Shown here: positions 1 to 64,000 of the stretch, one piece after another
How positions within the stretch are numbered: the first letter of the stretch is position 1
How the letters are laid out: each line of letters begins with the position of its first letter
Assembly: GCA_025998755.1 (NCBI GenBank)
Contig: AP024674.1
Span: 2,620,162 to 2,684,161, forward strand
Length of the DNA: 64,000 nucleotides
From: Armatimonadota bacterium
Lineage (GTDB): Bacteria > Armatimonadota > UBA5829 > DSUL01
Reading direction: 5' to 3'
Made by a program: the position numbers and the translations under genes
The notes under the pieces: model-generated
Database searches by the model: none
Seen by the model: only the letters and a program-made list of their open reading frames with translations
Told to the model about the DNA's origin: nothing

Positions 1-897
1 GGAGGTGACCACCATCCTTTCCGTGTCCAGGGTCACCCCTGTGCTGTAAAAGTAGTTGTACAGGGCGTTCAGGTTCAGCCGGCCGGCGTGCGGCACGGCC
101 GTTCCGCGGCACCCCACCACCCTTTCGGCCAGCCATCTCAGAGTGGATTTATAGAGATGGTCCCAACCGTGCTGCGCCAGGTCCTCTGCGCTCGCCATAC
201 CGCCGTAAGCCTCCAGGCCCAGCCCGACGAAGAGCGTCAGTTCCATCGTCCCACCGGCTTCCAGCGCCTGAGAGCGGACCGCCCGGCAGACCAGCGCTTC
301 GTTCCGGGACGCTTCCATCTCCATTTTGGAGCCGGACAGCGGCACGCCTCCACTGAAGACGCTCCAGTCTCCTCCCACGCAGTGCAGGCCAAAACCGAAC
401 AGGGGCCAGAGGGCGCGGAATCCGAGATACGCTGTAGTGGTCGAGCGTTCGCGGATGCCGGCCCGCCTTATTCCTTCCATCGCGTGGAACGAGTCCGAGA
501 CCTGGTGCGTCCTGCCCCAGCTCACCTCGAAAGCAAGCTGAGCCCTGGTGGCCACTCCGGCCGTGAACTGAAGCTTCACAGCGAACCCCCGCCGGGCCGG
601 AGGAGCAAGGTACTGGCACCGGATGGTTCCTTCCGGCCGCTCCAGTGTCATCTCCGGCACCCAGTGCCCGGCCATCTCCCAGGAGGCTCCGTCCAGCGCC
701 AGACGGTGCCCGTCCACCAGCACCACAGGCTCCAGGAAGGCGGCGTCGCTGCCGGACACGCAGATGGCTCCCCGCGCCGACTCCAGCAGGAAGGACACGT
801 TCTTGAGCGCGGCGGTCTGATGGTCTATGTCATCCAGAGTGACGAACTCGTTGGCGGTGGAGGACCGCCTGCGCGCCTCACCCGTCAACGGGCACAT
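1..897 (-). CDS. Partial glycosidase-like protein (C-terminus beyond window)
   Basis: An open frame runs without a stop from an ATG at 897 to the left edge (299 codons), so the 3' end is missing. The ATG lies inside the last codons of the upstream DUF1015 gene (about 20 bases of overlap), preceded by a GAGGAGG that sits very close to it; a TTG at 888 is an alternative start. The translation has a beta-rich N-terminal half and then a segment reading ALYNYFYSTGVTLDTERM, which resembles the entry to the (alpha/alpha)6 barrel of six-hairpin glycosidase-like proteins. I infer a carbohydrate-active enzyme but cannot name the family because the catalytic part lies outside the window. The overlap with its neighbour suggests translational coupling. 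Confidence 0.6.
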   Translation of the reverse strand, partial: MCPLTGEARRRSSTANEFVTLDDIDHQTAALKNVSFLLESARGAICVSGSDAAFLEPVVLVDGHRLALDGASWEMAGHWVPEMTLERPEGTIRCQYLAPPARRGFAVKLQFTAGVATRAQLAFEVSWGRTHQVSDSFHAMEGIRRAGIRERSTTTAYLGFRALWPLFGFGLHCVGGDWSVFSGGVPLSGSKMEMEASRNEALVCRAVRSQALEAGGTMELTLFVGLGLEAYGGMASAEDLAQHGWDHLYKSTLRWLAERVVGCRGTAVPHAGRLNLNALYNYFYSTGVTLDTERMVVTS

Positions 898-2173
898 CCT
901 CCTCGATGCGCCGGAGCACCAGCCCGCTTGCGAGCTTGGGGTAGAAATAAGTGGATTTCTGGGGCAGGCAGCGGCCCTCGCGGGCGTAGCGTGTGATGGT
1001 GCGCACCGGGATGGGCTTCAGAAGGAATGCCGCCTGATAATCTTGCTGTTGGACCATCTCTGTAGCGGAGTCCGCGTGCTCCACGTAGGCGATCCGCGGG
1101 TCCGTCTTCAGCCGGGCGATGTCGAAACCGAAGCGTTCAGCCAGAACCACCTGCTGGAGCAACTCGGCCCCGGTGGCGTCCACCGGCCACTGCGGCACAG
1201 CCAACCAGGAGCGGTCTTTCTCCACGCAGGCGAATGCCGAAGACGGGGCGGAATCCAGAGCCTCCTTCAGGTTCTCCGGGGCGCACTGCCGGACCGAGAA
1301 ACGCCCGGCCAGCGCTTCCTGAAGGCCGTCCACCAGATCCTGACGGATCCCGCGCACCACCCGATGGGTGGGAAGCACGGTCAGCCCCGGATGGTCCGTC
1401 CAGCAGGCGGTCACCATCACCTGCCCCCACGGGCCGGCGGGCACCGTCCCTCCGCCCATCTCGCGAGCAAGCTCAAGCGCCGTCTCGTAGCGGTGATGGC
1501 CGTCCGCGATGATCAACTGCTCTTCGGCGAATGCCTCCCGGACGGCTGCGATGACTTCCGGCGACGCGCAGGCCTCCAGGGAATAGCGGACGCCGGAGCT
1601 GTCCTGTGCGGCCGGCGCCGCAGGGGTCCAGTTTGCAGCGCTGAGGGCTTCCCTTACGTGCCCGCCGTTGTCTTCGTACAGCATCCAGACGCTGTCCAGG
1701 TTGCAGCCGGTCTCCAGCATCAACCGCCGCAACCCCTCCTTCGGACCCTGCAGGGTTTTCTCGTGCGGGAGGATGACACCCTCATCATAGGGATGCAGGC
1801 GGGCAAGCAGGGTGATGCCTTCCAGCGACCGGCGCCCTTCCGGTATCTCGTAGTCCACCTTCAGACGGTAGATGGCAGGGGCGGGATCCTGGATCAGGAT
1901 GCCCTGCCGCAACCAGTCCCGCAGGTATTCTCCGGCACGGGTGAACCGGTTGGAGGAGTCGTTGTCGCCGGGAAGCTCCTCGCCCAGCACCAGCCGGACG
2001 AAGGAGTAAGGGCTCTGACGGTGGAGGCGTTCGCGCTCCTGGGGGGATATCACGTCGTACGGAGGACTGATGAGCAGGGACAAATCTCCCGCCCTCTGCT
2101 CGTGGTACCGTATCCCTCTGAAAGCCGTTACTTCCGCCACTGGCTCCTGTCCGCGCCGATGTTCCCACGCCAC
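878..2173 (-). CDS. DUF1015 family protein
   Basis: The 431-residue product begins its conserved part with VAEVTAFRGIRY and SPPYDVIS, and has the signature IIADGHHRYETAL near residue 220; these are hallmarks of the DUF1015 family, a cytosolic family without an established reaction. The length is normal for the family. The listed ATG at 2173 gives 11 extra residues; a GTG at 2140, preceded by AGGAG, gives the usual family N-terminus and may be the true start. The gene is followed by an overlapping glycosidase-like gene. It has no signal peptide or membrane segment. An extended -10 promoter lies at 2218-2226. Confidence 0.88.
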   Translation of the reverse strand: MAWEHRRGQEPVAEVTAFRGIRYHEQRAGDLSLLISPPYDVISPQERERLHRQSPYSFVRLVLGEELPGDNDSSNRFTRAGEYLRDWLRQGILIQDPAPAIYRLKVDYEIPEGRRSLEGITLLARLHPYDEGVILPHEKTLQGPKEGLRRLMLETGCNLDSVWMLYEDNGGHVREALSAANWTPAAPAAQDSSGVRYSLEACASPEVIAAVREAFAEEQLIIADGHHRYETALELAREMGGGTVPAGPWGQVMVTACWTDHPGLTVLPTHRVVRGIRQDLVDGLQEALAGRFSVRQCAPENLKEALDSAPSSAFACVEKDRSWLAVPQWPVDATGAELLQQVVLAERFGFDIARLKTDPRIAYVEHADSATEMVQQQDYQAAFLLKPIPVRTITRYAREGRCLPQKSTYFYPKLASGLVLRRIEEDVPVDG

Positions 2174-2217
2174 TCACTGGCGCGCCGCGGCCGTCCGGGG
2201 CCCGCGGCGTTCGCGGC

Positions 2218-2226
2218 ATTATAGCA
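2218..2226 (-). promoter_or_regulatory. Extended -10 promoter for the DUF1015 gene
   Basis: Read on the minus strand the sequence is TGCTATAAT, a perfect -10 hexamer with the TGn extension, about 45-80 bases before the two candidate starts of the DUF1015 gene. No good -35 box is visible, as expected for extended -10 promoters. Confidence 0.5.
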
Positions 2227-2252
2227 TGGCGTCCCGCAGGGCAGACCCGGCG

Positions 2253-4196
2253 TCATCCCGCTGCCAGCTGCTCCACCAGCGCCGCCACCTCCTCCGCGTC
2301 CTCGGCCTCTGGCAGCAGCTCCAGATACTGCCGCAGATGCCGCAAGGCTTCCTGGTAGTTGCGAAGCCGATGGAAAGCATACCCGATGTCCCGCAGAATC
2401 TCGGCGTCTTCCGGCAGCAGCTTCCGGGCGCGGCGAAGCTCCTCCAGAGCATCCCGCGCCCGCCCGGCCATCAGGAGCGCCCGCCCGAGCGCCCGGCTGG
2501 TCTCGCCTCTTGGCGCGTCCGACTGGCGGGCAGCCTCACGCAGCGCTTCGATGGCCAGCAGCGGCTTGCCGCTCGCCAGATGAGCCTCTCCCAGCCAGTA
2601 GAAGGTCTCCGCGGTGGCTCCCGGCAGAGCCGCGGCCTGCTTCAGCAGATTCAAAGCTTCCTTCATCTGGCCGTCCGCCAGCAGAAGGCGGCCTGCCTGG
2701 GTCAGAGGATCCGGGGATCCCCGGTCCAGCTGGACGGCCGCGCGGTAGTGATCGAGCGCCTTCCCCCTGTCTCCCATCGCTTCGACCACCCGTCCCAGCT
2801 CCGTCCTCGCCGCCCCGGAGCGTGGAAGATCCCTGACCAGTTGCTCGGCCGCTGCCAGAGCCTCCTGCAGTTTGCCTTCCTCCCGCAGGGATCGGGCCAC
2901 CTTGAGCCGGGCCTCTTCGCTTTCGGGCAGTAGCTCGGCGGTCCGGGTCAGGAACTCGCGCGCCCGGTCCTTCTGCCCGGCGGCTTCGAACGCATCGCCC
3001 ACGATCCTGGCGATCTGTGGATCCTGAATGTCCTGTGCCGCCGGGGCGATCTCCTGGATGATCTGATCGTTCTTGCCGGCCGCCGCCAGCGCGGCCGCCT
3101 TGTTGTAAAGGAGGTCAGTATTGCCGGGATCGGATTCCAGAAGCTTTCCGAACTCCCGGGCTGCTCCCGGGGCGTCTCCCAGCTGGTAGAGTGCGCGCGC
3201 CATCGCGGACCGGGCCAGCGCAAGATCCGAATCCAGCGAGAGCGCCTCCTGCGCGCTTTCCCTGGCCCGGTCCGCCTGCCCCAGAAGCAACTCCACCTCG
3301 GCCATGGCGGCGTGAGCCGCCGCGGACTCCGGATCCATCGCTGCGGCTGCCCTCAGCTGGCGGAGAGCCTCTTCATACTGCCCGGATTCGGCCAGAGCCG
3401 TTCCCAGCGCAAGGCGCAGAGTCGCCGATTCGGATCCGGTATCCGCCGCCTTTCGCAGCAGCTCCGCAGATGCCGCCGTGTCCCCCGCCATTGCGCGGCA
3501 GATGGCGAGTGTGTACAGCGCCGCTGCTGACCGGCCTTTCCTTGCCAGCTCCTCCAGGGCCGGGGCGGCTTCGTCATACTTGCCGTTGCGCGCAAGACCC
3601 AGCGCCCGTGACAGAGTGTCCGGAGCAAGCTCCTCCTCGCCTGCGCCGCCGGCAGCATACGGATCCAGCTCCGCGGCCTGCCGCCGGATCTGACCGGCCT
3701 CGGCGGTCCTGCCGGTCTGCTCCAGTTCGTCCGCCAGACGCGCAAGGTCTGCAGCGGCGTTCATCTTCAGTGCAGCGATGCGCTCCTGTGGGTCATCGGA
3801 CTCCTCCGAGACCAGCACGGCCGGGATGCATCCCTGCTGCACAAGGCTGCGCAGGGATAGAGATGCAGGACCGGCGGAGATGGCTCGCACGGGATAGCGA
3901 GCCGCGGGGCGGGAGGTTGACGGACGCGTGGCGGTCAGAGGCTGGGGGGCCTGACTCCGGCTCCATTCGCGGAGGCGGTGATAGGCGCGGTCCACAGCAA
4001 CGCTCCACAGCCACGAGGCGACCACCGCCACGATGAGCGCCACCATCACGGCGAACGGCTGGTAGTTGCCGGTGACGATCCCGCCGGCCAGCGACGCCAG
4101 GGTGACCGCGCCGACGATATAGCTGGCGATCTTCAGTTTGGAGGCGGCAGCCTCCAGATGCGCGCTCCTCAGGTCGGAGCCGGGTGTTTCAGCCAT
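2253..4196 (-). CDS. Membrane-anchored TPR repeat protein
   Basis: This 647-residue protein has two hydrophobic segments near residues 22-42 and 47-70, then a proline-rich linker, and from about residue 125 to the C-terminus a long run of helix pairs with TPR signatures (for example AGRARDALEELRRARKLLPE and DIGYAFHRLRNYQEALRHL). TPR arrays bind partner proteins; the N-terminal hairpin should hold it in the inner membrane with the repeats on one side. There is no catalytic domain. I could not identify the partner. The ATG at 4196 has only a distant GGAAAGG upstream, so the start is moderately certain. Confidence 0.85.
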   Translation of the reverse strand: MAETPGSDLRSAHLEAAASKLKIASYIVGAVTLASLAGGIVTGNYQPFAVMVALIVAVVASWLWSVAVDRAYHRLREWSRSQAPQPLTATRPSTSRPAARYPVRAISAGPASLSLRSLVQQGCIPAVLVSEESDDPQERIAALKMNAAADLARLADELEQTGRTAEAGQIRRQAAELDPYAAGGAGEEELAPDTLSRALGLARNGKYDEAAPALEELARKGRSAAALYTLAICRAMAGDTAASAELLRKAADTGSESATLRLALGTALAESGQYEEALRQLRAAAAMDPESAAAHAAMAEVELLLGQADRARESAQEALSLDSDLALARSAMARALYQLGDAPGAAREFGKLLESDPGNTDLLYNKAAALAAAGKNDQIIQEIAPAAQDIQDPQIARIVGDAFEAAGQKDRAREFLTRTAELLPESEEARLKVARSLREEGKLQEALAAAEQLVRDLPRSGAARTELGRVVEAMGDRGKALDHYRAAVQLDRGSPDPLTQAGRLLLADGQMKEALNLLKQAAALPGATAETFYWLGEAHLASGKPLLAIEALREAARQSDAPRGETSRALGRALLMAGRARDALEELRRARKLLPEDAEILRDIGYAFHRLRNYQEALRHLRQYLELLPEAEDAEEVAALVEQLAAG

Positions 4197-4248
4197 TAGG
4201 CAGGCAAAAACCTTTCCAGTTGATTCGTAACGGATGCGGGACGGCAGG

Positions 4249-4279
4249 CTGCGAAAAAGAACTAAAGGTCTTTTCGCAG
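4249..4279 (-). terminator. Possible terminator hairpin overlapping the end of the acetyltransferase gene
   Basis: CTGCGAAAA at 4249-4257 pairs with TTTTCGCAG at 4271-4279, a 9-bp stem with a 13-base loop. On the minus strand it overlaps the stop codon of the GNAT gene and carries T-rich sequence in its 3' arm. It may end that transcript before the TPR gene. Confidence 0.3.
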
Positions 4280-4807
4280 CAAGAGGGAGCCACCGCTCTT
4301 TCCGGCCTCACGGAATTCGTGGGCTTGCCAGAAGGATGCCGGGCCGGACGGGTTCTTGCGGCTTTCCTCCGGAGCGATGGTCTGAACGGCCGGGAACCCC
4401 CTCTCCCTCAGGCTGGACTCCACCGCCTCCAGCAGACCCTTTCCCACACCCCTGCCCTGATGCTCAGGGGCGATCACGAAACACGCGATAAACGGGATAT
4501 CCGGGTCGGGCTGCACCTCGGCTTCCTCCAGACCGGGAAAGTGCTTCGGCAGAGCGAACTGGGCATAGCCCACCACGGAGCCATTCTCCACGGCGGCCAT
4601 AGCGCAGGGGTCGAACTCCGCGGACACGCGCCGGAACCAGTTGCGCTTCCGGGTCTCCAGGATCTCCGGCGCGTCGTTGCCCGTCCAGAAGTCAGAGGCT
4701 TCCCAGTGCAGGCACCGGGAGCACTGCCTGCGCTCCAGCATCTCGCCCGGCAACAGTTCCAGCCCGGACGAGCCGATGCCGCGGAACTCCAGAGTGGTGT
4801 CAGCCAT
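4262..4807 (-). CDS. GNAT family N-acetyltransferase
   Basis: The 181-residue protein contains the GNAT acetyl-CoA binding motif A, APEHQGRGVGKGLLEAV, around residues 123-139, preceded by a beta strand with IACFVIA. This fold transfers an acetyl group from acetyl-CoA to an amine. The N-terminal part includes a pair of cysteines in ERRQCSRCLHWEASDFW, which could bind a metal; that is unusual for a plain GNAT protein. Start: ATG at 4807 with GGAGGAG 5 bases upstream. The substrate cannot be told from sequence, and its neighbours give no clear hint. Confidence 0.85.
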   Translation of the reverse strand: MADTTLEFRGIGSSGLELLPGEMLERRQCSRCLHWEASDFWTGNDAPEILETRKRNWFRRVSAEFDPCAMAAVENGSVVGYAQFALPKHFPGLEEAEVQPDPDIPFIACFVIAPEHQGRGVGKGLLEAVESSLRERGFPAVQTIAPEESRKNPSGPASFWQAHEFREAGKSGGSLLLRKDL

Positions 4808-4991
4808 CGCGCTCCTCCCTTCCCGGGCACTCCGGTCAAGCGGCCGCCCCTAGCGCTCACCGGGCCCTCCGCACAGTGTAGCGCAAGGCAGCCGACCCCT
4901 GCCAGAGCCGTGGCAGGAGAACCCGGCACCGCCCGCGAAACCTCTTCCGGCTGTATAGACCGGGCATCACAGGCGAAAGCAGGCAGGACAA

Positions 4992-5750
4992 ATGAAACGT
5001 TTTCCAATCGCTGTTCAGTTGTACACCCTCCGCGACCAGACGGCGGCCGACTTCCCGGGCACCCTCCGCGAGGTGGCCCGGATGGGCTATGACGGAGTCG
5101 AGTTCGCCGGGTACGGGGGCCTTGGAGCGGGCGAGTTGAAGTCCCTGCTGGAAGGGCTGGGGCTGCGCTGCGCTGGAGCTCACGAAGGAATCGAGCGGCT
5201 GGAGCAGGCGCTGGATGAAGTGATCGCGTTCCACCGGGAGCTTGGCAACCGCTATGTGGTGGTGCCTTGGCTGGGCGAGGATCGCTGGGGCGGTCCGGAC
5301 GGCTGGCGCAAGGTGGGAAAACAACTCGGGGAGTTCGGTGGCAGGCTGCGCGAGGCCGGGCTCCATCTGTGCTACCACAACCACTCGTTCGAGTTCCAGC
5401 GGTTCGACGGTGAGTACGGGTTGGACATCCTCTACGCCTCCGCCCCTGCGGACGCGCTGCAGGCCGAGCTGGACACTTACTGGGTGAAGCACGGCGGCGA
5501 GGATCCCATCGCTTACATCGAGCGCTACGCCGGGCGTATCCCGCTCATCCATCTCAAGGACATGGCTGCCGGCGAGGACCGGGCTTTCGCCGAGGTGGGC
5601 GAGGGCATTCTGGACATTCCGGGCATCTTCCGGGCTGCAGAGAATGCCGGGACGGAGTGGATCATCGTGGAACAGGACGTCTGCCAGCGTCCTCCTTTGG
5701 AGAGCGTGCAGCTGAGCCTGGAGAATCTCAGGAAGATGGGGTTGGCTTAA
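4992..5750 (+). CDS. Sugar phosphate isomerase/epimerase (xylose isomerase-like TIM barrel)
   Basis: This 252-residue protein starts KRFPIAVQLYTLRDQTAADF and has the barrel features of the AP-endonuclease-2/xylose-isomerase-like family: the YDGVEFAGYGG strand, YHNHSFEF with a metal-binding His, LDTYWVKHGGEDP, and IPLIHLKDM near the C-terminus, ending with WIIVEQD. Such enzymes isomerise or epimerise sugars or related polyols with a divalent metal. The specific substrate is unknown. It is monocistronic between two minus-strand genes. Start ATG at 4992 is preceded by a weak AGGA. A GC-rich hairpin follows the stop. Confidence 0.88.
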   Translation: MKRFPIAVQLYTLRDQTAADFPGTLREVARMGYDGVEFAGYGGLGAGELKSLLEGLGLRCAGAHEGIERLEQALDEVIAFHRELGNRYVVVPWLGEDRWGGPDGWRKVGKQLGEFGGRLREAGLHLCYHNHSFEFQRFDGEYGLDILYASAPADALQAELDTYWVKHGGEDPIAYIERYAGRIPLIHLKDMAAGEDRAFAEVGEGILDIPGIFRAAENAGTEWIIVEQDVCQRPPLESVQLSLENLRKMGLA

Positions 5751-5758
5751 GGAGCCAG

Positions 5759-5786
5759 GGCGGCGGCCCGCTTCCGGGCCGCCGCC
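5759..5786. terminator. Bidirectional hairpin between convergent genes
   Basis: A perfect 12-bp GC-rich stem (5759-5770 with 5775-5786) closes a CTTC tetraloop in the space between the plus-strand isomerase gene and the minus-strand sdhB. There is no T-run on either side, so it is a strong hairpin rather than a textbook intrinsic terminator. Confidence 0.6.
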
Positions 5787-5802
5787 GACACGCGACGGCT
5801 TC

Positions 5803-6579
5803 TCAGCCGAAGATATCCTTCAACAGAAGCTTGGTGGTCTCCCGCCCCAGCTCCGCGATGGAATCCGTGATAGGGATCTCCTTCGGGCAGACGCGCACGC
5901 AGTTCTGCGCGTTTCCGCAGTCCTGAATGCCGCCTTTCTCCATTACGGCGCGCAGGCGCTCCTCTTTCGTCATCTTTCCGGTGCGGTCCACATTGAAGCG
6001 ATGCGCCTGGTTCAGCGTGGCGGGTCCGATGAACGGCTTGCGGAGGCTATCATACTGCGGGCACGCCTCCATGCAGCATCCACACACCATGCACCGCGTC
6101 AGGGGATACAGCTTCTCCTGCTCGTGCTGAGGCATCTGCGGACCGGGGCCCAGGTCGTGCGTGCCGTCAATCTCCACCCACGCCTTCACCTTTTTGAAGG
6201 CGTCGAACATGGCCTGCCGGTCCACCATCAGGTCGCGCAGCACCGGGAACTTGGAGAGCGGCCGGAGCTCGATGGGTTGCGTCACCTTGTCCACAAGACA
6301 GGAGCAGGCCTGACGGGGTGTGCCGTTGATCACCATGGAGCAGGCGCCGCAGACCTCCTCAAGGCAGTTGCATTCCCACACCACGGGGCGCACGCGCTCT
6401 CCCTTCCGGTTCACCGGGTTTCGCTGGATGGCCATCAGGCAGGAGATAACGTTCATCCCCGGGGAGTAGTCCACCTCGAACTCATCCCAGTAGGGCCGCG
6501 ATGCAGGGGTGTCCTGCCGCAGTATCTTCAGGTGCACTTTTCTGTCTGTGTCAGCCATTTTCTTCTCACTTGCCAGCAT
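5803..6579 (-). CDS. sdhB: Succinate dehydrogenase/fumarate reductase iron-sulfur subunit
   Basis: This 258-residue subunit carries electrons from the flavoprotein to the membrane cytochrome through three clusters. The [2Fe-2S] site is seen as C72-x4-C77-x2-C80 and C92; the cluster-binding C-terminal domain has CMVCGCCMEACP (residues 163-174) and CGNAQNCVRVCP (221-232). The length is usual for the family. It is the last gene of a sdhCAB operon and begins 23 bases after sdhA. An ATG at 6558 (MADTDRKV) is an alternative start with GAGAAG upstream and may be the better one. Confidence 0.95.
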   Translation of the reverse strand: MLASEKKMADTDRKVHLKILRQDTPASRPYWDEFEVDYSPGMNVISCLMAIQRNPVNRKGERVRPVVWECNCLEEVCGACSMVINGTPRQACSCLVDKVTQPIELRPLSKFPVLRDLMVDRQAMFDAFKKVKAWVEIDGTHDLGPGPQMPQHEQEKLYPLTRCMVCGCCMEACPQYDSLRKPFIGPATLNQAHRFNVDRTGKMTKEERLRAVMEKGGIQDCGNAQNCVRVCPKEIPITDSIAELGRETTKLLLKDIFG

Positions 6580-6602
6580 TCGGCGCGGCTCGCGGACAAA
6601 TA

Positions 6603-8417
6603 TCAGTCGTACTTACGGGCCACCGGCCGGATGAGCGACGTATCCACCGGCTCGTAGGAGAGCTTGGGCCCGTCCGGCGAATACTCTGCGATGGTCGTCT
6701 TCAGCCAGTTCTCGTCGTCGCGCTCCGGGAATTCGGGCTTGTAGTGCGCTCCACGGCTCTCGTTGCGGGCCTCCGCCGCCACGGTGATCAGCCGGGCCAG
6801 CTCCAGCATGTTCCAGAGCTGATTCGCAAACGCCACCGCCTGATTCGCCCACATTTGCGTGTCCAGCACGTTCAAACGGTGCCAGCGCTCGCGCAGCTCC
6901 AGGATCTTGTTCTCCGTCTCGCGCAGCTTTGCGTTGTCGCGGACGATGGTGACGTTCTCCACCATCCAGCGTCCCAACTCGTGGTGAATCTCGTAGGCGT
7001 TCTCTGTCCCGTCCATCCGGCCAATCTGCTCGAAGCGCTCCGTCCACCGGCGCTCTTCCTGCTCGAACAGAGTGGAGGGAAGCTCCGAGGCCAGCTCATC
7101 CAGGTCTGTGGAGTAGGAGACCACCGCCGGTCCTGCCAGCATGCCGCCGTAGATGCAGGAGAGCAGCGAGTTCGCGCCCAGGCGGTTCGCTCCGTGATAC
7201 TGATGGTCCACCTCGCCGGCCGCATACAGGCCACGGATGTTGGTGGCATGATTCGCCGGGCTTCCGACGATGGGCATGCCCTGATCATCGGCGTCATAGC
7301 CCACCCAGAGGCCGCCCATGGAGTAGTGGACCGCCGGGAAGATGCGCATCGGCTCCTTGCGCGGGTCGTCACCGCGGAACTTCTCGTAGATCTCCAGGAT
7401 GCCGCCCAGCTTCCGGTCCAGCGTCTCGGCGGGGATGTGCGTCAGGTCCAGATAGACCATCAGACCGCCGCCCACGCCCAACCCCTTGTTGACGCAGACG
7501 TCGTAGATCTCGCGGCTGGCGATATCGCGGGGCACCAGGTTCTTGAAGCGGGGATACTTCTCTTCCAGGAAGTACCACCGGTCCTCCTCGGGGATCTCGC
7601 GAGGCGGACGATTGTCGCCCTTGTTACGGGGCACCCACACGCGGCCGCCCTCGCCGCGCGCGGATTCGGACATCAGGCGCAGCTTGTCCTCGCCCGGGAT
7701 GGCCGTGGGGTGGACCTGGATGAACTCGGGGTTGGCATACCGGGCGCCGGCCATGTAGGCCGCCGCCGCGGCGGAGCCGGTGTTCAGCACGGAGTTGGTG
7801 GACTGCCGGTAGATGCCGCCGGGGCCGCCAGTGGCCATCACCACTGCGTCTCCGCGGAAGGTGACCACCTTCATCTCCCACAGGTCCAGCGCCACGACGC
7901 CGCGGCACGTTCTGCGTTCATCCAGCACCGGGGCCAGAAAGTCGTGGTGCTCGAACTTGCGGACCAGCCCTGCCGCCTCGAAACGCCGGACCTGCTCGTC
8001 CAGGGCGTAAAGCATCTGCTGTCCGGTGGTGGCTCCCGCGAACGCCGTGCGGTGATACAGTGTGCCTCCGAAGCGGCGGAAGTCCAGGTTGCCTTCCGGC
8101 GTCCGGTTGAAGGCCACTCCCATGCGGTCCAGCAGGTAGATGATCCCGGGCGCGGCGTAGCACATACCCTTGGCCAGCGGCTGGTCGGCCAGAAAGTCGC
8201 CGCCTTTGACGGTATCGAAAAAGTGGATATCCGGCGAGTCGTTCTCCCCGCGGATGTTGACCGCCCCGTTGATGCCGCCCTGGGCGCACACGGAGTGTGA
8301 CCGGCGGACCGGCAACAGGGAGATCAGGTCCACACTGTATCCGGCCTCCGCGATCTTGATGGTGGTCATCAGTCCCGCAAGGCCGCCGCCAACCACGATG
8401 AAGTTCGGTTTTGCCAT
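6603..8417 (-). CDS. sdhA: Succinate dehydrogenase/fumarate reductase flavoprotein subunit
   Basis: The 604-residue flavoprotein oxidises succinate to fumarate (or the reverse). It has the N-terminal FAD-binding GGGLAGLMTT motif, the RRSHSVCAQGGING segment that includes the His usually bound covalently to FAD, QVHPTAIPG and SARGEGGRVWVP in the active-site region, and the NHATNIRGLYAAGE segment. The length matches the Bacillus-type enzyme. It sits between sdhC and sdhB. Direction of the reaction in vivo cannot be told from sequence alone; the nearby pckG and general gene content fit an oxidative TCA cycle. Confidence 0.96.
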   Translation of the reverse strand: MAKPNFIVVGGGLAGLMTTIKIAEAGYSVDLISLLPVRRSHSVCAQGGINGAVNIRGENDSPDIHFFDTVKGGDFLADQPLAKGMCYAAPGIIYLLDRMGVAFNRTPEGNLDFRRFGGTLYHRTAFAGATTGQQMLYALDEQVRRFEAAGLVRKFEHHDFLAPVLDERRTCRGVVALDLWEMKVVTFRGDAVVMATGGPGGIYRQSTNSVLNTGSAAAAAYMAGARYANPEFIQVHPTAIPGEDKLRLMSESARGEGGRVWVPRNKGDNRPPREIPEEDRWYFLEEKYPRFKNLVPRDIASREIYDVCVNKGLGVGGGLMVYLDLTHIPAETLDRKLGGILEIYEKFRGDDPRKEPMRIFPAVHYSMGGLWVGYDADDQGMPIVGSPANHATNIRGLYAAGEVDHQYHGANRLGANSLLSCIYGGMLAGPAVVSYSTDLDELASELPSTLFEQEERRWTERFEQIGRMDGTENAYEIHHELGRWMVENVTIVRDNAKLRETENKILELRERWHRLNVLDTQMWANQAVAFANQLWNMLELARLITVAAEARNESRGAHYKPEFPERDDENWLKTTIAEYSPDGPKLSYEPVDTSLIRPVARKYD

Positions 8418-8487
8418 AGTTTCGGATATCCGTTCTGTGGGACGGCGCCGGGGCCCGGCCGATGCCTCGGGCCGGAGCGCGCCTCCC

Positions 8488-9120
8488 TTATTTCTGCAGG
8501 AAAGTGACCGCGTCGCCCGTGAACGCCAGTAGGGCGTTCACCCCAACGAAGGTCATTGCCAGAAAGACTCCGGCGCAGGCGTAGGTGGACCACCTCTGAG
8601 CCCTCGGCGTCACAGTGATCCCCCACGTCACCATGAACCCCCACAATCCGTTCGCGAAATGGAACGTGGCCGCCGTGACCCCGGCGATGTAGAACCACAT
8701 CCAGGCGGGCGACGAGAGCTTGTGCTCCATCAGGCGGAACAGGTTCTCCTCACCGGCGAAGCGGGTCGTCCAGACATGGACGGTGATGTAGACCACCAGG
8801 AATACCCCGCTGACGCGCTGGAAGAAGTACAGCCAGTTCCGCAAATAGCGGTGCCGGGCCACGCTGACCTCTGCCGAGAACACGATCCACATCCCGAGAA
8901 GGCCGTGGAAAATGATGGGCAGAAAGATGAACAGCGCTTCGATGACGTAGAGATAGGGCAGGCTGGTCAGGAAGGCGACCTTCTCGTTGTAGGCCTCTTC
9001 ACCTCCGAGAGCGAAGGAGTTGGTCAGGAAGTGCTCAAGGAGGAATGCTCCCACCGGCACTACTCCGGTCAAGGAGTGCAGCCTGCGCAGAAGGAAGTTC
9101 TGTCTGTCCAAGAATCTCAA
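8488..9120 (-). CDS. sdhC: Succinate dehydrogenase cytochrome b558 subunit
   Basis: Membrane anchor of complex II with about five transmembrane helices. It has the Bacillus SdhC-like beginning FLLRRLHSLTGVVPVGAF, and histidines at HSLTG, EHFLTN, FHGLLG and TVHVW suitable for haem b and quinone binding. The frame is open up to an ATG at 9183, but the TTG at 9120 has GGAG 7 bases upstream and gives the usual family N-terminus, so I chose it (210 residues). It is the first gene of sdhCAB. A TATAAT on the minus strand at 9186-9191 and a palindrome lie upstream. Confidence 0.88.
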   Translation of the reverse strand: MRFLDRQNFLLRRLHSLTGVVPVGAFLLEHFLTNSFALGGEEAYNEKVAFLTSLPYLYVIEALFIFLPIIFHGLLGMWIVFSAEVSVARHRYLRNWLYFFQRVSGVFLVVYITVHVWTTRFAGEENLFRLMEHKLSSPAWMWFYIAGVTAATFHFANGLWGFMVTWGITVTPRAQRWSTYACAGVFLAMTFVGVNALLAFTGDAVTFLQK

Positions 9121-9178
9121 CTCGGCGCTCCGTCTGGCCGCCCCTTGCGGGGCAGGCGGGTGGTCAGGGCGATGGATC

Positions 9179-9216
9179 CACAAAGATTATACCGCGACTT
9201 TGTGAAATATGCCACA
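9179..9216 (-). promoter_or_regulatory. sdhCAB promoter with operator-like palindromes
   Basis: On the minus strand TATAAT (9191-9186) is preceded by TTTCACAAAG. Two overlapping dyads are visible. CACAAAG (9179-9185) and CTTTGTG (9198-9204) form a perfect 7-bp inverted repeat that encloses the -10 box. TGTGA-AATATG-CCACA (9201-9216) matches the CRP-type TGTGA-N6-TCACA pattern with one mismatch, and also the redox-sensor Rex pattern TTGTGAA-N4-TTCACAA in one half. The site overlaps the -35 region, where both activation and repression are possible. Confidence 0.42.
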
Positions 9217-9348
9217 CAGTTAACATTAATGGCGCCGCCATCCGCCGCTCCGGGAGCGCGGGGAGCGGCAACCGCTGCGGGAGAGTTCCTCATAACAGAT
9301 GACGATGCCTGCCTGGCCAAGCTTTCGGTGCGGCCCAAGTCAGGGTCT

Positions 9349-9377
9349 TTGACGGCTGATATGCCCGCGGCTAAAAT
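9349..9377 (+). promoter_or_regulatory. Sigma-70-type promoter for the desaturase gene
   Basis: TTGACG (9349-9354), a 17-base spacer and TAAAAT (9372-9377) lie about 70 bases before the ATG at 9445. Both hexamers match consensus at five of six positions. Confidence 0.6.
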
Positions 9378-9444
9378 GGAGGAACCCTTCAGACTTATAT
9401 CCAATGCGAACTGTTCGCTGCAAACCGGTGGAGGAAGGCAAACT

Positions 9445-10275
9445 ATGAGCAACGCCATTGAGGACGCCATTTACCATAACTACCTGGAATACTTCCACCA
9501 CGCCGAGGAGCGCCGGCGCTGGAACGTGAAGCGCGACATCCCGTGGTCGGAGGCCAATACTCAGATCAGCGATCTTGTGGCCGACGTAGTGGAGACATTC
9601 TGCGCGGTGGAGTCCTTCCTGCCGGACTACACCAGCAAGATGCTCCTGATGATCCGCAAGAGCCGAGGGCGCGCCTGGTTCCACATCAACTGGGGCTATG
9701 AGGAGAGCAAGCACTCCATGGTGCTCCGCGAGTGGTTGATGGCATCCGGCAAGCGGACGGAGGCCCAGCTGAAGAAGCTGGATGAGGATCTCTGGGAGTC
9801 CGAATGGGACCTGCCGTTCGGTACGCCGCGGCAGATGATCTGCTACACCACCATCCAGGAGCTGGCCACCCATGTCAACTATCGCCAGTTGCGCAAGGTG
9901 GCGCAGCGCGAGCACGATCCGGCGCTGATGAAGCTCCTGCTTCTCCTCGCCAAGGATGAGGCTGCGCACTACGGTTTCTTCCTCAAGGCTCTGCAGGTAT
10001 TTATGGAGCACGACCCGGCCGGCACTGTGGAGGATCTGGCCTATGTCTTCAAGCACTTCCGAATGCCGGCGGGTAGCGAAATCCCCGATTACGACCAGAG
10101 GGCGCGCCAGCTGGCGGAGCACGGCATCTACGGCCCCCGGGAGTATGTTTCGCTGGTCCGTGAACCGTTGCTGAAGAAACTGGGACTCACGCGGGACGAC
10201 CTGCGGCCGGCCGAAGAGAGCCTGCGCAGGGCCGAGGAACGCGACCGCGGCGGGAAGCTCGTCATAGCCCGCTGA
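9445..10275 (+). CDS. Acyl-ACP desaturase-like diiron protein
   Basis: The 276-residue product has the ferritin-like diiron helices of the fatty-acid desaturase type 2 family: a Glu in FCAVESFLPDY, EESKHS near residue 90 and DEAAHYGFF near residue 170, equal to the E-E-x-x-H pair of stearoyl-ACP desaturases. Such enzymes put a double bond in an acyl chain using O2 and ferredoxin. Family members in bacteria are often annotated this way without proof of substrate. The ATG at 9445 is chosen because GAGGAAGG lies just upstream and an upstream promoter lies at 9349; the frame is open much further upstream but that part is antisense to sdhC. Confidence 0.85.
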   Translation: MSNAIEDAIYHNYLEYFHHAEERRRWNVKRDIPWSEANTQISDLVADVVETFCAVESFLPDYTSKMLLMIRKSRGRAWFHINWGYEESKHSMVLREWLMASGKRTEAQLKKLDEDLWESEWDLPFGTPRQMICYTTIQELATHVNYRQLRKVAQREHDPALMKLLLLLAKDEAAHYGFFLKALQVFMEHDPAGTVEDLAYVFKHFRMPAGSEIPDYDQRARQLAEHGIYGPREYVSLVREPLLKKLGLTRDDLRPAEESLRRAEERDRGGKLVIAR

Positions 10276-10312
10276 GGACTCGGGAAGAGGGTCCCTGATT
10301 AGGGGGAAGCGG

Positions 10313-10729
10313 ATGGCCGGGCTGCAGCGTTTCGGAGTTTCGATGGACGAAGAGCTCCTGCGGGAGTTCGATGCGCTCATCGGCCGCAGAGGCTACTCGG
10401 TGCGCTCCGAGGCCATCCGCGACCTCATTCGGGAGGAGTTGGCCCGCCAGGCGGCTGCGGATCCGGGCGCGGAAGTGGCCGCCTCGCTCACCATCCTTTA
10501 CGATCATCATGACTTCGAGCGCTCCAACCCGCTCAACCGCCTGCAGCATCAGCATCACCACGTCATTGTCTGTACCACACACGTCCATCTGGATGAACAT
10601 ACCTGCCTGGAGGTGATCATCCTGCGCGGGAGGAGCTCGGAAGTTCGCGCCGCCGCCGATGCGCTCATCAGCCGCAGGGGGGTCCGCCAGGGCCAACTTG
10701 CCTGCATTCCGGTGGACCATCTGCCCTGA
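10313..10729 (+). CDS. nikR: Nickel-responsive regulator NikR
   Basis: A 138-residue ribbon-helix-helix repressor. The N-terminal DNA-binding part reads LQRFGVSMDEELLREFDALI with SEAIRDLIREEL. The C-terminal ACT-like metal domain shows the square-planar nickel ligands: His in HHHVIVC, the pair in THVHLDEHTCLEVI and its Cys. NikR represses nickel uptake when nickel is plentiful. No nickel transporter or nickel enzyme gene is within the window, so it is an orphan here. It follows the desaturase by 37 bases and could be cotranscribed. Start ATG with a GGGGAAG upstream. Confidence 0.93.
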   Translation: MAGLQRFGVSMDEELLREFDALIGRRGYSVRSEAIRDLIREELARQAAADPGAEVAASLTILYDHHDFERSNPLNRLQHQHHHVIVCTTHVHLDEHTCLEVIILRGRSSEVRAAADALISRRGVRQGQLACIPVDHLP

Positions 10730-10748
10730 TTTCGCCGGTTCCCGGGTC

Positions 10749-10777
10749 TTGACTCGGGGGGGCGTGCGTGTTACATT
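10749..10777 (+). promoter_or_regulatory. Sigma-70-type promoter
   Basis: TTGACT (10749-10754), a 17-base G-rich spacer and TACATT (10772-10777) lie about 50 bases before the ATG of the secreted OB-fold protein gene. Confidence 0.5.
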
Positions 10778-10826
10778 CTGACAGGTCGTAACACCAACGG
10801 CCCACAGCATAAGGAGAAACGGGCAG

Positions 10827-12131
10827 ATGAGAGCGCGAATCTTGCTGGCAATTGTTTGCATTCTGAGCTTCGGTGCGTCGGTGGGAGTTGCTGCCGACAG
10901 CATCTGGGACTACCAGGCGGTAAATGCCGACGGAACGGGCAGCCACCCGCTGGTTGGAGCGGATCCGCTGCCGGAGAACCGGGTGACAGTGGAAGGGGTG
11001 GCGCTTGCCGGAGTGGCGGAGATCCTCAATCCGGCGGACATGTATACCATCTTCATCCAGGATGATACGGCACGGAAGGGGGGCATTCAGGTCTGGTCCG
11101 GGCGCTTCTATCAGGGTCCTCAGTGGCGTCCAGCCGAGTATGTGGACTTCCAGGCTGGGGACCGGGTGCGAGTGACAGGTCTGCTGGCCAACCACAACGG
11201 CAAGGTGTTCATCAATGACCGTCATTCAGGGTCGCCTGAGACCCGTTTTTCGGTGACGGTGCTGGGCCATGTGGGGCTGCCGGACCCGGAACTCATCCCG
11301 TCCATCAGCAACTGCAACTTTTTCGATCCCACCCGCAGGGACGGAGGCGAGCGCTATCAGACCCGCCTTGTGATGCTGCACGGCGTCCAGGTGGGCGAGG
11401 GACCCTGGGCCAACAACAACCTGCTGACCATCAGCGATTCCACGGGCAGTGTGGGGCTTCTGCTCTCCAGGATGGGGGATTTCACGGGCAACCCCAAGCC
11501 GCAGGGGCCTGTGTCCGTGGTCGGCATCATGGACCAGGAGGACGCAACCCCGCCGTTTCATGATGCTTACCGTGTCTGGGTGAAGAAGCAGGCGGACGTG
11601 GCGGTCGCCCTGGGTTCCTGCCGTGAGGTGCAGTCGGTGCCTGCCGGTGAGAACGTGGCGCTGGCCGGCAAGGTGGTGTCTCGAGTCTTCGACGGCTTCT
11701 TCTACATTCAGGATGAGGGCCGTTCCGGGGGTGTGCGCGTGCTAAGCGGTCGGGATGTTACCGCCGGAGAAGTCGTGAGCGTTCTGGGGCCGGTAGTGGA
11801 GGAGGATGGAGAGAAGGCTGTAGCCGCCCGCTATATTGCATTCGGCAAGTCGCGCGCCATGCCGCTGACGGTGGGCGGAGGTCTGGCCCGCCTCGGCACT
11901 TCTCTTGGCCCAGACGGCCTGCTGGTGCGTGTGCCCGGAACCGCCGGGCCCGCCACACAGGATGGATTCACGCTTCTGGAGGATGGCGGGCAGTCGGTTC
12001 CGGTGAAGCTGGCTGGCGGCGCTCCTCCCCAGTCTGGGACCCGCGTGGCGGTGACCGGAGTCGCCGCGAATCGCAGTGGCGTAAAAGAGATCGAGACGGC
12101 GCATGGAGGGGACATCCGCATCCTTGAATGA
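10827..12131 (+). CDS. Secreted protein with tandem OB-fold-like repeats
   Basis: A 434-residue protein with a cleavable signal peptide (residues 1-23, ending GVAA). The rest is three or four related beta-rich units, each with a strand reading like VEGVAL or VALAGKVVSRV, then FFYIQDEGRSGGVRV or YTIFIQDDTARKGGIQV. This pattern of a value followed by IQD and GxxVxxG is that of OB-fold/nucleic-acid-binding-like modules, and the same module forms the C-termini of the two amidases at 58709-63890. Function is unknown; an export location is sure from the signal. The next gene overlaps its end by 29 bases. Confidence 0.75.
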   Translation: MRARILLAIVCILSFGASVGVAADSIWDYQAVNADGTGSHPLVGADPLPENRVTVEGVALAGVAEILNPADMYTIFIQDDTARKGGIQVWSGRFYQGPQWRPAEYVDFQAGDRVRVTGLLANHNGKVFINDRHSGSPETRFSVTVLGHVGLPDPELIPSISNCNFFDPTRRDGGERYQTRLVMLHGVQVGEGPWANNNLLTISDSTGSVGLLLSRMGDFTGNPKPQGPVSVVGIMDQEDATPPFHDAYRVWVKKQADVAVALGSCREVQSVPAGENVALAGKVVSRVFDGFFYIQDEGRSGGVRVLSGRDVTAGEVVSVLGPVVEEDGEKAVAARYIAFGKSRAMPLTVGGGLARLGTSLGPDGLLVRVPGTAGPATQDGFTLLEDGGQSVPVKLAGGAPPQSGTRVAVTGVAANRSGVKEIETAHGGDIRILE

Positions 12132-12726
12132 AACTCGCACCGGCTTCACTCTGATCGAGCTCCTTGTGGTGGTGGCCGTCATTGCGCTGCTGGCGGCCAT
12201 CCTCTTTCCCGTGTACGGCCAGGCCAAAGTCCGCGCCAAGGTGGCCAGAGCGCACGTGGAGCTGAAGCAGATCGGCGACGCCCTGGAGATGTACCGGGAG
12301 GACCACCGCGCCTATCCTCCGGCGCGCACTTACTGCATGGGCGCGGCGATGCAGCTCGAGGACTACAACGAACTGCCGCCCGAGCTGCGTCGCGGGTACC
12401 TGGGGAACCAGAAGATGGAGGATCCGTTCAACCCCGGCCGCAGCTACAAGTATCTTGCCCCAGGTCCTGGATTCTCGAACGGGCAAAAGACCATCCTGGC
12501 TATCTGGGTACCCCGCGACTATCCCCAGGAGACCGGCGGATATGTCCCCTACTATCGCGCCGACCAGTCTCCTGTGAAGTGGGGGGTCTGGAGTGTGGGC
12601 CCCTCTGGACCGGTGGACGTGTTCACGTCGGAGGAGCGCCTTCTGCCGGTGGCGCCGAAGTGGTGGTATCCGGCCAATCGTCGTGGCATCATTGTCCGCC
12701 TGAGCGACGGGCGACTCTCGGGGTAG
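12103..12726 (+). CDS. Type II/IV pilin-like protein (prepilin N-terminal motif)
   Basis: This 207-residue protein begins with the prepilin cleavage and methylation motif [20 protein letters not shown], followed by an amphipathic helix and a beta-rich C-terminal domain, as in GspG-like pseudopilins. A prepilin peptidase would cut after Gly and methylate the Phe. It overlaps the end of the previous gene by 29 bases; TTG at 12124 with GGAGGGG upstream is an alternative start. The C-terminal SDGRL resembles the end of the pilin-like proteins common in Planctomycetes and Armatimonadota. Its assembly machinery is not in the window. Confidence 0.87.
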   Translation: MEGTSASLNETRTGFTLIELLVVVAVIALLAAILFPVYGQAKVRAKVARAHVELKQIGDALEMYREDHRAYPPARTYCMGAAMQLEDYNELPPELRRGYLGNQKMEDPFNPGRSYKYLAPGPGFSNGQKTILAIWVPRDYPQETGGYVPYYRADQSPVKWGVWSVGPSGPVDVFTSEERLLPVAPKWWYPANRRGIIVRLSDGRLSG

Positions 12727-12731
12727 GAGCG

Positions 12732-13343
12732 GTGGGGGCTTCCGTTGGCGAGCAGAGAGAGTTCTTCGACCGGCTTGCGCCTGGTTGGGACGCCGCGGAG
12801 CGGCCGCATATCGGGGAGCGCCTCCAGCGTGTCGTGCGTGAGGCGGGTATCGCTCCCGGGATGCGGGTACTGGATGTGGGCACGGGCACAGGAGTCATCA
12901 TCCCGTACCTGCTGGACGCCCTTCAGGGTGCTGGCAGCGTGACGGCTGTTGACATCTCTCCGGGCATGCTGGAGGTCGCCCGCGGGAAAGGGTTTCCGGA
13001 CTGCGTGCGCTTTGTCCTTGCTGACGTAACTGTTGCGGATTTCCCTGACGATTCGTTCAGCTGTGCGGTATTGAATGCTGTTTTTCCCCATTTTGAGGAC
13101 CCTGTCAGGGCCCTGGCCAGCATCCGTCGCATGCTTGTCCCGGGTGGAATTCTGTGCATCTCCCACCCGGTGGGGCGCGAGGCGGTGAACCGTGTCCACA
13201 GGGAGGCGAGCGGCGTCGTCAACGGCGACATCGTGCCCGGTCCGCAGGAGATGTCGGCGATCCTGGCGGGAAGCGGCTTCACTTCCATTTCCGTGACCGA
13301 TGAGCCGGAATTTTATCTGGCGCTCGCCCGGAAGCCGCTCTGA
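12732..13343 (+). CDS. SAM-dependent class I methyltransferase
   Basis: A methyltransferase of about 203 residues. It has motif I LDVGTGTGVIIPYLLDAL, then TAVDISPGMLEVAR, the ADVTVADFPDDSF acidic loop and the post-motif LNAVFPHFEDP, as in UbiE/Methyltransf_11 proteins. I use GTG at 12732 because it has GGAG upstream and the upstream frame is antisense or overlapping the prepilin gene. It begins 5 bases after the prepilin stop, so the two are likely cotranscribed. Substrate unknown. Confidence 0.87.
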   Translation: MGASVGEQREFFDRLAPGWDAAERPHIGERLQRVVREAGIAPGMRVLDVGTGTGVIIPYLLDALQGAGSVTAVDISPGMLEVARGKGFPDCVRFVLADVTVADFPDDSFSCAVLNAVFPHFEDPVRALASIRRMLVPGGILCISHPVGREAVNRVHREASGVVNGDIVPGPQEMSAILAGSGFTSISVTDEPEFYLALARKPL

Positions 13344-13700
13344 TTTTTCCATTCCCCCGCAAATGGCCTGCGAAATCCAGTTAGCTGGAGCAAAAAGACG
13401 CTAAAGTCAGCAACGGAAAGAAGGAACTTTTCCAGGTGCCGGGAAAGCTTTCCTTGTTTCGCTTCGGGCCACGCAAGAGCATCCAGTTCTGGCGGCTCTC
13501 TGCCGAATCCATGGTGGTCCGGAAGTTACCGTTGGCAGCCGGTTTCCCCGCCCCGCATGGTGCGCGAAACGCCTGTTCGATGTGAGGAGCTTTTGCGCGG
13601 ACTTTTACCGGGATCCTCGCAGGACGGCGGCAGTTGGGCGTGTTCGGGAGCCGGTGGCCACTCTTGGAACCGGAAAGGAATCCGGAGGGGGAATCACACG
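13344..13700. other. 357-base intergenic leader without a recognised gene
   Basis: No convincing ORF. The stretch is upstream of the outer-membrane protein gene and is rich in short complementary segments (for example GGAAAGC with GCTTTCC near 13440-13455). I compared it with the c-di-GMP, cobalamin and SAM riboswitch patterns by eye and found no match. A ribosome site GGAGGGG ends it at 13690. Confidence 0.4.
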
Positions 13701-15296
13701 ATGAGGTTAGCACGCAGGGCGGCTCTTGCCGCCATCCTCTTGGCGGTGCTGGCGAGCTGCCCGGCTGCTGCGGAGGAGGAGGTCACCCGGCGCATCTCCA
13801 ACGAGCTGGAGCTGAACTACAACAACGTGAGCGGAGCCGGGGCCGCTCAGTCCACCCTGACTGAGAAGTTCAACGTGATCGAGAACATCCAGCTCAACCA
13901 GGGGGTGGATTCTGACAAAACGAGCTACTGGCTCAACCTGGGTGGGCGGGGTACGGATGACCGCACGGTGGACCTGCGTCCGCTGGCGCTCACCAATCTG
14001 CAGTTCAAGATGGGAAGCGGCCCGAACCGGTGGACGCTGGGTGATACTTTCGAGTTCTTCTCCCAGTACACCCTGAGCTCATCGCTGAAAGGCGTGGCCT
14101 ACACCTTCGACAATGAATCCGACCGCGTGCCGGCGTTGACGCTGATCTATGGCTTGGGGTATCCGCGCTGGGACAGCTTCTATGGCCCTACCCCGGTGAA
14201 ATCCATCCGCCGGCAAGCGTACGGATTGCGCGCCGCGCAGCAGCTTGGCGACGCCTGGACGTTCGGTCTTCAGCTGCTGCAGGTGGACGACAGTAAGCGC
14301 GTCAACCCGACGGACCCGCTCTATGAAGGTCCGGTTTACGGATTCGACTGGCAGTTCAAGCCGTTCGAGGGTCTGATGATCGCCGGTGAGTCGGCGTTTT
14401 CGAACGCGGACGAGTCGCCGGGCGTCGGCGCCGCCGAGATCAGCCGGAACGGCAGCGCTCATCGCATCGTCTTCGATGGGCAGGGCGATAACATCCGTCT
14501 GAACGTGGAGTATGAGAGAGTCTCGCCCGGTTTCATCACGCTGCTCGGATCCGCCACCTCGGACCGCGAACGTGTGCGCGCCCGTTGGCGCCAAAGGAAC
14601 GGCAAGAACACCACGATGAACCTGGGCTTCATCTGGTTCCGCGACAACCTTTCGGACCAGAAGGCCTTCTCCACGGCGCACTGGCGCCCCGAGATCAGCT
14701 TCGCTCAGCGCCGCCTGTTCAGACGGGTGTACGCCTCGGGAGATGTGGCCTATCGCTACGACACCTCCAGCGGGGGTGGTCGGAAGGCCAAGAATCACTA
14801 CTTCGACCTGGGATACCGGGACCGCTTCGGGACGATGGACGTCGAGACGCGGGCCGGCCTGATCGACTACAACACGGATCCCGGCGTCCGAGAGTCTAAC
14901 GAATACACGCTCAACGCCACCCTAGGGACGCGCAAGACGATGGGCAGTGTGATCTACCGGCCGCAACTGTTCCTGGGGACCTGGCTGGCCAAGGACGATC
15001 TGACCGGCTTCGAGGACCGGGTCTATGAGACTTCGGTGGGACTGGGTCTGGACTTCCCCGAGTCCAACATCTCGGCCAACGTTAAGCTGGGCACACATCG
15101 CCTTCTGCGTGATGGCGGAGACGACAACGACCGGCTTTTCGCCAACCTGGGTGTCTACTGGCGCCCGCCAGCGAGCTTGGGCATTACGGATCAGACCCTG
15201 TATTTCAGGATCGCTTTTAACGACTACGACAACACGGACGACTCCAGGGACTTCACGGAGACCACCTGGGCCGTCGGGATAAGGTTCGATTACTGA
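13701..15296 (+). CDS. Outer-membrane beta-barrel protein
   Basis: The 531-residue product has a signal peptide (residues 1-24, cut near AAA-EEE) and then a chain of alternating polar and hydrophobic beta strands, ending TWAVGIRFDY with a terminal aromatic residue, the usual beta-signal recognised by the BAM machinery. I estimate 16-20 strands. No domain name could be assigned. The ATG at 13701 has GGAGGGG upstream; the frame is open further upstream but without signal peptide. It begins a three-gene run with the next two exported proteins. It could be a porin or the outer part of an export or adhesion system. Confidence 0.8.
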   Translation: MRLARRAALAAILLAVLASCPAAAEEEVTRRISNELELNYNNVSGAGAAQSTLTEKFNVIENIQLNQGVDSDKTSYWLNLGGRGTDDRTVDLRPLALTNLQFKMGSGPNRWTLGDTFEFFSQYTLSSSLKGVAYTFDNESDRVPALTLIYGLGYPRWDSFYGPTPVKSIRRQAYGLRAAQQLGDAWTFGLQLLQVDDSKRVNPTDPLYEGPVYGFDWQFKPFEGLMIAGESAFSNADESPGVGAAEISRNGSAHRIVFDGQGDNIRLNVEYERVSPGFITLLGSATSDRERVRARWRQRNGKNTTMNLGFIWFRDNLSDQKAFSTAHWRPEISFAQRRLFRRVYASGDVAYRYDTSSGGGRKAKNHYFDLGYRDRFGTMDVETRAGLIDYNTDPGVRESNEYTLNATLGTRKTMGSVIYRPQLFLGTWLAKDDLTGFEDRVYETSVGLGLDFPESNISANVKLGTHRLLRDGGDDNDRLFANLGVYWRPPASLGITDQTLYFRIAFNDYDNTDDSRDFTETTWAVGIRFDY

Positions 15297-15300
15297 GAGG

Positions 15301-16560
15301 ATGGATGCAGCAATGCGAACCCGTGCGATACGGCTTTTGATCGTCTTCCTGCTGCTTGCCTCGGCGTGCAGCGGGGCGGACGCCAAGTGGTGGATCTTCG
15401 GCAAGTCCGACGAGCCGGTAGACTTCCATTACCTGTACATCAACAACATGTCGTTCATGGAGAAGAGCGAGAAGATCACGCTCTTCCGCGACAGTCTGCC
15501 CGAGGGCCGCGTCATCATTCGCGGCAAGGCAAAGACAAAAGCGGGCAAGGTGGGGTCCGTGGAGGTCAGCATAGACAACAGGGAGACTTGGCAGAAGGCG
15601 AAGCTGGGCGATTCCGGAGCGTTCGAATACAGCTTCAAGCCGGAGCTCGGCAAAACGTACGACCTTTACATCAAGGTGGTGGACACCACCGGAAAGTCCA
15701 ACAAGATCGAGGACACCTATCGGCAGATCACCCTCTCGGACCGCGATCTGATGGCGGCCGTACGGGAGGCGCTGCAGAAGCTGGTGGACGCCTATTGCCA
15801 GGAGAACCCGTCCGCGTTCATGGCGCTGGTCAGCGATGACTTCGCAGGCGACGCGGTGCTGCTGGACCGCGCCATCCGCAAGGACTTCACTGCTTTCGAT
15901 CAGATAGACCTGCGCTTCAACATCTCCAGCGTGGCGTCCGGAGCGAAGGGCCGGATCTATGTGTCTCTGCTCTACAACCGCTTTATGCTCTCCGCCAAGA
16001 GCGGGGCGTCCTTCACAGACAAGGGAACCACGGAGTTCGTCTTCGAACAGAAGGATGACGGGCTGCTGGTCTGGAGTATGAAGAACCCGCTGATCTTCGG
16101 GCTAAGCGACGCGGGCAACGTGGCCACCGGGACTGTCTACACCGGCGGCAACGACACCATCATCGTGGTTGATGACGCGGGCAATGTTCAGGAGGTGCCT
16201 TTTGATCAGGGCATCAACATCATCGCCGGCGGAGGGGGTGGAGCGGATTTCGCCAGCCTCAGCAACCTGCGTGTCGCCGGTGGCGTGAGACGCCACTATC
16301 TGGACCTGGAATTCGATACTACGCTGGACCCGAATAGTGTTCCGCCGGGCACCTATGAGACCATCGTGGAGGAGAGCCTGAGCGCCGGTGGTCCGTGGAC
16401 GGAGGTGGAGCGTAAAGATCTGGACACTTTCGTGCGCGTGATGTCGGACAGGATTGCGCAGCAGGCAGTGATGCTGTATTACCGGGTGCGCATCCAGCGC
16501 CTGGCTGACGGCGCCCTCAGCCAGCCGTCGAATGTGGTCCAGTGGGACAACTCGTTGTGA
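15301..16560 (+). CDS. Exported, lipoprotein-like protein with NTF2-like domain
   Basis: The 419-residue product has a signal segment ending LLLASACSGADA, which is close to a lipobox (C is present; the -3 residue is Ala instead of Leu). It then has an Ig-like region (residues about 45-130, with DTTGKSNKIEDTY), an NTF2-like segment (about 145-270) and a Gly-rich linker GGGGGADF before a final beta domain. It starts 4 bases after the barrel gene, so the two are coupled. I do not recognise a family. Its NTF2-like part resembles the C-terminus of the following protein. Confidence 0.75.
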   Translation: MDAAMRTRAIRLLIVFLLLASACSGADAKWWIFGKSDEPVDFHYLYINNMSFMEKSEKITLFRDSLPEGRVIIRGKAKTKAGKVGSVEVSIDNRETWQKAKLGDSGAFEYSFKPELGKTYDLYIKVVDTTGKSNKIEDTYRQITLSDRDLMAAVREALQKLVDAYCQENPSAFMALVSDDFAGDAVLLDRAIRKDFTAFDQIDLRFNISSVASGAKGRIYVSLLYNRFMLSAKSGASFTDKGTTEFVFEQKDDGLLVWSMKNPLIFGLSDAGNVATGTVYTGGNDTIIVVDDAGNVQEVPFDQGINIIAGGGGGADFASLSNLRVAGGVRRHYLDLEFDTTLDPNSVPPGTYETIVEESLSAGGPWTEVERKDLDTFVRVMSDRIAQQAVMLYYRVRIQRLADGALSQPSNVVQWDNSL

Positions 16561-16674
16561 TGATCGCCAAGCGGTGACGCGGCGGCTGCGTCGGTCGAAA
16601 AAGATCTGCGCGGCCGCCGCTCCCCGCACAGGGGACCTTCCTTCCGCAATCAGCACTGCCTGGGAGGTGCTGAA

Positions 16675-19600
16675 ATGATGTCTGTCCGTTTCCTGCGTAT
16701 TCTGCTATCCACCGCGCTGGTTATCTGCGCGGCTTCCGCCGTTCTGGGGCAGGGTGAGGAACCCGAGCCGGACCCTGAAGCGCAATTTTTGGATCAGCTT
16801 GCCACCAACGGGATTCCCGCCGCCTACGGCGAGATCCTCTCCGCTCTGTCCGACAGCGCCGGGGACGCGCTGAAAGAGGCGGTCAAGAGCAAGAGCGGCG
16901 AAATTGTGAAGTTTGCCAACCAGAAGGTCTGGCGCGACAAGATCTCCGCGCTCAACCAGGCCATCGGGCGCGCGCTGGCGGTGCTAGATGTCTCGGGAAA
17001 GATCTACTCGGAAGATTACTATGAGGCGACTATCTCCGCCGGATTGACCTTCATCAGTGAGCTTGCGGGCTCGGAAAGCGGAAAGGCCCTCCTGCAGTCC
17101 TATGGCATCACGGGTCCCATTGTCGCCACCGCGCTGACATCGTTCACCATATGGCGCGAGTCCGCGAAGGCGCTCAGCGAGGCCACCATGGGCCGCGAGA
17201 TGGAGAGCCTGTATGGCACCATCGAGAACATGACACGCAGTCGCGGCCGGACCCTGGGCGAAGGAGACCCGTTCCCGGTTACCCCCGAGAATGTGGAGAA
17301 GGTCTGGAAGCGCATTGTCTCGGATCCCGCTTTCCGGCGGCTTTTCCAAGCTTATGTGGAGGGGGAGCTCCAGAAGGAGTTCCCCGGGCCGGGCTTCTGG
17401 GACAAGGTGGATGTTTATATTGCCGATCCCATCATCTCCGCCGCCGCCGGAGGAGGAACGCCCGCCGATGGCTTTGCCGCTGCCGCGGCCGATCCTAACA
17501 CTCCGAGCCGAGAGAGCACCGCTGCGGAGCGGCTGGAGAAGGTCCAGCAGCAGAAACTGATGGCCCAGCACGCGGAGATGAAGCAGTATGTGGCCGGGCT
17601 GATCGGATGGCTGAACCGCGCTGCCAAGGTGCAGGAGCAGCAGGTCATAGCCCGTCAGGCTTTTGCGCAGATGAAGGCCAAGATCGAGGCCGGCGGGATG
17701 ACCATGGATCAGTATTTCGCGAAGATCCAGAAAGCCCTGGATATGGGCGGTGTGGTGGAAGCCTACCTCAAGAACTGCATGCCGGCCATCGAGAAGGCGG
17801 CGAAGGAGGAGGACTACGAGACCCTGCAGGCCCACCTCCGGATGTCCCGCGACTATGTCCGAGACGTTGTGGCGTGGCTGCCCGCGACGGGTCCCACCGC
17901 TGAGTACCGCAAGCAGCTTTTCGAGGGACTCAAGGCTTCTTACAAGGCGGCGGCCGATGGTATCCGGGCCATCAAGAAGCGTCTGGCGCAGAAGGTGGAG
18001 AAGCCATCCCCTCCGCCTCCCGCCCAGGGACAGCAGGTTCCCGCTCAGAGCGTGGACCCGCTGAACTACTATGTCCAGTATTTCAAGCCGCTCATAAAGC
18101 CGTTCGACTGGGGTGGAAATACGGATCCGCAGCGCGCACTGAAAGGACTGCGGGATGCCATCGCCGCGGGTGAGTTCAAGCCGCCGGACAACCTGTATGC
18201 CTTGCCTGCGTCGAAAAAGCCCCGGGCGGATGCCATCCTGGAGGGCTGGCAGAAACAGAACTGGGCGGTGGCCTTTGGCGGAGGCGCTGGCGCGACACTG
18301 CCCGTGCCGGACGGCAGCGCGGAGCAGAGCATCGCCGCGTATGAGCGCAAGTTGAAGGCCGACATCGCGGCACAGGCAGGGAAGACACCAGACGACCTTG
18401 CCGCACTGCGCCAGTCGCTGAAAGCTCAGGGCGAGGCCATAGAAGCCCGCTACAGGGAAGGGGAAGCCATGGTGTTTCCCTCCAAGTATGGCAAGAAGCC
18501 GCCGGAAGGTGAGACCCCGGAGCAGGTCCGGGCCCGGATTGAGGCCGGACAAGCCATTATGCAGGAGGCCGGGCGGATGTCGGCAGCCCTTCAGCCTGAG
18601 CGGGAGCGAGAGGCTGCAATAGTTGCCGCCTGGGCGGCCGCCGGCAAAATGGCCGAGGATGCCGCCTCAGCGGAGGTTGCTGCGGCGAAGCTTGCGCATG
18701 CGGAAGTCGGCTCTGCAATGAGCTCCGAACTGAGCCTGGCTCAGATGAAGGCGCGGGGCGTTGCCTCGCAAATGAACGTCATTCTGGGCCGCTTGAAATC
18801 CATCCCCCTGCCTCCGCCTGGAAGCCCATCGGCTGAGGATCTGGTTCCCGCGCTCGGGCAAGCCCGGCGGACGATCGATGGCGAACCATACACGAAGCTC
18901 GGGGCCATGAACAAGCCTCCGGACAGCACGGTCGGAGCAGGTCTTGCCGCGGCAGCCGGACAAATAGCCGGCGGGCTTCGGGAGCGGGCCATGATCATCC
19001 GCAACGATGCGGCCCGGGCCGAGGCGGAGGCGCTGGCCCTGGCGGAGGCCTACGAGCGGGGTGAGAAGGAATTCGATGCCCTCCTCTCTGAGTTCGCGGA
19101 AGACCTGCAGGACATCCGGGAGCTTGTGGATCCGGCGTTTCTGGCCCAGGACGACTGGGTGAAGCGCCGGGATGCCTCTCAGGCCGCAGCCCGCAGCCTG
19201 CGCGCGGAGGCGCAGGCGCTGACAGCTCGAGCGGATCAGGAGGCCTCCAACCGTGAGGTCGACGCGTTCTGGCTGCAGCGCGCGGCTGTGAACTTCCAGC
19301 GCCTGGTCAGTGTCGGACAGAGCTACGGCGTGGTGGAAGAGGCGGGAAGCTACGGGGCAGGCGGCTCACTGCGAGTCCCCTTGATGGACGACCGGGGCAT
19401 CGCCGCGTCGGTGCCGTATCCGCACTATGTGACTCAGGCTGAGAAGAACGAGGCGCTTACCGACATGCGCGCCATCTGGACGTCCACGAACCTGTCGAAA
19501 TTCGCGGAGACCATCGCTCCCTGGTTGAAGGACTTGGTGGAGGGATACTTCCAGCAGCTCGCTCAGGCTCCCGGCTTCCCGGAGGAGAATTTCTTTGTCA

Positions 19601-20613
19601 GCTCTCGTGACGGCGGCCGTGCCGGGCTTCCCGTGACGAAGAGCGGCCTGGCCCGCGCTCAGGAGCTTATGGCGAAGATGCAGCCGGGCACCCCGGCATT
19701 TGAGGAGGGCTGGAGAGCGCTGTTTTCCATCGTCCCCCTGGAGGTCTCTTACGGCGGTTCGTCCGCCGCGTTCCGGGATGTGGTGGTACCCTCTCAGTCG
19801 CCTCTTTCGGCTCCGTATGTGGCTTTCCGCAACAAGTTGAAGGAGCTTTACGCCCAGCATCTGCAGCTCGCAGACACAATGCGCGAGGAGGAGCGCAAGA
19901 AACAGGCTGACGAGGCCCGGCGGATCCTGCCCGGGCTCATTGCCGCCATTCGTCAGAGGTTGCAGGATGCACAGAAGCTGGTTGACGCCGCCATGGAGGC
20001 GCAGACCGGCGACCGGGCCGCCATCGAGCAGCTGTATCGCCGCCTGGAAGACTTCCACACCAACATACTGACCTCGGAGCCCTATCCGCGCATGACCCAG
20101 GCCTACGGGGCGCTGGGAAGCGCGGAAGATCCGCTCTTCAAGGATGCCGAGAGCGCGGCGAACCAGGTGGGCGTCATGTCCGGCCGGCTGCATGAGGCCA
20201 GATCCCGGCTGCAGGATCTGTTGAACAAACCGGAAGACCGCTCGGCGGAGCTGAGAGAGTTCTACAACCGCTTCAAGCAGGCCTATGAGTCACGGAGCGA
20301 GGCGCGGTTGATGGGACTGATCGCGGATTCCTGGTCGGCCGGGGACGGCACCACCGTGGACGACCTGCGGGACCACTTCCGCAACATGTTTACCGTCTTC
20401 AACGAGATCCGGGTGGCTGTCTCCAACGTGCAGGGGCAGAAGGTGGGAACCGACCGTTGGCAGGTCACCTACGACATCACCATCACCGGGCGCATCTTCG
20501 ACAACAACATCAAGCACGAGGAAAAATCCTCGGTGACGGAGGAGGTGCAACTGGACCCCCGCGGCGGCAAGATCGTCAAGACACTGCAGGGCCGCTTCTG
20601 GTATGTGCAGTAA
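16675..20613 (+). CDS. Large periplasmic protein of 1312 residues, Ala-rich helical, C-terminal NTF2-like
   Basis: It has a signal peptide (cut after VLGQ, residue about 26), then about 1150 residues dominated by Ala, Glu, Lys and Gln with heptad-like helical stretches (for example AERLEKVQQQKLMAQHAEM), and a final 125-residue domain reading ELREFYNRFKQAYESRSEAR that looks like an NTF2/SnoaL fold. There is no transmembrane helix beyond the signal. A GGGAGG ribosome site lies before the ATG pair at 16675. It follows the lipoprotein gene by 114 bases and looks like the third member of one exported system. Function unknown; no homologue recognised. Confidence 0.8.
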   Translation: MMSVRFLRILLSTALVICAASAVLGQGEEPEPDPEAQFLDQLATNGIPAAYGEILSALSDSAGDALKEAVKSKSGEIVKFANQKVWRDKISALNQAIGRALAVLDVSGKIYSEDYYEATISAGLTFISELAGSESGKALLQSYGITGPIVATALTSFTIWRESAKALSEATMGREMESLYGTIENMTRSRGRTLGEGDPFPVTPENVEKVWKRIVSDPAFRRLFQAYVEGELQKEFPGPGFWDKVDVYIADPIISAAAGGGTPADGFAAAAADPNTPSRESTAAERLEKVQQQKLMAQHAEMKQYVAGLIGWLNRAAKVQEQQVIARQAFAQMKAKIEAGGMTMDQYFAKIQKALDMGGVVEAYLKNCMPAIEKAAKEEDYETLQAHLRMSRDYVRDVVAWLPATGPTAEYRKQLFEGLKASYKAAADGIRAIKKRLAQKVEKPSPPPPAQGQQVPAQSVDPLNYYVQYFKPLIKPFDWGGNTDPQRALKGLRDAIAAGEFKPPDNLYALPASKKPRADAILEGWQKQNWAVAFGGGAGATLPVPDGSAEQSIAAYERKLKADIAAQAGKTPDDLAALRQSLKAQGEAIEARYREGEAMVFPSKYGKKPPEGETPEQVRARIEAGQAIMQEAGRMSAALQPEREREAAIVAAWAAAGKMAEDAASAEVAAAKLAHAEVGSAMSSELSLAQMKARGVASQMNVILGRLKSIPLPPPGSPSAEDLVPALGQARRTIDGEPYTKLGAMNKPPDSTVGAGLAAAAGQIAGGLRERAMIIRNDAARAEAEALALAEAYERGEKEFDALLSEFAEDLQDIRELVDPAFLAQDDWVKRRDASQAAARSLRAEAQALTARADQEASNREVDAFWLQRAAVNFQRLVSVGQSYGVVEEAGSYGAGGSLRVPLMDDRGIAASVPYPHYVTQAEKNEALTDMRAIWTSTNLSKFAETIAPWLKDLVEGYFQQLAQAPGFPEENFFVSSRDGGRAGLPVTKSGLARAQELMAKMQPGTPAFEEGWRALFSIVPLEVSYGGSSAAFRDVVVPSQSPLSAPYVAFRNKLKELYAQHLQLADTMREEERKKQADEARRILPGLIAAIRQRLQDAQKLVDAAMEAQTGDRAAIEQLYRRLEDFHTNILTSEPYPRMTQAYGALGSAEDPLFKDAESAANQVGVMSGRLHEARSRLQDLLNKPEDRSAELREFYNRFKQAYESRSEARLMGLIADSWSAGDGTTVDDLRDHFRNMFTVFNEIRVAVSNVQGQKVGTDRWQVTYDITITGRIFDNNIKHEEKSSVTEEVQLDPRGGKIVKTLQGRFWYVQ

Positions 20614-20713
20614 GCCGCAATAAGCCGGGCAGGGTGGGCAAGACGCAACGGCCTCACGCCATCTCGTCCCGCTCGTGGCGAGCCGCTGCAAGGCAAGCGC
20701 CACAAAGAAGAGA

Positions 20714-20741
20714 AGTCCCCCGGCTTTCGGGCCGGGGGACT
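20714..20741. terminator. Rho-independent terminator, probably bidirectional
   Basis: An 11-bp perfect GC-rich stem (20714-20724 with 20731-20741) and a TTTCGG loop. On the minus strand it is followed by a T-rich run (TTCTCTTCTTTG), so it should end the minus-strand prepilin gene and also the upstream plus-strand gene. Confidence 0.75.
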
Positions 20742-20774
20742 CCCGTTTGTTCCGGAAGCTTTACGCTGTGTTTG

Positions 20775-21464
20775 TCAGGGCTGCCAGTAGCCTGCGTCAC
20801 GCTCCGCCACAAGCTGATCATAGCTTGCCCAGCGCGCGTGCCCGTCCAAATAGGAGATAGTTGTGCCGTCGTAATGCACACGGTCCGGAATATCACGCGC
20901 CTCACCCGGACGGGTGATGAAAATGCCGTCGTTGATGCCCACGCTGGTAACTCCCGTGGTGGAATCCTTCGGGTTGCGCGCCTCATGGATGAGCAGCAGC
21001 ATCCGCGTGGGATCCTTGTCGATGGAGGCCACCTTCATCTTATCCAGCGATGAGTTCATGCTGTAAGACAGCGGGAAGTCGCGGATAGTCTTGCCCGGCG
21101 GCGGCGTCACGTTGGCTGGGTTAGCCTCTCGGTTGCGGTCCATCGGGCACAAATAGACTTTCGCAGAGCGGACATAAGGCCAGAGCGTGCCGTTCTCCAC
21201 GTATACCCACTTCTGGCGGTCGCGGACGCTGCCGCACCAGTTGGGGACGGAGTCGCTGCCCCATCCCACGTCCGGCAGACGTCCGTGATAGTCGTCCGCA
21301 TACATCAGCATGGCATTGCTCAGCTGCTTCAGGTTATTGATGCAGCTCGCAGTGTTCGCCCGCATTCTCGCCCTGGAGAATACGGGGAACAGAATGGCTG
21401 CCAGGATGGCAATGATTGCGATGACCACCAGCAGCTCAATGAGTGTGAATCCTCGTCTCTTCAT
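20775..21464 (-). CDS. Prepilin-like secreted protein with H-x-D-G C-terminus
   Basis: The 229-residue protein begins [18 protein letters not shown], the prepilin peptidase motif, followed by [19 protein letters not shown], and ends with the [17 protein letters not shown] segment, the H-X9-DG motif of the DUF1559-like family. These proteins are typical in Planctomycetes and Armatimonadota. Processing after Gly by prepilin peptidase would yield a secreted filament or surface protein. It is a single gene with the hairpin at 20714 behind it. The related gene at 21792 lies just upstream on the same strand. Confidence 0.9.
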
Positions 21465-21791
21465 CGACGTCCCCCGCTAACAACGCCGGCGCGACACGCA
21501 TCAAGCACCGACATGTCTAGAGTAAACCAGCCTTTGCCCCGTGTCAAGGGCTGGTTGTGTCCGGGACTCCTCCGGACGGATCCCGGAGTTCCTACTGGAG
21601 TGCCATATTTTCGGTTCTCCAGCTTCTTTACTTCAGGGTCGGTGGCGATGGGCGGAGGCATGACCACTGTTGACGGCGGCACGTTTTCCGGCTCAGGCCC
21701 TCACCCATAGGGAAAGCGTCCCTCTCGTGGCCTTCCTCAAACTTACACCGCGTTCCCAGCAGGGCGCCGTCTTCGGAATGGGGTGCTCACC
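21465..21791. other. Intergenic spacer between two prepilin genes
   Basis: The stretch contains the upstream region of the 20775 gene and the downstream region of the 21792 gene. I see no convincing ORF, no hairpin with a T-run and no clear promoter here. Confidence 0.3.
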
Positions 21792-22592
21792 TCAGTAGGG
21801 CCACTCGGGACGGATGTAGTAGTCGTTGAACAGATTGAGCCACTCGTTCTTGGGCTTTCCCTGATTGTATGGATGGTCCTCCGGGTAGCGGTACTGCTCA
21901 TAGGTCAGCGTCTGGGTGTGACCGTCCGCCATCACGACGTTGTATCCGAAGACCGGATACTTCATCGTGTGCCACTGGGCGTTCCAGTCCTCGGGCTGAG
22001 GACCGGACTCGCTGACCTGCAGCGGATCCATAAACACAATGGCCCGCGCCGGGACGGGAATGGAGGAAACTTTGGCCGGGCGCCTGAGGCTTGGCTTCCC
22101 TCCCGCATACCAGTCAATGCTCCAGTTCTTGATGGCGAGAGGAGTCCGGTAGGTGTAGCTGGAGCCCAGCCCGCGCGGGTGGGTGGAGGCCGTGGTGCGG
22201 TACAGGTTCTTCACCACGGGGGGCCAACCCGTGCCGCCAGCGTCCGGGCGACGCCAGCGCAGTCCCTTATCGGCCGGGTCGCGCCACGCCTTGTTGTCCT
22301 TCACGTAGGCCTCCATGCACTCCCAGACGAACGGGATGTCCCGGATGGTCTCCGGCGGGCGGTCGTGACGGTCTTCGGCGTCCACCCCGAACGGGGCTAG
22401 GTCTTTGTTGTCGTCCGCATACATGCGGAACGCGACGCCGAGCTGCTTCAGATTGCTGAGACACGCCGCGGATTTGGCGCGTTCGCGCGCCTGCGCGAAC
22501 ACGGGGAAGAGCACCGCCGCCAGGATCGCGATGATGGCGATCACGACGAGGAGCTCAATAAGGGTGAAACCGGCAAACTTTTGTCTTGCCAT
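21792..22592 (-). CDS. Prepilin-like secreted protein with H-x-D-G-type C-terminus
   Basis: The 266-residue product starts [20 protein letters not shown] and continues [20 protein letters not shown], with [16 protein letters not shown], the standard opening of DUF1559-like prepilin proteins. The segment [17 protein letters not shown] gives the DG motif. The upstream ATG at 22619 gives nine additional residues before the Met; the ATG at 22592, with GGAGGAAG upstream, is preferred. Paralogous to the gene at 20775 but the C-terminal domain is different. An extended -10 promoter is at 22618-22626. Confidence 0.9.
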
Positions 22593-22617
22593 AGCCGCTT
22601 CCTCCGCAGACAACGGC

Positions 22618-22626
22618 ATTATACCA
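22618..22626 (-). promoter_or_regulatory. Extended -10 promoter for prepilin gene
   Basis: The minus-strand sequence is TGGTATAAT, a TGn-extended perfect -10 hexamer, 25 bases before the preferred ATG at 22592. Confidence 0.45.
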
Positions 22627-22703
22627 CCGCGATTTGTGGAGAAGAAGCGGTCTGACAGAGGTTTATTCTTTTCGCAACCGGCCGGAAATCAGAGCGGCGA
22701 AAA

Positions 22704-22730
22704 AGGCCGTCTCCGGGAAAGAGACGGCCT
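22704..22730 (-). terminator. Rho-independent terminator of the small membrane protein gene
   Basis: AGGCCGTCTC (22704-22713) pairs with GAGACGGCCT (22721-22730), a perfect 10-bp stem. Read on the minus strand it is followed by a TTTTTCGCC tract, which fits termination of the gene ending at 22768. Confidence 0.75.
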
Positions 22731-22767
22731 CTAGCGTTCGGGCGAATGCGGCCTGGGGCCAGCGCGG

Positions 22768-23148
22768 TCAGTCCGGGTTCTGCAGCCCGGGATATGCGGT
22801 ATGGAAACTGACTTGGTCATCGTGCCCGTGCAGTCTGTCCGCCATCAGCACCGGAACGTTGTGCTGCAGGAACAGCAGGGCATAAATCCCCAGATAGGCG
22901 ACGATGGTCAGCCTCAGCATGCGCCGCACAAACTGCGGACGGAACTGCCTGCACCATTCCGCGATAAAGATCGGCAGAAACAGCAGACAAAGCTTGGCCA
23001 GAACGAAGGCCCCCACGCCGAACTGGAGATAAAAATCCATCAGCGGGTTGCCCTCGCGGGCTGTCGCAGTTGAGAGCAGAGCCAGAGTGACCACGAGGTC
23101 CACAAGGCAGATCGCGACGATGATCTGACTTTCGCGTGTGAATGACAA
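22768..23148 (-). CDS. Small membrane protein, DUF5658-like
   Basis: The reliable part is the 126-residue C-terminal portion of a longer open frame. It shows three hydrophobic helices: IIVAICLVDLVVTLALLS, FGVGAFVLAKLCLLFLPIFI and LTIVAYLGIYALLFLQ. The pattern D-x-x-x-T-x4-L followed by G-NPLM and VLAKL is that of DUF5658 membrane proteins. Start TTG at 23148 with GAGG 9 bases upstream is an inference; the upstream extension is antisense to the 23432 gene and looks like a shadow. Function unknown. A terminator follows at 22704. Confidence 0.65.
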   Translation of the reverse strand: MSFTRESQIIVAICLVDLVVTLALLSTATAREGNPLMDFYLQFGVGAFVLAKLCLLFLPIFIAEWCRQFRPQFVRRMLRLTIVAYLGIYALLFLQHNVPVLMADRLHGHDDQVSFHTAYPGLQNPD

Positions 23149-23431
23149 TGCAAGATACCTCGCTGGTCGTATCAATGACCTTGTGCCTTCTGGGAATGCG
23201 GCGACAGCCTGTGCACTTTGCGGGGAATGTCGGATAGCTGCTGGCATGGGCTTTGTTGCTCCGGGTTCTAAAAAAATGCCGCTGCGTTGGGGGAGACGGG
23301 CGCAGCAGCACGGATTATCGGCGGAGCGCGTTTCACTTTTCAGATAGAATGATTTCAGGCGCATCCGCCGGCCTGTTTTTCCAAGGTTTTTGTGGGAAAG
23401 GCGGGCCGGAGGCGGAAAGGAAGGAAGTCCT

Positions 23432-25255
23432 ATGGCACCGAGAACTGGTAGCCGGGCTGGCGTATTGAGCATCGTTTGCGCAGCGGTTCTGATGGCCGGC
23501 GGCGGGGCCGCGGTTGCGCAGAGAAGCGGGGCCGATGTCTCCTGGCAGGATGATCCCCGCCTGGAGCGCAAGATTACACTGGAGCAGACCCGCGTCACGC
23601 TCGAGGAGCTGCTGCGTGCCGCCTCCGAGGAGGCGGATATGTTCCTCATCCCTTCCTCTGAGAAGCGGTTCTGGAAAGTGCGCGAGATGCCGGTGTCGGT
23701 CCACGCTCGCGACATCACCGTCCGAGAGTTCATGCGGCAGGTGGCGGGGCTGCTGGACTTCACCTGGTCGCGGGCCGGGGAAGATGGCCGCTGGACCTAC
23801 ACCATCTGGCAGGGCGCTAACGCGCGGGACCGGGAGGCGCGTGCCCTGCGCGCCAAGGAGGAAGAGCGCGCCGCACAGCTTCGACGCGGCTGGGACACAC
23901 TCACTTCGTCTCTGGCGGAGCTACAGAAGATGAGCCCCTCCGAGATCGAGAAGGCTGCGCAGGCGGATCCGCTGCTGCAGTTCGCCGCTCGCGATCCCAT
24001 CGGGCGTCCCTACACCGCGCTGATCGGGTCGCTGGGGCCCGCCGTGATCGAAAGCGTGCTGAGCGGACAGGAGTACCGCGTTCCCTTCAACCGCCTGCCT
24101 CCTGCGCAGCAGCAGAACCTGCAGGACCTGATGAGCGGGCTGCGCCAGCTGTTCCAGAAGATGGATCCGTCCGGCCGGGCAGGTGGCGATCAGACGGAAG
24201 TGGACTGGAGCCGGGTGACGGTGCGCGTCAGCCCGGCGCCGGAGGGCGTGGCGCACTCCGAGATGATCCCCGGGGGGCTTCTGGGTATGATCGGACTTTC
24301 CGGCGACCCGGCTCTGCGCATGATGTCGGGATTTCCCATTCTGGATCCCACGAGCGACGTGGCCAAGACACTTGCCAAGGCTGTGGTCCGCGTGAACGCG
24401 GGGGAGGATCCTCAGAGCGTCTTCGAGCAGATGGGCCGGGAGATGATGGAGACTCTGCGCGGGGGGGCCTCCTCTAAACAGGATGCGCAGAAGACGGCTT
24501 CTTCGGAGCTTGACCCCCTGCTTGCTCAGGAGATCGAGATCCAGCCGAAGGAGGGTCAGCCGGACGCGGGCGGCGCGCTGGCCGATTTGCCGGAGAAAGC
24601 CGGGCTGAACGTCTTCGCGGAGGCCTGGCGGGTACCGAGCGCCCAGGTCCGCACGCAGAAAGGGCGGGTGGTGGACATTCTGGATGCCGTGGCCAGCGCG
24701 TTCCGGTGCGACTGGGAACTGGACGGGACCTCCATCCGCATCCGCTCCCGCAACTGGGCGGAGCGGCGGGCCGCCATGGTCCCGAAAGCGGACATCGAAT
24801 ACTGGAAGCAGGCAATCGAGGATAACGGGTCGTTGGGAGTGGACGACCTGGCCCACATCGCGCGCGTGTACTCACCGGAGCAGTTGATGGAGATGATGGT
24901 CTCCGATCCGTCGCTCGGGATGAACATTGGCGCGCTGATGGACCCCCGCCGTAAGAGGGCGCTGCTGTTCTATGGCAGCCTGGACTCTGACACTCTCTCC
25001 GCGCTTCGGAGCGAGGCGGGACTGGATCCCCGTGGCCTGTCTCCCACCCAGCTCGATGCCCTGGCTTTGCTTTTGGAGGAGACGGGAGCGTCCCGCAGTG
25101 AAGTGCTGGTAGAGGGCACCCGGATGCGGCTGGAGGAGGAGGGTGGATCGGTACTTTTCGAGATTCAGTATCCACCCGATGGGTCGCTGACGATACCTCT
25201 CGCATCCGGCCGGCGGGGAGCGATGGGCGGAAGGGGGGGCGCCTCTTCCCCATAA
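23432..25255 (+). CDS. Secreted protein with two STN-like segments
   Basis: The 607-residue protein has a signal peptide (cut near GAAVAQ, residue about 30). Residues 45-120 contain VTLEELLRAASEEADMFL and the following strands, a pattern like the STN domain (Secretin and TonB N-terminus short), with DITVREFMRQVAGLLDFTW. A second copy lies around residues 375-440 (DLPEKAGLNVFAEAW and VVDILDAVASAFRCDW). The C-terminus is Gly-rich (GRRGAMGGRGG). There is no secretin or TonB-receptor body. I could not name it. Start ATG has AAGGAAGG upstream. Confidence 0.7.
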   Translation: MAPRTGSRAGVLSIVCAAVLMAGGGAAVAQRSGADVSWQDDPRLERKITLEQTRVTLEELLRAASEEADMFLIPSSEKRFWKVREMPVSVHARDITVREFMRQVAGLLDFTWSRAGEDGRWTYTIWQGANARDREARALRAKEEERAAQLRRGWDTLTSSLAELQKMSPSEIEKAAQADPLLQFAARDPIGRPYTALIGSLGPAVIESVLSGQEYRVPFNRLPPAQQQNLQDLMSGLRQLFQKMDPSGRAGGDQTEVDWSRVTVRVSPAPEGVAHSEMIPGGLLGMIGLSGDPALRMMSGFPILDPTSDVAKTLAKAVVRVNAGEDPQSVFEQMGREMMETLRGGASSKQDAQKTASSELDPLLAQEIEIQPKEGQPDAGGALADLPEKAGLNVFAEAWRVPSAQVRTQKGRVVDILDAVASAFRCDWELDGTSIRIRSRNWAERRAAMVPKADIEYWKQAIEDNGSLGVDDLAHIARVYSPEQLMEMMVSDPSLGMNIGALMDPRRKRALLFYGSLDSDTLSALRSEAGLDPRGLSPTQLDALALLLEETGASRSEVLVEGTRMRLEEEGGSVLFEIQYPPDGSLTIPLASGRRGAMGGRGGASSP

Positions 25256-25418
25256 GGGTAGCGCTGAGAATCCGGCGATCGTCGCAGGAGGCGGCCCCGG
25301 CGCCCGCGAAGAATTTGCGCGGAGCCGGGATGGTGCGTCCGGGGGAGTGTTACTGAGAAGGTTTCGCGGCCGGGTGAAGTGTCCCGGCCATCGCTGAAAG
25401 ACTGGGAGCTACATCGGA

Positions 25419-27215
25419 ATGAACATCAACCCACCGGTCAACCGGTTGCGCAGCCCTGCGCCGAAGATCGGCATCCGTCCGTGCATCGACTGCCGCTACG
25501 GCGGCGTGCGCGAGTCGCTGGAGGATCAGGTCATGGGAATGGCGCGAGCGACGGCGCGTTTTCTCTCGGAAAACCTGACCCACGCCAGCGGCCTCCCTGT
25601 GGAGTGCGTCATCGCGGATATCTGCATCGGGGGCGTGTCCGAAGCGGCGAAGTGCGCTGAGAAGTTCGCGAGAGAGGGAGTGGGGGTCTCGCTGACTGTG
25701 ACGCCGTGCTGGTGCTACGGCTCCGAGACGATGGACATGGACCCGCTGATCCCCAAGGCTGTCTGGGGGTTCAACGGAACGGAGAGGCCGGGAGCTGTCT
25801 ATCTGGCGGCCGTTCTGGCCGGGCACGCGCAGAAGGGGCTGCCTGCCTTCGGCATATACGGGCGGGACGTGCAGGACAAGGGCGACACATCCATTCCGCC
25901 GGACGTTCAGGAGAAGCTGCTGAGGTTCGCGAAGGCGGGGCTCGCCGCCGCGACGATGAAGGGCTCATCCTACCTGGCTATGGGCGGGGTGTCCATGGGG
26001 ATCGCCGGCTCCATCGTGGATCAGAGCTTCTTCGAGGAGTATCTTGGGATGCGTGTGGAGTCCGTGGACATGACGGAGTTTGTCCGCCGCATCGAGGAGA
26101 ATATCTACGATCCGGAGGAGTACGAGCGGGCCATCGCCTGGGTGCGAGAGCGTTGCATGGAGGGACTGGATCCCAATCCTCCCGAGAAGCAGCACTCCCG
26201 CGAGCAGAAGAACCGCGACTGGGAGTTCTGCGTGAAGATGGCCATCATTGCGCGGGATCTGATGGTGGGGAACCCTCGCCTTGCGGATCTGGGATTCCCG
26301 GAGGAGGCCGAAGGGCACAACGCGCTGGCCGGAGGCTTCCAGGGACAGCGCCAGTGGACGGATCACTTCCCGAACGGTGACTTCCTCGAGGCGATTCTAT
26401 GCTCGTCGTTCGACTGGAACGGAATCCGGCAGCCCTATATCGTGGCTACCGAGAACGACTGCCTGAACGCGGTGGCCATGCTGTTCGGGCATCTACTCAC
26501 CGGGACCGCTCAGATGTTCTCCGACGTGCGCACCTACTGGAGCCCTGAGGCCGTCAAACGGGTGACCGGCTACAGACTTGAGGGACTGGCCGAGAACGGG
26601 ATCATCCACCTGATCAACTCCGGGGCTTCCGCGCTGGACTGGACGGGACAGCAGGAGCTGGACGGCAAGCCCGCTCTGAAGCCGTTCTGGAAGATCAAAC
26701 CGGAGGAGGCGTACCGGTGCCTGGACAACACCCGGTGGTGCCCGGCGAACCTGGGCTACTTCCGGGGAGGCGGGTTCTCCAGCGAGTTCCTGACGCGCGG
26801 CGGAATGCCGGTCACCATGAGCCGGGTCAATCTGGTGAAGGGCCTCGGGCCGGTGCTTCAGATTGCTGAGGGCTGGACGGTGGACCTGCCCACGGAGGTG
26901 GGGAAGGTGCTGATGAACCGCACGGATCCCACCTGGCCCACCACCTGGTTCGTGCCGCGCCTGACCGGATCGGGTCCGTTCCGGGATGTCTACAGCGTGA
27001 TGAACAACTGGGGTGCCAACCATGGTGCCATCTGCTACGGGCACGTGGGGGCGGATCTGGTGACGCTGGCATCCATCCTGCGCATCCCCGTGGATATGCA
27101 CAACCTGCCTGAGGAGCAGCTCTTCCGGCCGGCGGCGTGGTCCCGGTTCGGGGCGCTGGAGCCGCAGGGCGCCGACTATCGCGCTTGCGCGGCGTACGGG
27201 CCGCTTTACCGGTAG
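25419..27215 (+). CDS. fucI: L-fucose isomerase
   Basis: The 598-residue protein has the full length of FucI (about 590) and its signatures: [19 protein letters not shown] at the N-terminus, [60 protein letters not shown] and [11 protein letters not shown]-like [14 protein letters not shown] with the conserved Glu and Asp that bind Mn2+. It isomerises L-fucose to L-fuculose (and D-arabinose to D-ribulose in some members). It is followed by a strong hairpin and then by a Gfo/Idh oxidoreductase, suggesting a sugar locus. Start ATG with GGGAG upstream. Confidence 0.95.
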
Positions 27216-27251
27216 ACAAGAGACCCTAAGCTCTTCAAGACGCAGTAACGT

Positions 27252-27287
27252 CCGGGTCCCCCCGCGCGCCCGCCCGGGGGGACCCGG
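27252..27287 (+). terminator. GC-rich hairpin after fucI
   Basis: A 12-bp perfect stem (27252-27263 with 27276-27287) of CCGGGTCCCCCC and its complement with a 12-base GC-rich loop, 36 bases after the fucI stop. There is no T-run, so it may act only as a transcript end-stabiliser or pause. Confidence 0.5.
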
Positions 27288-27319
27288 CTGCATCGGAGGA
27301 AATGCGGCACTCGCGAAGG

Positions 27320-27328
27320 TGATATAAT
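27320..27328 (+). promoter_or_regulatory. Extended -10 promoter for the Gfo/Idh gene
   Basis: TGATATAAT, a perfect -10 hexamer with TGn, lies 54 bases before the ATG at 27382. No -35 consensus at the expected distance. Confidence 0.5.
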
Positions 27329-27381
27329 CCTCAGGCATCCGCATAAATCCAAAAAACTTTTAGGGACAGGAGCCTGCCCTG

Positions 27382-28515
27382 ATGCCGGTCTCAGACGTTC
27401 TCAAAGTGGGGATCGTCGGCGCGGCTGGAAGGGGCGCCAGTTATTTCGCCCCCTTCCTTGCCAATCCGCGCACGCACCTGGAAGCGCTCTGCGACATCAA
27501 CGACGAGCGCCTGCAAAAGACGGCGGCCCGGGTTGGTGTGCAGAAGCTGTACAACGACTACGCGGAGATGCTGGAGCAGGCGGGAGTTGACGCGGTGGTC
27601 ATCGGGACGCCGATGCCGCTACATGCCCCGCAGGCCATCGCTGCCCTCAAGCTGGGGATCCACGTGCTCTCCGAGGTTCCCGCTGCGGTGAGCATCGAAG
27701 AGGCCCGGGAGCTGACTCTGGCCGCCGCCCGCAGCAGCGCAAGCTATATGATGGCCGAGAACTACTGCTACTTCCGCGAGAATGTGCTGGTGGGAAGGAT
27801 CGTGGAGGCCGGCCTTTTCGGCGATCTGTATTACGGCGAGGGGGAGTACATCCACGAACTCAAAGGGCTGAACGAGATCACCCGCTGGCGGCGCAGATGG
27901 CAGACCGGCATCAACGGATGCACCTATCCCACTCATAGCCTGGGACCGGTCTATCAGTGGATGAAGGAGCGCGTGGTCAGCGTCTGCTGCGTGGGATCCG
28001 GACACCACTACCGGGACCCTCGGGGGGACCTGTATGAGCAGGAAGACTCCATCAAGATGCTCTGCCGGATGGAGAAGGGAGGACTGGTGGAGGTCCGGCT
28101 GGATATGCTCTCGAACCGCCCGCACAATCCGGCTTACTACTCCCTGCAGGGAACAGATGGGTGTTACGAATCCTCTCGGGGGACGGGTGGGCATCCGGTC
28201 ATCTGGCTGGCGTCGCGCTCCTCGGGCTTCGAGTGGACCCCCCTGTCGGAGTTCGAGCAGGAGTTCCTGCCCGAAGAGTGGCTGAACCCTCCGAAGGAGG
28301 CGCTGGAGGCCGGTCACGCCGGCGGAGACTACTGGGTGGTGGAGGATTTCGTGCGCTCCATCCTGGACGGGCATAAGCCGCCCATCGGCATCCACGAGGC
28401 GATGGACATGACCCTGCCTGGGCTGGTCAGCCAGCAGTCCATCCAGCAGGGGAGCTGCTGGCTACCAGTACCGGATTCCCGGGAGTGGGTGAGCCAGGCG
28501 GGGATGATTGACTGA
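27382..28515 (+). CDS. Gfo/Idh/MocA family oxidoreductase
   Basis: The 377-residue product has an N-terminal Rossmann fold (VGIVGAAGRGASYFAPFLAN), the GTPMPLHAPQAIAALKLGIHVLSEVP segment and a C-terminal alpha/beta domain (AENYCYFRENVLVGRIVEAG) typical of NAD(P)-dependent sugar or inositol dehydrogenases. The ATG at 27382 has GGACAGGAG upstream. Next to fucI it probably acts on a sugar or its derivative; the reaction cannot be told. The promoter for the next gene overlaps its stop codon. Confidence 0.88.
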   Translation: MPVSDVLKVGIVGAAGRGASYFAPFLANPRTHLEALCDINDERLQKTAARVGVQKLYNDYAEMLEQAGVDAVVIGTPMPLHAPQAIAALKLGIHVLSEVPAAVSIEEARELTLAAARSSASYMMAENYCYFRENVLVGRIVEAGLFGDLYYGEGEYIHELKGLNEITRWRRRWQTGINGCTYPTHSLGPVYQWMKERVVSVCCVGSGHHYRDPRGDLYEQEDSIKMLCRMEKGGLVEVRLDMLSNRPHNPAYYSLQGTDGCYESSRGTGGHPVIWLASRSSGFEWTPLSEFEQEFLPEEWLNPPKEALEAGHAGGDYWVVEDFVRSILDGHKPPIGIHEAMDMTLPGLVSQQSIQQGSCWLPVPDSREWVSQAGMID

Positions 28516-28537
28516 AAGCGCCGCGGAGCCCTATAAT
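28508..28537 (+). promoter_or_regulatory. Sigma-70-type promoter overlapping the Gfo/Idh stop
   Basis: TTGACT (28508-28513), an 18-base spacer and TATAAT (28532-28537). It reaches into the stop codon of the preceding gene and lies about 57 bases before the ATG at 28594, so the secreted protein has its own promoter. Confidence 0.6.
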
Positions 28538-28593
28538 GCCGCAGGCGCCTGGCGGGCCGGAGCGCTGCCGGGGCTTATGGAGGAAGTTCGGAC

Positions 28594-29865
28594 ATGAGGT
28601 CTGTTGGTGTCGGGCTTTGCATCGCTCTTCTTCTGACCGGTCCGGGCGCGCCCGCCCAAGCTGCCGCCCGCGCGGTGGCGTTTCCCTCGGGGCAGGCGCT
28701 TCTTCGCTCGCCTGCGGTGGATGGCGTCTACGACCCTGTGGAGTGGACGGACGTGGCCCGGCTTCAGACACCGGCCGGAGACTATGTGGTGGGCGCAGGC
28801 TGGGACTCCTCGCACGTTTATTTCCTTCTGGACGGCCCCGCCTTCGACTCTGCCGTGCTGTATGTGGACGCTCAGGGGGACGGCTGGCTGAACGGCCCGG
28901 ACAACTACGAGCTGACGCTCACTCCTGTGCAGGGCGGGCAGGTGGAGGTCGCGGCGAAGATCTACAACTCGCTGGTCAGCGTCCCGGCGCAGGCTCTTTC
29001 TCCGGCCATTGTGGACTGCCAGGCGCGTAGCTCCCTGTTCGAGGGACGCCGGACCATGGAGGTCGCGCTCGCGCGCAATGACGCCACCGGTCTACGCCCG
29101 GCGGCGGGGCAGAAGATGGCCTTTGGCTTCGGCGTGCGCCTGCCGGGCGAGCAGCGCACGGCCCCTGAGGATCCGCGTGGGCAGCTGACGGGCATCGTTC
29201 TCTCCAACAACCTGGTCTCCGCGCCGGAGGGGATCGTGATGGATATGACCCTCAAGGATCGCACCGTCACCGGCGGGCAGACGGTCAGCGGCGATCTCTT
29301 CGTCACGAACACCGGGCGCGACCCACTTCCCTACGCCGGCCTTGAGATCGCCGGGGAGCGCCGGCTGGCGGATCTGGTCAACCGGCTGCAGATCCCTGCC
29401 GGGTCCATCGAACCCGGAAAGAGGCTGAAGCAGGGCTATTCGACAGCGTTGCCGGTGGATGCCCCGGTGGGGGCCTATGCCCTGCAGGCCACGCTGGATC
29501 TGGGCGACGGGCGGCAGGCGGTGCTTTTGAGCGGCTTCGAGGTGCTGGAGACGCTGGAGGTGCGAATGGAGCCCGGGGACGGTCCGGTGATGCCCGGGCA
29601 GGAGCGCCGGGTGGCGGTGGTGGTGAAGAACAATTCGCCGCGCGCCCAGAACGGCACGGTGCAGCTGGAAGCGCCTGTGGAGCTGGATGGGTGCTTCGAC
29701 CGGGCGTCCAGCCGCTTCCTGGTGCGCCCGGAGGGCCAGTCCCGGGTGGAGTTCCGGCTGCGTCCCAACCGCAACACACAGGCGGGCGAATATGAGCTGA
29801 AGGCCACCGTTCAGTCCGGTTCCTTCCAGCGCACGGTCTCCGGAAAGGTGCTGATCGGGCGGTAA
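28594..29865 (+). CDS. Secreted protein with CBM9-like N-terminal domain
   Basis: The 423-residue protein has a signal peptide ending near QAAARA (residue about 27). Residues 35-190 look like a DOMON/CBM9-like domain: AVDGVYDPVEWTDVARLQTPAGD, WDSSHVYFLLDG and AVLYVDAQGDGWLNGPDNYEL. Two beta-sandwich repeats follow: TVSGDLFVTNTGRDPLPYAGL and RVAVVVKNNSPRAQNGTV, like Ig/NEW3 domains. It should sit outside the inner membrane and might bind carbohydrate. GGAGG precedes the ATG. No catalytic motif seen. Confidence 0.75.
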   Translation: MRSVGVGLCIALLLTGPGAPAQAAARAVAFPSGQALLRSPAVDGVYDPVEWTDVARLQTPAGDYVVGAGWDSSHVYFLLDGPAFDSAVLYVDAQGDGWLNGPDNYELTLTPVQGGQVEVAAKIYNSLVSVPAQALSPAIVDCQARSSLFEGRRTMEVALARNDATGLRPAAGQKMAFGFGVRLPGEQRTAPEDPRGQLTGIVLSNNLVSAPEGIVMDMTLKDRTVTGGQTVSGDLFVTNTGRDPLPYAGLEIAGERRLADLVNRLQIPAGSIEPGKRLKQGYSTALPVDAPVGAYALQATLDLGDGRQAVLLSGFEVLETLEVRMEPGDGPVMPGQERRVAVVVKNNSPRAQNGTVQLEAPVELDGCFDRASSRFLVRPEGQSRVEFRLRPNRNTQAGEYELKATVQSGSFQRTVSGKVLIGR

Positions 29866-29932
29866 CGGGGGCGTTGCAGGAATATGGCGGCTCGGGCGGG
29901 AACACTCATCTTCGAGGAGGAGGGAACCCGCA

Positions 29933-31075
29933 ATGGGAACGGAACCGAATGCCCTGAGGGACGCCATATCGGAGGCGCTTGCCCTGGGCAAGAGCGACCC
30001 GAACGAGGCCAGCACCTGTCTATGGATCATCGTGCCCCTCCTGGAGGCAGCCGGCTACCAACGGCATGAAATCCAGCCTCAAGAGACGGACCCAGCAGGC
30101 AGGAAGCCGGACTATACCATCCTGCCGGATTCGGAGCACACCTGGTTTCTGGAAGCCAAGGCGTGGGCCGTGGATCTGAACGACCAGCACGTGCGGCAGG
30201 CGCTGATCTACGCCTACACCAACAACCGGCGATGGGTGGTGCTGACCAACGGCCGCGAATGGCGCCTGTATGACAACAGCATCCCCGGCGAGCTGAGCGG
30301 AAAACTGGTGGCGAAGGCGCGGCTGGAGGATGTGGACGATGTGGAGGAGTTCCTGGCGGCCATCGGGCGGCAGTCCGTGACGGACGGAACGATCGAGCGC
30401 TACGCGCGGGACCGGCTGCTGCGCGCCGCGCTGGAGCAGGAGCTCTGCGACCCGGCAAGCGACCTGGTGAAAGCCGTCTGGACAAGGCTGAGATCCCGCC
30501 CCGGTCTTTCGGGCATTACCAGAGACCAGGTTGCGGCGTTTTTCAGCGGCAGGCCGCCAGGTGACGAGACAAGACCGCCGATGGCGGGTTCGTTCTCCGA
30601 GGAAAGCACATCTGCTAACCCGCCGGCCTTCGCAGGACGTCCTCAGGATTTCCCCGGAGGAAGGTTCACCCTTCAGGTATTGTTGGAGCGGTCAGAACAT
30701 CTTGTGAAAAATCGCAATCCTGGGATTGTCATCTTTCCCGATGGCAGGCAGGAGACGGTCTCGACGTGGAAAGATGCCGCCTGTGCGGTGGTCAAGTGGG
30801 TGGGGGAAGCAAAAGGTCTGCCGCCACTTCCCTTCTCGGCAGTTTACGATAAACGACGTTACTTCTTGAATACTCGGCCGGGCCACCCCAACCCAAAGAC
30901 ATTTCACAGGTTTTGCGAGTTGAGCACCTCCGCGGGGTCCGTCTACATGGACGTGAACCGGAACGCCACCCACCTGGTGCGCTCGATTGTGTCTCTCTGT
31001 GAGACAGTGGGGGTGGTGCCTGAAAGCATACAGGTGCAGGTAAAACCCGGGTGGCGGCCGCCTGTAAGGCGATGA
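29933..31075 (+). CDS. Orphan PD-(D/E)XK nuclease-like protein (type I restriction HsdR N-domain-like)
   Basis: The 380-residue protein has a nuclease core near residues 45-100: the acidic residue in KPDYTIL, then TWFLEAKAW with the E-x-K, and the QALIYAYTNNRRWVVLTNGREW strand-helix that recurs in the N-terminal nuclease domain of type I restriction and related proteins. No helicase domain follows; the C-terminal 150 residues (LLERSEHLVKNRNPG, VSTWKDAACAVVKWVG) are of unknown kind. No HsdM or HsdS gene is near. It starts with ATG after GGAGGAGGG. It may be a stand-alone nuclease or a regulator. Confidence 0.65.
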   Translation: MGTEPNALRDAISEALALGKSDPNEASTCLWIIVPLLEAAGYQRHEIQPQETDPAGRKPDYTILPDSEHTWFLEAKAWAVDLNDQHVRQALIYAYTNNRRWVVLTNGREWRLYDNSIPGELSGKLVAKARLEDVDDVEEFLAAIGRQSVTDGTIERYARDRLLRAALEQELCDPASDLVKAVWTRLRSRPGLSGITRDQVAAFFSGRPPGDETRPPMAGSFSEESTSANPPAFAGRPQDFPGGRFTLQVLLERSEHLVKNRNPGIVIFPDGRQETVSTWKDAACAVVKWVGEAKGLPPLPFSAVYDKRRYFLNTRPGHPNPKTFHRFCELSTSAGSVYMDVNRNATHLVRSIVSLCETVGVVPESIQVQVKPGWRPPVRR

Positions 31076-31097
31076 CGCGCCTGAGGGGATCTTATCG

Positions 31098-31901
31098 TTG
31101 AAAACGTCCCTGCGCTCCCGTGTGTATGCCGTTCTTGAGGGCGAAGCTGCATCCTCTCCCGTGGGGATGGCGGTTCACGGAATCCTCCTGCTGCTGATTC
31201 TCTCCAACGTCCTAGTCTCGGTGGAAGCATCGGTCGTCAGCATCGCTGACCGCTACGCGCGCTGGTTCGATGCCTTCGACGCTTTCTCCGTGACCATCTT
31301 CACCGTGGAATATCTGGCCCGGCTCTGGTGCTGTGTGGAGGATCCTCGGTTCCGTTCGCCTGTGCTTGGCCGCTTGCGGTTCGCGCTGGGCTTCTTGCCG
31401 CTTGTGGACCTGGCGGCTGTCATATCCTTTTCCGGGGTCCTGCTGGCTGGGGGCGCTGACTACCGTTTCCTGCGCGTGCTGCGCATCCTGAGGATTCTCC
31501 GGATCCTTAAGCTGGGCCGTTATTCGCAAGCATTGCTGCTGGTCGGGCGGGTGGTGGCCGCGAAGAAGGAGCAACTCGCGGCTGCTCTGGTCTGCGTTTT
31601 TGTGCTTATTACAATCGCCGCCGGCTTGATCTATGAAGTGGAGAGGCAGGCGCAACCTGAAGCGTTTGGGAGCATCCCTGAGAGCATGTGGTGGGCCGTG
31701 GTGACACTGACGACGGTGGGGTATGGCGATGTATATCCCGTGACTCCCGTGGGGCGGGTCCTTGCGTCATTGCTCGCTCTGTTTGGAGTCGCCATGTTCG
31801 GGCTGCCAGCAGGCATCCTGGCCTCCGGTTTCATGGAGGAGTTATCTCGCCGACGAGGTGACATCGAGACCTGTCCTCATTGTGGCAAACCTATCCGCTA
31901 A
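31098..31901 (+). CDS. Voltage-gated-type potassium channel
   Basis: The 267-residue protein has six transmembrane segments. S4 is seen as RFLRVLRILRILRILKLGRY (about residues 122-141) with regularly spaced Arg, and the pore carries the K+ filter TLTTVGYGDVYP (about residues 204-215). It ends with a short CPHCGKP Cys-pair. The start is TTG at 31098 with GAGGGG upstream, 22 bases after the previous stop. It probably sets membrane potential in the inner membrane. The gating signal is unknown. Confidence 0.92.
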   Translation: MKTSLRSRVYAVLEGEAASSPVGMAVHGILLLLILSNVLVSVEASVVSIADRYARWFDAFDAFSVTIFTVEYLARLWCCVEDPRFRSPVLGRLRFALGFLPLVDLAAVISFSGVLLAGGADYRFLRVLRILRILRILKLGRYSQALLLVGRVVAAKKEQLAAALVCVFVLITIAAGLIYEVERQAQPEAFGSIPESMWWAVVTLTTVGYGDVYPVTPVGRVLASLLALFGVAMFGLPAGILASGFMEELSRRRGDIETCPHCGKPIR

Positions 31902-31953
31902 CGCATCCCCCCGCTAGTACCAAAGACACATTTCCCCTTGCCTGCGCCGCCGC

Positions 31954-31959
31954 TATACT
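31954..31959 (+). promoter_or_regulatory. Possible -10 box for the multihaem operon
   Basis: TATACT at 31954-31959 lies about 90 bases before the ATG of the 742-residue cytochrome gene. No consensus -35 box at the right distance is seen. Confidence 0.3.
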
Positions 31960-32045
31960 CAGGAGCGGGGGAAAAGCCTGCGAAAGGCCGCGGCGAATTC
32001 GGCAGGGGCGGAAATGGGCGGCCCGCCCGCCCCGGACGGCGAAAT

Positions 32046-34274
32046 ATGGCAGATCTTGCACGGCGCAACCTGTTGGCGGCGGTCCTGTTGGCCGCCCTGC
32101 TCTTCCTCTGTGCCCCGACCCGTGCCACACCCGTCTGCCTTACCTGCCATTCTGCCCCCACCATGGGCGAAAAACGCGTCACTCGCGAAAGCCTGGCCGG
32201 CTCGCCCCATGCTTCTTTGCAGTGCGTGGAGTGCCACGCCGGCATCCCGGCTCGGGCGGAGATGCACGCCGTGCCCGCTCCCCCACCGGATTGCGCTTCC
32301 TGTCATCTGCCCCCGGGCCGCAAGGGAGCGCCACTGGCGACAGCAGTGCATCACGGTCGGAAGGGGGCGGAAGCTGCGGCGTTGCCCTCCTGCCAATCCT
32401 GCCACGGCGCTCACGAGATGCGCCCGGCGGGTCACCCTCGCTCGAAAGTCAGCCGCCAGAATGTGATGCAGACCTGCGCCGCGTGTCATGGCCCCGGCGG
32501 ACCGGTCGCCGCCCGTACCGGCGAGCGCAGGGTGCTGGACTACCGCGACAGCGTCCACGGACGTCCCGATCCTGACCGGCCCGGGCTGTACCCGGCCGTC
32601 TGCACGGAGTGCCACGGCACGCACAGCATCCTGCCGGGATCGGACCCCGCGTCCACCGTCAGCAAGGTCCGCGCGGCGGACACCTGCGGCGCCTGCCACA
32701 CCGCCGAGCTGAAGGAATACCGTGACAGCATCCATGCAAAGTCGCTCGCGGCAGGTGGCCTCGACGCCCCCTCCTGCGCCGATTGCCACGGCGAGCACGA
32801 CATTCAGCGCGCCACTGCTCCGGGTTCGCGTGTTTCCAGGGTTTCCATCGTTGAGACGTGCGCCCGCTGCCACGAAGACAAGACCCTGATAGACCGGTAC
32901 GGGCTGCCCGCCAACCTGGTGAAGTCCTATCGCAAGAGCTATCACGGCGTGGCGAACCGCTTCGGGGAGGTGGAGGTGGCCAGCTGCAGCAGCTGCCACA
33001 ATCCCCACCGCATCCTCCCGCAGAGTGATCCGCGCTCGTCCATCCACCCGGACAACCTGCCCGCCACGTGCGGGCAGGAAGGATGCCACCCCGGCGTGGG
33101 GCGGAACGTGGCGCTGGGAAGCGTGCATCTGGATCCGTCTCCCACGCGGGACCGCGCGGTCTACTGGGTGAGCATTCTTTTCGGCATTTTCACCTACGGC
33201 ACCATTCTGGGCTTGACTTCACTGGTGGTGCTGGATTCGTTCCGGCGCTGGCGCACGCCGAAGTCTCTTCGCCAGCGGGAGGACAGCGCGGATCCTCTGG
33301 ACCAGGTGAAGGTGCCGCGCTTCACGCGGGTGCAGCTGCTTCAGCATCAGATCCTGCTGACCACGTTCATCCTTCTGGTGATCACGGGGTTCCCCATCAA
33401 ATTCCCGGACTGGACGATCTCGCAGTGGATCATCAATGCGGTGGGCGGGGTGACGGCGCGGGGGGCCATTCACCGGCTTATGGGCGCCATCCTGCTGCTG
33501 GCCGGGGTGTGGCATGTGCTCTGGGTGGTGACCAGTCCGCGCGGCTGGCGGGAGTTCCTTCGCATGCTGCCGGAGCGCGACGACCCCGGGCGCGCTGTCG
33601 GCATCCTGAAGTATTTCTTCGGGCTGAGCAAAGAGTTTCCGCCTTCCGGGAAGTTCTCGCTGTACGAGAAGTTCGACTATATGGCGGTGGGGTGGGGCTC
33701 CGTGATCATGGGGGTGACCGGGCTCGCCCTATGGTTCCCGCACATCGCCCTGCAGATCGCTCCGAAATGGGCGCTGGATGTGTGCCATGTGGTGCACAGC
33801 GATGAAGCGGTGCTGGCGTTCCTGGCTATCACCATCTGGCACTTCTACCACGTGCACTACAAACCCACAATCTGGCCCATGAACACCACCTGGCTGGACG
33901 GGCAGGTGCGTCTGGGAGATCTGAAAGAGGAGCATCGTCTGGAGTACGAGCGCCTGCGCGCCGAACTGGAAGCCGGGGGATTGCCCGCAGTGGAGGAGTC
34001 CTCTGAACCCGCCGGGCCCGAGGCCGCGCAGGAGTCTGCTGTTGAAGAAGCGGGCAAGCCGGAAGCATCGGAGGAGCCTTCAGCTGTTGCTGCTGAGGAA
34101 GAGGCCGCTCACGCGATTCCCGCAGAGCCGGAAGAGGTGGAGACGGCCACACCCGCTGCACAGAAAGAGATCCGCGAGGAGGAGCCAGACGCGGAGGTTG
34201 AAGAGCAGACAGGCCCCGCTCCCGCGGAGCCTTCCGGGCTGCAGGATGCGCCGGGAGAGGAGGAGCAGCGGTGA
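32046..34274 (+). CDS. Multihaem c-type / b-type cytochrome fusion (CbcL-like architecture)
   Basis: The 742-residue protein has a signal peptide (residues 1-28). A periplasmic region follows with ten CxxCH haem-c motifs at about residues 31, 60, 83, 116, 144, 186, 214, 244, 272 and 314, and one CGQEGCH (CX4CH) at 342. From about 373 to 620 it has hydrophobic helices with HQILLTTFILLVITGFPIKF, RLMGAILLLAGVWHVLW and IWHFYHVHYKP, like the HydC/FdnI-type di-haem cytochrome b. The C-terminal 130 residues are acidic, Glu/Pro/Ala-rich. The order (c-haem domain then FdnI-like b domain) is that of CbcL, a Geobacter inner-membrane quinol oxidoreductase. I set the start at 32046 because upstream residues are not signal-like. 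It overlaps the next gene by 4 bases. Confidence 0.85.
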   Translation: MADLARRNLLAAVLLAALLFLCAPTRATPVCLTCHSAPTMGEKRVTRESLAGSPHASLQCVECHAGIPARAEMHAVPAPPPDCASCHLPPGRKGAPLATAVHHGRKGAEAAALPSCQSCHGAHEMRPAGHPRSKVSRQNVMQTCAACHGPGGPVAARTGERRVLDYRDSVHGRPDPDRPGLYPAVCTECHGTHSILPGSDPASTVSKVRAADTCGACHTAELKEYRDSIHAKSLAAGGLDAPSCADCHGEHDIQRATAPGSRVSRVSIVETCARCHEDKTLIDRYGLPANLVKSYRKSYHGVANRFGEVEVASCSSCHNPHRILPQSDPRSSIHPDNLPATCGQEGCHPGVGRNVALGSVHLDPSPTRDRAVYWVSILFGIFTYGTILGLTSLVVLDSFRRWRTPKSLRQREDSADPLDQVKVPRFTRVQLLQHQILLTTFILLVITGFPIKFPDWTISQWIINAVGGVTARGAIHRLMGAILLLAGVWHVLWVVTSPRGWREFLRMLPERDDPGRAVGILKYFFGLSKEFPPSGKFSLYEKFDYMAVGWGSVIMGVTGLALWFPHIALQIAPKWALDVCHVVHSDEAVLAFLAITIWHFYHVHYKPTIWPMNTTWLDGQVRLGDLKEEHRLEYERLRAELEAGGLPAVEESSEPAGPEAAQESAVEEAGKPEASEEPSAVAAEEEAAHAIPAEPEEVETATPAAQKEIREEEPDAEVEEQTGPAPAEPSGLQDAPGEEEQR

Positions 34275-35752
34275 CCCCCGAGCCAGCCGGCAATGCCCGC
34301 AAGAGCGTGCGCGTCCGCATTCTGGCGGCGGTGGTGGTGCTGTTGATAGCCGTGGGCGGCGCGCTGACCTACGCCACGGCGTCTTCCAGCCCCATCGTCT
34401 GCACCCGCTGCCACGAGATGCGCGCCCACTACGTGAGCTGGAAGGCATCCGGGCACAGTCAGGTGCCCTGCGAGGAGTGCCACGTCCAGCCCGGGTTCTG
34501 GACGATGGTGCGGATGAAGTTCCAGAGTGAGGCGCTCATTACCAAACACGCGCGCGAGCCCCGCTCCGGTGAGCTGGTGCGGGCGAATGTCCCGGACGCC
34601 AACTGCGTGAAGTGTCATTCCCGGATGCCCGATGTGGTGACTCGCGGAGGTGTGCAGACTACGCACCGGGGGCACATCGAGCGAGGCATTCCCTGCATCT
34701 ACTGTCATACGGATGCGGGGCACGCCGCGGAGAAGACCGACGCCAAGGCGGCCATGGCCCGCTGCACGGCCTGTCACGACGGGAAGCAGGCGAGCGCCGA
34801 TTGCGCGGTTTGTCACGTGAAGGAGGTTCCTCAGCCCGCTCCTGCCAGCCACATCCAGCTTCAGCAGGTGGATCTGAACCAGATGCCGCACCCGGAGGGC
34901 TTCCGCAACCAGCACGCGGTGGTCGGCCGGAAGCAGGCGGCGCAGTGCGAGTCCTGCCACCGGCCCTATTTCTGCGAGTCGTGCCACAGCGGCAAGATAC
35001 CGGCTTCCCATTCCGCGAAGGACTACCGACGGACCCACGCGGCCGAGGTGGCCGCGGGGCGCACCGACTGCACCCCGTGCCATACGCAGAAGTTCTGTCT
35101 GGCGTGCCACGTCACGGCGCAGCCGGAGTCGCACCGGAAGGGATGGACGAGGGCGCACGGGAAGGCGTCTCTGAAGGCGGATGCCCGCTGCGGCGTGTGC
35201 CATCTGAAGAGCTGGTGCGACGAGTGCCACGGGATGCCGATGCCGCACCCGGCGCGCTATGTGCAGACTCATCCCGACCAGGCATCAAAGAGCCCGAAGC
35301 TTTGCGAAAAGTGCCATTCGCCCTCTTACTGCCAGGCGTGCCACTCGCGCAGCAAGCCGCGCTCGCATCTGACGAAGGGGTTCCTGGACGGCGGACACGG
35401 CCGTCTGTGGCGATCCAACCAGAGATCCTGCGCCACCTGCCACACGTCTCAGAAGTTCTGTGACGACTGCCACACCACGAAGCGGCCAGCCTCCCACGGC
35501 CCGGCCTGGCTGGTGACGCACGGCAAGCCCGCATCCGCCCCGGAGGCGAACTGCTCACTGTGCCATACCCGGGAGACGTGCGGCAAGTGCCACGGACAGG
35601 GAGGCAAGAGACCCTCCAGCCACGGGGCCAACTACGTGATGGGGCATGCGAAGGACGCGAAGGCAGGTATGGCCTCGTGCGCGCTCTGCCATGAGGCAAG
35701 CATGTGCAACGCCTGCCATAAGCCGCTCGGCAAGCCGGAGATCAGCTTCTGA
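34271..35752 (+). CDS. Twenty-haem NapC/NirT-like cytochrome c
   Basis: The 493-residue protein begins with a membrane anchor (residues about 14-38). It has 20 CxxCH motifs, starting at residues 44, 67, 112, 142, 165, 178, 226, 235, 267, 276, 307, 316, 345, 354, 387, 397, 428, 437, 470 and 479. The first is CTRCHEM, with the Met after His typical of NapC/NrfH. From residue 226 on, haems come in seven pairs with four or five residues between them (CESCHRPYFCESCH style), spaced about 30-45 residues apart. It starts with GTG overlapping the previous stop (GTGA), so the two are coupled. I infer electron transfer from quinol via the fusion cytochrome to this shuttle. Confidence 0.88.
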   Translation: MTPEPAGNARKSVRVRILAAVVVLLIAVGGALTYATASSSPIVCTRCHEMRAHYVSWKASGHSQVPCEECHVQPGFWTMVRMKFQSEALITKHAREPRSGELVRANVPDANCVKCHSRMPDVVTRGGVQTTHRGHIERGIPCIYCHTDAGHAAEKTDAKAAMARCTACHDGKQASADCAVCHVKEVPQPAPASHIQLQQVDLNQMPHPEGFRNQHAVVGRKQAAQCESCHRPYFCESCHSGKIPASHSAKDYRRTHAAEVAAGRTDCTPCHTQKFCLACHVTAQPESHRKGWTRAHGKASLKADARCGVCHLKSWCDECHGMPMPHPARYVQTHPDQASKSPKLCEKCHSPSYCQACHSRSKPRSHLTKGFLDGGHGRLWRSNQRSCATCHTSQKFCDDCHTTKRPASHGPAWLVTHGKPASAPEANCSLCHTRETCGKCHGQGGKRPSSHGANYVMGHAKDAKAGMASCALCHEASMCNACHKPLGKPEISF

Positions 35753-35776
35753 GACTCGGCCTCGCGGCAGAGGATG

Positions 35777-36199
35777 TCAGGCGGCCTTCGACAGCTGCGC
35801 CTCGGAGGAGTTCAGAAGCCCCTGCACCAGGGATACCAGCGCCCGGTTGTCCTCGATCGGCTTTGAGACGTAGCCGTCCGCTCCGGACTGCTGGAGAAAA
35901 CGCTCCCGATCCCCCCTCAGGGCGTGCGCGGTGGTCAGCACCACGGGGATGGATGAGGTCCGCGCATCCTGCTTGAGGATGCGGGTCAGCTCGATTCCGT
36001 CCACCGGGACACCTTCGTATTCGGTGTTGGACAGAGAGACGTCCATCAGGATCAGGTCCGCCTGACCTTCCGAAGCGATCCTGATCACCTCATCGGCGTC
36101 CTCGGTGACCGTCACGGCGAAGCCGCCCACCCTTGTCAGCACCAGCTCGAACAGTTTTGCGTTTATCTTGTCGTCTTCGACGACCAGAATGTTTGCCAT
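35777..36199 (-). CDS. Stand-alone response-regulator receiver domain
   Basis: The 140-residue protein is a CheY-like receiver: ILVVEDDKINAKLFEL at the N-terminus (acidic pair), LILMDVSLS with the phospho-acceptor Asp (about residue 52), VVLTTAHAL and KPIEDN with the invariant Lys. There is no output domain. The kinase partner is not in the window. It is convergent with the haem operon and divergent from bcp. Confidence 0.92.
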   Translation of the reverse strand: MANILVVEDDKINAKLFELVLTRVGGFAVTVTEDADEVIRIASEGQADLILMDVSLSNTEYEGVPVDGIELTRILKQDARTSSIPVVLTTAHALRGDRERFLQQSGADGYVSKPIEDNRALVSLVQGLLNSSEAQLSKAA

Positions 36200-36414
36200 C
36201 AGATATCCGTCTCCGCTGAGTCAGTGCAAAACCCCGTTCCCTCCCTGGACGGGGTGGCCGCTCGCGGGCATCACTCTCAATGATTGGCATTCCTGACGCG
36301 CTTCAACAGCAGGCCGCCGAGGTGCCGCAGCCAGGGCACCGTCTCGCGCCTGCCAGGGGAACCCGCGCACTCCCGACCACGTTAGTTTTGCCGTACTCTG
36401 AGGAGGTTCCGATA

Positions 36415-36888
36415 ATGGCAATAATCGCTGAAGGCCAGAAAGCGCCGGATTTTTCGCTTCCCGCATCCACCGGAGAGACAGTCTCCCTGTCGCAGTTCCA
36501 GGGGAAGAATGTGGTCCTCTACTTCTATCCCAAGGACGACACTCCGGGCTGCACCACCGAGGCATGCTCTTTCCGCGACAATCTCAGCGAGTTCGATGCG
36601 GCGGATACCGTGGTGCTGGGGGTCAGCCGGGACGACGTTGCATCTCACCAGAGGTTCAGTCAGAAATACAGCCTTCCTTTCCCGCTCCTGGCGGATACGG
36701 ACGGCTCCGTGACGGAAGCCTACGGGGTCTGGCAGGAGAAGAATATGTACGGCAAGAAGACCTGGGGCATCGTGCGCAGCACATTCATCATTGACCGGGA
36801 CGGGGTCGTGCGCAAGGTATTTCCCAAGGTGAAGGTGGACGGTCACACCGCCGAGGTTCTGGAGTTCATCCGGAGCAATCTGCAGTAG
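36415..36888 (+). CDS. bcp: Thioredoxin-dependent peroxiredoxin (Bcp type)
   Basis: A 157-residue peroxidase. It has PKDDTPGCTTEACSFRDN with the peroxidatic Cys (about residue 44) and a second Cys (about 49), the usual pair in atypical 2-Cys Bcp. GVSRDDVASHQRFSQKYSLPFPLLAD follows. It reduces peroxides using thioredoxin. The ATG at 36415 has AGGAGG upstream; the open frame further 5' is ignored. It is cytosolic. Confidence 0.95.
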   Translation: MAIIAEGQKAPDFSLPASTGETVSLSQFQGKNVVLYFYPKDDTPGCTTEACSFRDNLSEFDAADTVVLGVSRDDVASHQRFSQKYSLPFPLLADTDGSVTEAYGVWQEKNMYGKKTWGIVRSTFIIDRDGVVRKVFPKVKVDGHTAEVLEFIRSNLQ

Positions 36889-36980
36889 CTTTGCCGCATC
36901 CCGCCCCCGCGGAGCGCGGAACCCGCGAGGCCGGGGCGTCGTCTTACTGAATGGCAGTTAGCGAAGCGGAACGCTATTGA

Positions 36981-37024
36981 GCGGGGTCCTGGCCGAGGCA
37001 TCGACCGGACCCCGCGGGCCTTTT
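36981..37024 (+). terminator. Rho-independent terminator downstream of bcp
   Basis: GCGGGGTCC (36981-36989) pairs with GGACCCCGC (37007-37015), a perfect 9-bp stem with a 17-base loop, followed by GGGCCTTTTA. It lies 93 bases after the bcp stop and before the converging FAD-oxidoreductase gene. Confidence 0.6.
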
Positions 37025-37044
37025 ACACCAGAGGAAGGCCGTGC

Positions 37045-39069
37045 TTATTTCTGCTCCAGCTTGTCGGTGAGGGTGTAAAGCATACCCAGCAGCGGACCCC
37101 TGCGCACCCAGGCGCGTCCCACGCTCTCCGGGATCTGAATGTCAAGGCCGGCCTCCTGGAACCACCGGCGGAGCTGATTTGGAGTGATGGATTCCAGCGG
37201 CCGGAACTCCCCCTGCTGCAGCTCGCGCTGGAACAGTCCCCGCTGAGCCAGGGCATTGATGGCTGCGGCGGCCGGATGATCCGCCGGAACGTCCACGAAG
37301 GACCCTTTCACCCTTTGCGGGCGTTTGGACCACAGCCCCAGCCGCCGGGCCAGGTCCAGGTACTGGGCCGCCTCGGCCCGGGTGGCGGGCACGTTCTGCT
37401 TGGAGAAGTAGGTGGGGAACATGGAACCCCCGTGCGTCGCGAAGAACTGGATGGCCTTCGCGTGCGGGTCTGTGAACTGCACGTCCTCAAAGAACATCAG
37501 TACCGCGCCGTCTTCCAGAAGCTGTCTCTGCAGACGCAGGATGTCCACCCGGCGGACGTCCACGCCGCTTTTGATGGCAAGATGCGCGGCGGTTCCTCCG
37601 GCCTGGCCCATGGCCATCCAGCAGGGCTCCATCCTCAGCGTGCTGAACCCCATATGCGTCCCGGAGATGGCCCCCGTGACCAGCAGGCCTTCCACTTTCT
37701 GAGGGACGATGACACCGTACGGCACCTGGTACGGCTGAGAATACTGCCAGACCCCCAGCAGACCTTCCAGCACCGGATATCCTGGCTCGTATTTCCGGGT
37801 GGCGTGGCTGTCCATCTCGTAGGAGCCGCATCCGATGGACGTGCGCTGGACGGGCGTGCGGTCCAGACGGGGATCCAGCAGGCAGTCCTGAGCGCGGAAG
37901 TCGTACTCTCCCACGATCCGCCGGGCCTCGCGCACATAAATCTGGCGGGGAAAGTTGCCATTGTCCGTGTACTCATCGGCTGCCAACCCCCACCTGCGCG
38001 CCTCCGCCCGGAAGCTCTCCGGCAGGGTGGGGTCGTTCTGGCAGAAGTAGAGAAGGCCCAGAGTGTAGTCTCTCAGGCGCTCGGCGAACTTCTCGCGCCA
38101 TTCCCAGCTTGCCTCCGGGTATGGGTAGTTCTCCTCCGGCAGGTCGGTGGAGAGAAGCGGGATGGTGTGGTTGTTGGTGTCGCTCTTCCCGTTCGGCATG
38201 CGGACCACGTGGACCACGTCGTGGAAGCTCTTCACCTGGCCGGCCCAGATCTGCCGCCGCAGGATGCGATACTCCCGCGGGTCGTAGTTGGCCGGCTTTT
38301 CAATTGCCACCCGGTTTCCCGGCCTGTCGGTCAGGCAGAGGCGGTAGTTGTAAGCCTGAATGCGGTCATCGCCTTCGCCGGTGGACTCGTCGTCATAGTA
38401 GACTTTGTCCTGGTATCCCCAGTAGATGACGCCCGCATAGGGCTCTCCGTGCAGGCTGCGCGGCTCGCGCCCCACACGGTACGGCACGCCCGCCATTGCC
38501 GCCAGGTCGCCCTCGTAGGTGGCGTCAATGAAGACCCGAGCCCGCACCGCATGCCGCTCACCCGTCTCCAGGCTCCGGAATGTGAAGGCAATCAGGCGGT
38601 TGCCCCTTTTCTGCACGGATTCCAACTCGCAGCGTCGGAAAACGGTGATGCGATCCTTCTGCTCCGCCAGCATCCGTTCGAAGAGCAACTCCGCGACGTG
38701 GGGCTCGAAAAAGTATCCGCTGTTGCAATCTTTTACCTGCTGAGAGTCCTCTCCATATTCCTTCGCGTAGTAGTCGCGAACCGAGCGCACGAATTCCAGA
38801 AAGATACCGCCCACCGCTCCGCGCTTCTTGATGTCAGTTGCGCCCAGGCCGTTGGCCATCAGGCCGCCGATGTGCGCGTTGCGGTCCACCAGCACCACGG
38901 TGGAGCCCAAGCGGGCGGCAGCCAGCGCGGCCGCGATCCCGCTGGGCGTGCCACCGTAGATGGCGATATCGGTGGAGTGGGGCTCGCCTTGCGGGGCCGC
39001 CCCAGTCGGGGCCGCAATCGCCAGGGCTCCCGTCAGGATAAGCAAAAGGGTCTTGACGTTGAGTCTCAT
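37045..39069 (-). CDS. Exported FAD-dependent oxidoreductase with SLH-like C-terminal segment
   Basis: The 674-residue product starts with a signal peptide (MRLNVKTLLLILTGALAIAA, residues 1-22). A Rossmann nucleotide-binding motif follows, TDIAIYGGTPSGIAAALAAA, with VVLVDRNAHIGGLMANG, as in the FAD_oxidored family (PF12831). Near the end it has FVDVPADHPAAAAINALAQR and FRPLESITPNQLRRWFQ, resembling an S-layer homology (SLH) repeat. The enzyme should act outside the inner membrane; substrate unknown. I set the start at 39069 because of GGAGGAAAGG upstream and the signal peptide. Confidence 0.82.
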   Translation of the reverse strand: MRLNVKTLLLILTGALAIAAPTGAAPQGEPHSTDIAIYGGTPSGIAAALAAARLGSTVVLVDRNAHIGGLMANGLGATDIKKRGAVGGIFLEFVRSVRDYYAKEYGEDSQQVKDCNSGYFFEPHVAELLFERMLAEQKDRITVFRRCELESVQKRGNRLIAFTFRSLETGERHAVRARVFIDATYEGDLAAMAGVPYRVGREPRSLHGEPYAGVIYWGYQDKVYYDDESTGEGDDRIQAYNYRLCLTDRPGNRVAIEKPANYDPREYRILRRQIWAGQVKSFHDVVHVVRMPNGKSDTNNHTIPLLSTDLPEENYPYPEASWEWREKFAERLRDYTLGLLYFCQNDPTLPESFRAEARRWGLAADEYTDNGNFPRQIYVREARRIVGEYDFRAQDCLLDPRLDRTPVQRTSIGCGSYEMDSHATRKYEPGYPVLEGLLGVWQYSQPYQVPYGVIVPQKVEGLLVTGAISGTHMGFSTLRMEPCWMAMGQAGGTAAHLAIKSGVDVRRVDILRLQRQLLEDGAVLMFFEDVQFTDPHAKAIQFFATHGGSMFPTYFSKQNVPATRAEAAQYLDLARRLGLWSKRPQRVKGSFVDVPADHPAAAAINALAQRGLFQRELQQGEFRPLESITPNQLRRWFQEAGLDIQIPESVGRAWVRRGPLLGMLYTLTDKLEQK

Positions 39070-39202
39070 GGTGTCACGGTCCTTTCCTCCCGCTCGGGGC
39101 GGGCACGTGGCAGGCTCCTTTGCTGCCGAACGCGGACATCGCCTGCCTCGTTGTGTTTGCACAGGATACCCTTACGCTCCCCCGCCGGGCAAGCGGTGTG
39201 GC

Positions 39203-39232
39203 TTGCCCCCGCCAAGGGAGGGTCTGTATAAT
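39203..39232 (+). promoter_or_regulatory. Probable mutS promoter
   Basis: TTGCCC (39203-39208), an 18-base spacer and TATAAT (39227-39232), about 50 bases before the ATG at 39285. Confidence 0.5.
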
Positions 39233-39284
39233 CCTGTAGCAACGCTTAGCCTCTTTCGACCGGGAAGGCGCACGGCACTTTCAC

Positions 39285-41867
39285 ATGACCGCCAGACAGA
39301 CCCCCATGCAGCGACAGTATGCGGCCATCAAGGAGCAGTATCCGGATGTGCTCGTCATGTTCCGGATGGGGGATTTTTACGAGATGTTCGATGAGGACGC
39401 CGAGAAGGCCGCACCCATCCTGGAGATCGTCCTGACCCGGCGCGACGGCCGTCCGATGTGCGGTGTTCCCTATCACGCGCTGGAGCGCTACATGGCCCGG
39501 CTTCTGGCGGCGGGAATGCGGGTGGCCGTCTGTGATCAGGTGGAGGATCCCAAGAAGGCGAAGGGCCTGGTCCGCCGCGAGGTCACACGAGTTGTCTCGG
39601 CCGGTACCGTCCTGGAGGACAGCTTCCTTCCCGCCTCGGCCAACAACTTTCTGGCAGCCCTTGCCCCCGGCGCATCCTCATCGGGCGTGGCCGTGGCGGA
39701 CGTCTCCACCGGAGAATTCCTGGTCACGCAGTTCGCGGGAGAGAAGCATCTGGGGGAAGCTCTGGCAGAGATCGAACGCCTGAGACCAGCGGAGTGTGTC
39801 ATCTCCGAGCGTGACGAGGATCTCGCCGAGCCGCTTCGAGCCGCGGGTTGCCGGCTGGTCACCCCTGTCTCGCGGAACGGCGCTTTCGCCGCAGGACCGC
39901 GTCAGACCCTGTTGGAGCATTTCGGGGTGGCGAGCCTCCTCGGTTTCGGTTGCGAAGATCTGGAGCAGGCCCAGGAGGCTGCGGCGCTCATTGTGACCTA
40001 CCTCCGGGCATCCAACCCGGGAGCTCTGGCGCATCTGCGTTCCCTCTCCACTTACTCCGCCGAGCGCTATATGCAACTGGACGCCGCGACGCGCCGCAAC
40101 CTGGAGTTGACCGTCTCGCAAAGCGAGGATCAGCAGGCCACACTGCTGCGGGTGGTGGATTGCACGCGCACGCCTATGGGTGCGCGCCTGCTGCGGAGGT
40201 GGCTGGAGCAGCCGCTTTTGGACCTTGAGGCCATCCGCGAGCGTCAGGGCGGCGTGAAGGCGCTGGTGGAAGACGTTCTGCTGCGGGGCGATGTGCGGGA
40301 TCTGCTTTCCGGAGTGCAGGATGTCGAGCGGATCGTTGCGCGGGCCTCGTCCGGCGTCGCGGGACCGCGCGATCTGCTGGCGCTTGCCCGGTCGCTGGAG
40401 AGAACGGGCGACCTGGCCGGGGCGGCATCGCGGACTGAGTCGCCCCTTGTCCGGGAACTGGCGGAGCGTTGCCGGCCGCCGGAAGGAGTTGCGGAGGAGA
40501 TCCTCGCCGCCATTGATGACTCCGCTCCCCTCCACGTGCGGGACGGCGGGGTCATCCGGGCCGGCTATTCCTCCGAGCTGGACACACTGAGGGATGTGGC
40601 GCACGGCGGGCGCGAGTGGATCGCCCGCATCGAATCGGAAGAACGGGAGCGCACCGGCATTAAGAGCCTGAAGGTGGGCTACAACTCGGTGTTCGGGTAT
40701 TACATCGAAGTCTCGAAAGCCAACACAGCGCTGGTGCCGGATCATTACATCCGCAAGCAGACCACCACGAACGCCGAACGCTACATCACCCCCGAGCTGA
40801 AAGAGCACGAGGCCACCGTGCTGGGGGCCCAGGAGCGCGCCGTGGCGCTGGAGCAGGAGCTGTTCGCGCAGGTCCGGGGGGCTGTGGCGGCGCGGGCTCA
40901 GGAGCTTCTCGGGTTAGCCCAAGCCGTGGCGGAGCTCGACGCGCTGGCGAGTTTGGCCGAGACCGCTCACACCAACCGCTGGGTCTGTCCGGAAGTAGAT
41001 GATTCCGATGAGATTCTGGTGCAGGCCGGGCGCCATCCGGTGGTGGAGAAGAGCCTGGGGATGGGAGCGTTCGTCCCCAACGATGTAAAGGTGGACACCC
41101 GCGACGACTGCCTGCTCATCATCACGGGGCCGAATATGGCGGGTAAGAGCACGTATCTGCGGCAGACGGCGCTCATCGTCCTGCTGGCCCAGGCCGGCAG
41201 CTTCGTCCCGGCGGACCGCGCAAAGATAGGGGTGGTGGACCGCATCTTCACGCGCATCGGAGCGCGCGATGAGCTTGCCAGTGCCCGAAGCACGTTCATG
41301 GTGGAGATGACGGAGACCGCCAACATCCTCAATAACGCCACCTCTCGCAGTCTGGTGCTGCTGGACGAGATCGGCAGGGGGACCAGCACCTACGACGGGC
41401 TTTCCATCGCCTGGGCTGTGGCGGAGTTTCTGGCGAAGGCGCGCATCAAGACGCTGTTCGCCACGCACTACCACCATCTGAACCAGCTTGCGTCTCAGCT
41501 GCCGGGCGTCCGGAACTACCGGGTGGCGGTGCGGGAAGAGGCGGACCGGATCATCTGGCTGCACCGCATCATGCCGGGAGGGACGGACCGTAGCTATGGA
41601 ATTCAGGTGGCCCGGCTGGCCGGCCTGCCGGAGGAGGTTGTTGCCCGCGCGCAGGAGGTTCTGAGGGATCTGGAGGAGGACGAGGGCAACGCAGGGGTCG
41701 CGCCGCGCCGGGCTCCGGCACCGGCCCAGGTGAGGCAGCTGACGCTTTTCGAGGCAGCCCCTTCGCCGGTGGTGGAGAAGTTGAAGAAGATGGACATCTC
41801 CACCATGACCCCCGTGGAGGCGCTCACCGCCCTGTGGCAGCTTCAGAAAGAGGCGGAGACAGAGTGA
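39285..41867 (+). CDS. mutS: DNA mismatch repair ATPase MutS
   Basis: The 860-residue protein finds base mismatches and recruits MutL. The N-terminal VMFRMGDFYEMFDEDA carries the Phe-x-Glu used for mismatch recognition. The C-terminal ATPase has the Walker A loop GPNMAGKSTYLRQ and the segments ESARSTFMVEMTETANIL-like and LLDEIGRGTSTYDGLSIAWA. Full family length. The 3' end is followed by a promoter-like TGCTACAAT, a small ORF and mutL. Confidence 0.97.
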   Translation: MTARQTPMQRQYAAIKEQYPDVLVMFRMGDFYEMFDEDAEKAAPILEIVLTRRDGRPMCGVPYHALERYMARLLAAGMRVAVCDQVEDPKKAKGLVRREVTRVVSAGTVLEDSFLPASANNFLAALAPGASSSGVAVADVSTGEFLVTQFAGEKHLGEALAEIERLRPAECVISERDEDLAEPLRAAGCRLVTPVSRNGAFAAGPRQTLLEHFGVASLLGFGCEDLEQAQEAAALIVTYLRASNPGALAHLRSLSTYSAERYMQLDAATRRNLELTVSQSEDQQATLLRVVDCTRTPMGARLLRRWLEQPLLDLEAIRERQGGVKALVEDVLLRGDVRDLLSGVQDVERIVARASSGVAGPRDLLALARSLERTGDLAGAASRTESPLVRELAERCRPPEGVAEEILAAIDDSAPLHVRDGGVIRAGYSSELDTLRDVAHGGREWIARIESEERERTGIKSLKVGYNSVFGYYIEVSKANTALVPDHYIRKQTTTNAERYITPELKEHEATVLGAQERAVALEQELFAQVRGAVAARAQELLGLAQAVAELDALASLAETAHTNRWVCPEVDDSDEILVQAGRHPVVEKSLGMGAFVPNDVKVDTRDDCLLIITGPNMAGKSTYLRQTALIVLLAQAGSFVPADRAKIGVVDRIFTRIGARDELASARSTFMVEMTETANILNNATSRSLVLLDEIGRGTSTYDGLSIAWAVAEFLAKARIKTLFATHYHHLNQLASQLPGVRNYRVAVREEADRIIWLHRIMPGGTDRSYGIQVARLAGLPEEVVARAQEVLRDLEEDEGNAGVAPRRAPAPAQVRQLTLFEAAPSPVVEKLKKMDISTMTPVEALTALWQLQKEAETE

Positions 41868-41874
41868 CAACTTT

Positions 41875-41883
41875 TGCTACAAT
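41875..41883 (+). promoter_or_regulatory. Extended -10 promoter after mutS
   Basis: TGCTACAAT (TGn plus a near-consensus -10) begins 8 bases after the mutS stop and precedes the small ORF at 41914 and mutL. Confidence 0.4.
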
Positions 41884-41913
41884 GGCTTCGGGCAAAAATC
41901 CGGAGGGGGTGGG

Positions 41914-42198
41914 GTGATCTCGGAGAGTGTCCCCGCAAGAAAATTAGCGGAGGTGCTGCCGCAGGGAGAGCCCGCGTGTGCCTCTGCCTTCGGATTGGTG
42001 GCAAGGAGTAAAGCATCCGACGGCTCGGACCTCTCGGAATTTGCAGAAGCTGGTAGGTTGATCCCTTTCGCAGTCCGCTGGCGATCCAGCATTGATCCTG
42101 GCGGCAAGCTTCCGCTCGACCGGGCGGACGCTGTCAGCCGTAACGAAGGCCTGGTGTCCCGGGTTGCTTCGAATATGGACCAGGCAGACGTCAGTTGA
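41914..42198 (+). CDS. Small unrecognised protein, 94 residues, between mutS and mutL
   Basis: A GTG-started frame with GGAGGGGG upstream. Its stop overlaps the TTG start of mutL (TTGA, 4 bases). The translation has no known motif; it is mixed polar and hydrophobic with no signal peptide. Use of G or C at third codon positions seems lower than in the neighbours, so it could be non-coding. The promoter-like TGCTACAAT lies 30 bases upstream. I treat it as a candidate small gene, not an established one. Confidence 0.4.
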   Translation: MISESVPARKLAEVLPQGEPACASAFGLVARSKASDGSDLSEFAEAGRLIPFAVRWRSSIDPGGKLPLDRADAVSRNEGLVSRVASNMDQADVS

Positions 42199-44066
42199 CT
42201 GCCGTAAAGAGGATGATTCTCAATCAAGTGTCAGACCCGTCCTCTCATAATCCAGAGGCACGAGAAGCGCGGCGCCCCTCGATTGTAGTCCTTCCTCCGG
42301 AGATCGCCAGCAGGATCGCTGCGGGGGAGGTTATCGAGCGCCCGGCGTCGGTGGTGAAGGAGCTGGTGGAGAACTCCCTGGACGCCGGGGCGCGCCGCGT
42401 CAGTGTGCTGCTGGAGGATGGAGGGCGCGACCTGGTGGAGGTCTCCGACGACGGGGAGGGGATGACCGCCGAAGAAGCGCTCCTGGCTGTGGAGCGGCAC
42501 GCCACCTCCAAGATCTCCTCCGCCGAGGACCTGTTCCGCATCACCACATACGGGTTCCGCGGGGAAGCCCTGCCAAGCATCGCATCCGTCTCGGAGTTCG
42601 AGCTGGTCACGCGTCCTCGCCATTCTGAGGAAGGGACGCGTGTTCTCATCCGCGCCGGAGTCACGGTGAAGCATGAGCCGGCTGGAGCGCCTCCCGGCAC
42701 GACGGTGCGGGTGTCGCGCCTGTTCGAAAGCGTTCCCGCGCGCCGCAAGTTCCTGAAGAGCGCTCAGACCGAGCTCGCCCGGAGCCTGGACTTCGTCCAG
42801 CGGCTGGCGCTTGCCCGGCCCGAGGTATCGTTCTCGGTGCGCCACGGTGAGCAGGAGAGTTTCAGCCACCCGGGTGGCGATATTGTCACTGCCCTGGCCA
42901 GCGTGTTCGGGCGGCAGGTGGCGCGGGAGCTGATCCCGGCGGAGGTGGAGTCCGTTCTTTCTGTTCGCGCGTTCCTTGCGCCGCCCACGCGGACCCGTCC
43001 CAACCGTTCCCAGCAGTATCTCTTTGTCAATGGGCGGCCCATCTCAAGCCGCCTCCTCTCGCACGCCGTGGACGAGGCATATGCCGGGCTGCTGCCTCAC
43101 GGACGCTTCCCGATCGTGGTGGTTCTGCTGGATGTTCCGCCGGATCTGGTGGACGTCAATGTTCATCCGCGGAAGGCGGAAGTGAAGTTCGTGCGGGAGC
43201 GGGAGGCGCATTCGCTGGTGTTCCACACGCTGCGTGAGGCGCTTGTGGGGAAGGGACTGGTGCCCAGTGTGGCCCCGTCACCTGCAGGGCCCGCCCTCGT
43301 GCCACAGGGTCCGGGATTCTCCTTCGAGCCCGCGCCTCAGGCGGTGGGCGGCGGATGGCTGCAGCGTGATCCCGCTCCGCACCCGGATGCGCACCGGCTC
43401 TACGCTCCGCCGGAGCACAACCGGGAGACCTCTGGCCCGGAGCCTGGGACTTCCGTTCCGCCGGAGTCGTCCCACATCGCGGACCAGCGGCTGGATCCTT
43501 CCCGCCTCCGCATCTTGGGACAGGTGGCCGGGACTTACATTGTGGTGGAGACGCCGCAGGGACTGGCCATCATAGATCAGCATGTCGCGCACGAACGGGT
43601 GCTCTACGAGCGCTTCCGTTCCCGCTCGTCCTCAAATCCCGTGCAGATGCTGGCTGTTCCGGTGACGCTGGAGTTGTCTCGCAGGGAGGCGGGCATCGTG
43701 ATGGAGCGTCTGCAGGAGTTCGCAGACTTGGGCTTCGTGCTGGAGCAGTTCGGGCCGGAGGCCGTGCTGCTGCGCGGCGTGCCTGCCGGCCTGAAGCTCT
43801 CTGATGTGGAGCAGACGGTGCGCGATATGCTGAGCGAGGTGGTGGAGCTGACGCTGGACCGGAAGATGCTGGCCCCCCGTGAGGCCGTGGTCACCAGTGC
43901 GGCCTGCAAGGCGGCCGTCAAGGCCGGAGACCGGATGTCCGAGCCAGAGATGCGGTCGCTGATTGAGCAGCTTCTGCAGTGCGACAACCCCTACGTCTGT
44001 CCCCACGGCCGCCCCATCATGGTGCGGCTGGACCGGGAGAGCCTGGAGAAGATCTTCCAGAGGTAG
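42195..44066 (+). CDS. mutL: DNA mismatch repair endonuclease MutL
   Basis: The 623-residue protein has the GHKL ATPase signature: IAAGEVIERPASVVKELVEN, NSLDAGARRV, DDGEGM, and YGFRGEALPSIASVS. The C-terminal domain contains DQHVAHERVLYE (the DQHA-x2-E-x4-E endonuclease motif with Val for Ala), SAACKAAVKAGDRMS and CPHGRPIMV, so it should be a nicking endonuclease like non-E. coli MutL. Start is uncertain: TTG at 42195 (overlapping the small ORF) or ATG at 42213. Confidence 0.95.
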   Translation: MTAVKRMILNQVSDPSSHNPEAREARRPSIVVLPPEIASRIAAGEVIERPASVVKELVENSLDAGARRVSVLLEDGGRDLVEVSDDGEGMTAEEALLAVERHATSKISSAEDLFRITTYGFRGEALPSIASVSEFELVTRPRHSEEGTRVLIRAGVTVKHEPAGAPPGTTVRVSRLFESVPARRKFLKSAQTELARSLDFVQRLALARPEVSFSVRHGEQESFSHPGGDIVTALASVFGRQVARELIPAEVESVLSVRAFLAPPTRTRPNRSQQYLFVNGRPISSRLLSHAVDEAYAGLLPHGRFPIVVVLLDVPPDLVDVNVHPRKAEVKFVREREAHSLVFHTLREALVGKGLVPSVAPSPAGPALVPQGPGFSFEPAPQAVGGGWLQRDPAPHPDAHRLYAPPEHNRETSGPEPGTSVPPESSHIADQRLDPSRLRILGQVAGTYIVVETPQGLAIIDQHVAHERVLYERFRSRSSSNPVQMLAVPVTLELSRREAGIVMERLQEFADLGFVLEQFGPEAVLLRGVPAGLKLSDVEQTVRDMLSEVVELTLDRKMLAPREAVVTSAACKAAVKAGDRMSEPEMRSLIEQLLQCDNPYVCPHGRPIMVRLDRESLEKIFQR

Positions 44067-44104
44067 CGGAGGTTCCAGGAGGTCCCTCCAGAGCATCTGT
44101 CGGC

Positions 44105-45115
44105 CTATGGATGGCTGGACCCCGATGCTCGGGGTTGGGCAGTCGCAGCGCCTCCCTGCGCCGGCAGGTAGACGCTGGCCAGCTCCCGCGCCTTTGCCGT
44201 CATCCATTCCACAAACTCGGGAGGGCGCAGCACCTTAGCGTTTCCCGCGAAAGTGAGCACCCATCTTCCGATCTCCTCCAGACCTGCCACCTCTGCGCTG
44301 AAGACGACGCTGCCGTCCTTGCGGTCCACCACCTCCTGGGTGGGGTGTCTGTGCGTCTCTTTGATGCGCCGGGCTACGGAGGCGTCGAACAGGATCTCCA
44401 CCCGCACCGGATCCCCCGTCATGACCTCCCAGCTGTTCTTGTAGAAACTCTCCACGGAGAAGTCTTTCGGGCGGTTGAAGGTGCGACCGGAAGGCGTGGC
44501 GGAGACTACGCGATCAAGCCTCAGCTGCAGGACCTGTTTGCGCCTGTGGCAGTAGCCCAGAAGGTACCAATGCCGGCTGCGGAAGACCAGAGCGTAGGGA
44601 TCGTACTCGCGATCGGCAGGCTGAGGCGCAGAGACGGACCAGTAGCGCAGCCTCAGTGTCTCCTCCGCTAGAAGGGCCTTTTCAATGTCGGGTAAAAGGT
44701 TCTCCTTCAACCTTACCGGCGTGGAAACGGAGGGGGCCAGGTAGACTTTTCCCTTTGCCTGCTCGCTGTGTTTGCGGGCGATGCCGGACATCGTGGTCTC
44801 CACTTTCCGCAGCGCGCTGCCTGCGCTGCGCGCCAGAGGCTCGGTCTTGCGAAGCGGTGTGGCCTCCAGCGCCATCTTGATGGCGAGCACCTCTTCAGGG
44901 GTGAAGTTGATAGGTGTCAGCCGCGCGTCACTGCCGATGCGGTAGCCGTTCTCGAACACCACATCCGTGTCCAGCTCGGTGGCCAGGTCCTGGATGTAGC
45001 GGTAGACGGTTCGCTCGGAACGTCCCAGCTCCGCGCCGATCTGGGCGGCGGTCAATCCGGGACTTTCCCGCAGAAGCTCCAGCAGACGAAGCAAAAGGAC
45101 GGATTTTTTTGACAT
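44105..45115 (-). CDS. HTH and WYL-domain transcriptional regulator
   Basis: A 336-residue regulator. The N-terminal winged helix-turn-helix reads GLTAAQIGAELGRSERTVYRYIQDL. The WYL module follows, with YDPYALVFRSRHWYLLGYCHRRKQVLQLRLDRV (about residues 170-205). Such proteins respond to nucleotides or other ligands and bind DNA. The ATG at 45115 is chosen because of GAGG upstream; the frame extends further but with shadow content. Convergent with mutL. The target is unknown. Confidence 0.9.
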   Translation of the reverse strand: MSKKSVLLLRLLELLRESPGLTAAQIGAELGRSERTVYRYIQDLATELDTDVVFENGYRIGSDARLTPINFTPEEVLAIKMALEATPLRKTEPLARSAGSALRKVETTMSGIARKHSEQAKGKVYLAPSVSTPVRLKENLLPDIEKALLAEETLRLRYWSVSAPQPADREYDPYALVFRSRHWYLLGYCHRRKQVLQLRLDRVVSATPSGRTFNRPKDFSVESFYKNSWEVMTGDPVRVEILFDASVARRIKETHRHPTQEVVDRKDGSVVFSAEVAGLEEIGRWVLTFAGNAKVLRPPEFVEWMTAKARELASVYLPAQGGAATAQPRASGSSHP

Positions 45116-45518
45116 GATCCTCGTTCCCTCCCAAGCTGGCTCCTGAATCTGTCCGGCTTCTGCATTATGACATCCGAGGGCCTTTCCGCGGAAGTACAGG
45201 CTGGCCTGCCTCGCTTTGCGGCTGCTCGCTCCTCCCGGAGCTTCTGCACGGTTCCGCCAGCAAAGCAACACCGCGTTTGAACTTTTCTTCTCACAGGAGA
45301 GCGCTGGGACGGAACAAGTCATTCGGTGAGGGCGCGCCAAGGGCGGGAGCCGTCTGGTGCCGACGGTTCCGTCTGCGCGATGACGGGAGGACACCCAACT
45401 CAGCATAAAGCCAAGGCTGGCCCCTGACGTCGCCGAGAGATGGCGCAAAAGCGCTTGGGATAGCTTTTGCGAATGTGGAAACATCTTGATAGCGGCGAAC
45501 AGGGAAAGGAGACACCGG
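45116..45518. other. Divergent promoter region of two regulators with a 9-bp inverted repeat
   Basis: No gene in these 403 bases. CGCAAAAGC (45444-45452) and GCTTTTGCG (45463-45471) form a perfect 9-bp inverted repeat with a 10-base spacer, about 48 bases before the start of the LuxR-type gene. It could be an operator or a leader hairpin. TGCGAATGTGG overlaps its right arm (45468-45478). Confidence 0.45.
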
Positions 45519-45779
45519 ATGTCGACTGTCGGAATTCCTGGGGCTCAGGAAGAGCGGACAATCAAACTGACCCCGCGAGAGATCGAGGTGCTGTCCCTGG
45601 TGGTAGAGGGAAGGACCAGCAAAGACATCGCGGACGCCCTGTACGTGAGCAAGAGGACTGTGGACTTTCATCTGGCCAACATCTATGAGAAGCTGCATGT
45701 TTCCAACCGGGTGCAGGCTTTCCGGCGGGCCACCCGCCTGGGGCTGATCCCGATGGACTCGCTTCTGGCCGGTTCCTGA
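45519..45779 (+). CDS. LuxR-family HTH DNA-binding protein
   Basis: The 86-residue product is almost only the LuxR/FixJ output domain: LTPREIEVLSLVVEGRTSKDIA, SKRTVDFHLANIYEKLHVSNRV and RRATRLGLI. There is no receiver or ligand domain, as in GerE-like proteins. The ATG at 45519 has AAAGGAG upstream. It may work with the receiver-only protein at 35777, but that is speculative. A terminator hairpin follows at 45851. Confidence 0.88.
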   Translation: MSTVGIPGAQEERTIKLTPREIEVLSLVVEGRTSKDIADALYVSKRTVDFHLANIYEKLHVSNRVQAFRRATRLGLIPMDSLLAGS

Positions 45780-45850
45780 AAGCCGCTTCCGGCCTGCGGC
45801 CAGGTCGCCGTCAGGCTGCGAAGATCCGCTTGCGCAAGACAATAAGAATC

Positions 45851-45880
45851 GGCGCCCGGGCCACACGGTCCGGGCGCCTT
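45851..45880 (+). terminator. Terminator-like hairpin after the LuxR gene
   Basis: GGCGCCCGG (45851-45859) pairs with CCGGGCGCC (45870-45878), followed by TT. A-rich sequence precedes it, so it may also stop transcription from the other side. Confidence 0.5.
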
Positions 45881-45936
45881 GCTGTACAGTGCAAAATGCT
45901 GGCAGGCTCCCTTCTCTGCAGCGGGAGGGCTAAGTG

Positions 45937-45945
45937 TGGTATACT
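45937..45945 (+). promoter_or_regulatory. Extended -10 promoter for the polysaccharide-export gene
   Basis: TGGTATACT at 45937-45945, with the TGn extension, about 77 bases before the ATG at 46022. The same nine bases occur upstream of the amidase gene at 63890. Confidence 0.45.
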
Positions 45946-46021
45946 AACGCGGCTGCGGACCGGCGCAGCAATGGTCCGCAGATCCTATCTCGGGACGCGG
46001 CAGATTCTTCAAGGACCGGGG

Positions 46022-47530
46022 ATGCTTCGAGGAAAAGGATTTCGTCTGGCGGCGTTGATAGCCCTGTGCCTGCTCGCGGAGACTGTCGCGGCGCAACCGG
46101 TCTCCTCTCCCGCGCGTGAAGACAAAGAGCGTTATACGGTCACGCTCCCGGCACCGCCTGATGGAGGTCTTTCCAGATCTCGTTCCGCCCAGCCCGAAGC
46201 GGGACAGCCCGCTCCTGTCCCGGCACCGCTCGCCCCTTACCCTGCGACGCAGACCCCCATCGCCGCTCCCACGCAGCAGCCAGCCGCAGTGCCGGGCACG
46301 CCGATGCAGCCCGCCTCCGAGCCGGGCGTTCCCTCTCCCGGCGAGCGTGCGGAGATGTTCCCTCCTCCGGAGCCGGAGATCCGGCTGTTCGGCCACGATT
46401 TCTTCGACCGCGTCACTGAAGGGTTTCAGCCGATCCCGAACCTGCCGCCGCCGGCAGAGTATCCACTGGGGCCGGGAGACACCGTGGAAGTGGTTCTCAG
46501 CAGTCCCGCCGGACAGGAGACGGTGCTGGCAGAGACCGTGGACTCTGAAGGCAGGCTGCGCATTCCCAGCGTCGGATTCGTCCGCGTGAACGGGCTGACC
46601 ATCGGGGCGGCCGAACGTGTCATCGCGAAGGAGACGCGCGCCAAGTTCCCGTCTCTGGCCGCACAGGCCCGCATCCTCTCCATCCGTCCCATTCAAGTTT
46701 TCATTATCGGGGAGGTGAAAAAGCCGGGTGCCTATATCCTGCCCGGCCTTTCCACGCTGTTGAACGCCCTTTATGTGGCAGGCGGTCCGACAGACGCGGG
46801 GTCGCTCAGGAGGATCACTGTCCAGCGCAACAAAAAGACCGTAGCCACCACTGACCTGTACCGCTTGCTTCTGGACGGTGACCGCAGCGGGGACATCACA
46901 CTTCAGAGTGGCGATTCGGTCTTCGTCCCGGCCATCGGCCCCACCGTCACGGTGAAGGGAGAGGTCCGCCGCCAGGCGATCTACGAGCTGTTGGAAGAAA
47001 CGAGCGTTCGCAGCGTGTTGCGGATGGCGGGTGGGCCCAACGGTCTTGCGTCGCTCAGTAGCGTCCGGGTAGAACGCGTGGTCGGGGGATCACGCAAGTT
47101 CCTGGTGGATCTGACGCTTTCTTCGCCGGATTCTCCCGACTGGGAATTTCCGCTACAGCACGGAGACCTGCTGCTGATTCAGCCTGTGCTTCAGGATGCC
47201 GTCAACCGGGTGGAGATCAGCGGCCAGGTGCGGCGGCCGGGAGAGTATGAGTTTACGGAAGGGATGCGCATCTCGGACCTGGTGCGGCGGGCCGAGGGCT
47301 TTGCAGATGTCGAGATCTATCTGGAGCGGGCGACGATCCTGCGCAACCGCGAAGACGGATCCACGGAGATGTTGAGCGTGCATCTGGGGCGCGCGATGGC
47401 CGGGGACGCGGAGCAGGACGTTGAACTGCGCCCGAAGGACCGGGTGGTCGTCTATTCGGTGCAGGAGGCGGCGGCGCTGGATCGCACGGTCACCATCTCC
47501 GGGCAGGTCAGCCGTCCCGGGCGTGTATGA
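46022..47530 (+). CDS. Polysaccharide export protein, Poly_export/SLBB (N-terminal part)
   Basis: The 502-residue frame has a signal peptide (LAALIALCLLAETVAAQ), a Pro-rich linker, then EYPLGPGDTVEVVLSSPAG, the opening of the Wza-type Poly_export domain. Then come SLBB beta-grasp units: IIGEVKKPGAYILPGLSTLL, VKGEVRRQAIYELLEETSVR, EISGQVRRPGEYEFTEGMRI and finally VTISGQVSRPG. It stops in the middle of this last unit. The ATG at 46022 has AAGGA upstream. Such proteins form the outer-membrane or periplasmic channel for capsule or exopolysaccharide export. The next frame (47527) appears to continue the same protein. Confidence 0.85.
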   Translation: MLRGKGFRLAALIALCLLAETVAAQPVSSPAREDKERYTVTLPAPPDGGLSRSRSAQPEAGQPAPVPAPLAPYPATQTPIAAPTQQPAAVPGTPMQPASEPGVPSPGERAEMFPPPEPEIRLFGHDFFDRVTEGFQPIPNLPPPAEYPLGPGDTVEVVLSSPAGQETVLAETVDSEGRLRIPSVGFVRVNGLTIGAAERVIAKETRAKFPSLAAQARILSIRPIQVFIIGEVKKPGAYILPGLSTLLNALYVAGGPTDAGSLRRITVQRNKKTVATTDLYRLLLDGDRSGDITLQSGDSVFVPAIGPTVTVKGEVRRQAIYELLEETSVRSVLRMAGGPNGLASLSSVRVERVVGGSRKFLVDLTLSSPDSPDWEFPLQHGDLLLIQPVLQDAVNRVEISGQVRRPGEYEFTEGMRISDLVRRAEGFADVEIYLERATILRNREDGSTEMLSVHLGRAMAGDAEQDVELRPKDRVVVYSVQEAAALDRTVTISGQVSRPGRV

Positions 47531-48627
47531 CCGGGTGGACGGGAATGCGGCTGCGGGATCTGCTCATCGCCGCGGGAGGGGCCAAGGCGGAGGCCCACCG
47601 TGTGGTGGAGGTGGCGCGCCAGACCGAGGCCGGCCAGCAGACGCAGATCCTCAACCTGAATCTGGACCGCGCCATGGCGGGCGAAGAGTCCGACAACATC
47701 CTGCTCGCTGACGGGGATCAGGTCTCGGTGAAGGAGGTCTCGGACGCGCGCCGGACGCCCAGGGTGGTTACGATCACCGGCCGGGTGCGCTACCCGGGAA
47801 CATATGCGCTCCTGCAGGAGGGCGAAAGGGTCTCCAGTCTGATCGCCCGCGCCGGAGGGCTGGCGGAGGAGGCGTTCCCGGAGGGGGCCGTGTTCGTCCG
47901 GAAGACCCCGGCGCTCCTCGCGGAGCGGCAGCTTGAGGTTGCCGCCGAGATCCAGCAGGCGCAGAAGGATCTTGCCGAGCAGATCCGCGAGCTGGAGATG
48001 GCGAAATACGGCATCTCCCCCACAAGGCGCACCGCCACCACGGCAACTGCCCCAACCCCGTCCATACCCTCCTCCGTGGCCGCGAGGGCCGCCGAGGCGA
48101 GTGCGGCGGCTGCCGGGCTGGCACGTGTGGCGGCGGAGGCCGGCAAGCTCGGCGCAGAACCGGTGGGCGAGGTATCGCTGGAGGAGGCACGGACAGTCGA
48201 GAGCGTCGTGGCCAGCATGCGGCTGCCGATCGACCTGCCGAAGGGCCTTCAGGAGCCGGGGTCGGCCGATGACCTGCCGCTGGAGGACGGGGATACCCTG
48301 TATATCCCGCGGCGTCCGCTGGTGGTGTCTGTTGCCGGCGCCGTGGTCAGCCCTTCTGTGGTGGTCTTCCGGGAAGGGTTGACCGCCGAGGACTACATCC
48401 GCCAGGTGGGAGGCTATGCGCGGGATGCGGATCGGGGGAATACTGTTATCGTGCGTGCGGGCGGCGAAGTTCGCCGCGTGAAGGAAGCCGGGCCTGTCAG
48501 GCTGGGGGATATCATCATCGTCCCTCCCAGAGCTATGAGCGCTCCGCGCAGCGGCTGGGAGACGATATCGGACTTTACCCGGATTCTCGGGAATCTGGCG
48601 CTGACTTTCCTGGTGATAGCTGACTGA
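47527..48627 (+). CDS. Polysaccharide export protein, SLBB (C-terminal part)
   Basis: The 366-residue frame opens with MRLRDLLIAAGGAKAEAHRV, which is the second half of an SLBB unit whose first half ends the previous frame. VTITGRVRYPGTYALLQEGERV and VAGAVVSPSVVVFREGLTAE are two more SLBB units, and the end is hydrophobic (ILGNLALTFLVIAD). Its ATG overlaps the previous stop as ATGA. The bases between GGGC and GGGAATG read, with two single-base shifts, as a perfect join (RPGVYDRVDG then MRLRD). It is therefore either a truly split gene or one gene with two frameshifts. Confidence 0.75.
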   Translation: MTGWTGMRLRDLLIAAGGAKAEAHRVVEVARQTEAGQQTQILNLNLDRAMAGEESDNILLADGDQVSVKEVSDARRTPRVVTITGRVRYPGTYALLQEGERVSSLIARAGGLAEEAFPEGAVFVRKTPALLAERQLEVAAEIQQAQKDLAEQIRELEMAKYGISPTRRTATTATAPTPSIPSSVAARAAEASAAAAGLARVAAEAGKLGAEPVGEVSLEEARTVESVVASMRLPIDLPKGLQEPGSADDLPLEDGDTLYIPRRPLVVSVAGAVVSPSVVVFREGLTAEDYIRQVGGYARDADRGNTVIVRAGGEVRRVKEAGPVRLGDIIIVPPRAMSAPRSGWETISDFTRILGNLALTFLVIAD

Positions 48628-48686
48628 TTGCGCATAGGTGAGGTGTAACCGGGCGGAGGACTCCAGGCGCAGGAGGAAACCTCCGG

Positions 48687-48716
48687 TTGACAGCCTGTAA
48701 TGCCTATAACTAGAAT
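48687..48716 (+). promoter_or_regulatory. Sigma-70-type promoter for the nucleotide-sugar dehydrogenase
   Basis: TTGACA (48687-48692), an 18-base spacer and TAGAAT (48711-48716). A leader of about 90 bases follows to the ATG at 48814. GGAGG-AAA-CCTCC at 48672-48684 could fold next to it. Confidence 0.6.
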
Positions 48717-48813
48717 GCCTCAGCTAGGGTGCACTTTTCCGGGGTGGCGGTTAGGACCCTCCGGCCCACGCCTGAGTCAGGGGCGGCGAGACGACCAGAA
48801 ACGGAGATTGCGA

Positions 48814-50145
48814 ATGGAGCTACTGCACAGCATTACGGGGCGGCAGATCAGGATCACGGTGGTGGGGCTGGGCTACGTGGGGTTGCCTCTGGCGGTGGAG
48901 TTCGCCCGCAACGGCGTCCAGGTCGCTGGTTACGAGGTGGACGACGCCAAGCTCGCCCGCCTGCGGGACGGCGAGAGCTATATCCGGGACGTTTCCTCAG
49001 AAGTCATCAGGAGCCTGGTGCTCGACGGACTCCTTCTCCCCACCTCCGACGACAGGCACATCGCCCTGTCCGACGTGGTCATCATCTGCGTCCCCACGCC
49101 GTGCGGACGGGATAATGAGCCGGACCTGTCGTTCATCCGGTCGGCGGCGCGGACGGTCGCAAGTCGGCTTAAGCGGGGACATCTGATCATTCTGGAGAGC
49201 ACCTCCTTCCCCGGCACCACCGAGGAGATCCTGCAGCCGGTGCTGGAGGAGTCCGGTCTTCGGGCAGGACGGGACTTCCACCTCGCCTTCTCGCCGGAGC
49301 GCATTGATCCGGGCAATCCCAAGTTCAACGTGCGCAATACGGCCAAGCTCGTGGCCGGAACCACGGAAGAAGCGACTTATCTGGCGGAGGCCGTCTACTC
49401 TCTGGTGGCCGAGAGGGTGGTGCGCGTGAGCAGCCCCCGCGTGGCCGAGATGGCCAAGCTGTTCGAGAACACGTTCCGGCACGTCAACATCGCTCTGGCC
49501 AACGAGATGGCGCAGGTCTGCGAACGGATGGGTATTGACGTCTGGGAGGTCATCAACGCCGCAGCCACCAAGCCGTTCGGGTTCATGCCGTTCTACCCGG
49601 GTCCGGGAGTGGGCGGGCACTGCATTCCGGTGGATCCGCAGTATCTTCTATACAAGGCCAGGCAGTACGGCTGCACGCTGCGCTTCGTGGAGCTCGCCAA
49701 CGAGATCAACGACGGCATGCCGGATCGCGTGGTGGACCGGGTGCGGGCCACTCTGGAGGAGCTGGGCAGGGATCTGGCCGGCTCCCGCACGCTGGTGCTC
49801 GGGGTGGCCTATAAGAAGGATATTGACGATGTGCGCGAGTCGCCTGCCCTCAGGGTCATCGAGCGCCTGAAAGCGCGCGGAGCATCGGTGGAGTATCACG
49901 ACCCGCTTGTTCCGGAGTTCGAGGAGGGCGGTTCCGTCTTCCATTCTGTTGAATTGACACCTGAGCGGATCCGTTCGGCGGACTGCGTGATCATCTGCAC
50001 GGATCATTCATCGCTGCCTTACGAACAGGTGCTTCGTCACGCCCGGGCCATCATTGATACACGCAACGCTCTGGCCCGCGTGTGCGCTTCGGCACCGTCG
50101 CCGGCTCTGAGGGAGGACGGAAAGCGCGTCCTGGCCGAGCGCTGA
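48814..50145 (+). CDS. Nucleotide sugar dehydrogenase (UDP-sugar 6-dehydrogenase family)
   Basis: The 443-residue enzyme oxidises the C6 alcohol of a UDP-sugar to an acid with two NAD+. It has the Rossmann start ITVVGLGYVGLPLAVEFAR, the STSFPGTTEEI segment, FSPERIDPGN and the catalytic Cys in GPGVGGHCIPVDPQYL (about residue 270). LGVAYKKDIDDVRESPAL belongs to the C-terminal domain. It resembles WbpA-type UDP-GlcNAc dehydrogenases, though UDP-Glc specificity is possible. Next to SLBB genes it fits exopolysaccharide precursor supply. Start ATG with CGGAG upstream. Confidence 0.92.
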   Translation: MELLHSITGRQIRITVVGLGYVGLPLAVEFARNGVQVAGYEVDDAKLARLRDGESYIRDVSSEVIRSLVLDGLLLPTSDDRHIALSDVVIICVPTPCGRDNEPDLSFIRSAARTVASRLKRGHLIILESTSFPGTTEEILQPVLEESGLRAGRDFHLAFSPERIDPGNPKFNVRNTAKLVAGTTEEATYLAEAVYSLVAERVVRVSSPRVAEMAKLFENTFRHVNIALANEMAQVCERMGIDVWEVINAAATKPFGFMPFYPGPGVGGHCIPVDPQYLLYKARQYGCTLRFVELANEINDGMPDRVVDRVRATLEELGRDLAGSRTLVLGVAYKKDIDDVRESPALRVIERLKARGASVEYHDPLVPEFEEGGSVFHSVELTPERIRSADCVIICTDHSSLPYEQVLRHARAIIDTRNALARVCASAPSPALREDGKRVLAER

Positions 50146-50237
50146 AAGGGGACTGCTGCCGGGGTGTCGGTCCCGGATCTTTACCATCCTCCTGCAGTTG
50201 CTGCCCCGCAAGCAGCATTGTCCCATCCCAAAGCCTC

Positions 50238-50273
50238 TTGACATTTTAGGCGTGGTATGTGAAAATCCTCACA
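50238..50273 (+). promoter_or_regulatory. pckG upstream promoter with perfect TGTGA-N6-TCACA palindrome
   Basis: TTGACA at 50238-50243 is followed after 17 bases by GAAAAT (50261-50266). Overlapping that -10 box is TGTGA-AAATCC-TCACA (50258-50273), a perfect 5-bp dyad matching the CRP consensus; with flanks it also fits the Rex pattern TTGTGAA-N4-TTCACAA at 12 of 14 positions. Overlap with the -10 box argues for repression if this is the promoter used. It shares the TCACAAAG half-site with the sdhC promoter. Confidence 0.5.
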
Positions 50274-50299
50274 AAGTATGGCCCGCAAGGGTCGCGTCA

Positions 50300-50316
50300 C
50301 ACATTCTGCGAATGTG
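50300..50316. promoter_or_regulatory. Dyad upstream of pckG
   Basis: CACATTC-TGC-GAATGTG, a perfect 7-bp inverted repeat with a 3-base centre, in the 290-base region before pckG. Its TGCGAATGTGG also occurs upstream of the LuxR-type gene at 45468. Confidence 0.35.
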
Positions 50317-50438
50317 GTGCAAATGGTACATCATAGACACCTGAGCGGAAGAGCCAACCCGCGGGATAGCGGGATCGGCCCTCGCGCCTTACGGCCGCTC
50401 TCCCATTGTGCCACCCCAAGGAGGAAAGGACCTGTACG

Positions 50439-52187
50439 ATGATCCGACACCCGGAGGCAAGACAGTGGATTGAAGAGATGATCGCCCTCTGCAAACCGGA
50501 CAACGTCGTCTGGATTGACGGTTCGGACGAGGAGCGCAGAAGGCTTGAGGAAGAGGCTTTTCGGACCGGTGAACTGCACCAGCTGGATCAGCAGAAGCTC
50601 CCCGGATGCGTGCTGCATCGAACGGCCCATAATGACGTCGCCCGCACGGAGCACCTGACGTTCATCTGCACGCGCAAGCAGGAAGATGCCGGCCCCACCA
50701 ACAATTGGATGGACCCGCAGGAGGCGTACAACAAGGTGGGGGCGATGTTCGACGGCTCCATGAAAGGCCGGACGATGTACGTCATCCCCTTCATCATGGG
50801 CGTACCAGGATCCCCATTTAACAAGATCGGCATTGAGCTGACGGACAGCATCTATGTCGTGCTGAACATGCGGATCATGACACGGATGGGGAAGGTCGCT
50901 GCGGACGAGTTGGGGACTGACCGGGAGTTCACGAAGGGGTTGCACTGCCGGGGTGAGCTGGACATCAACCGTCGCTACATTCTGCACTTCCCGGAGGATA
51001 ACACCATCTGGAGCTACGGGTCTGGATACGGGGGCAACGTGCTTCTGGGCAAGAAATGCCTGGCGCTGCGAATCGCCAGCTATCTGGGCTGGCAGGAGGG
51101 CTGGCTGGCGGAGCACATGCTCATCGTGGGCGTCCAAAGTCCGGACGGCGAGACCACTTACATAGCCGGCGCCTTCCCCAGCGCCTGCGGCAAGACGAAC
51201 CTGGCCATGCTGGTTCCTCCGGAAAGCATGCCCGGGTACAAGGTCTTCACGGTGGGGGACGACATCGCCTGGCTGCGCATCGGTCCTGATGGCAGGCTTT
51301 GGGCCGTCAATCCGGAAGCCGGGTTCTTCGGGGTATTGCCGGGCACCAGCTACAAGACCAACCCTAACGCCATGGAGACCATGAAGCGCGACACCATCTT
51401 CACCAATGTCGTGCTGACCCCCGAGAACACGGTCTGGTGGGAGGGTATGGGCGTGGATCCTCCCGCCCGCGGAATAGACTGGAAGGGCAACGAGTGGACT
51501 CCGGACTCGCCCGAGCCGGGGGCTCATCCCAATGCGCGCTTTACGGCTCCGGCGCGCAACTGTCCGATGATGGATCCCCGATGGGAGGATGCCGCCGGCG
51601 TGCCCATTTCGGCCATTCTTTTCGGCGGTAGGCGCGCGCGGCTGGCTCCCCTGGTGTATGAGTCCCTGGATTGGGAGCACGGCACGTTTGTGGGAGCCAC
51701 CATGGCCAGCGAGACCACGGCGGCGGCCACCGCAGCCGCCGGGGTGCTCAGGCGGGATCCCATGGCCATGCTGCCCTTCTGCGGCTACAACATGGCCCGG
51801 TATTTCCGGCACTGGCTGGAGATGGGCAAGAAGATCGCCTCGCCTCCTCGCATCTTCCACGTGAACTGGTTCAAGAGGAACGCACAGGGCGAGTTCCTGT
51901 GGCCCGGCTTCGGGGACAACCTGCGCGCGTTGGAGTGGGTCATCCGCCGCTGCAAGGGGGATGTGTCCGGCACGGAGACTCCCATCGGTGTGGTTCCCGC
52001 TGCTGACGAGCTGAACCTGAACGGCCTGGATCTGGAGCCGGAGGCCGTCCGCGAGTTGCTGGCGGTGGACCGGGACGCCTGGCGTGAGGAGGCGGACAGC
52101 ATCGAGGAGTTCTTCGGCAAGTTCGGAGAGGAGTTCCCGCAGGAGTTGAACGCTCAGCTTGCGGCCCTGCGCCGGCGTCTGGGCTGA
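50439..52187 (+). CDS. pckG: Phosphoenolpyruvate carboxykinase (GTP)
   Basis: The 582-residue enzyme converts oxaloacetate and GTP to PEP and CO2, the entry to gluconeogenesis. Signatures: YVIPFIMGVPGSPFNKIGIELTDS-type substrate segment, LHCRGELD, the P-loop GAFPSACGKTNLAML (about residue 250) with the active-site Cys, VGDDIAWL, and NWFKRNAQGEFLWPGFGDN near the C-terminus. Length is that of GTP-type enzymes. Start ATG with AAGGAGGAAAGG upstream. Upstream promoter elements at 50238-50316 suggest control by carbon or redox state. A hairpin follows the stop. Confidence 0.97.
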   Translation: MIRHPEARQWIEEMIALCKPDNVVWIDGSDEERRRLEEEAFRTGELHQLDQQKLPGCVLHRTAHNDVARTEHLTFICTRKQEDAGPTNNWMDPQEAYNKVGAMFDGSMKGRTMYVIPFIMGVPGSPFNKIGIELTDSIYVVLNMRIMTRMGKVAADELGTDREFTKGLHCRGELDINRRYILHFPEDNTIWSYGSGYGGNVLLGKKCLALRIASYLGWQEGWLAEHMLIVGVQSPDGETTYIAGAFPSACGKTNLAMLVPPESMPGYKVFTVGDDIAWLRIGPDGRLWAVNPEAGFFGVLPGTSYKTNPNAMETMKRDTIFTNVVLTPENTVWWEGMGVDPPARGIDWKGNEWTPDSPEPGAHPNARFTAPARNCPMMDPRWEDAAGVPISAILFGGRRARLAPLVYESLDWEHGTFVGATMASETTAAATAAAGVLRRDPMAMLPFCGYNMARYFRHWLEMGKKIASPPRIFHVNWFKRNAQGEFLWPGFGDNLRALEWVIRRCKGDVSGTETPIGVVPAADELNLNGLDLEPEAVRELLAVDRDAWREEADSIEEFFGKFGEEFPQELNAQLAALRRRLG

Positions 52188-52221
52188 GGGGCCGGCCTCA
52201 GCCCATTTGAGACATTGCCAA

Positions 52222-52254
52222 GCCGGGGGAGCAGCACTGTGTGCCTCCCCCGGC
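52222..52254 (+). terminator. Terminator hairpin after pckG
   Basis: A perfect 10-bp stem (52222-52231 with 52245-52254, GCCGGGGGAG), with GCAC/GTGC pairing inside the loop. It is followed by CCGTATTTG. It lies 35 bases after the pckG stop. Confidence 0.65.
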
Positions 52255-52297
52255 CCGTATTTGACAGACGCAGCCGCCGTGGGGTAGACGGTCTGAA

Positions 52298-54328
52298 ATG
52301 ATGCAGACCGGCACGCGTCTGACAGTTTCCGTTTACAGCCTGCCTGCGGCCCTCCCTGGGCCTGAGAACCCGCTCCCTGTGTTCCGCCACCGCCGAAGGC
52401 CGGCGTGCTCCCTGAGATTGGAAGGGCTTCCCCCTGAAGACCGGGAGAGGATCGGCTGGGAGACGTCCTTCCGCGTGCTGCCCTACCGGATGCAGGATGA
52501 TCTCTTGCGCGAGCTTCGTCCCGAGCATTTCCATTCGCTTGTGCTGGAGAACGATCTGCTGCGCGCGGAGTTCCTGCCAGAGATGGGCGGCAGGCTGGTG
52601 TCACTGCGCAGTCTGGAGGACGGCCGCGAGCTCGTGGAGCGCAACCGGATTTTGCAGACGGCCAATCTTGCGTTGCGCGGCGCATGGTTTTCCGGCGGTA
52701 TCGAGTGGAACGCCTCCCATCCCGGGCACCACTACCTGACCTGCTCCCCAGTGTTCGCGGCCCGGGCTCCGGCCCCCGGAGGAGGTCCCGCGCTGCGCCT
52801 TTACGAATGGGACCGCGTGAAGGGCCTGACTTGGCAGCTTGACTTCTGGCTGCCGGAGGGGGCGCGCCGGTTATTCGTTCACGTGCGGCTGGTCAATCCT
52901 CACCCGTTCGAGCTTCCGGTATACTGGTGGACCAACATCGCGCTTCCCGAACTCCCGGACGGCCGCGTCATGTGTCCGGCGCGGTCTGCCATTCTGGGGA
53001 GCGGTGGGGCGCTCAGGCTGGTGGATGTGCCCCGCGCAGTGGATGTGGATCTCAGCCGCCCGGCCAGCGCGCCGTTTGCGCAAGAGGTGTTCTTTCGGGT
53101 GCCGGAAGGGTCCAGGCCGTGGATTGCGCAGGCCGATAGCGAGGGCCACTGCTTCGTTCAGACTTCCACTCGGCGCCTGAGGGGGCGCAAACTGTTCGTA
53201 TGGGGGCAGTCTCCCGGCGGGCGCCGTTGGCAGGAATATCTGGGCGAGCCCGGGAGCGCCTACATCGAGGTGCAGGCCGGACTCGCGCGCACTCAGCTGG
53301 AATGCGTGCCGATGCCGGCGCAGGAGACCTGGAGCTGGACGGAGGCGTTCGGAAGCCTCCGCGTGGATCCCTCCCCTGCTCATTCGGAGGACTGGTCGCA
53401 GGCGGTGGCCGAGGTGGGCTGCCGCCTGGAGGAGTCTCTGCCTGAGGGCGAGCTTGAACGCGTTCACGCTGCCCTGGAGGAGACGTCACGGATGCCCTGT
53501 CAGGAGCTCCTGGCAAGAGGCTCCGGATGGGGGGCGCTGGAGCGCGAGCGCTGCCGGATCTCAGGTCAGCCCTGCGGGATTCCCGCCAACCTGTGCTTTC
53601 CAGAGGATTCGATGGGTCCGGATCAGGAGCCGTGGCTGGAGCTTCTGCGGAGCGGCATCCTGCCGGAGCGCCCTCCGCAGGAGGAACCCGGACAATACAT
53701 GGTGCAGACGGAGTGGCGGGAGGCGCTGGAGCGCTCCGTACGCGGCAGAAAAGGCCGCCACTGGCTTTCGTTGCTTCATCTGGGGGTGGCGCGGATGGAA
53801 GGCGGGGACTCCAGGGGAGCACGGTCAGCCTGGATGCGTTCAGCCGAAGAGACTCCCACCGGGTGGGCGTTTCGCAATCTGGCCGTTTTCGAGCAGAGGG
53901 CCAGGCGGCCTGACGCGGCTCTGGAGCTCATGCGGCAGGCGTGGGAGTGCGGGCCGCGCATCCCTGCGCTGGCCCTGGAACTCGGCCGGTTACTGCAGCG
54001 CCAGGGCTGCGCGAAAGAATTGCGCGAGTTCTGCCGGAGCCTGCCCGCGGATGTCGCGTCGAACGAGCGGGTGCAGCTTATGGCGGCATGGTCGGCGCTG
54101 GCCACCGGTCACGAGGACGAACTGGACGGTTTCTTCGAGCGCGAGTTCGCCACCATCCGCGAGGGCGAGGTCACGCTGACGGACCTCTGGTTCGAATGGC
54201 AGGCCTGGAAGATCGCTCGACAGGAAGGACGGGTGCCGGACCGCGCACTGCGCCTGCGCTTGCGTCGCACTCTGCATCCGCCGGCCCACCTGGACTTCCG
54301 GCTGTCGCCGGAGGCTGACGAAGGCTGA
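52298..54328 (+). CDS. DUF5107-like protein with C-terminal helical repeats
   Basis: The 676-residue protein has an N-terminal region of beta strands (EFLPEMGGRLVSLRSLEDG, FSGGIEWNASHPGHHY, VYWWTNIALPE) of the kind seen in DUF5107 and galactose mutarotase-like folds. From about residue 460 it has TPR-like helices (WLSLLHLGVARMEGGD, ALELMRQAWECG). Two ATG codons begin it and no strong ribosome site is seen. A TTGACA at 52261 with TAGACG could give a nearly leaderless message. DUF5107 proteins often sit in carbohydrate loci, but the activity is not known. Confidence 0.8.
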   Translation: MMQTGTRLTVSVYSLPAALPGPENPLPVFRHRRRPACSLRLEGLPPEDRERIGWETSFRVLPYRMQDDLLRELRPEHFHSLVLENDLLRAEFLPEMGGRLVSLRSLEDGRELVERNRILQTANLALRGAWFSGGIEWNASHPGHHYLTCSPVFAARAPAPGGGPALRLYEWDRVKGLTWQLDFWLPEGARRLFVHVRLVNPHPFELPVYWWTNIALPELPDGRVMCPARSAILGSGGALRLVDVPRAVDVDLSRPASAPFAQEVFFRVPEGSRPWIAQADSEGHCFVQTSTRRLRGRKLFVWGQSPGGRRWQEYLGEPGSAYIEVQAGLARTQLECVPMPAQETWSWTEAFGSLRVDPSPAHSEDWSQAVAEVGCRLEESLPEGELERVHAALEETSRMPCQELLARGSGWGALERERCRISGQPCGIPANLCFPEDSMGPDQEPWLELLRSGILPERPPQEEPGQYMVQTEWREALERSVRGRKGRHWLSLLHLGVARMEGGDSRGARSAWMRSAEETPTGWAFRNLAVFEQRARRPDAALELMRQAWECGPRIPALALELGRLLQRQGCAKELREFCRSLPADVASNERVQLMAAWSALATGHEDELDGFFEREFATIREGEVTLTDLWFEWQAWKIARQEGRVPDRALRLRLRRTLHPPAHLDFRLSPEADEG

Positions 54329-54337
54329 GCGAAACGG

Positions 54338-54964
54338 CTATCCCGCAGGCGGAGTCAGCCGCCGCACGGAGAAGTCGAACGGCCGGGGCAAACCGTCCAT
54401 GGTCACTCTTGCCCTCAGCGTCCCGTGCCGGCCCGGTCTGACCTCGACCTGCGCATTCGGGAGTTCCGTCTTCTCCGCTTGGATCAGCATAGCAAAGACG
54501 GTGTATGCCGATCGGCGCCGTGCTATCAACATCGGCCAGGATGCTCCCCCGAAGTCGTCCCGTGCCGGAAAGCGGCAGAGGATGACTTCTGTCCCCGCTC
54601 CGGCGCGGCCCAGCCTCTGCGACGCTCACCGTACGGACCGCCAGGGCAGGGCCGAAGCGCACCTCTGCGGCACGGGAAGATCCCGGTCCTCCGGCCACGG
54701 GATGGCATACTCCACGCCCGGAATCAGGTCGAACAGATCATCCGCTACGGGCGACTCCCCGTCCTGGTCCAGACACACGCCCCACACGAAGACATCGCTG
54801 CTGAAGACAGCGTTTGCCCCGTCGCGCTTCACGCTCACCGCCGGATCCGCGAACCGAAGATCCTTGAAGCGCTCGATGAACAGGCGGTTCTGAGCCACCT
54901 TACGGCCTTCCCGCAACAGCAGACCGAATGCCCCGGACCTCGCTTTGCCCAGTGCTTCCCACTC
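54338..54964 (-). pseudogene. Frame-disrupted C-terminal part of the GH2 beta-mannosidase region
   Basis: In the frame shifted by one base from the main frame the sequence continues as EWEALGKARSGAFGLLLREG, NRLFIERFKDLRFADPAVSV and FDLIPGVEYAIPWPEDRDLP, the expected last beta domain of a GH2 mannosidase. It reaches an in-frame TGA at 54626. Downstream in the same frame coding-like sequence resumes to 54338 (TEVILCRFPARDDFGGA, VEVRPGRHGTLRARVTMDGL). Between about 54680 and 54610 another frame reads more naturally (EVRFGPALAVRTVSVAEAG), so there may be two further compensating shifts. Confidence 0.55.
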
Positions 54965-57134
54965 GAGCCAGCGGCTTCTCGGCGACGAGAGTGGACGCAT
55001 TCGGAGCCAGCCTGACATCCAAGGTTTCGTCCACGGGAAGCCCTCCCTCCAGCAGGAAGAACCCGAGCCGCGCCTGCCCTTTCCATTCTTCGGGTGTGTC
55101 ATTCACGCCGAACCACCGGACCCGTCCGTCCTCCACCACCGGCACGATATGCACCGGGGCGAACGCGCGGCGCACAGGGTGATAGGCCAGCTTGCGGCGG
55201 AGGTAATAGTCCACAATAGTCCATCCGTGCGAAGCAGGCCAGCAGTCGTTGTACATCCAGAAGATGGCGCTGGATGTGCTGTACATCCTCCGCCGGAAGT
55301 TGTTGATGTACTCCTGCAGCCCCTCCGCCTGCAGCACGCCCGAATAGAAGACGTAGTCTTCGAAGGTGACCTCTTCTTCGCCCTTCCCCAGCCAGTGGCG
55401 GAAGATGCGATAGCAGATCCCGCTCTCACCCCAGTAGTTGCAGGCGTTGTCGTGGAACTCCCAGACCGGGGAGAAAAGCCGCCGCTGCCCTTCGGGCAGG
55501 AACTGGCGGAGTGTGGCCGGTGAGGTCGCTCCGAGCACCCCGCCTTCGTTGGGGAAGCGGCTCACATCGCTTCGGTAGGCCCAGAAATCCGGGCCGTGCT
55601 CCTGCAGAGTGACGTGCCAGGGATGCTGATCGCCCGTTGTGGGATCGTTCGGACGACGCAGGCCCGTGGAATAGGGCGAACTGGGCCAGTAAGGACGCGA
55701 GGGATCTTCGCGCTGGACGATCCGCGGTATCTCCAGGTGATACAGGGCATAGTCCGGCCAGGCGCGCACCTGGTCGTAGCCCCACTCCCAGGCCCCCCAT
55801 TCCAGCTCGTTGTTTCCACACCAGACGAGCAGGCTGGGATGGTGGGACAGCTCCCGCACATTGTGCGCCACCTCCCGGCGGATGCTCTCCAGGAACTCGG
55901 GATCACCGCCCGGATACTTGGAGCAAGCGAAGATGAAGTCGTGCCAGATCAGCACCCCCAGCTCGTCGCAGGCGTCCAGAAACCGGTGGTCCGCGTAGAG
56001 TCCTCCGCCCCAGATGCGGAGCGCATTGAAGTTGGCCTCGACAGCCAGCTCCACCAGTCTGCGGTAGCGCTGTTCATCAGGCGCACAATAGATGCTGTCC
56101 GGCGGCACCCAGTTTCCGCCTTTGGCGAAGATCGGGCGGCCGTTGACTTCCAGAATGAAGTATTCGCCTTCCACCGGATGCGGATCCTGATTGATGCGCA
56201 CGCTCCGGATGCCTGTCCTGCGCTTGGCACAGTCCACGGGGCGACCTTCCTGAACCAACTGGATCTCCACCGCATAAAGCGGCTGATCTCCGTGCGGCCG
56301 GGGCCACCAGAGCTTTGGAGCGGGGATGTCCACGGCAGCCGGGACGCGCGTCACATCTTCTTTCAACTCGACATCCACGGTGGTTTCCGCTCCCACCTCA
56401 GGCACGCGCACGAGGAGCGTGGCATGGGAGTTCGCGTCAGACACCCGGTCCACGAATGCCACCACGTGGATCTTCGCGGCGGAGTGGTCTTCGGACAACT
56501 CGGGGTAGATGGTGACGGCATCCAGACGCGGGGCATCCGTCCATTCCAGGCGCACGTTCCCGTGGATCCCCGCATTCACGAGGCGCGGGGCCCAGTCCCA
56601 GGAGAAACTGTACTGCGGCTTTCGCAGCCAGCTCCTCTTGTGCAGGAGATGGTCCATCTGCAGCGAGTAATCGCGCCCAGGCTTGTCGGAGACCGAGTAG
56701 AGCCCGCTTTCCACCAGCACGCAAAGCACGTTCTCGCCTTCGCGCAGCCGGCCTGTCACGTCCAGACGGCAGGGCACGAAGCGGTTCGCGTGCGAGCCGA
56801 TCTCCTGGCCGTTCAGGAAGATGCGCGCGCACAGGTCCAGCGCTTCAAAGACCAGCCACGCCCGCTTGCCTGTGGCCTCTGCCGGGGCGTCGAAGGTGCG
56901 GCGGTAGAGCCAGTACTGCTCCTCCACCCATCGCTGCTCCTGCGCGTTCAGCCCGATGTTATAGTCGCCCACCAGGCCGGCCCGCTGAAGGTCCAGGTGA
57001 ATGTCCCCCGGAACCTGCGCCGGAAGGAATGTGCGCAGGTCGGCCCTTTCGCCCAGAAAACTCTCCGGGCCTCCGTGCTGCCCGTCGAATCCGCGCGCCA
57101 TCCACGCGCCATTCAGATCAAGCTTCTTCAGCAT
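54900..57134 (-). CDS. GH2 beta-mannosidase-like enzyme (frameshifted near its end)
   Basis: The main frame (744 residues from ATG 57134, GAGGA upstream) begins KKLDLNGAWMARGF and shows the sugar-binding jelly roll, VPGDIHLDLQRAGLV, and the TIM barrel. LLVWCGNNELEWG carries the acid/base Glu, RFPNEGGVLGATSP the probable nucleophile Glu, and PVWEFHDNACNYWG follows. GH2 mannosidases remove non-reducing beta-mannose units. The last 28 codons look wrong. An extra C at about 54965 in GCTCGAG would, if absent, join the frame to the expected C-terminal beta domain (see the pseudogene entry). The enzyme has no signal peptide, so it likely works on imported oligosaccharides. Confidence 0.85.
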   Translation of the reverse strand: MLKKLDLNGAWMARGFDGQHGGPESFLGERADLRTFLPAQVPGDIHLDLQRAGLVGDYNIGLNAQEQRWVEEQYWLYRRTFDAPAEATGKRAWLVFEALDLCARIFLNGQEIGSHANRFVPCRLDVTGRLREGENVLCVLVESGLYSVSDKPGRDYSLQMDHLLHKRSWLRKPQYSFSWDWAPRLVNAGIHGNVRLEWTDAPRLDAVTIYPELSEDHSAAKIHVVAFVDRVSDANSHATLLVRVPEVGAETTVDVELKEDVTRVPAAVDIPAPKLWWPRPHGDQPLYAVEIQLVQEGRPVDCAKRRTGIRSVRINQDPHPVEGEYFILEVNGRPIFAKGGNWVPPDSIYCAPDEQRYRRLVELAVEANFNALRIWGGGLYADHRFLDACDELGVLIWHDFIFACSKYPGGDPEFLESIRREVAHNVRELSHHPSLLVWCGNNELEWGAWEWGYDQVRAWPDYALYHLEIPRIVQREDPSRPYWPSSPYSTGLRRPNDPTTGDQHPWHVTLQEHGPDFWAYRSDVSRFPNEGGVLGATSPATLRQFLPEGQRRLFSPVWEFHDNACNYWGESGICYRIFRHWLGKGEEEVTFEDYVFYSGVLQAEGLQEYINNFRRRMYSTSSAIFWMYNDCWPASHGWTIVDYYLRRKLAYHPVRRAFAPVHIVPVVEDGRVRWFGVNDTPEEWKGQARLGFFLLEGGLPVDETLDVRLAPNASTLVAEKPLARVGSTGQSEVRGIRSAVAGRP

Positions 57135-57246
57135 TCCAGCTCCTCGCGGGCGGTCTCTTGGCACCTGCCGCCCGCGGGATGGTAGCACGGGCACCTCCTT
57201 CCGGCAACAGCCTCCCTGGCTATCCCGGGGGAGTAAGCCGGGCGCT

Positions 57247-58398
57247 TCAGATGCGGATGCCGTGGACCAGGTCGCAGTAGCGCCGGACGCGCGAGACCGC
57301 AGTTCCCGGCGTGACGGGACTGCCCAGACTCATAATGAAACGGCTGCCGTTTGCTCGCCCCGCGGCGAGCTGCCGCCTAACCTCCCGCTCCAGATCCTCA
57401 TCCGTCCCGTCCTGCAATATGCTGATGGAGTCCAGATTGCCCAGCACGCACATTCTTCCGCCAATGCGCTCGACCACCTGCTCAATGGGGATCTCAAAGC
57501 CCTTCTTCCCCTCCTCCAACGCCAGAGCATCTGCCCCCGTGTCCAGCAGGCAGTCCCAGTGACGGCCCGGATTTCCACAGAAGTAATGGATGCTGTGCAT
57601 CCCCGCTATGCGGATGGCCTCCGTCAGTCGTCTGACGAACGGCAGATTGAAGGTGCGGTAGTCGTCCGGGCGGATCATGTCCAGCATGCACTCCTCGATC
57701 CAGATCCCTTCAGCCCCCACAGCCCGCGCCACCTGGACACCCACAAGCTGGTGCTCCAGGTTCCGCTCGCACGCCCTAAGCACCACGTCCGGCGAGTCGA
57801 TCAGAAGCATCATCATCCCTTCGAATCCCCACCGGTCGTAGCAGGTCCAAAGGGGGGAGCTGACGTGGGAGATGGGGAAGAGCTCCGCGCCGAAGTCCTG
57901 CAGGCAGCGGCGGGCCAGTTCGTCGCGCCCCTCCCTGATAATCCTCTCGGGAAGGCTGGGATCGGGTGGGGGGATGCAGGCATCCACCTCTTCTACTGTG
58001 GAGGGCAGGGAAGACGGCTGGATGGTGAGGGGTTCGCTGGCGTCCGGGATGCCGCTGACCCGTGGCTCCTCCAGACGGCGCTCCTCTCCGGTGCGCCTGT
58101 CGATAGAGAACACGCCTTCCGACCTCTCCTCTATGCAAAGCGCCTCGCGTTCCTCGGCGCTCTTGGAGGGACCGACGGCGAACCAGTCCTGCCCCAGCAC
58201 CTGCGCCGCATCGCGCCTCCAGCCGAGCTGCTGGTCGATGTTCGGGGAATGCAGATGCCACCACGGTCGCGGGCTTAGCTCGAACCAGCGGTCCCGGAAA
58301 TAGATTCCTTCATAAGGGATGACGGCGGCAAAGTCGGAGGTGCCCTCGGGAGAGAGTGCGGCAAGGATCCTTTCGCGCGCAGTCAAGTCTGAGTCCAT
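57247..58398 (-). CDS. Uroporphyrinogen decarboxylase-like (URO-D) family protein
   Basis: The 383-residue product has the URO-D superfamily barrel: GMHSIHYFCGNPGRHWDCLLDTGADALALEE near residues 260-295, VLGNLDSISILQDGTDE and GSRFIMSLGSPVTPGT near the end. This superfamily includes haem-pathway decarboxylases and corrinoid methyltransferases. Length and divergence, and its position next to a glycosidase, suggest the environmental URO-D-like group found in sugar-degrading bacteria rather than HemE. Start ATG at 58398 has AAAGG directly upstream. The reaction is unknown. Confidence 0.85.
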   Translation of the reverse strand: MDSDLTARERILAALSPEGTSDFAAVIPYEGIYFRDRWFELSPRPWWHLHSPNIDQQLGWRRDAAQVLGQDWFAVGPSKSAEEREALCIEERSEGVFSIDRRTGEERRLEEPRVSGIPDASEPLTIQPSSLPSTVEEVDACIPPPDPSLPERIIREGRDELARRCLQDFGAELFPISHVSSPLWTCYDRWGFEGMMMLLIDSPDVVLRACERNLEHQLVGVQVARAVGAEGIWIEECMLDMIRPDDYRTFNLPFVRRLTEAIRIAGMHSIHYFCGNPGRHWDCLLDTGADALALEEGKKGFEIPIEQVVERIGGRMCVLGNLDSISILQDGTDEDLEREVRRQLAAGRANGSRFIMSLGSPVTPGTAVSRVRRYCDLVHGIRI

Positions 58399-58708
58399 CC
58401 TTTTGCGGTATTGCCGAATGGCTCTTCAGCCTCCGGGCACCCGGATTCCTGCCCGCATCTGGCAGAATTGCCGTCGTCATTCTCGCCCTCATCCGGACGC
58501 TTTGCCGTTCGCAAGGAGATGGCTTCCCGCCGCCACTCGTTCGGACGGCTCGAAACCACATCTGACGGCGCGTAACCTCGATACGCTAGGCTGACGCGTT
58601 GCTGCTCGACCACACCAAGGACCGTGTGAGAGCTATGGCGCAAAACCCAGGATGAAGCCCTTCCGTTGTCCCGGCAACCCAACAAGGGAGGCCCGTCCCA
58701 GCGGCTTG
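58399..58708. other. Intergenic spacer without recognised features
   Basis: These 310 bases lie upstream of the URO-D-like gene and downstream of the first amidase. I see no convincing ORF or terminator. The GC content is like the coding regions. Confidence 0.3.
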
Positions 58709-61156
58709 CTATGGTGAGATGTCGGTGTCCCGAGATACCTTCACCTGACGCTCCATACCCGGCTGACGCACCGAGGAGATCCCGGACACCACCGCAAACT
58801 CTCCCACCCCCGGACGGTGGAACGTCCCGCTCTCAACCCATACTCCACCAGGCACGCTCCCGTCACTCAACCGGAAGCCCGTGCCCGACACCTCCGTCAC
58901 CACTCCCCATACCCGCACATACAGCCCGACGTTGTTCAAACCCAGTCCGCCCGACACTCCCGGCGTGAACGGACCCAGCGCGGTTCCTCCCAGATCCCGA
59001 CCCAAAACCGCCAAGGGAACCGGCACAGATCCCGCAACCGGGGAAGACACAACCTCCGCATCCACCAGAGTGCGCTCTCCACCAACGCTTCCCATCAGAC
59101 CACGCAGACTCACACGGTGACCCACACCCGCAGGAGCAGCTCCCTCCACGCGCAGCCCCGAGGAGCGGTCCACCTCCTGCACGTAATAGTGATCCCCGAA
59201 CACCGCGCTCACCACCACCGGCTGCAGAAGAACCGGCTCACCGTCTGCCAGCATCTTCGCCACCCCCACCCTCACCGGCTCAAGCTGCGCCACCGTCACA
59301 CCGGCAGATACCACCGGAGCCGTCTCCCAGCCGAAGTTGTCCACAGCCTTGACCCATACCTGATATGTCCGGCCGGGAACAAGGGAAAGGGGAATGGTCA
59401 CACTGGTGTTCACACCTGCCGATGTCCATCCCAGGACCTGGGGGCCGTCTTTCTCCGTGACGCGGTAGAAGTAGCCTGCCAGGCCAGCCTTGGCGTCTGT
59501 GCTCTGCCTCCAGGAGGCGCGGATCCGGGTCACCGAGGCCTGCACGGGCCCTCCGTCGTCCACCGGGCCCGGACTTGTGGGCGGAGAGGAATCCACGCTC
59601 ACCACCTGCGCCACAGTGGGACCGAACCAGGTGCGCAGCTCGTGCACCATTCTCCAGTCCGTGTAGTAGGCCAGGTCAGTGAGGGGAGCGTTCATCGGAA
59701 TCTGGAAGGTGACCATATCCCCGGGGCCGACATTGCCAGGGACTGTTACACGGATGACAGTGGCCAGTGGGTCGGAATCCCCCACAGCTCCCAGGCGAAA
59801 CTGGTGCTGCTCGTTCCAGACGCAGCCGCGGTTTCTCAGAGTTATGGAGACGGTGAAGCTGCTCCCTCCTTTGACCAGGGAGGGGATATTGTGGCTGACC
59901 ACCTCGTAAGAGCGCAGATCCCACGTCGGCGTCACTCCGAAATAGTCGCATATCCCCTTGTAAAGCCCCCACTGCGCCACGGAGCGGAACACGGGATCCA
60001 CCAGATACTGCGCGTCCTTGCTGCAGTTGTCGTGGAACGCCAGTTCAACAAGGCAGGCCGGCTGGTTAGGGATGCGAATCTCTCCGTAGGCGCCCGCCGC
60101 GTCACGCGGCTGGCCACTGTTGCGAATCGGCCAGGAGGAGTCATAAGCGGCACGGATGGCGGCCTCGATGCCATTCTTCGCTTTCTGGGCCAGGCTCAGG
60201 CTGTTAGCAACGTGGGCTGGCTTCTCCATAGCCGTGTCGTAGTAGACTTCTGTGCCGCTTGCCGTGCCGTTGAAAGCGTTCGTGTGGTGGGAGATATAGA
60301 TGTTGGAACCAACGTAGTCCGCATAGAGCGGCCGGGCGCGGATATCGTCATTGATGTCTGAGGTGGACGAGTCCCAGACGCTGGAAGGCAGTCCCAGCTG
60401 CTGGAGCCAGTAGCGCGCTGCAAGCCGCCACCAGTTGTTGCCCGTCGCGCTGTGGCAGCAGACCGTCTCGTTCAGTTGACGGGGCACGTATACCGTCGCT
60501 CCGTCTTGGGTAAGGTAGCGATGAAGGAACTGCATCAGCCGGATGCTGTTCAGATCCTCCCGGATGGCCTCACCAAGCCCGCAGGTCTCAGGGCGTTGAT
60601 AAACCCAGCTTGAGCCGTTCCAGTAAAGCCCGTGAGACGGGCCGATGGTGATCTTCTTCCCCGAAAGCGCTCCGGATGCCGGGAATACGATCGCCTCTTC
60701 CCCCTGTCCTCTCACGTCAGGGGCGGGAGGCAGGTATGAGGCCAGCGGACGTCCGTCGCACTGCAGGCGAATATCGGAGATGTCCTCGAAGCTGAACAGT
60801 GTGGAGCGGAACTGGTTGAAAATCTGGGCCAGACGGGCATCGTCCAGCCCGTCGAGGATCTCGGGGGAGAGCTCAACCGTTAGTCTCCGATTCTCGCGCT
60901 GCAGATGGATGAGTCTCACGCCGGGTGGTATCGCCGAGGTCAGGGCAAAGGCCAGATCTTCATCCGACGGACCTGCCAGCAGCTGTTCCAGGACAGTGCG
61001 GACCGGGTCCGCGCCGTCGGGAATGCTGCGCTCGGAAAGAGCGATGGCTCCGAAAGCGTCATAGAACGCCACCACTCCCGTCGATGCCGGAGCCGTCCCG
61101 GCGGCCAGTGCCATCACAATGAGTGCGAGCAAAACCAGGCGCGCAAAGCGCATCAT
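58709..61156 (-). CDS. Exported N-acetylmuramoyl-L-alanine amidase, multidomain (copy 1)
   Basis: The 815-residue protein has a signal peptide (residues 1-25). A GerMN-like domain spans about 27-125 (PVRTVLEQLLAGP, SAIPPGVRL). Amidase_3 (about 168-406) has the zinc and catalytic residues in IGPSHG, the acidic pair in REDLNSI, ISHHTNAF and VELAFHDN. Then come an NBR1-like Ig domain (416-522), an Fn3 domain (about 522-625) and a C-terminal OB-fold-like module (626-815). It cleaves peptide stems from murein. The ATG at 61156 has GGAGG 10 bases upstream. The C-terminal half is nearly identical to the next gene. Confidence 0.88.
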   Translation of the reverse strand: MMRFARLVLLALIVMALAAGTAPASTGVVAFYDAFGAIALSERSIPDGADPVRTVLEQLLAGPSDEDLAFALTSAIPPGVRLIHLQRENRRLTVELSPEILDGLDDARLAQIFNQFRSTLFSFEDISDIRLQCDGRPLASYLPPAPDVRGQGEEAIVFPASGALSGKKITIGPSHGLYWNGSSWVYQRPETCGLGEAIREDLNSIRLMQFLHRYLTQDGATVYVPRQLNETVCCHSATGNNWWRLAARYWLQQLGLPSSVWDSSTSDINDDIRARPLYADYVGSNIYISHHTNAFNGTASGTEVYYDTAMEKPAHVANSLSLAQKAKNGIEAAIRAAYDSSWPIRNSGQPRDAAGAYGEIRIPNQPACLVELAFHDNCSKDAQYLVDPVFRSVAQWGLYKGICDYFGVTPTWDLRSYEVVSHNIPSLVKGGSSFTVSITLRNRGCVWNEQHQFRLGAVGDSDPLATVIRVTVPGNVGPGDMVTFQIPMNAPLTDLAYYTDWRMVHELRTWFGPTVAQVVSVDSSPPTSPGPVDDGGPVQASVTRIRASWRQSTDAKAGLAGYFYRVTEKDGPQVLGWTSAGVNTSVTIPLSLVPGRTYQVWVKAVDNFGWETAPVVSAGVTVAQLEPVRVGVAKMLADGEPVLLQPVVVSAVFGDHYYVQEVDRSSGLRVEGAAPAGVGHRVSLRGLMGSVGGERTLVDAEVVSSPVAGSVPVPLAVLGRDLGGTALGPFTPGVSGGLGLNNVGLYVRVWGVVTEVSGTGFRLSDGSVPGGVWVESGTFHRPGVGEFAVVSGISSVRQPGMERQVKVSRDTDISP
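58717..59935 (-). repeat. Near-identical direct repeat, copy A
   Basis: This 1219-base segment encodes the NBR1-like Ig, Fn3 and OB-like parts of amidase copy 1. It is almost the same as 61436-62657, with scattered single substitutions and one 3-base insertion in copy B. Beyond its right edge the two genes diverge strongly at the DNA level. Confidence 0.85.
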
Positions 61157-61303
61157 TGTCTCAGATCCTCCGTCGTAAGACATCGCGGGCGCCTCTCCCG
61201 CCAGGTCCGTCCACCCTTTCTCTTTCCACAATGCCGGCGTTGCCCGGCTCAAACTCAGTCCCGCTCCGAGCCGTGTCTGCTCCACTCCCCGCAGACCCCT
61301 AAG

Positions 61304-61400
61304 CTGGTCGAGTAGCGCGGTGTGAGGCGCGCGTATCGAGACCACGTAGTGCCGGGTGTGGTTTCGACTCGCCCGCCTCCGGCGGGCGGCTCAACCACCG
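61304..61400. repeat. REP-like palindromic sequence
   Basis: GGTCGAGTAGCGCGG and GCGCGTATCGAGACC form an imperfect dyad, followed by GTGGTTTCGACTC, a perfect 7-bp hairpin GCCCGCC-TCC-GGCGGGC (61371-61387) and GGCTCAACCACCG. This layout recalls the widespread intergenic REP/BIME palindromes of high-GC bacteria. It lies between the two amidase genes. Confidence 0.5.
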
Positions 61401-61427
61401 TATGACACAAACTCTCCCCGGGAGTCG

Positions 61428-63890
61428 CTACGGCCAGATGTCGGTGTCCCGAGATACCTTCACCTGACGCTCCATACCCGGCTGACGCACCGAGGAGATC
61501 CCGGACACCACCGCAAACTCTCCCACCCCCGGACGGTGGAACGTCCCGCTCTCAACCCATACTCCACCAGGCACACTCCCGTCACTCAACCGGAAGCCCG
61601 TGCCCGACACCTCCGTCACCACTCCCCATACCCGCACATACAGCCCGACGTTGTTCAAACCCAGTCCGCCCGACACTCCCGGCGTGAACGGACCCAGCGC
61701 AGTTCCTCCCAGATCCCGCCCCGAAAGTGCCACGGGAACCGGCACAGATCCCGCAACCGGGGAAGACACAACCTCCGCATCCACCAGACTGCGCTCCCCA
61801 CCAACGCTTCCCATCAGACCACGCAGACTCACACGGTGACCCACACCCGCAGGAGCAGCTCCCTCCACCCGCAGCCCCGAGGAGCGGTCCACCTCCTGCA
61901 CATAGTAGTGATCCCCGAACACCGCGCTCAGAACCACCGGCTGCAGAAGAACCGGCTCACCGTCTGCCAGCATCTTCGCCACCCCCACCCTCACTGGCTC
62001 AAGCTGCGCCACCGTCACACCGGCAGATGCCACCGGAGCCGTCTCCCAGCCGAAATTGTCCACAGCCTTGACCCATACCTGATACGTCCGGCCGGGAACA
62101 AGGGAAAGGGGAATGGTCACGCTGGTGCTCACACCCGCAGATGTCCATCCCAGGACCTGGGGGCCGTCTTTCTCCGTGACGCGGTAGAAGTAGCCTGCCA
62201 GGCCAGCCTTGGCGTCTGTGCTCTGCCTCCAGGAGGCGCGGATCCGGGTCACCGAGGCCTGCACGGGCCCTCCGTCGTCCACCGGGCCCGGACTTGTGGG
62301 CGGAGAGGAATCCACGCTCACCACCTGCGCCACCGTGGGACCGAACCAGACCCCAAAGCGGTCGTGCACCATTCTCCAGTCGGTGTAGTAGGCCAGGTCG
62401 GTGAGGGGAGCGTTCATCGGAATCTGGAAGGTGACCATCTCTGCGGGACCGACGTTGCCCGGGACGGTCACGCGGGTGACAGTGGCCAGGGGGTCGGAAT
62501 CCCCCACAGCTCCCAGGCGAAACTGGTGCTGCTCGTTCCAGATGCAGCCGCGGTTTCTCAGCGTGATGGAGACGGTGAAGCTGCTCCCTCCTTTGACCAG
62601 GGAGGGGATATTGTGGCTGACCACCTCGTAAGAGCGCAGATCCCACGTCGGCGTCACACCAAAATAATCGCACACACCTTTGTAGAATCCCCACATCGAG
62701 CTGGACGTATAGACCGGATCCTTCTGCGCGGGGACATCCGTGTCGCAGGAGTCGTGAAACCCCAGCTCCAGCAGACAGGCGGGCCGCCGGGGATAGTGGA
62801 TCTCAGTGAACGCCTGGTTGGTGCGGGGCGTACAGTTGTTCCGGCAGGGATAAGACGGGTTATAGACCGCGCGGACCGCCGCGTAGATGGCCGTCTGACT
62901 CTTCTGCCCAAGGCTGAGGGACTGAGAGTAGAACCCTCCCAGTTGCGTGGCATCCACGAACATCTCGATGCCCGTCGGACAGGATGTTCCATAGCAGTTG
63001 CCCTGGAAAGCGTTTGTGTGGATGGAGAGATACAGGTCGGTGCCGTCGTAGTTGGACGCCTCCGGGCGCGAGCGCCGGTCGTCGTCGACCTGGCTTGAGG
63101 TATAGTTTGGATCCCCCGGAATGCTGTTGGTGATGGGGCTATACACCGAGCGCGGGTAGCCTTTGTCATACAGATAAAAAGGCGCGCACATCTGCCACCA
63201 CGGCTTCCCGGAGAGGGGGTGATTCCCCCTGTTCTTGTTCGGCTCGCGGGTGTGATGGATGATGGCCCCGTCGGCCTGAAGATAGGTGACCAGCAGGTTC
63301 GCCAGTTCCAGGTTGCGGAAGTCCTCCTGCTGATGGTCGCCGCATGTGATGCCCCGCTGCGTGGTGAAGTAGCTGCCCGTCCAGTAGTAGCCGTGCCCGG
63401 GGCTGATAGTGATGCGCTTGCCCGCAAGCGCCCCGGATGTCAGAAAGATCTCCGTCCGCGGAGCTTCCTCCACAAAGGGTGAGGTCATCCGCAGCGACGA
63501 AGTGGGCTGCCCGTTGAACAGCACCCGCGCATCCAGGCCGTACGCGTCAGCGGTCCAGAGGAACTGTTCCTGAATGGCGTCAATGACCGTGTCCGGCAGC
63601 GGCGAAAGCAGCCCTGGCCCCGCCAGGTCCACCTCCGCCACGCCTTCCCGGATGATCACGGAGCGGACCACGGTACCCGGCGGAATGGCGGATGTCAACC
63701 GTTGCTGGAATCGCTCCGCCGCGGTGGGGCCTTCCGCCAGCGCCGCGGCAGCGGAGGGGAAATCCGGGGCATTGCGGGGGACGGTTATCAGGGAACCTTC
63801 AGAGCTGAGGAACACCACCGTGCCGGCTGCGGCCGGAAACGTGGCTTTGGCGACCAGGACACACGCAAGAAAAAAGATGCTTCGCTGCAA
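61428..63890 (-). CDS. Exported N-acetylmuramoyl-L-alanine amidase, multidomain (copy 2)
   Basis: The 820-residue paralogue has a signal peptide (residues 1-22) and a GerMN-like domain (about 25-120). Amidase_3 has SPGHGYYW, EDFRNLEL, LSIHTNAFQG and LELGFHDS. The same Ig, Fn3 and OB-like modules follow. Starting at YFGVTPTWDLRSYEV the protein is nearly identical to copy 1. Its catalytic half is quite different and has extra Cys pairs (RNNCTP, NCYGTSC). The start is TTG at 63890 with GGGAGG 7 bases upstream. It is upstream of copy 1 on the same strand. Confidence 0.88.
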   Translation of the reverse strand: MQRSIFFLACVLVAKATFPAAAGTVVFLSSEGSLITVPRNAPDFPSAAAALAEGPTAAERFQQRLTSAIPPGTVVRSVIIREGVAEVDLAGPGLLSPLPDTVIDAIQEQFLWTADAYGLDARVLFNGQPTSSLRMTSPFVEEAPRTEIFLTSGALAGKRITISPGHGYYWTGSYFTTQRGITCGDHQQEDFRNLELANLLVTYLQADGAIIHHTREPNKNRGNHPLSGKPWWQMCAPFYLYDKGYPRSVYSPITNSIPGDPNYTSSQVDDDRRSRPEASNYDGTDLYLSIHTNAFQGNCYGTSCPTGIEMFVDATQLGGFYSQSLSLGQKSQTAIYAAVRAVYNPSYPCRNNCTPRTNQAFTEIHYPRRPACLLELGFHDSCDTDVPAQKDPVYTSSSMWGFYKGVCDYFGVTPTWDLRSYEVVSHNIPSLVKGGSSFTVSITLRNRGCIWNEQHQFRLGAVGDSDPLATVTRVTVPGNVGPAEMVTFQIPMNAPLTDLAYYTDWRMVHDRFGVWFGPTVAQVVSVDSSPPTSPGPVDDGGPVQASVTRIRASWRQSTDAKAGLAGYFYRVTEKDGPQVLGWTSAGVSTSVTIPLSLVPGRTYQVWVKAVDNFGWETAPVASAGVTVAQLEPVRVGVAKMLADGEPVLLQPVVLSAVFGDHYYVQEVDRSSGLRVEGAAPAGVGHRVSLRGLMGSVGGERSLVDAEVVSSPVAGSVPVPVALSGRDLGGTALGPFTPGVSGGLGLNNVGLYVRVWGVVTEVSGTGFRLSDGSVPGGVWVESGTFHRPGVGEFAVVSGISSVRQPGMERQVKVSRDTDIWP
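61436..62657 (-). repeat. Near-identical direct repeat, copy B
   Basis: This 1222-base segment matches 58717-59935 and codes for the shared C-terminal modules of amidase copy 2. The offset is 2719 bases at the left edge and 2722 at the right edge, because of the 3-base difference near 62345. Confidence 0.85.
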
Positions 63891-63955
63891 GGCTGAACCT
63901 CCCGCGGACCTCTCCTCCAGAGCGCGGCGCGCTTACAGATGACGCACTCATCTTC

Positions 63956-63964
63956 AGTATACCA
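63956..63964 (-). promoter_or_regulatory. Extended -10 promoter for amidase copy 2
   Basis: The minus-strand sequence TGGTATACT (TGn plus near-consensus -10) lies about 65 bases before the TTG start at 63890. It is the same nonamer as at 45937-45945. A TTGCCG lies upstream, but with only a 15-base spacer. Confidence 0.4.
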
Positions 63965-64000
63965 GATGAAAGGGCGCGGCAAGGGAAACCGGTTACACAA

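Follow-up and report, generated by a model that had tools for sequence, protein, structure and literature searches.

Whether the periplasm is crossed by soluble shuttles or by fixed wires, on the way from a quinol oxidase to an outer-membrane conduit, is still debated. The CbcL/MtrH/MtoC proteins of Geobacter, Rhodoferax, Dechloromonas and Gallionella join an N-terminal multihaem c domain to a HydC/FdnI-like di-haem b domain. Members carry 3–23 CX2CH motifs in 416–1034 residues, have six transmembrane helices in most cases and 4–5 in a few, and are in some cases encoded beside mtrAB or mtoAB; the 2018 survey of these proteins listed no Armatimonadetes (PMC6295460). The PCC3 clusters of neutrophilic iron oxidisers consist of a porin, an extracellular and a periplasmic MHC, and a 5-TM IMP, which is a b-haem-like inner-membrane protein; their periplasmic cytochromes have a median of about 21 haems, are built of repeats and are proposed to span the periplasm (PMC5566968). 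In the Mco system of ANME, a hydrogenase/formate dehydrogenase-type cytochrome b and a multihaem cytochrome act as a quinone-analogue:cytochrome c oxidoreductase (PMC9012536).

Within the window, the 64-kb stretch of Armatimonadota DNA that was analysed, two overlapping genes form an operon, in which the gene of a membrane protein (A) precedes that of a tethered 20-haem cytochrome (B).

32046..34274, + strand: gene A, CbcL/MtrH/MtoC-like multihaem c/cytochrome b fusion, 742 aa
34271..35752, + strand: gene B, membrane-anchored 20-haem cytochrome, 493 aa, GTG start
34271..34274, + strand: GTGA overlap of the A stop codon (TGA) and the B start codon (GTG)

The same 4-base overlap is found in the relatives L021, L046, L051, L052, L055, L058, L059, L060 and L061. 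The translation of A contains ten CxxCH motifs, at residues 31, 60, 83, 116, 144, 186, 214, 244, 272 and 314, and a CX4CH motif at residue 342, whereas that of B contains exactly 20 CxxCH motifs, the first of which reads CTRCHEM. The translations, and for A also the Pfam matches, agree with the sequence-only reading, which had described A as ten CxxCH and one CX4CH motif fused to a cytochrome b domain, and B as a GTGA-coupled, anchored protein with 20 CxxCH motifs starting with CxxCHEM. In residue-shuffled controls (2000 shuffles), the mean number of CxxCH motifs was 0.04 for A and 0.26 for B, with maxima of 2 and 3, respectively; because these values are far below the observed counts, a chance origin of the motifs was dismissed. 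Neither a further multihaem gene besides A and B nor a porin was seen within the window.

For gene A, the following features were assigned.

32046..32126, + strand: signal peptide-like N-terminus, residues about 1–27 (hydropathy; helix 2–22 in the structure model)
32136..33089, + strand: periplasmic c domain, residues 31–348, with 10 CxxCH and the CX4CH (motifs, Pfam, alignment)
33069..33089, + strand: CX4CH (CGQEGCH), the 11th haem motif (alignment)
33153..33254, + strand: transmembrane helix 1, residues 370–403, linking the c to the b domain (structure model)
33318..33860, + strand: FdnI-type cytochrome b domain, residues 425–605, four helices (Pfam, PDB profile match, Foldseek)
33345..33347, + strand: His434, FdnI haem ligand H18 by alignment
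33471..33473, + strand: His476, FdnI haem ligand H57 by alignment
33513..33515, + strand: His490, invariant, 14 residues past His476 and not among the FdnI ligands (alignment)
33795..33797, + strand: His584, FdnI haem ligand H155 by alignment
33840..33842, + strand: His599, FdnI haem ligand H169 by alignment
33966..34271, + strand: acidic Glu/Ala/Pro-rich tail, residues 641–742 (composition; pLDDT mostly 33–43)

The Pfam families matched in A are Cytochrome_C7, Cytochrom_c3_2 and Ni_hydr_CYTB. In the alignment, the CX4CH site coincides with a haem motif that is either CxxCH or CX4CH, with the first Cys kept, in 14/14 aligned sequences, and A therefore probably binds 11 c haems; with the 20 of B, the motifs suggest that the operon probably provides 31 c haems in total. 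The b domain matched the PDB profile of FdnI (1kqf_C) with an E value of 7e-16, and 1kqf_C was also the sole significant match of the structure model of A in a Foldseek search of the PDB, with a TM(target) of 0.81. Among 27 aligned b domains, at least 96% keep each of the four ligand His residues; both pairs of b-haem ligands, which the sequence-only reading had proposed to look for in A, are present and conserved. The structure model contains five helices after the signal peptide, and the acidic tail is probably cytoplasmic and disordered, as judged from its composition and the model.

With a c domain in the range of 3–23 CX2CH motifs and a C-terminal FdnI-like b domain with conserved His residues, A resembles the CbcL/MtrH/MtoC group. 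This likeness rests on the published description, as the Pfam and NCBIfam matches of A include no CbcL model. The model predicts five helices for A, where most of these proteins have six and a few have 4–5; A differs from them in its acidic C-terminal tail and its GTGA-coupled 20-haem partner. Unlike A and B, Mco is archaeal and has a VhtC-type b subunit and 7–11 haems encoded in separate genes.

For gene B, two regions were assigned.

34298..34729, + strand: NapC/NrfH-like N-terminal part, residues 10–153 (Pfam; NCBIfam; 2j7a_C, NrfH, E 4e-5)
34763..35716, + strand: haem array, residues 165–482, eight paired-CxxCH units (motif spacing)

The head of B resembles NrfH, NapC, NirT and CymA in its single predicted anchor helix (residues 17–35), its NrfH-like four-haem arrangement and its CxxCHxM first haem. 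The score for Cytochrom_NNT (NapC/NirT) was 36.5 bits against a Pfam cut-off of 24.1, which places B among the NapC/NirT/NrfH-type proteins, whereas the NrfH equivalog TIGR03153, the nearest curated NCBIfam model to the head, scored 52.3 bits, under its cut-off of 134.2. Of the two residues that we take to form the menaquinol site of NrfH, Lys82 and Asp89, B has the conserved Lys at the first position and an Ile at the second, and the relatives of B have no conserved Asp there. Since B keeps the NrfH Lys without the Asp, A is the likelier quinone-active subunit. The Pfam match bears out the NapC-like character of B in the sequence-only reading. The CxxCHxM first haem and the Lys would fit a role of B as an NrfH/CymA-like quinol oxidase, with A either storing electrons as an accessory or offering another quinol site of its own. 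This arrangement appears improbable, given the missing Asp, the b domain that A has complete on its own and the many genomes with A-type genes but no B (74 genomes with A versus 36 with B).

Beyond the head, B differs from the NrfH/NapC/NirT/CymA proteins in carrying 16 extra haems, mostly in paired units, and, unlike NrfH, has no adjoining gene for a cognate NrfA-type enzyme. The last seven of the eight paired units are spaced by 38–42 residues, giving two haems per unit of about 40 residues, and 21 His residues are present besides those of the 20 CxxCH motifs. The AlphaFold2 model of B, with a pLDDT of 45, is too poor to give the wire a shape. In haem number, repeats and a b-type inner-membrane partner, B resembles, by description, the periplasmic cytochromes of PCC3. 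It differs from them in its own NapC/NrfH anchor and in its partner, a CbcL-type c/b fusion and not a 5-helix IMP; the single cluster of PCC3, with porin and further MHC, is not seen in the window. ImcH proteins have three helices in most cases and 6–10 haem motifs including CX3CH (PMC6295460), and B, with one helix, 20 CxxCH and no CX3CH, was ruled out as an ImcH.

The sequence-only reading had noted neither a conduit nor a reductase gene beside the operon. For the conduit this holds within the window, yet the genome does encode one of the MtrA+MtrB type, 550 kb from the operon at 3.20 Mb and unlinked to it, and the suggested search for porin-cytochrome genes elsewhere in the genome was thus successful. 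The decahaem protein scored 283.7 bits for TIGR03508 (DmsE/MtrA-type; cut-off 192.2) and matched the solved MtrA chain 6r2q_A with an E value of 2e-72. The porin, encoded by the adjoining gene, scored 269.1 bits for TIGR03509 (cut-off 240) and 345 bits for PF11854, and matched the solved MtrB chain 6r2q_B with an E value of 2e-17. An MtrC-like surface cytochrome was found neither beside this conduit nor in the multihaem survey of the genome. The conduit, of the MtrAB/MtoAB/PioAB type, is the proposed partner outside the operon. Genes for cytochrome c assembly and for futalosine-type menaquinone synthesis are also present.

The genome further encodes NrfA and an octahaem cytochrome as other periplasmic acceptors. 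Together with the NrfH-likeness of the head of B, these would suit a role of A and B as electron donors to a terminal reductase in the periplasm, be it NrfA, the octahaem cytochrome or some other soluble acceptor, with no extracellular route. We regard such a role as unlikely: nrfA has its own adjoining nrfH gene (TIGR03153, 156 bits), and the 20-haem array is far beyond the need of a short hop. In addition, no terminal reductase, which the sequence-only reading had named as a finding that would speak against it, was recognised beside the operon at the relatives' loci inspected, whereas decahaem and porin genes were found at several. Because nrfHA is separate in this genome, B was also dropped as a part of NrfHA.

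Considering the sequences together, we find it fairly probable that A and B link the quinone pool, via a tethered modular haem wire, to an MtrAB-type conduit. A and B would form one inner-membrane complex through which the menaquinone pool and the outer membrane exchange electrons. The FdnI-type di-haem b domain of A would oxidise (or reduce) quinone, and electrons would cross the 11 periplasmic c haems of A to B, which, held by one helix and the NrfH-like head, would carry them across the periplasm through its paired-haem array. B would then pass them to the MtrA-like decahaem protein inside the MtrB-type porin of the unlinked conduit, which would exchange electrons with an extracellular partner, e.g. 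iron minerals or humics. The conserved b ligands and the decahaem and porin genes in relatives favour the earlier reading of an inner-membrane quinol oxidoreductase that supplies a haem wire in the periplasm, with extracellular electron transfer as a possible purpose. We infer the quinone activity, the A–B and B–MtrA contacts, the substrate and the direction, with export slightly favoured over uptake. Points that weigh against this reading are the distance of the unlinked conduit, the MtrC-like cytochrome that was searched for and not found, the other periplasmic acceptors and the A-positive genomes with no strong decahaem match.

Conversely, the conduit may draw electrons from Fe(II) or minerals outside the cell, and quinone reduction by A may feed alternative complex III (ACIII) and a caa3 oxidase or reverse electron flow. 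An ACIII and oxidase cluster is encoded in the genome, and, as with MtoAB/PioAB, no gene for an MtrC-like surface cytochrome is linked to the conduit. Homologues of CbcL/MtrH/MtoC are known in Fe(II) oxidisers as well as Fe(III) reducers (PMC6295460), and a circular Armatimonadota MAG with MtoAB, mg024 (Katase), has been interpreted as possibly oxidising Fe(II) (PMC9671151). Export is also compatible with a porin that has no MtrC beside it, since unlinked partners exist. In addition, FdnI-type b domains usually pair with low-potential quinones, whose reduction by Fe(II) is uphill. We consider inward flow somewhat less likely than export.

Although the operon is related to metal-breathing systems, it is little described in this lineage, and a partial literature search found no papers linking Armatimonadota with CbcL. 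The parts are of known kinds; what is new is a wire that is tethered and varies in length, and how often it occurs in the phylum. The relatives of B carry 16, 20, 25, 28 or 32 haems. Tentatively, B may be a cable that spans most of the periplasm to touch the MtrA-type conduit and replaces soluble shuttles, its length set by gain or loss of two-haem units (16 to 32), with the same array placed on three quinone modules: CbcL-type, Rieske/cytochrome b and NrfD/molybdoenzyme. An anchored, gene-coupled wire that varies by two-haem units would allow haem number to be compared with periplasm width, and transfer from B to MtrA to be tested without a shuttle.

The operon had seemed unfamiliar in this lineage to the sequence-only reading, an impression that did not survive the survey of the phylum: the b domain of A is strongly matched in 74/237 genomes. 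No relatives of A were found in the plasmid collection, and the named-genome scan with B returned, besides the sister genome, only remote 22-haem cytochromes (L022–L025). The decahaem gene is present in 84/237 genomes, 57 of which have both it and the b domain of A, and 17 A-positive genomes have no strong decahaem match. Of the 36 genomes with B, 34 also have A. To the phyla in which an extracellular route for electrons is plausible, the operon adds a large and hardly cultivated one. In 25 of the 74 genomes, an MtrA-like decahaem gene lies within 15 kb of the A-type gene. A decahaem gene and a probable outer-membrane porin adjoin the operon in G037, G028 and G054, and the cluster of G034 includes an MtrA–MtrB fusion.

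Translation bore out both genes and all motif counts of the sequence-only reading.

Multihaem genes of the operon
32046-34274: gene A, 742 aa, multihaem c/cytochrome b fusion, ten CxxCH and one CX4CH
34271-35752: gene B, GTG start, 493 aa, membrane-anchored cytochrome, 20 CxxCH, the first being CTRCHEM

The start codon of B overlaps the stop codon of A (GTGA), and the CxxCH maxima in shuffled sequences were 2 (A) and 3 (B). At the position of the CX4CH site of A, 14/14 aligned sequences retain the Cys of a haem motif, in the form CxxCH or CX4CH, so A likely carries 11 c haems.

For A, Pfam identified Cytochrome_C7/c3-type haem domains and, at residues 425-605, Ni_hydr_CYTB; the latter residues also match the NCBIfam formate dehydrogenase gamma model, below its cut-off. 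With a profile built from 26 b domains related to that of A, E. coli FdnI (1kqf_C) was hit at E 7e-16. In the profile alignment, H18, H57, H155 and H169 of FdnI (numbers counted from the alignment), its established haem ligands, align with H434, H476, H584 and H599 of A. The four b-haem ligand histidines that the sequence-only reading had proposed as a check are all in A; each is conserved in 96% or more of the aligned b domains, and H490 in 100%. The AlphaFold2 model places five helices in a membrane part of good confidence (pLDDT about 80-90). FdnI was the only significant PDB match in Foldseek (TM 0.81 to target).

For B, the first ~150 residues are NapC/NrfH-like (Pfam, NCBIfam) and also match solved NrfH; this head keeps CxxCHxM and the Lys at the NrfH K82 position, and the Asp at the D89 position is lost. 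From residue 165, CxxCH motifs come in pairs that form a repeated array, with a unit spacing of 38-42 residues after the first, and the whole of B has 21 non-motif His versus 20 haems. Relatives carry 16, 20, 25, 28 or 32 haems, by addition of units. A published rule of thumb equates an 18 nm wire with 24 haems (PMC11520253); on this basis we estimate that a fully extended B would span ~15 nm, a 28-haem form ~21 nm and a 32-haem form ~24 nm.

At seven loci (L047, L048, L056, L062, L071, L073, L075), a cytochrome b/b6-type protein carries the paired-haem array as a fusion (700-816 aa, 13-17 CxxCH), adjoined by a Rieske-like gene. At L074 and L076, an operon of 4Fe-4S, NrfD and molybdoenzyme genes precedes a cytochrome of 20-21 haems that shares this array.

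Among the own genome and 60 relatives, A was matched in 34/61 and B in 31/61. Nine loci repeat the A-then-B order with the same 4-base overlap, and in many relatives A is divided into separate c and b genes. L052 and L053 show a tandem duplication of split A: the long cytochrome is preceded by consecutive genes for two b domains and two c domains. In a phylum sample of 237 genomes (completeness at least 85%), 74 gave a strong b-domain match at a cut-off of our choice, and 36 carry B at 1e-30 or better, 34 of them together with A.

The sequence-only reading saw no outer-membrane conduit gene next to the operon, but the genome encodes one: near 3.20 Mb lie genes for a decahaem cytochrome (TIGR03508, 283.7 bits) and, directly after it, an MtrB/PioB porin (TIGR03509, 269 bits; PF11854, 345 bits). 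The cytochrome matches the solved MtrA chain at E 2e-72, and the porin that of MtrB at E 2e-17. This porin (L097:6751-9943) exceeds in PF11854 score every other phylum-sample genome (at most 44 bits) and may have been acquired from elsewhere; fragments of a homologue occur in G003, which belongs to the same family.

At a decahaem cut-off of our choice, the cytochrome was found in 57/74 genomes with A versus 27/163 without (Fisher p 3e-19, uncorrected for kinship). In relatives the two are also physically linked, with a decahaem match no more than 15 kb from A in 25 of the 74. In G028 and G037, a decahaem gene, a probable porin (family match weak or absent) and a further multihaem gene surround the operon, and in G034 a single 1001-aa MtrA-MtrB fusion lies upstream of it. 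Single frames of 980-1050 aa, with an MtrA-type decahaem domain and a long C-terminal part, occur in G034 (L049:2324-5326), G204, G048, G205 and G208. In L049, the one frame read in detail, this part is an MtrB/porin-like barrel with a final Phe and an extra CxxCH at residue 534 inside the barrel, and the frame is predicted to be a one-polypeptide porin-cytochrome conduit.

The own genome has genes for cytochrome c assembly and for the futalosine route to menaquinone. In the proposed path, A would oxidise or reduce menaquinone, and electrons would pass through A, B and MtrA in MtrB to the outside. The 80 Å haem chain of solved MtrA begins about 20 Å inside the periplasm (PMC7198977), so something must bridge the remainder, for which B would be the natural candidate. 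The direction is not readable from sequence: the CbcL/MtrH/MtoC family serves both directions (PMC6295460) and the own conduit, without a linked MtrC, resembles MtoAB/PioAB.

CbcL-type fusions and NrfH heads are known kinds, as are the long periplasmic haem chains of PCC3 (PMC5566968) and a circular Armatimonadota MAG with MtoAB (PMC9671151); another Armatimonadota has membrane-embedded multihaem cytochromes of unknown function (PMC11788075). In the literature searched, neither the coupled A/B genes nor a tethered wire that varies by whole units was found described.

The own genome was surveyed by CxxCH listings and a PF14537 search (the final part of the chromosome by the PF14537 search alone). 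Its other multihaem genes, among the matches listed, are NrfHA (L084:9226-11078), alternative complex III with cytochrome oxidase (L085:1180-14257), a seven-haem C554-like protein and a lone octahaem Multi-haem_cyto/hydrazine-dehydrogenase-like cytochrome with no obvious partner gene (0.333 Mb, L083:9077-10393).

Elsewhere in the window, the lone protein of 29933-31075 weakly matches the N-terminal domain of type I restriction HsdR, with no restriction partner seen adjoining, an FAD-dependent oxidoreductase (PF12831; 37045-39162) has a weak C-terminal S-layer-homology match, and two prepilin-like genes (20778-22619) share near-identical N-terminal segments.
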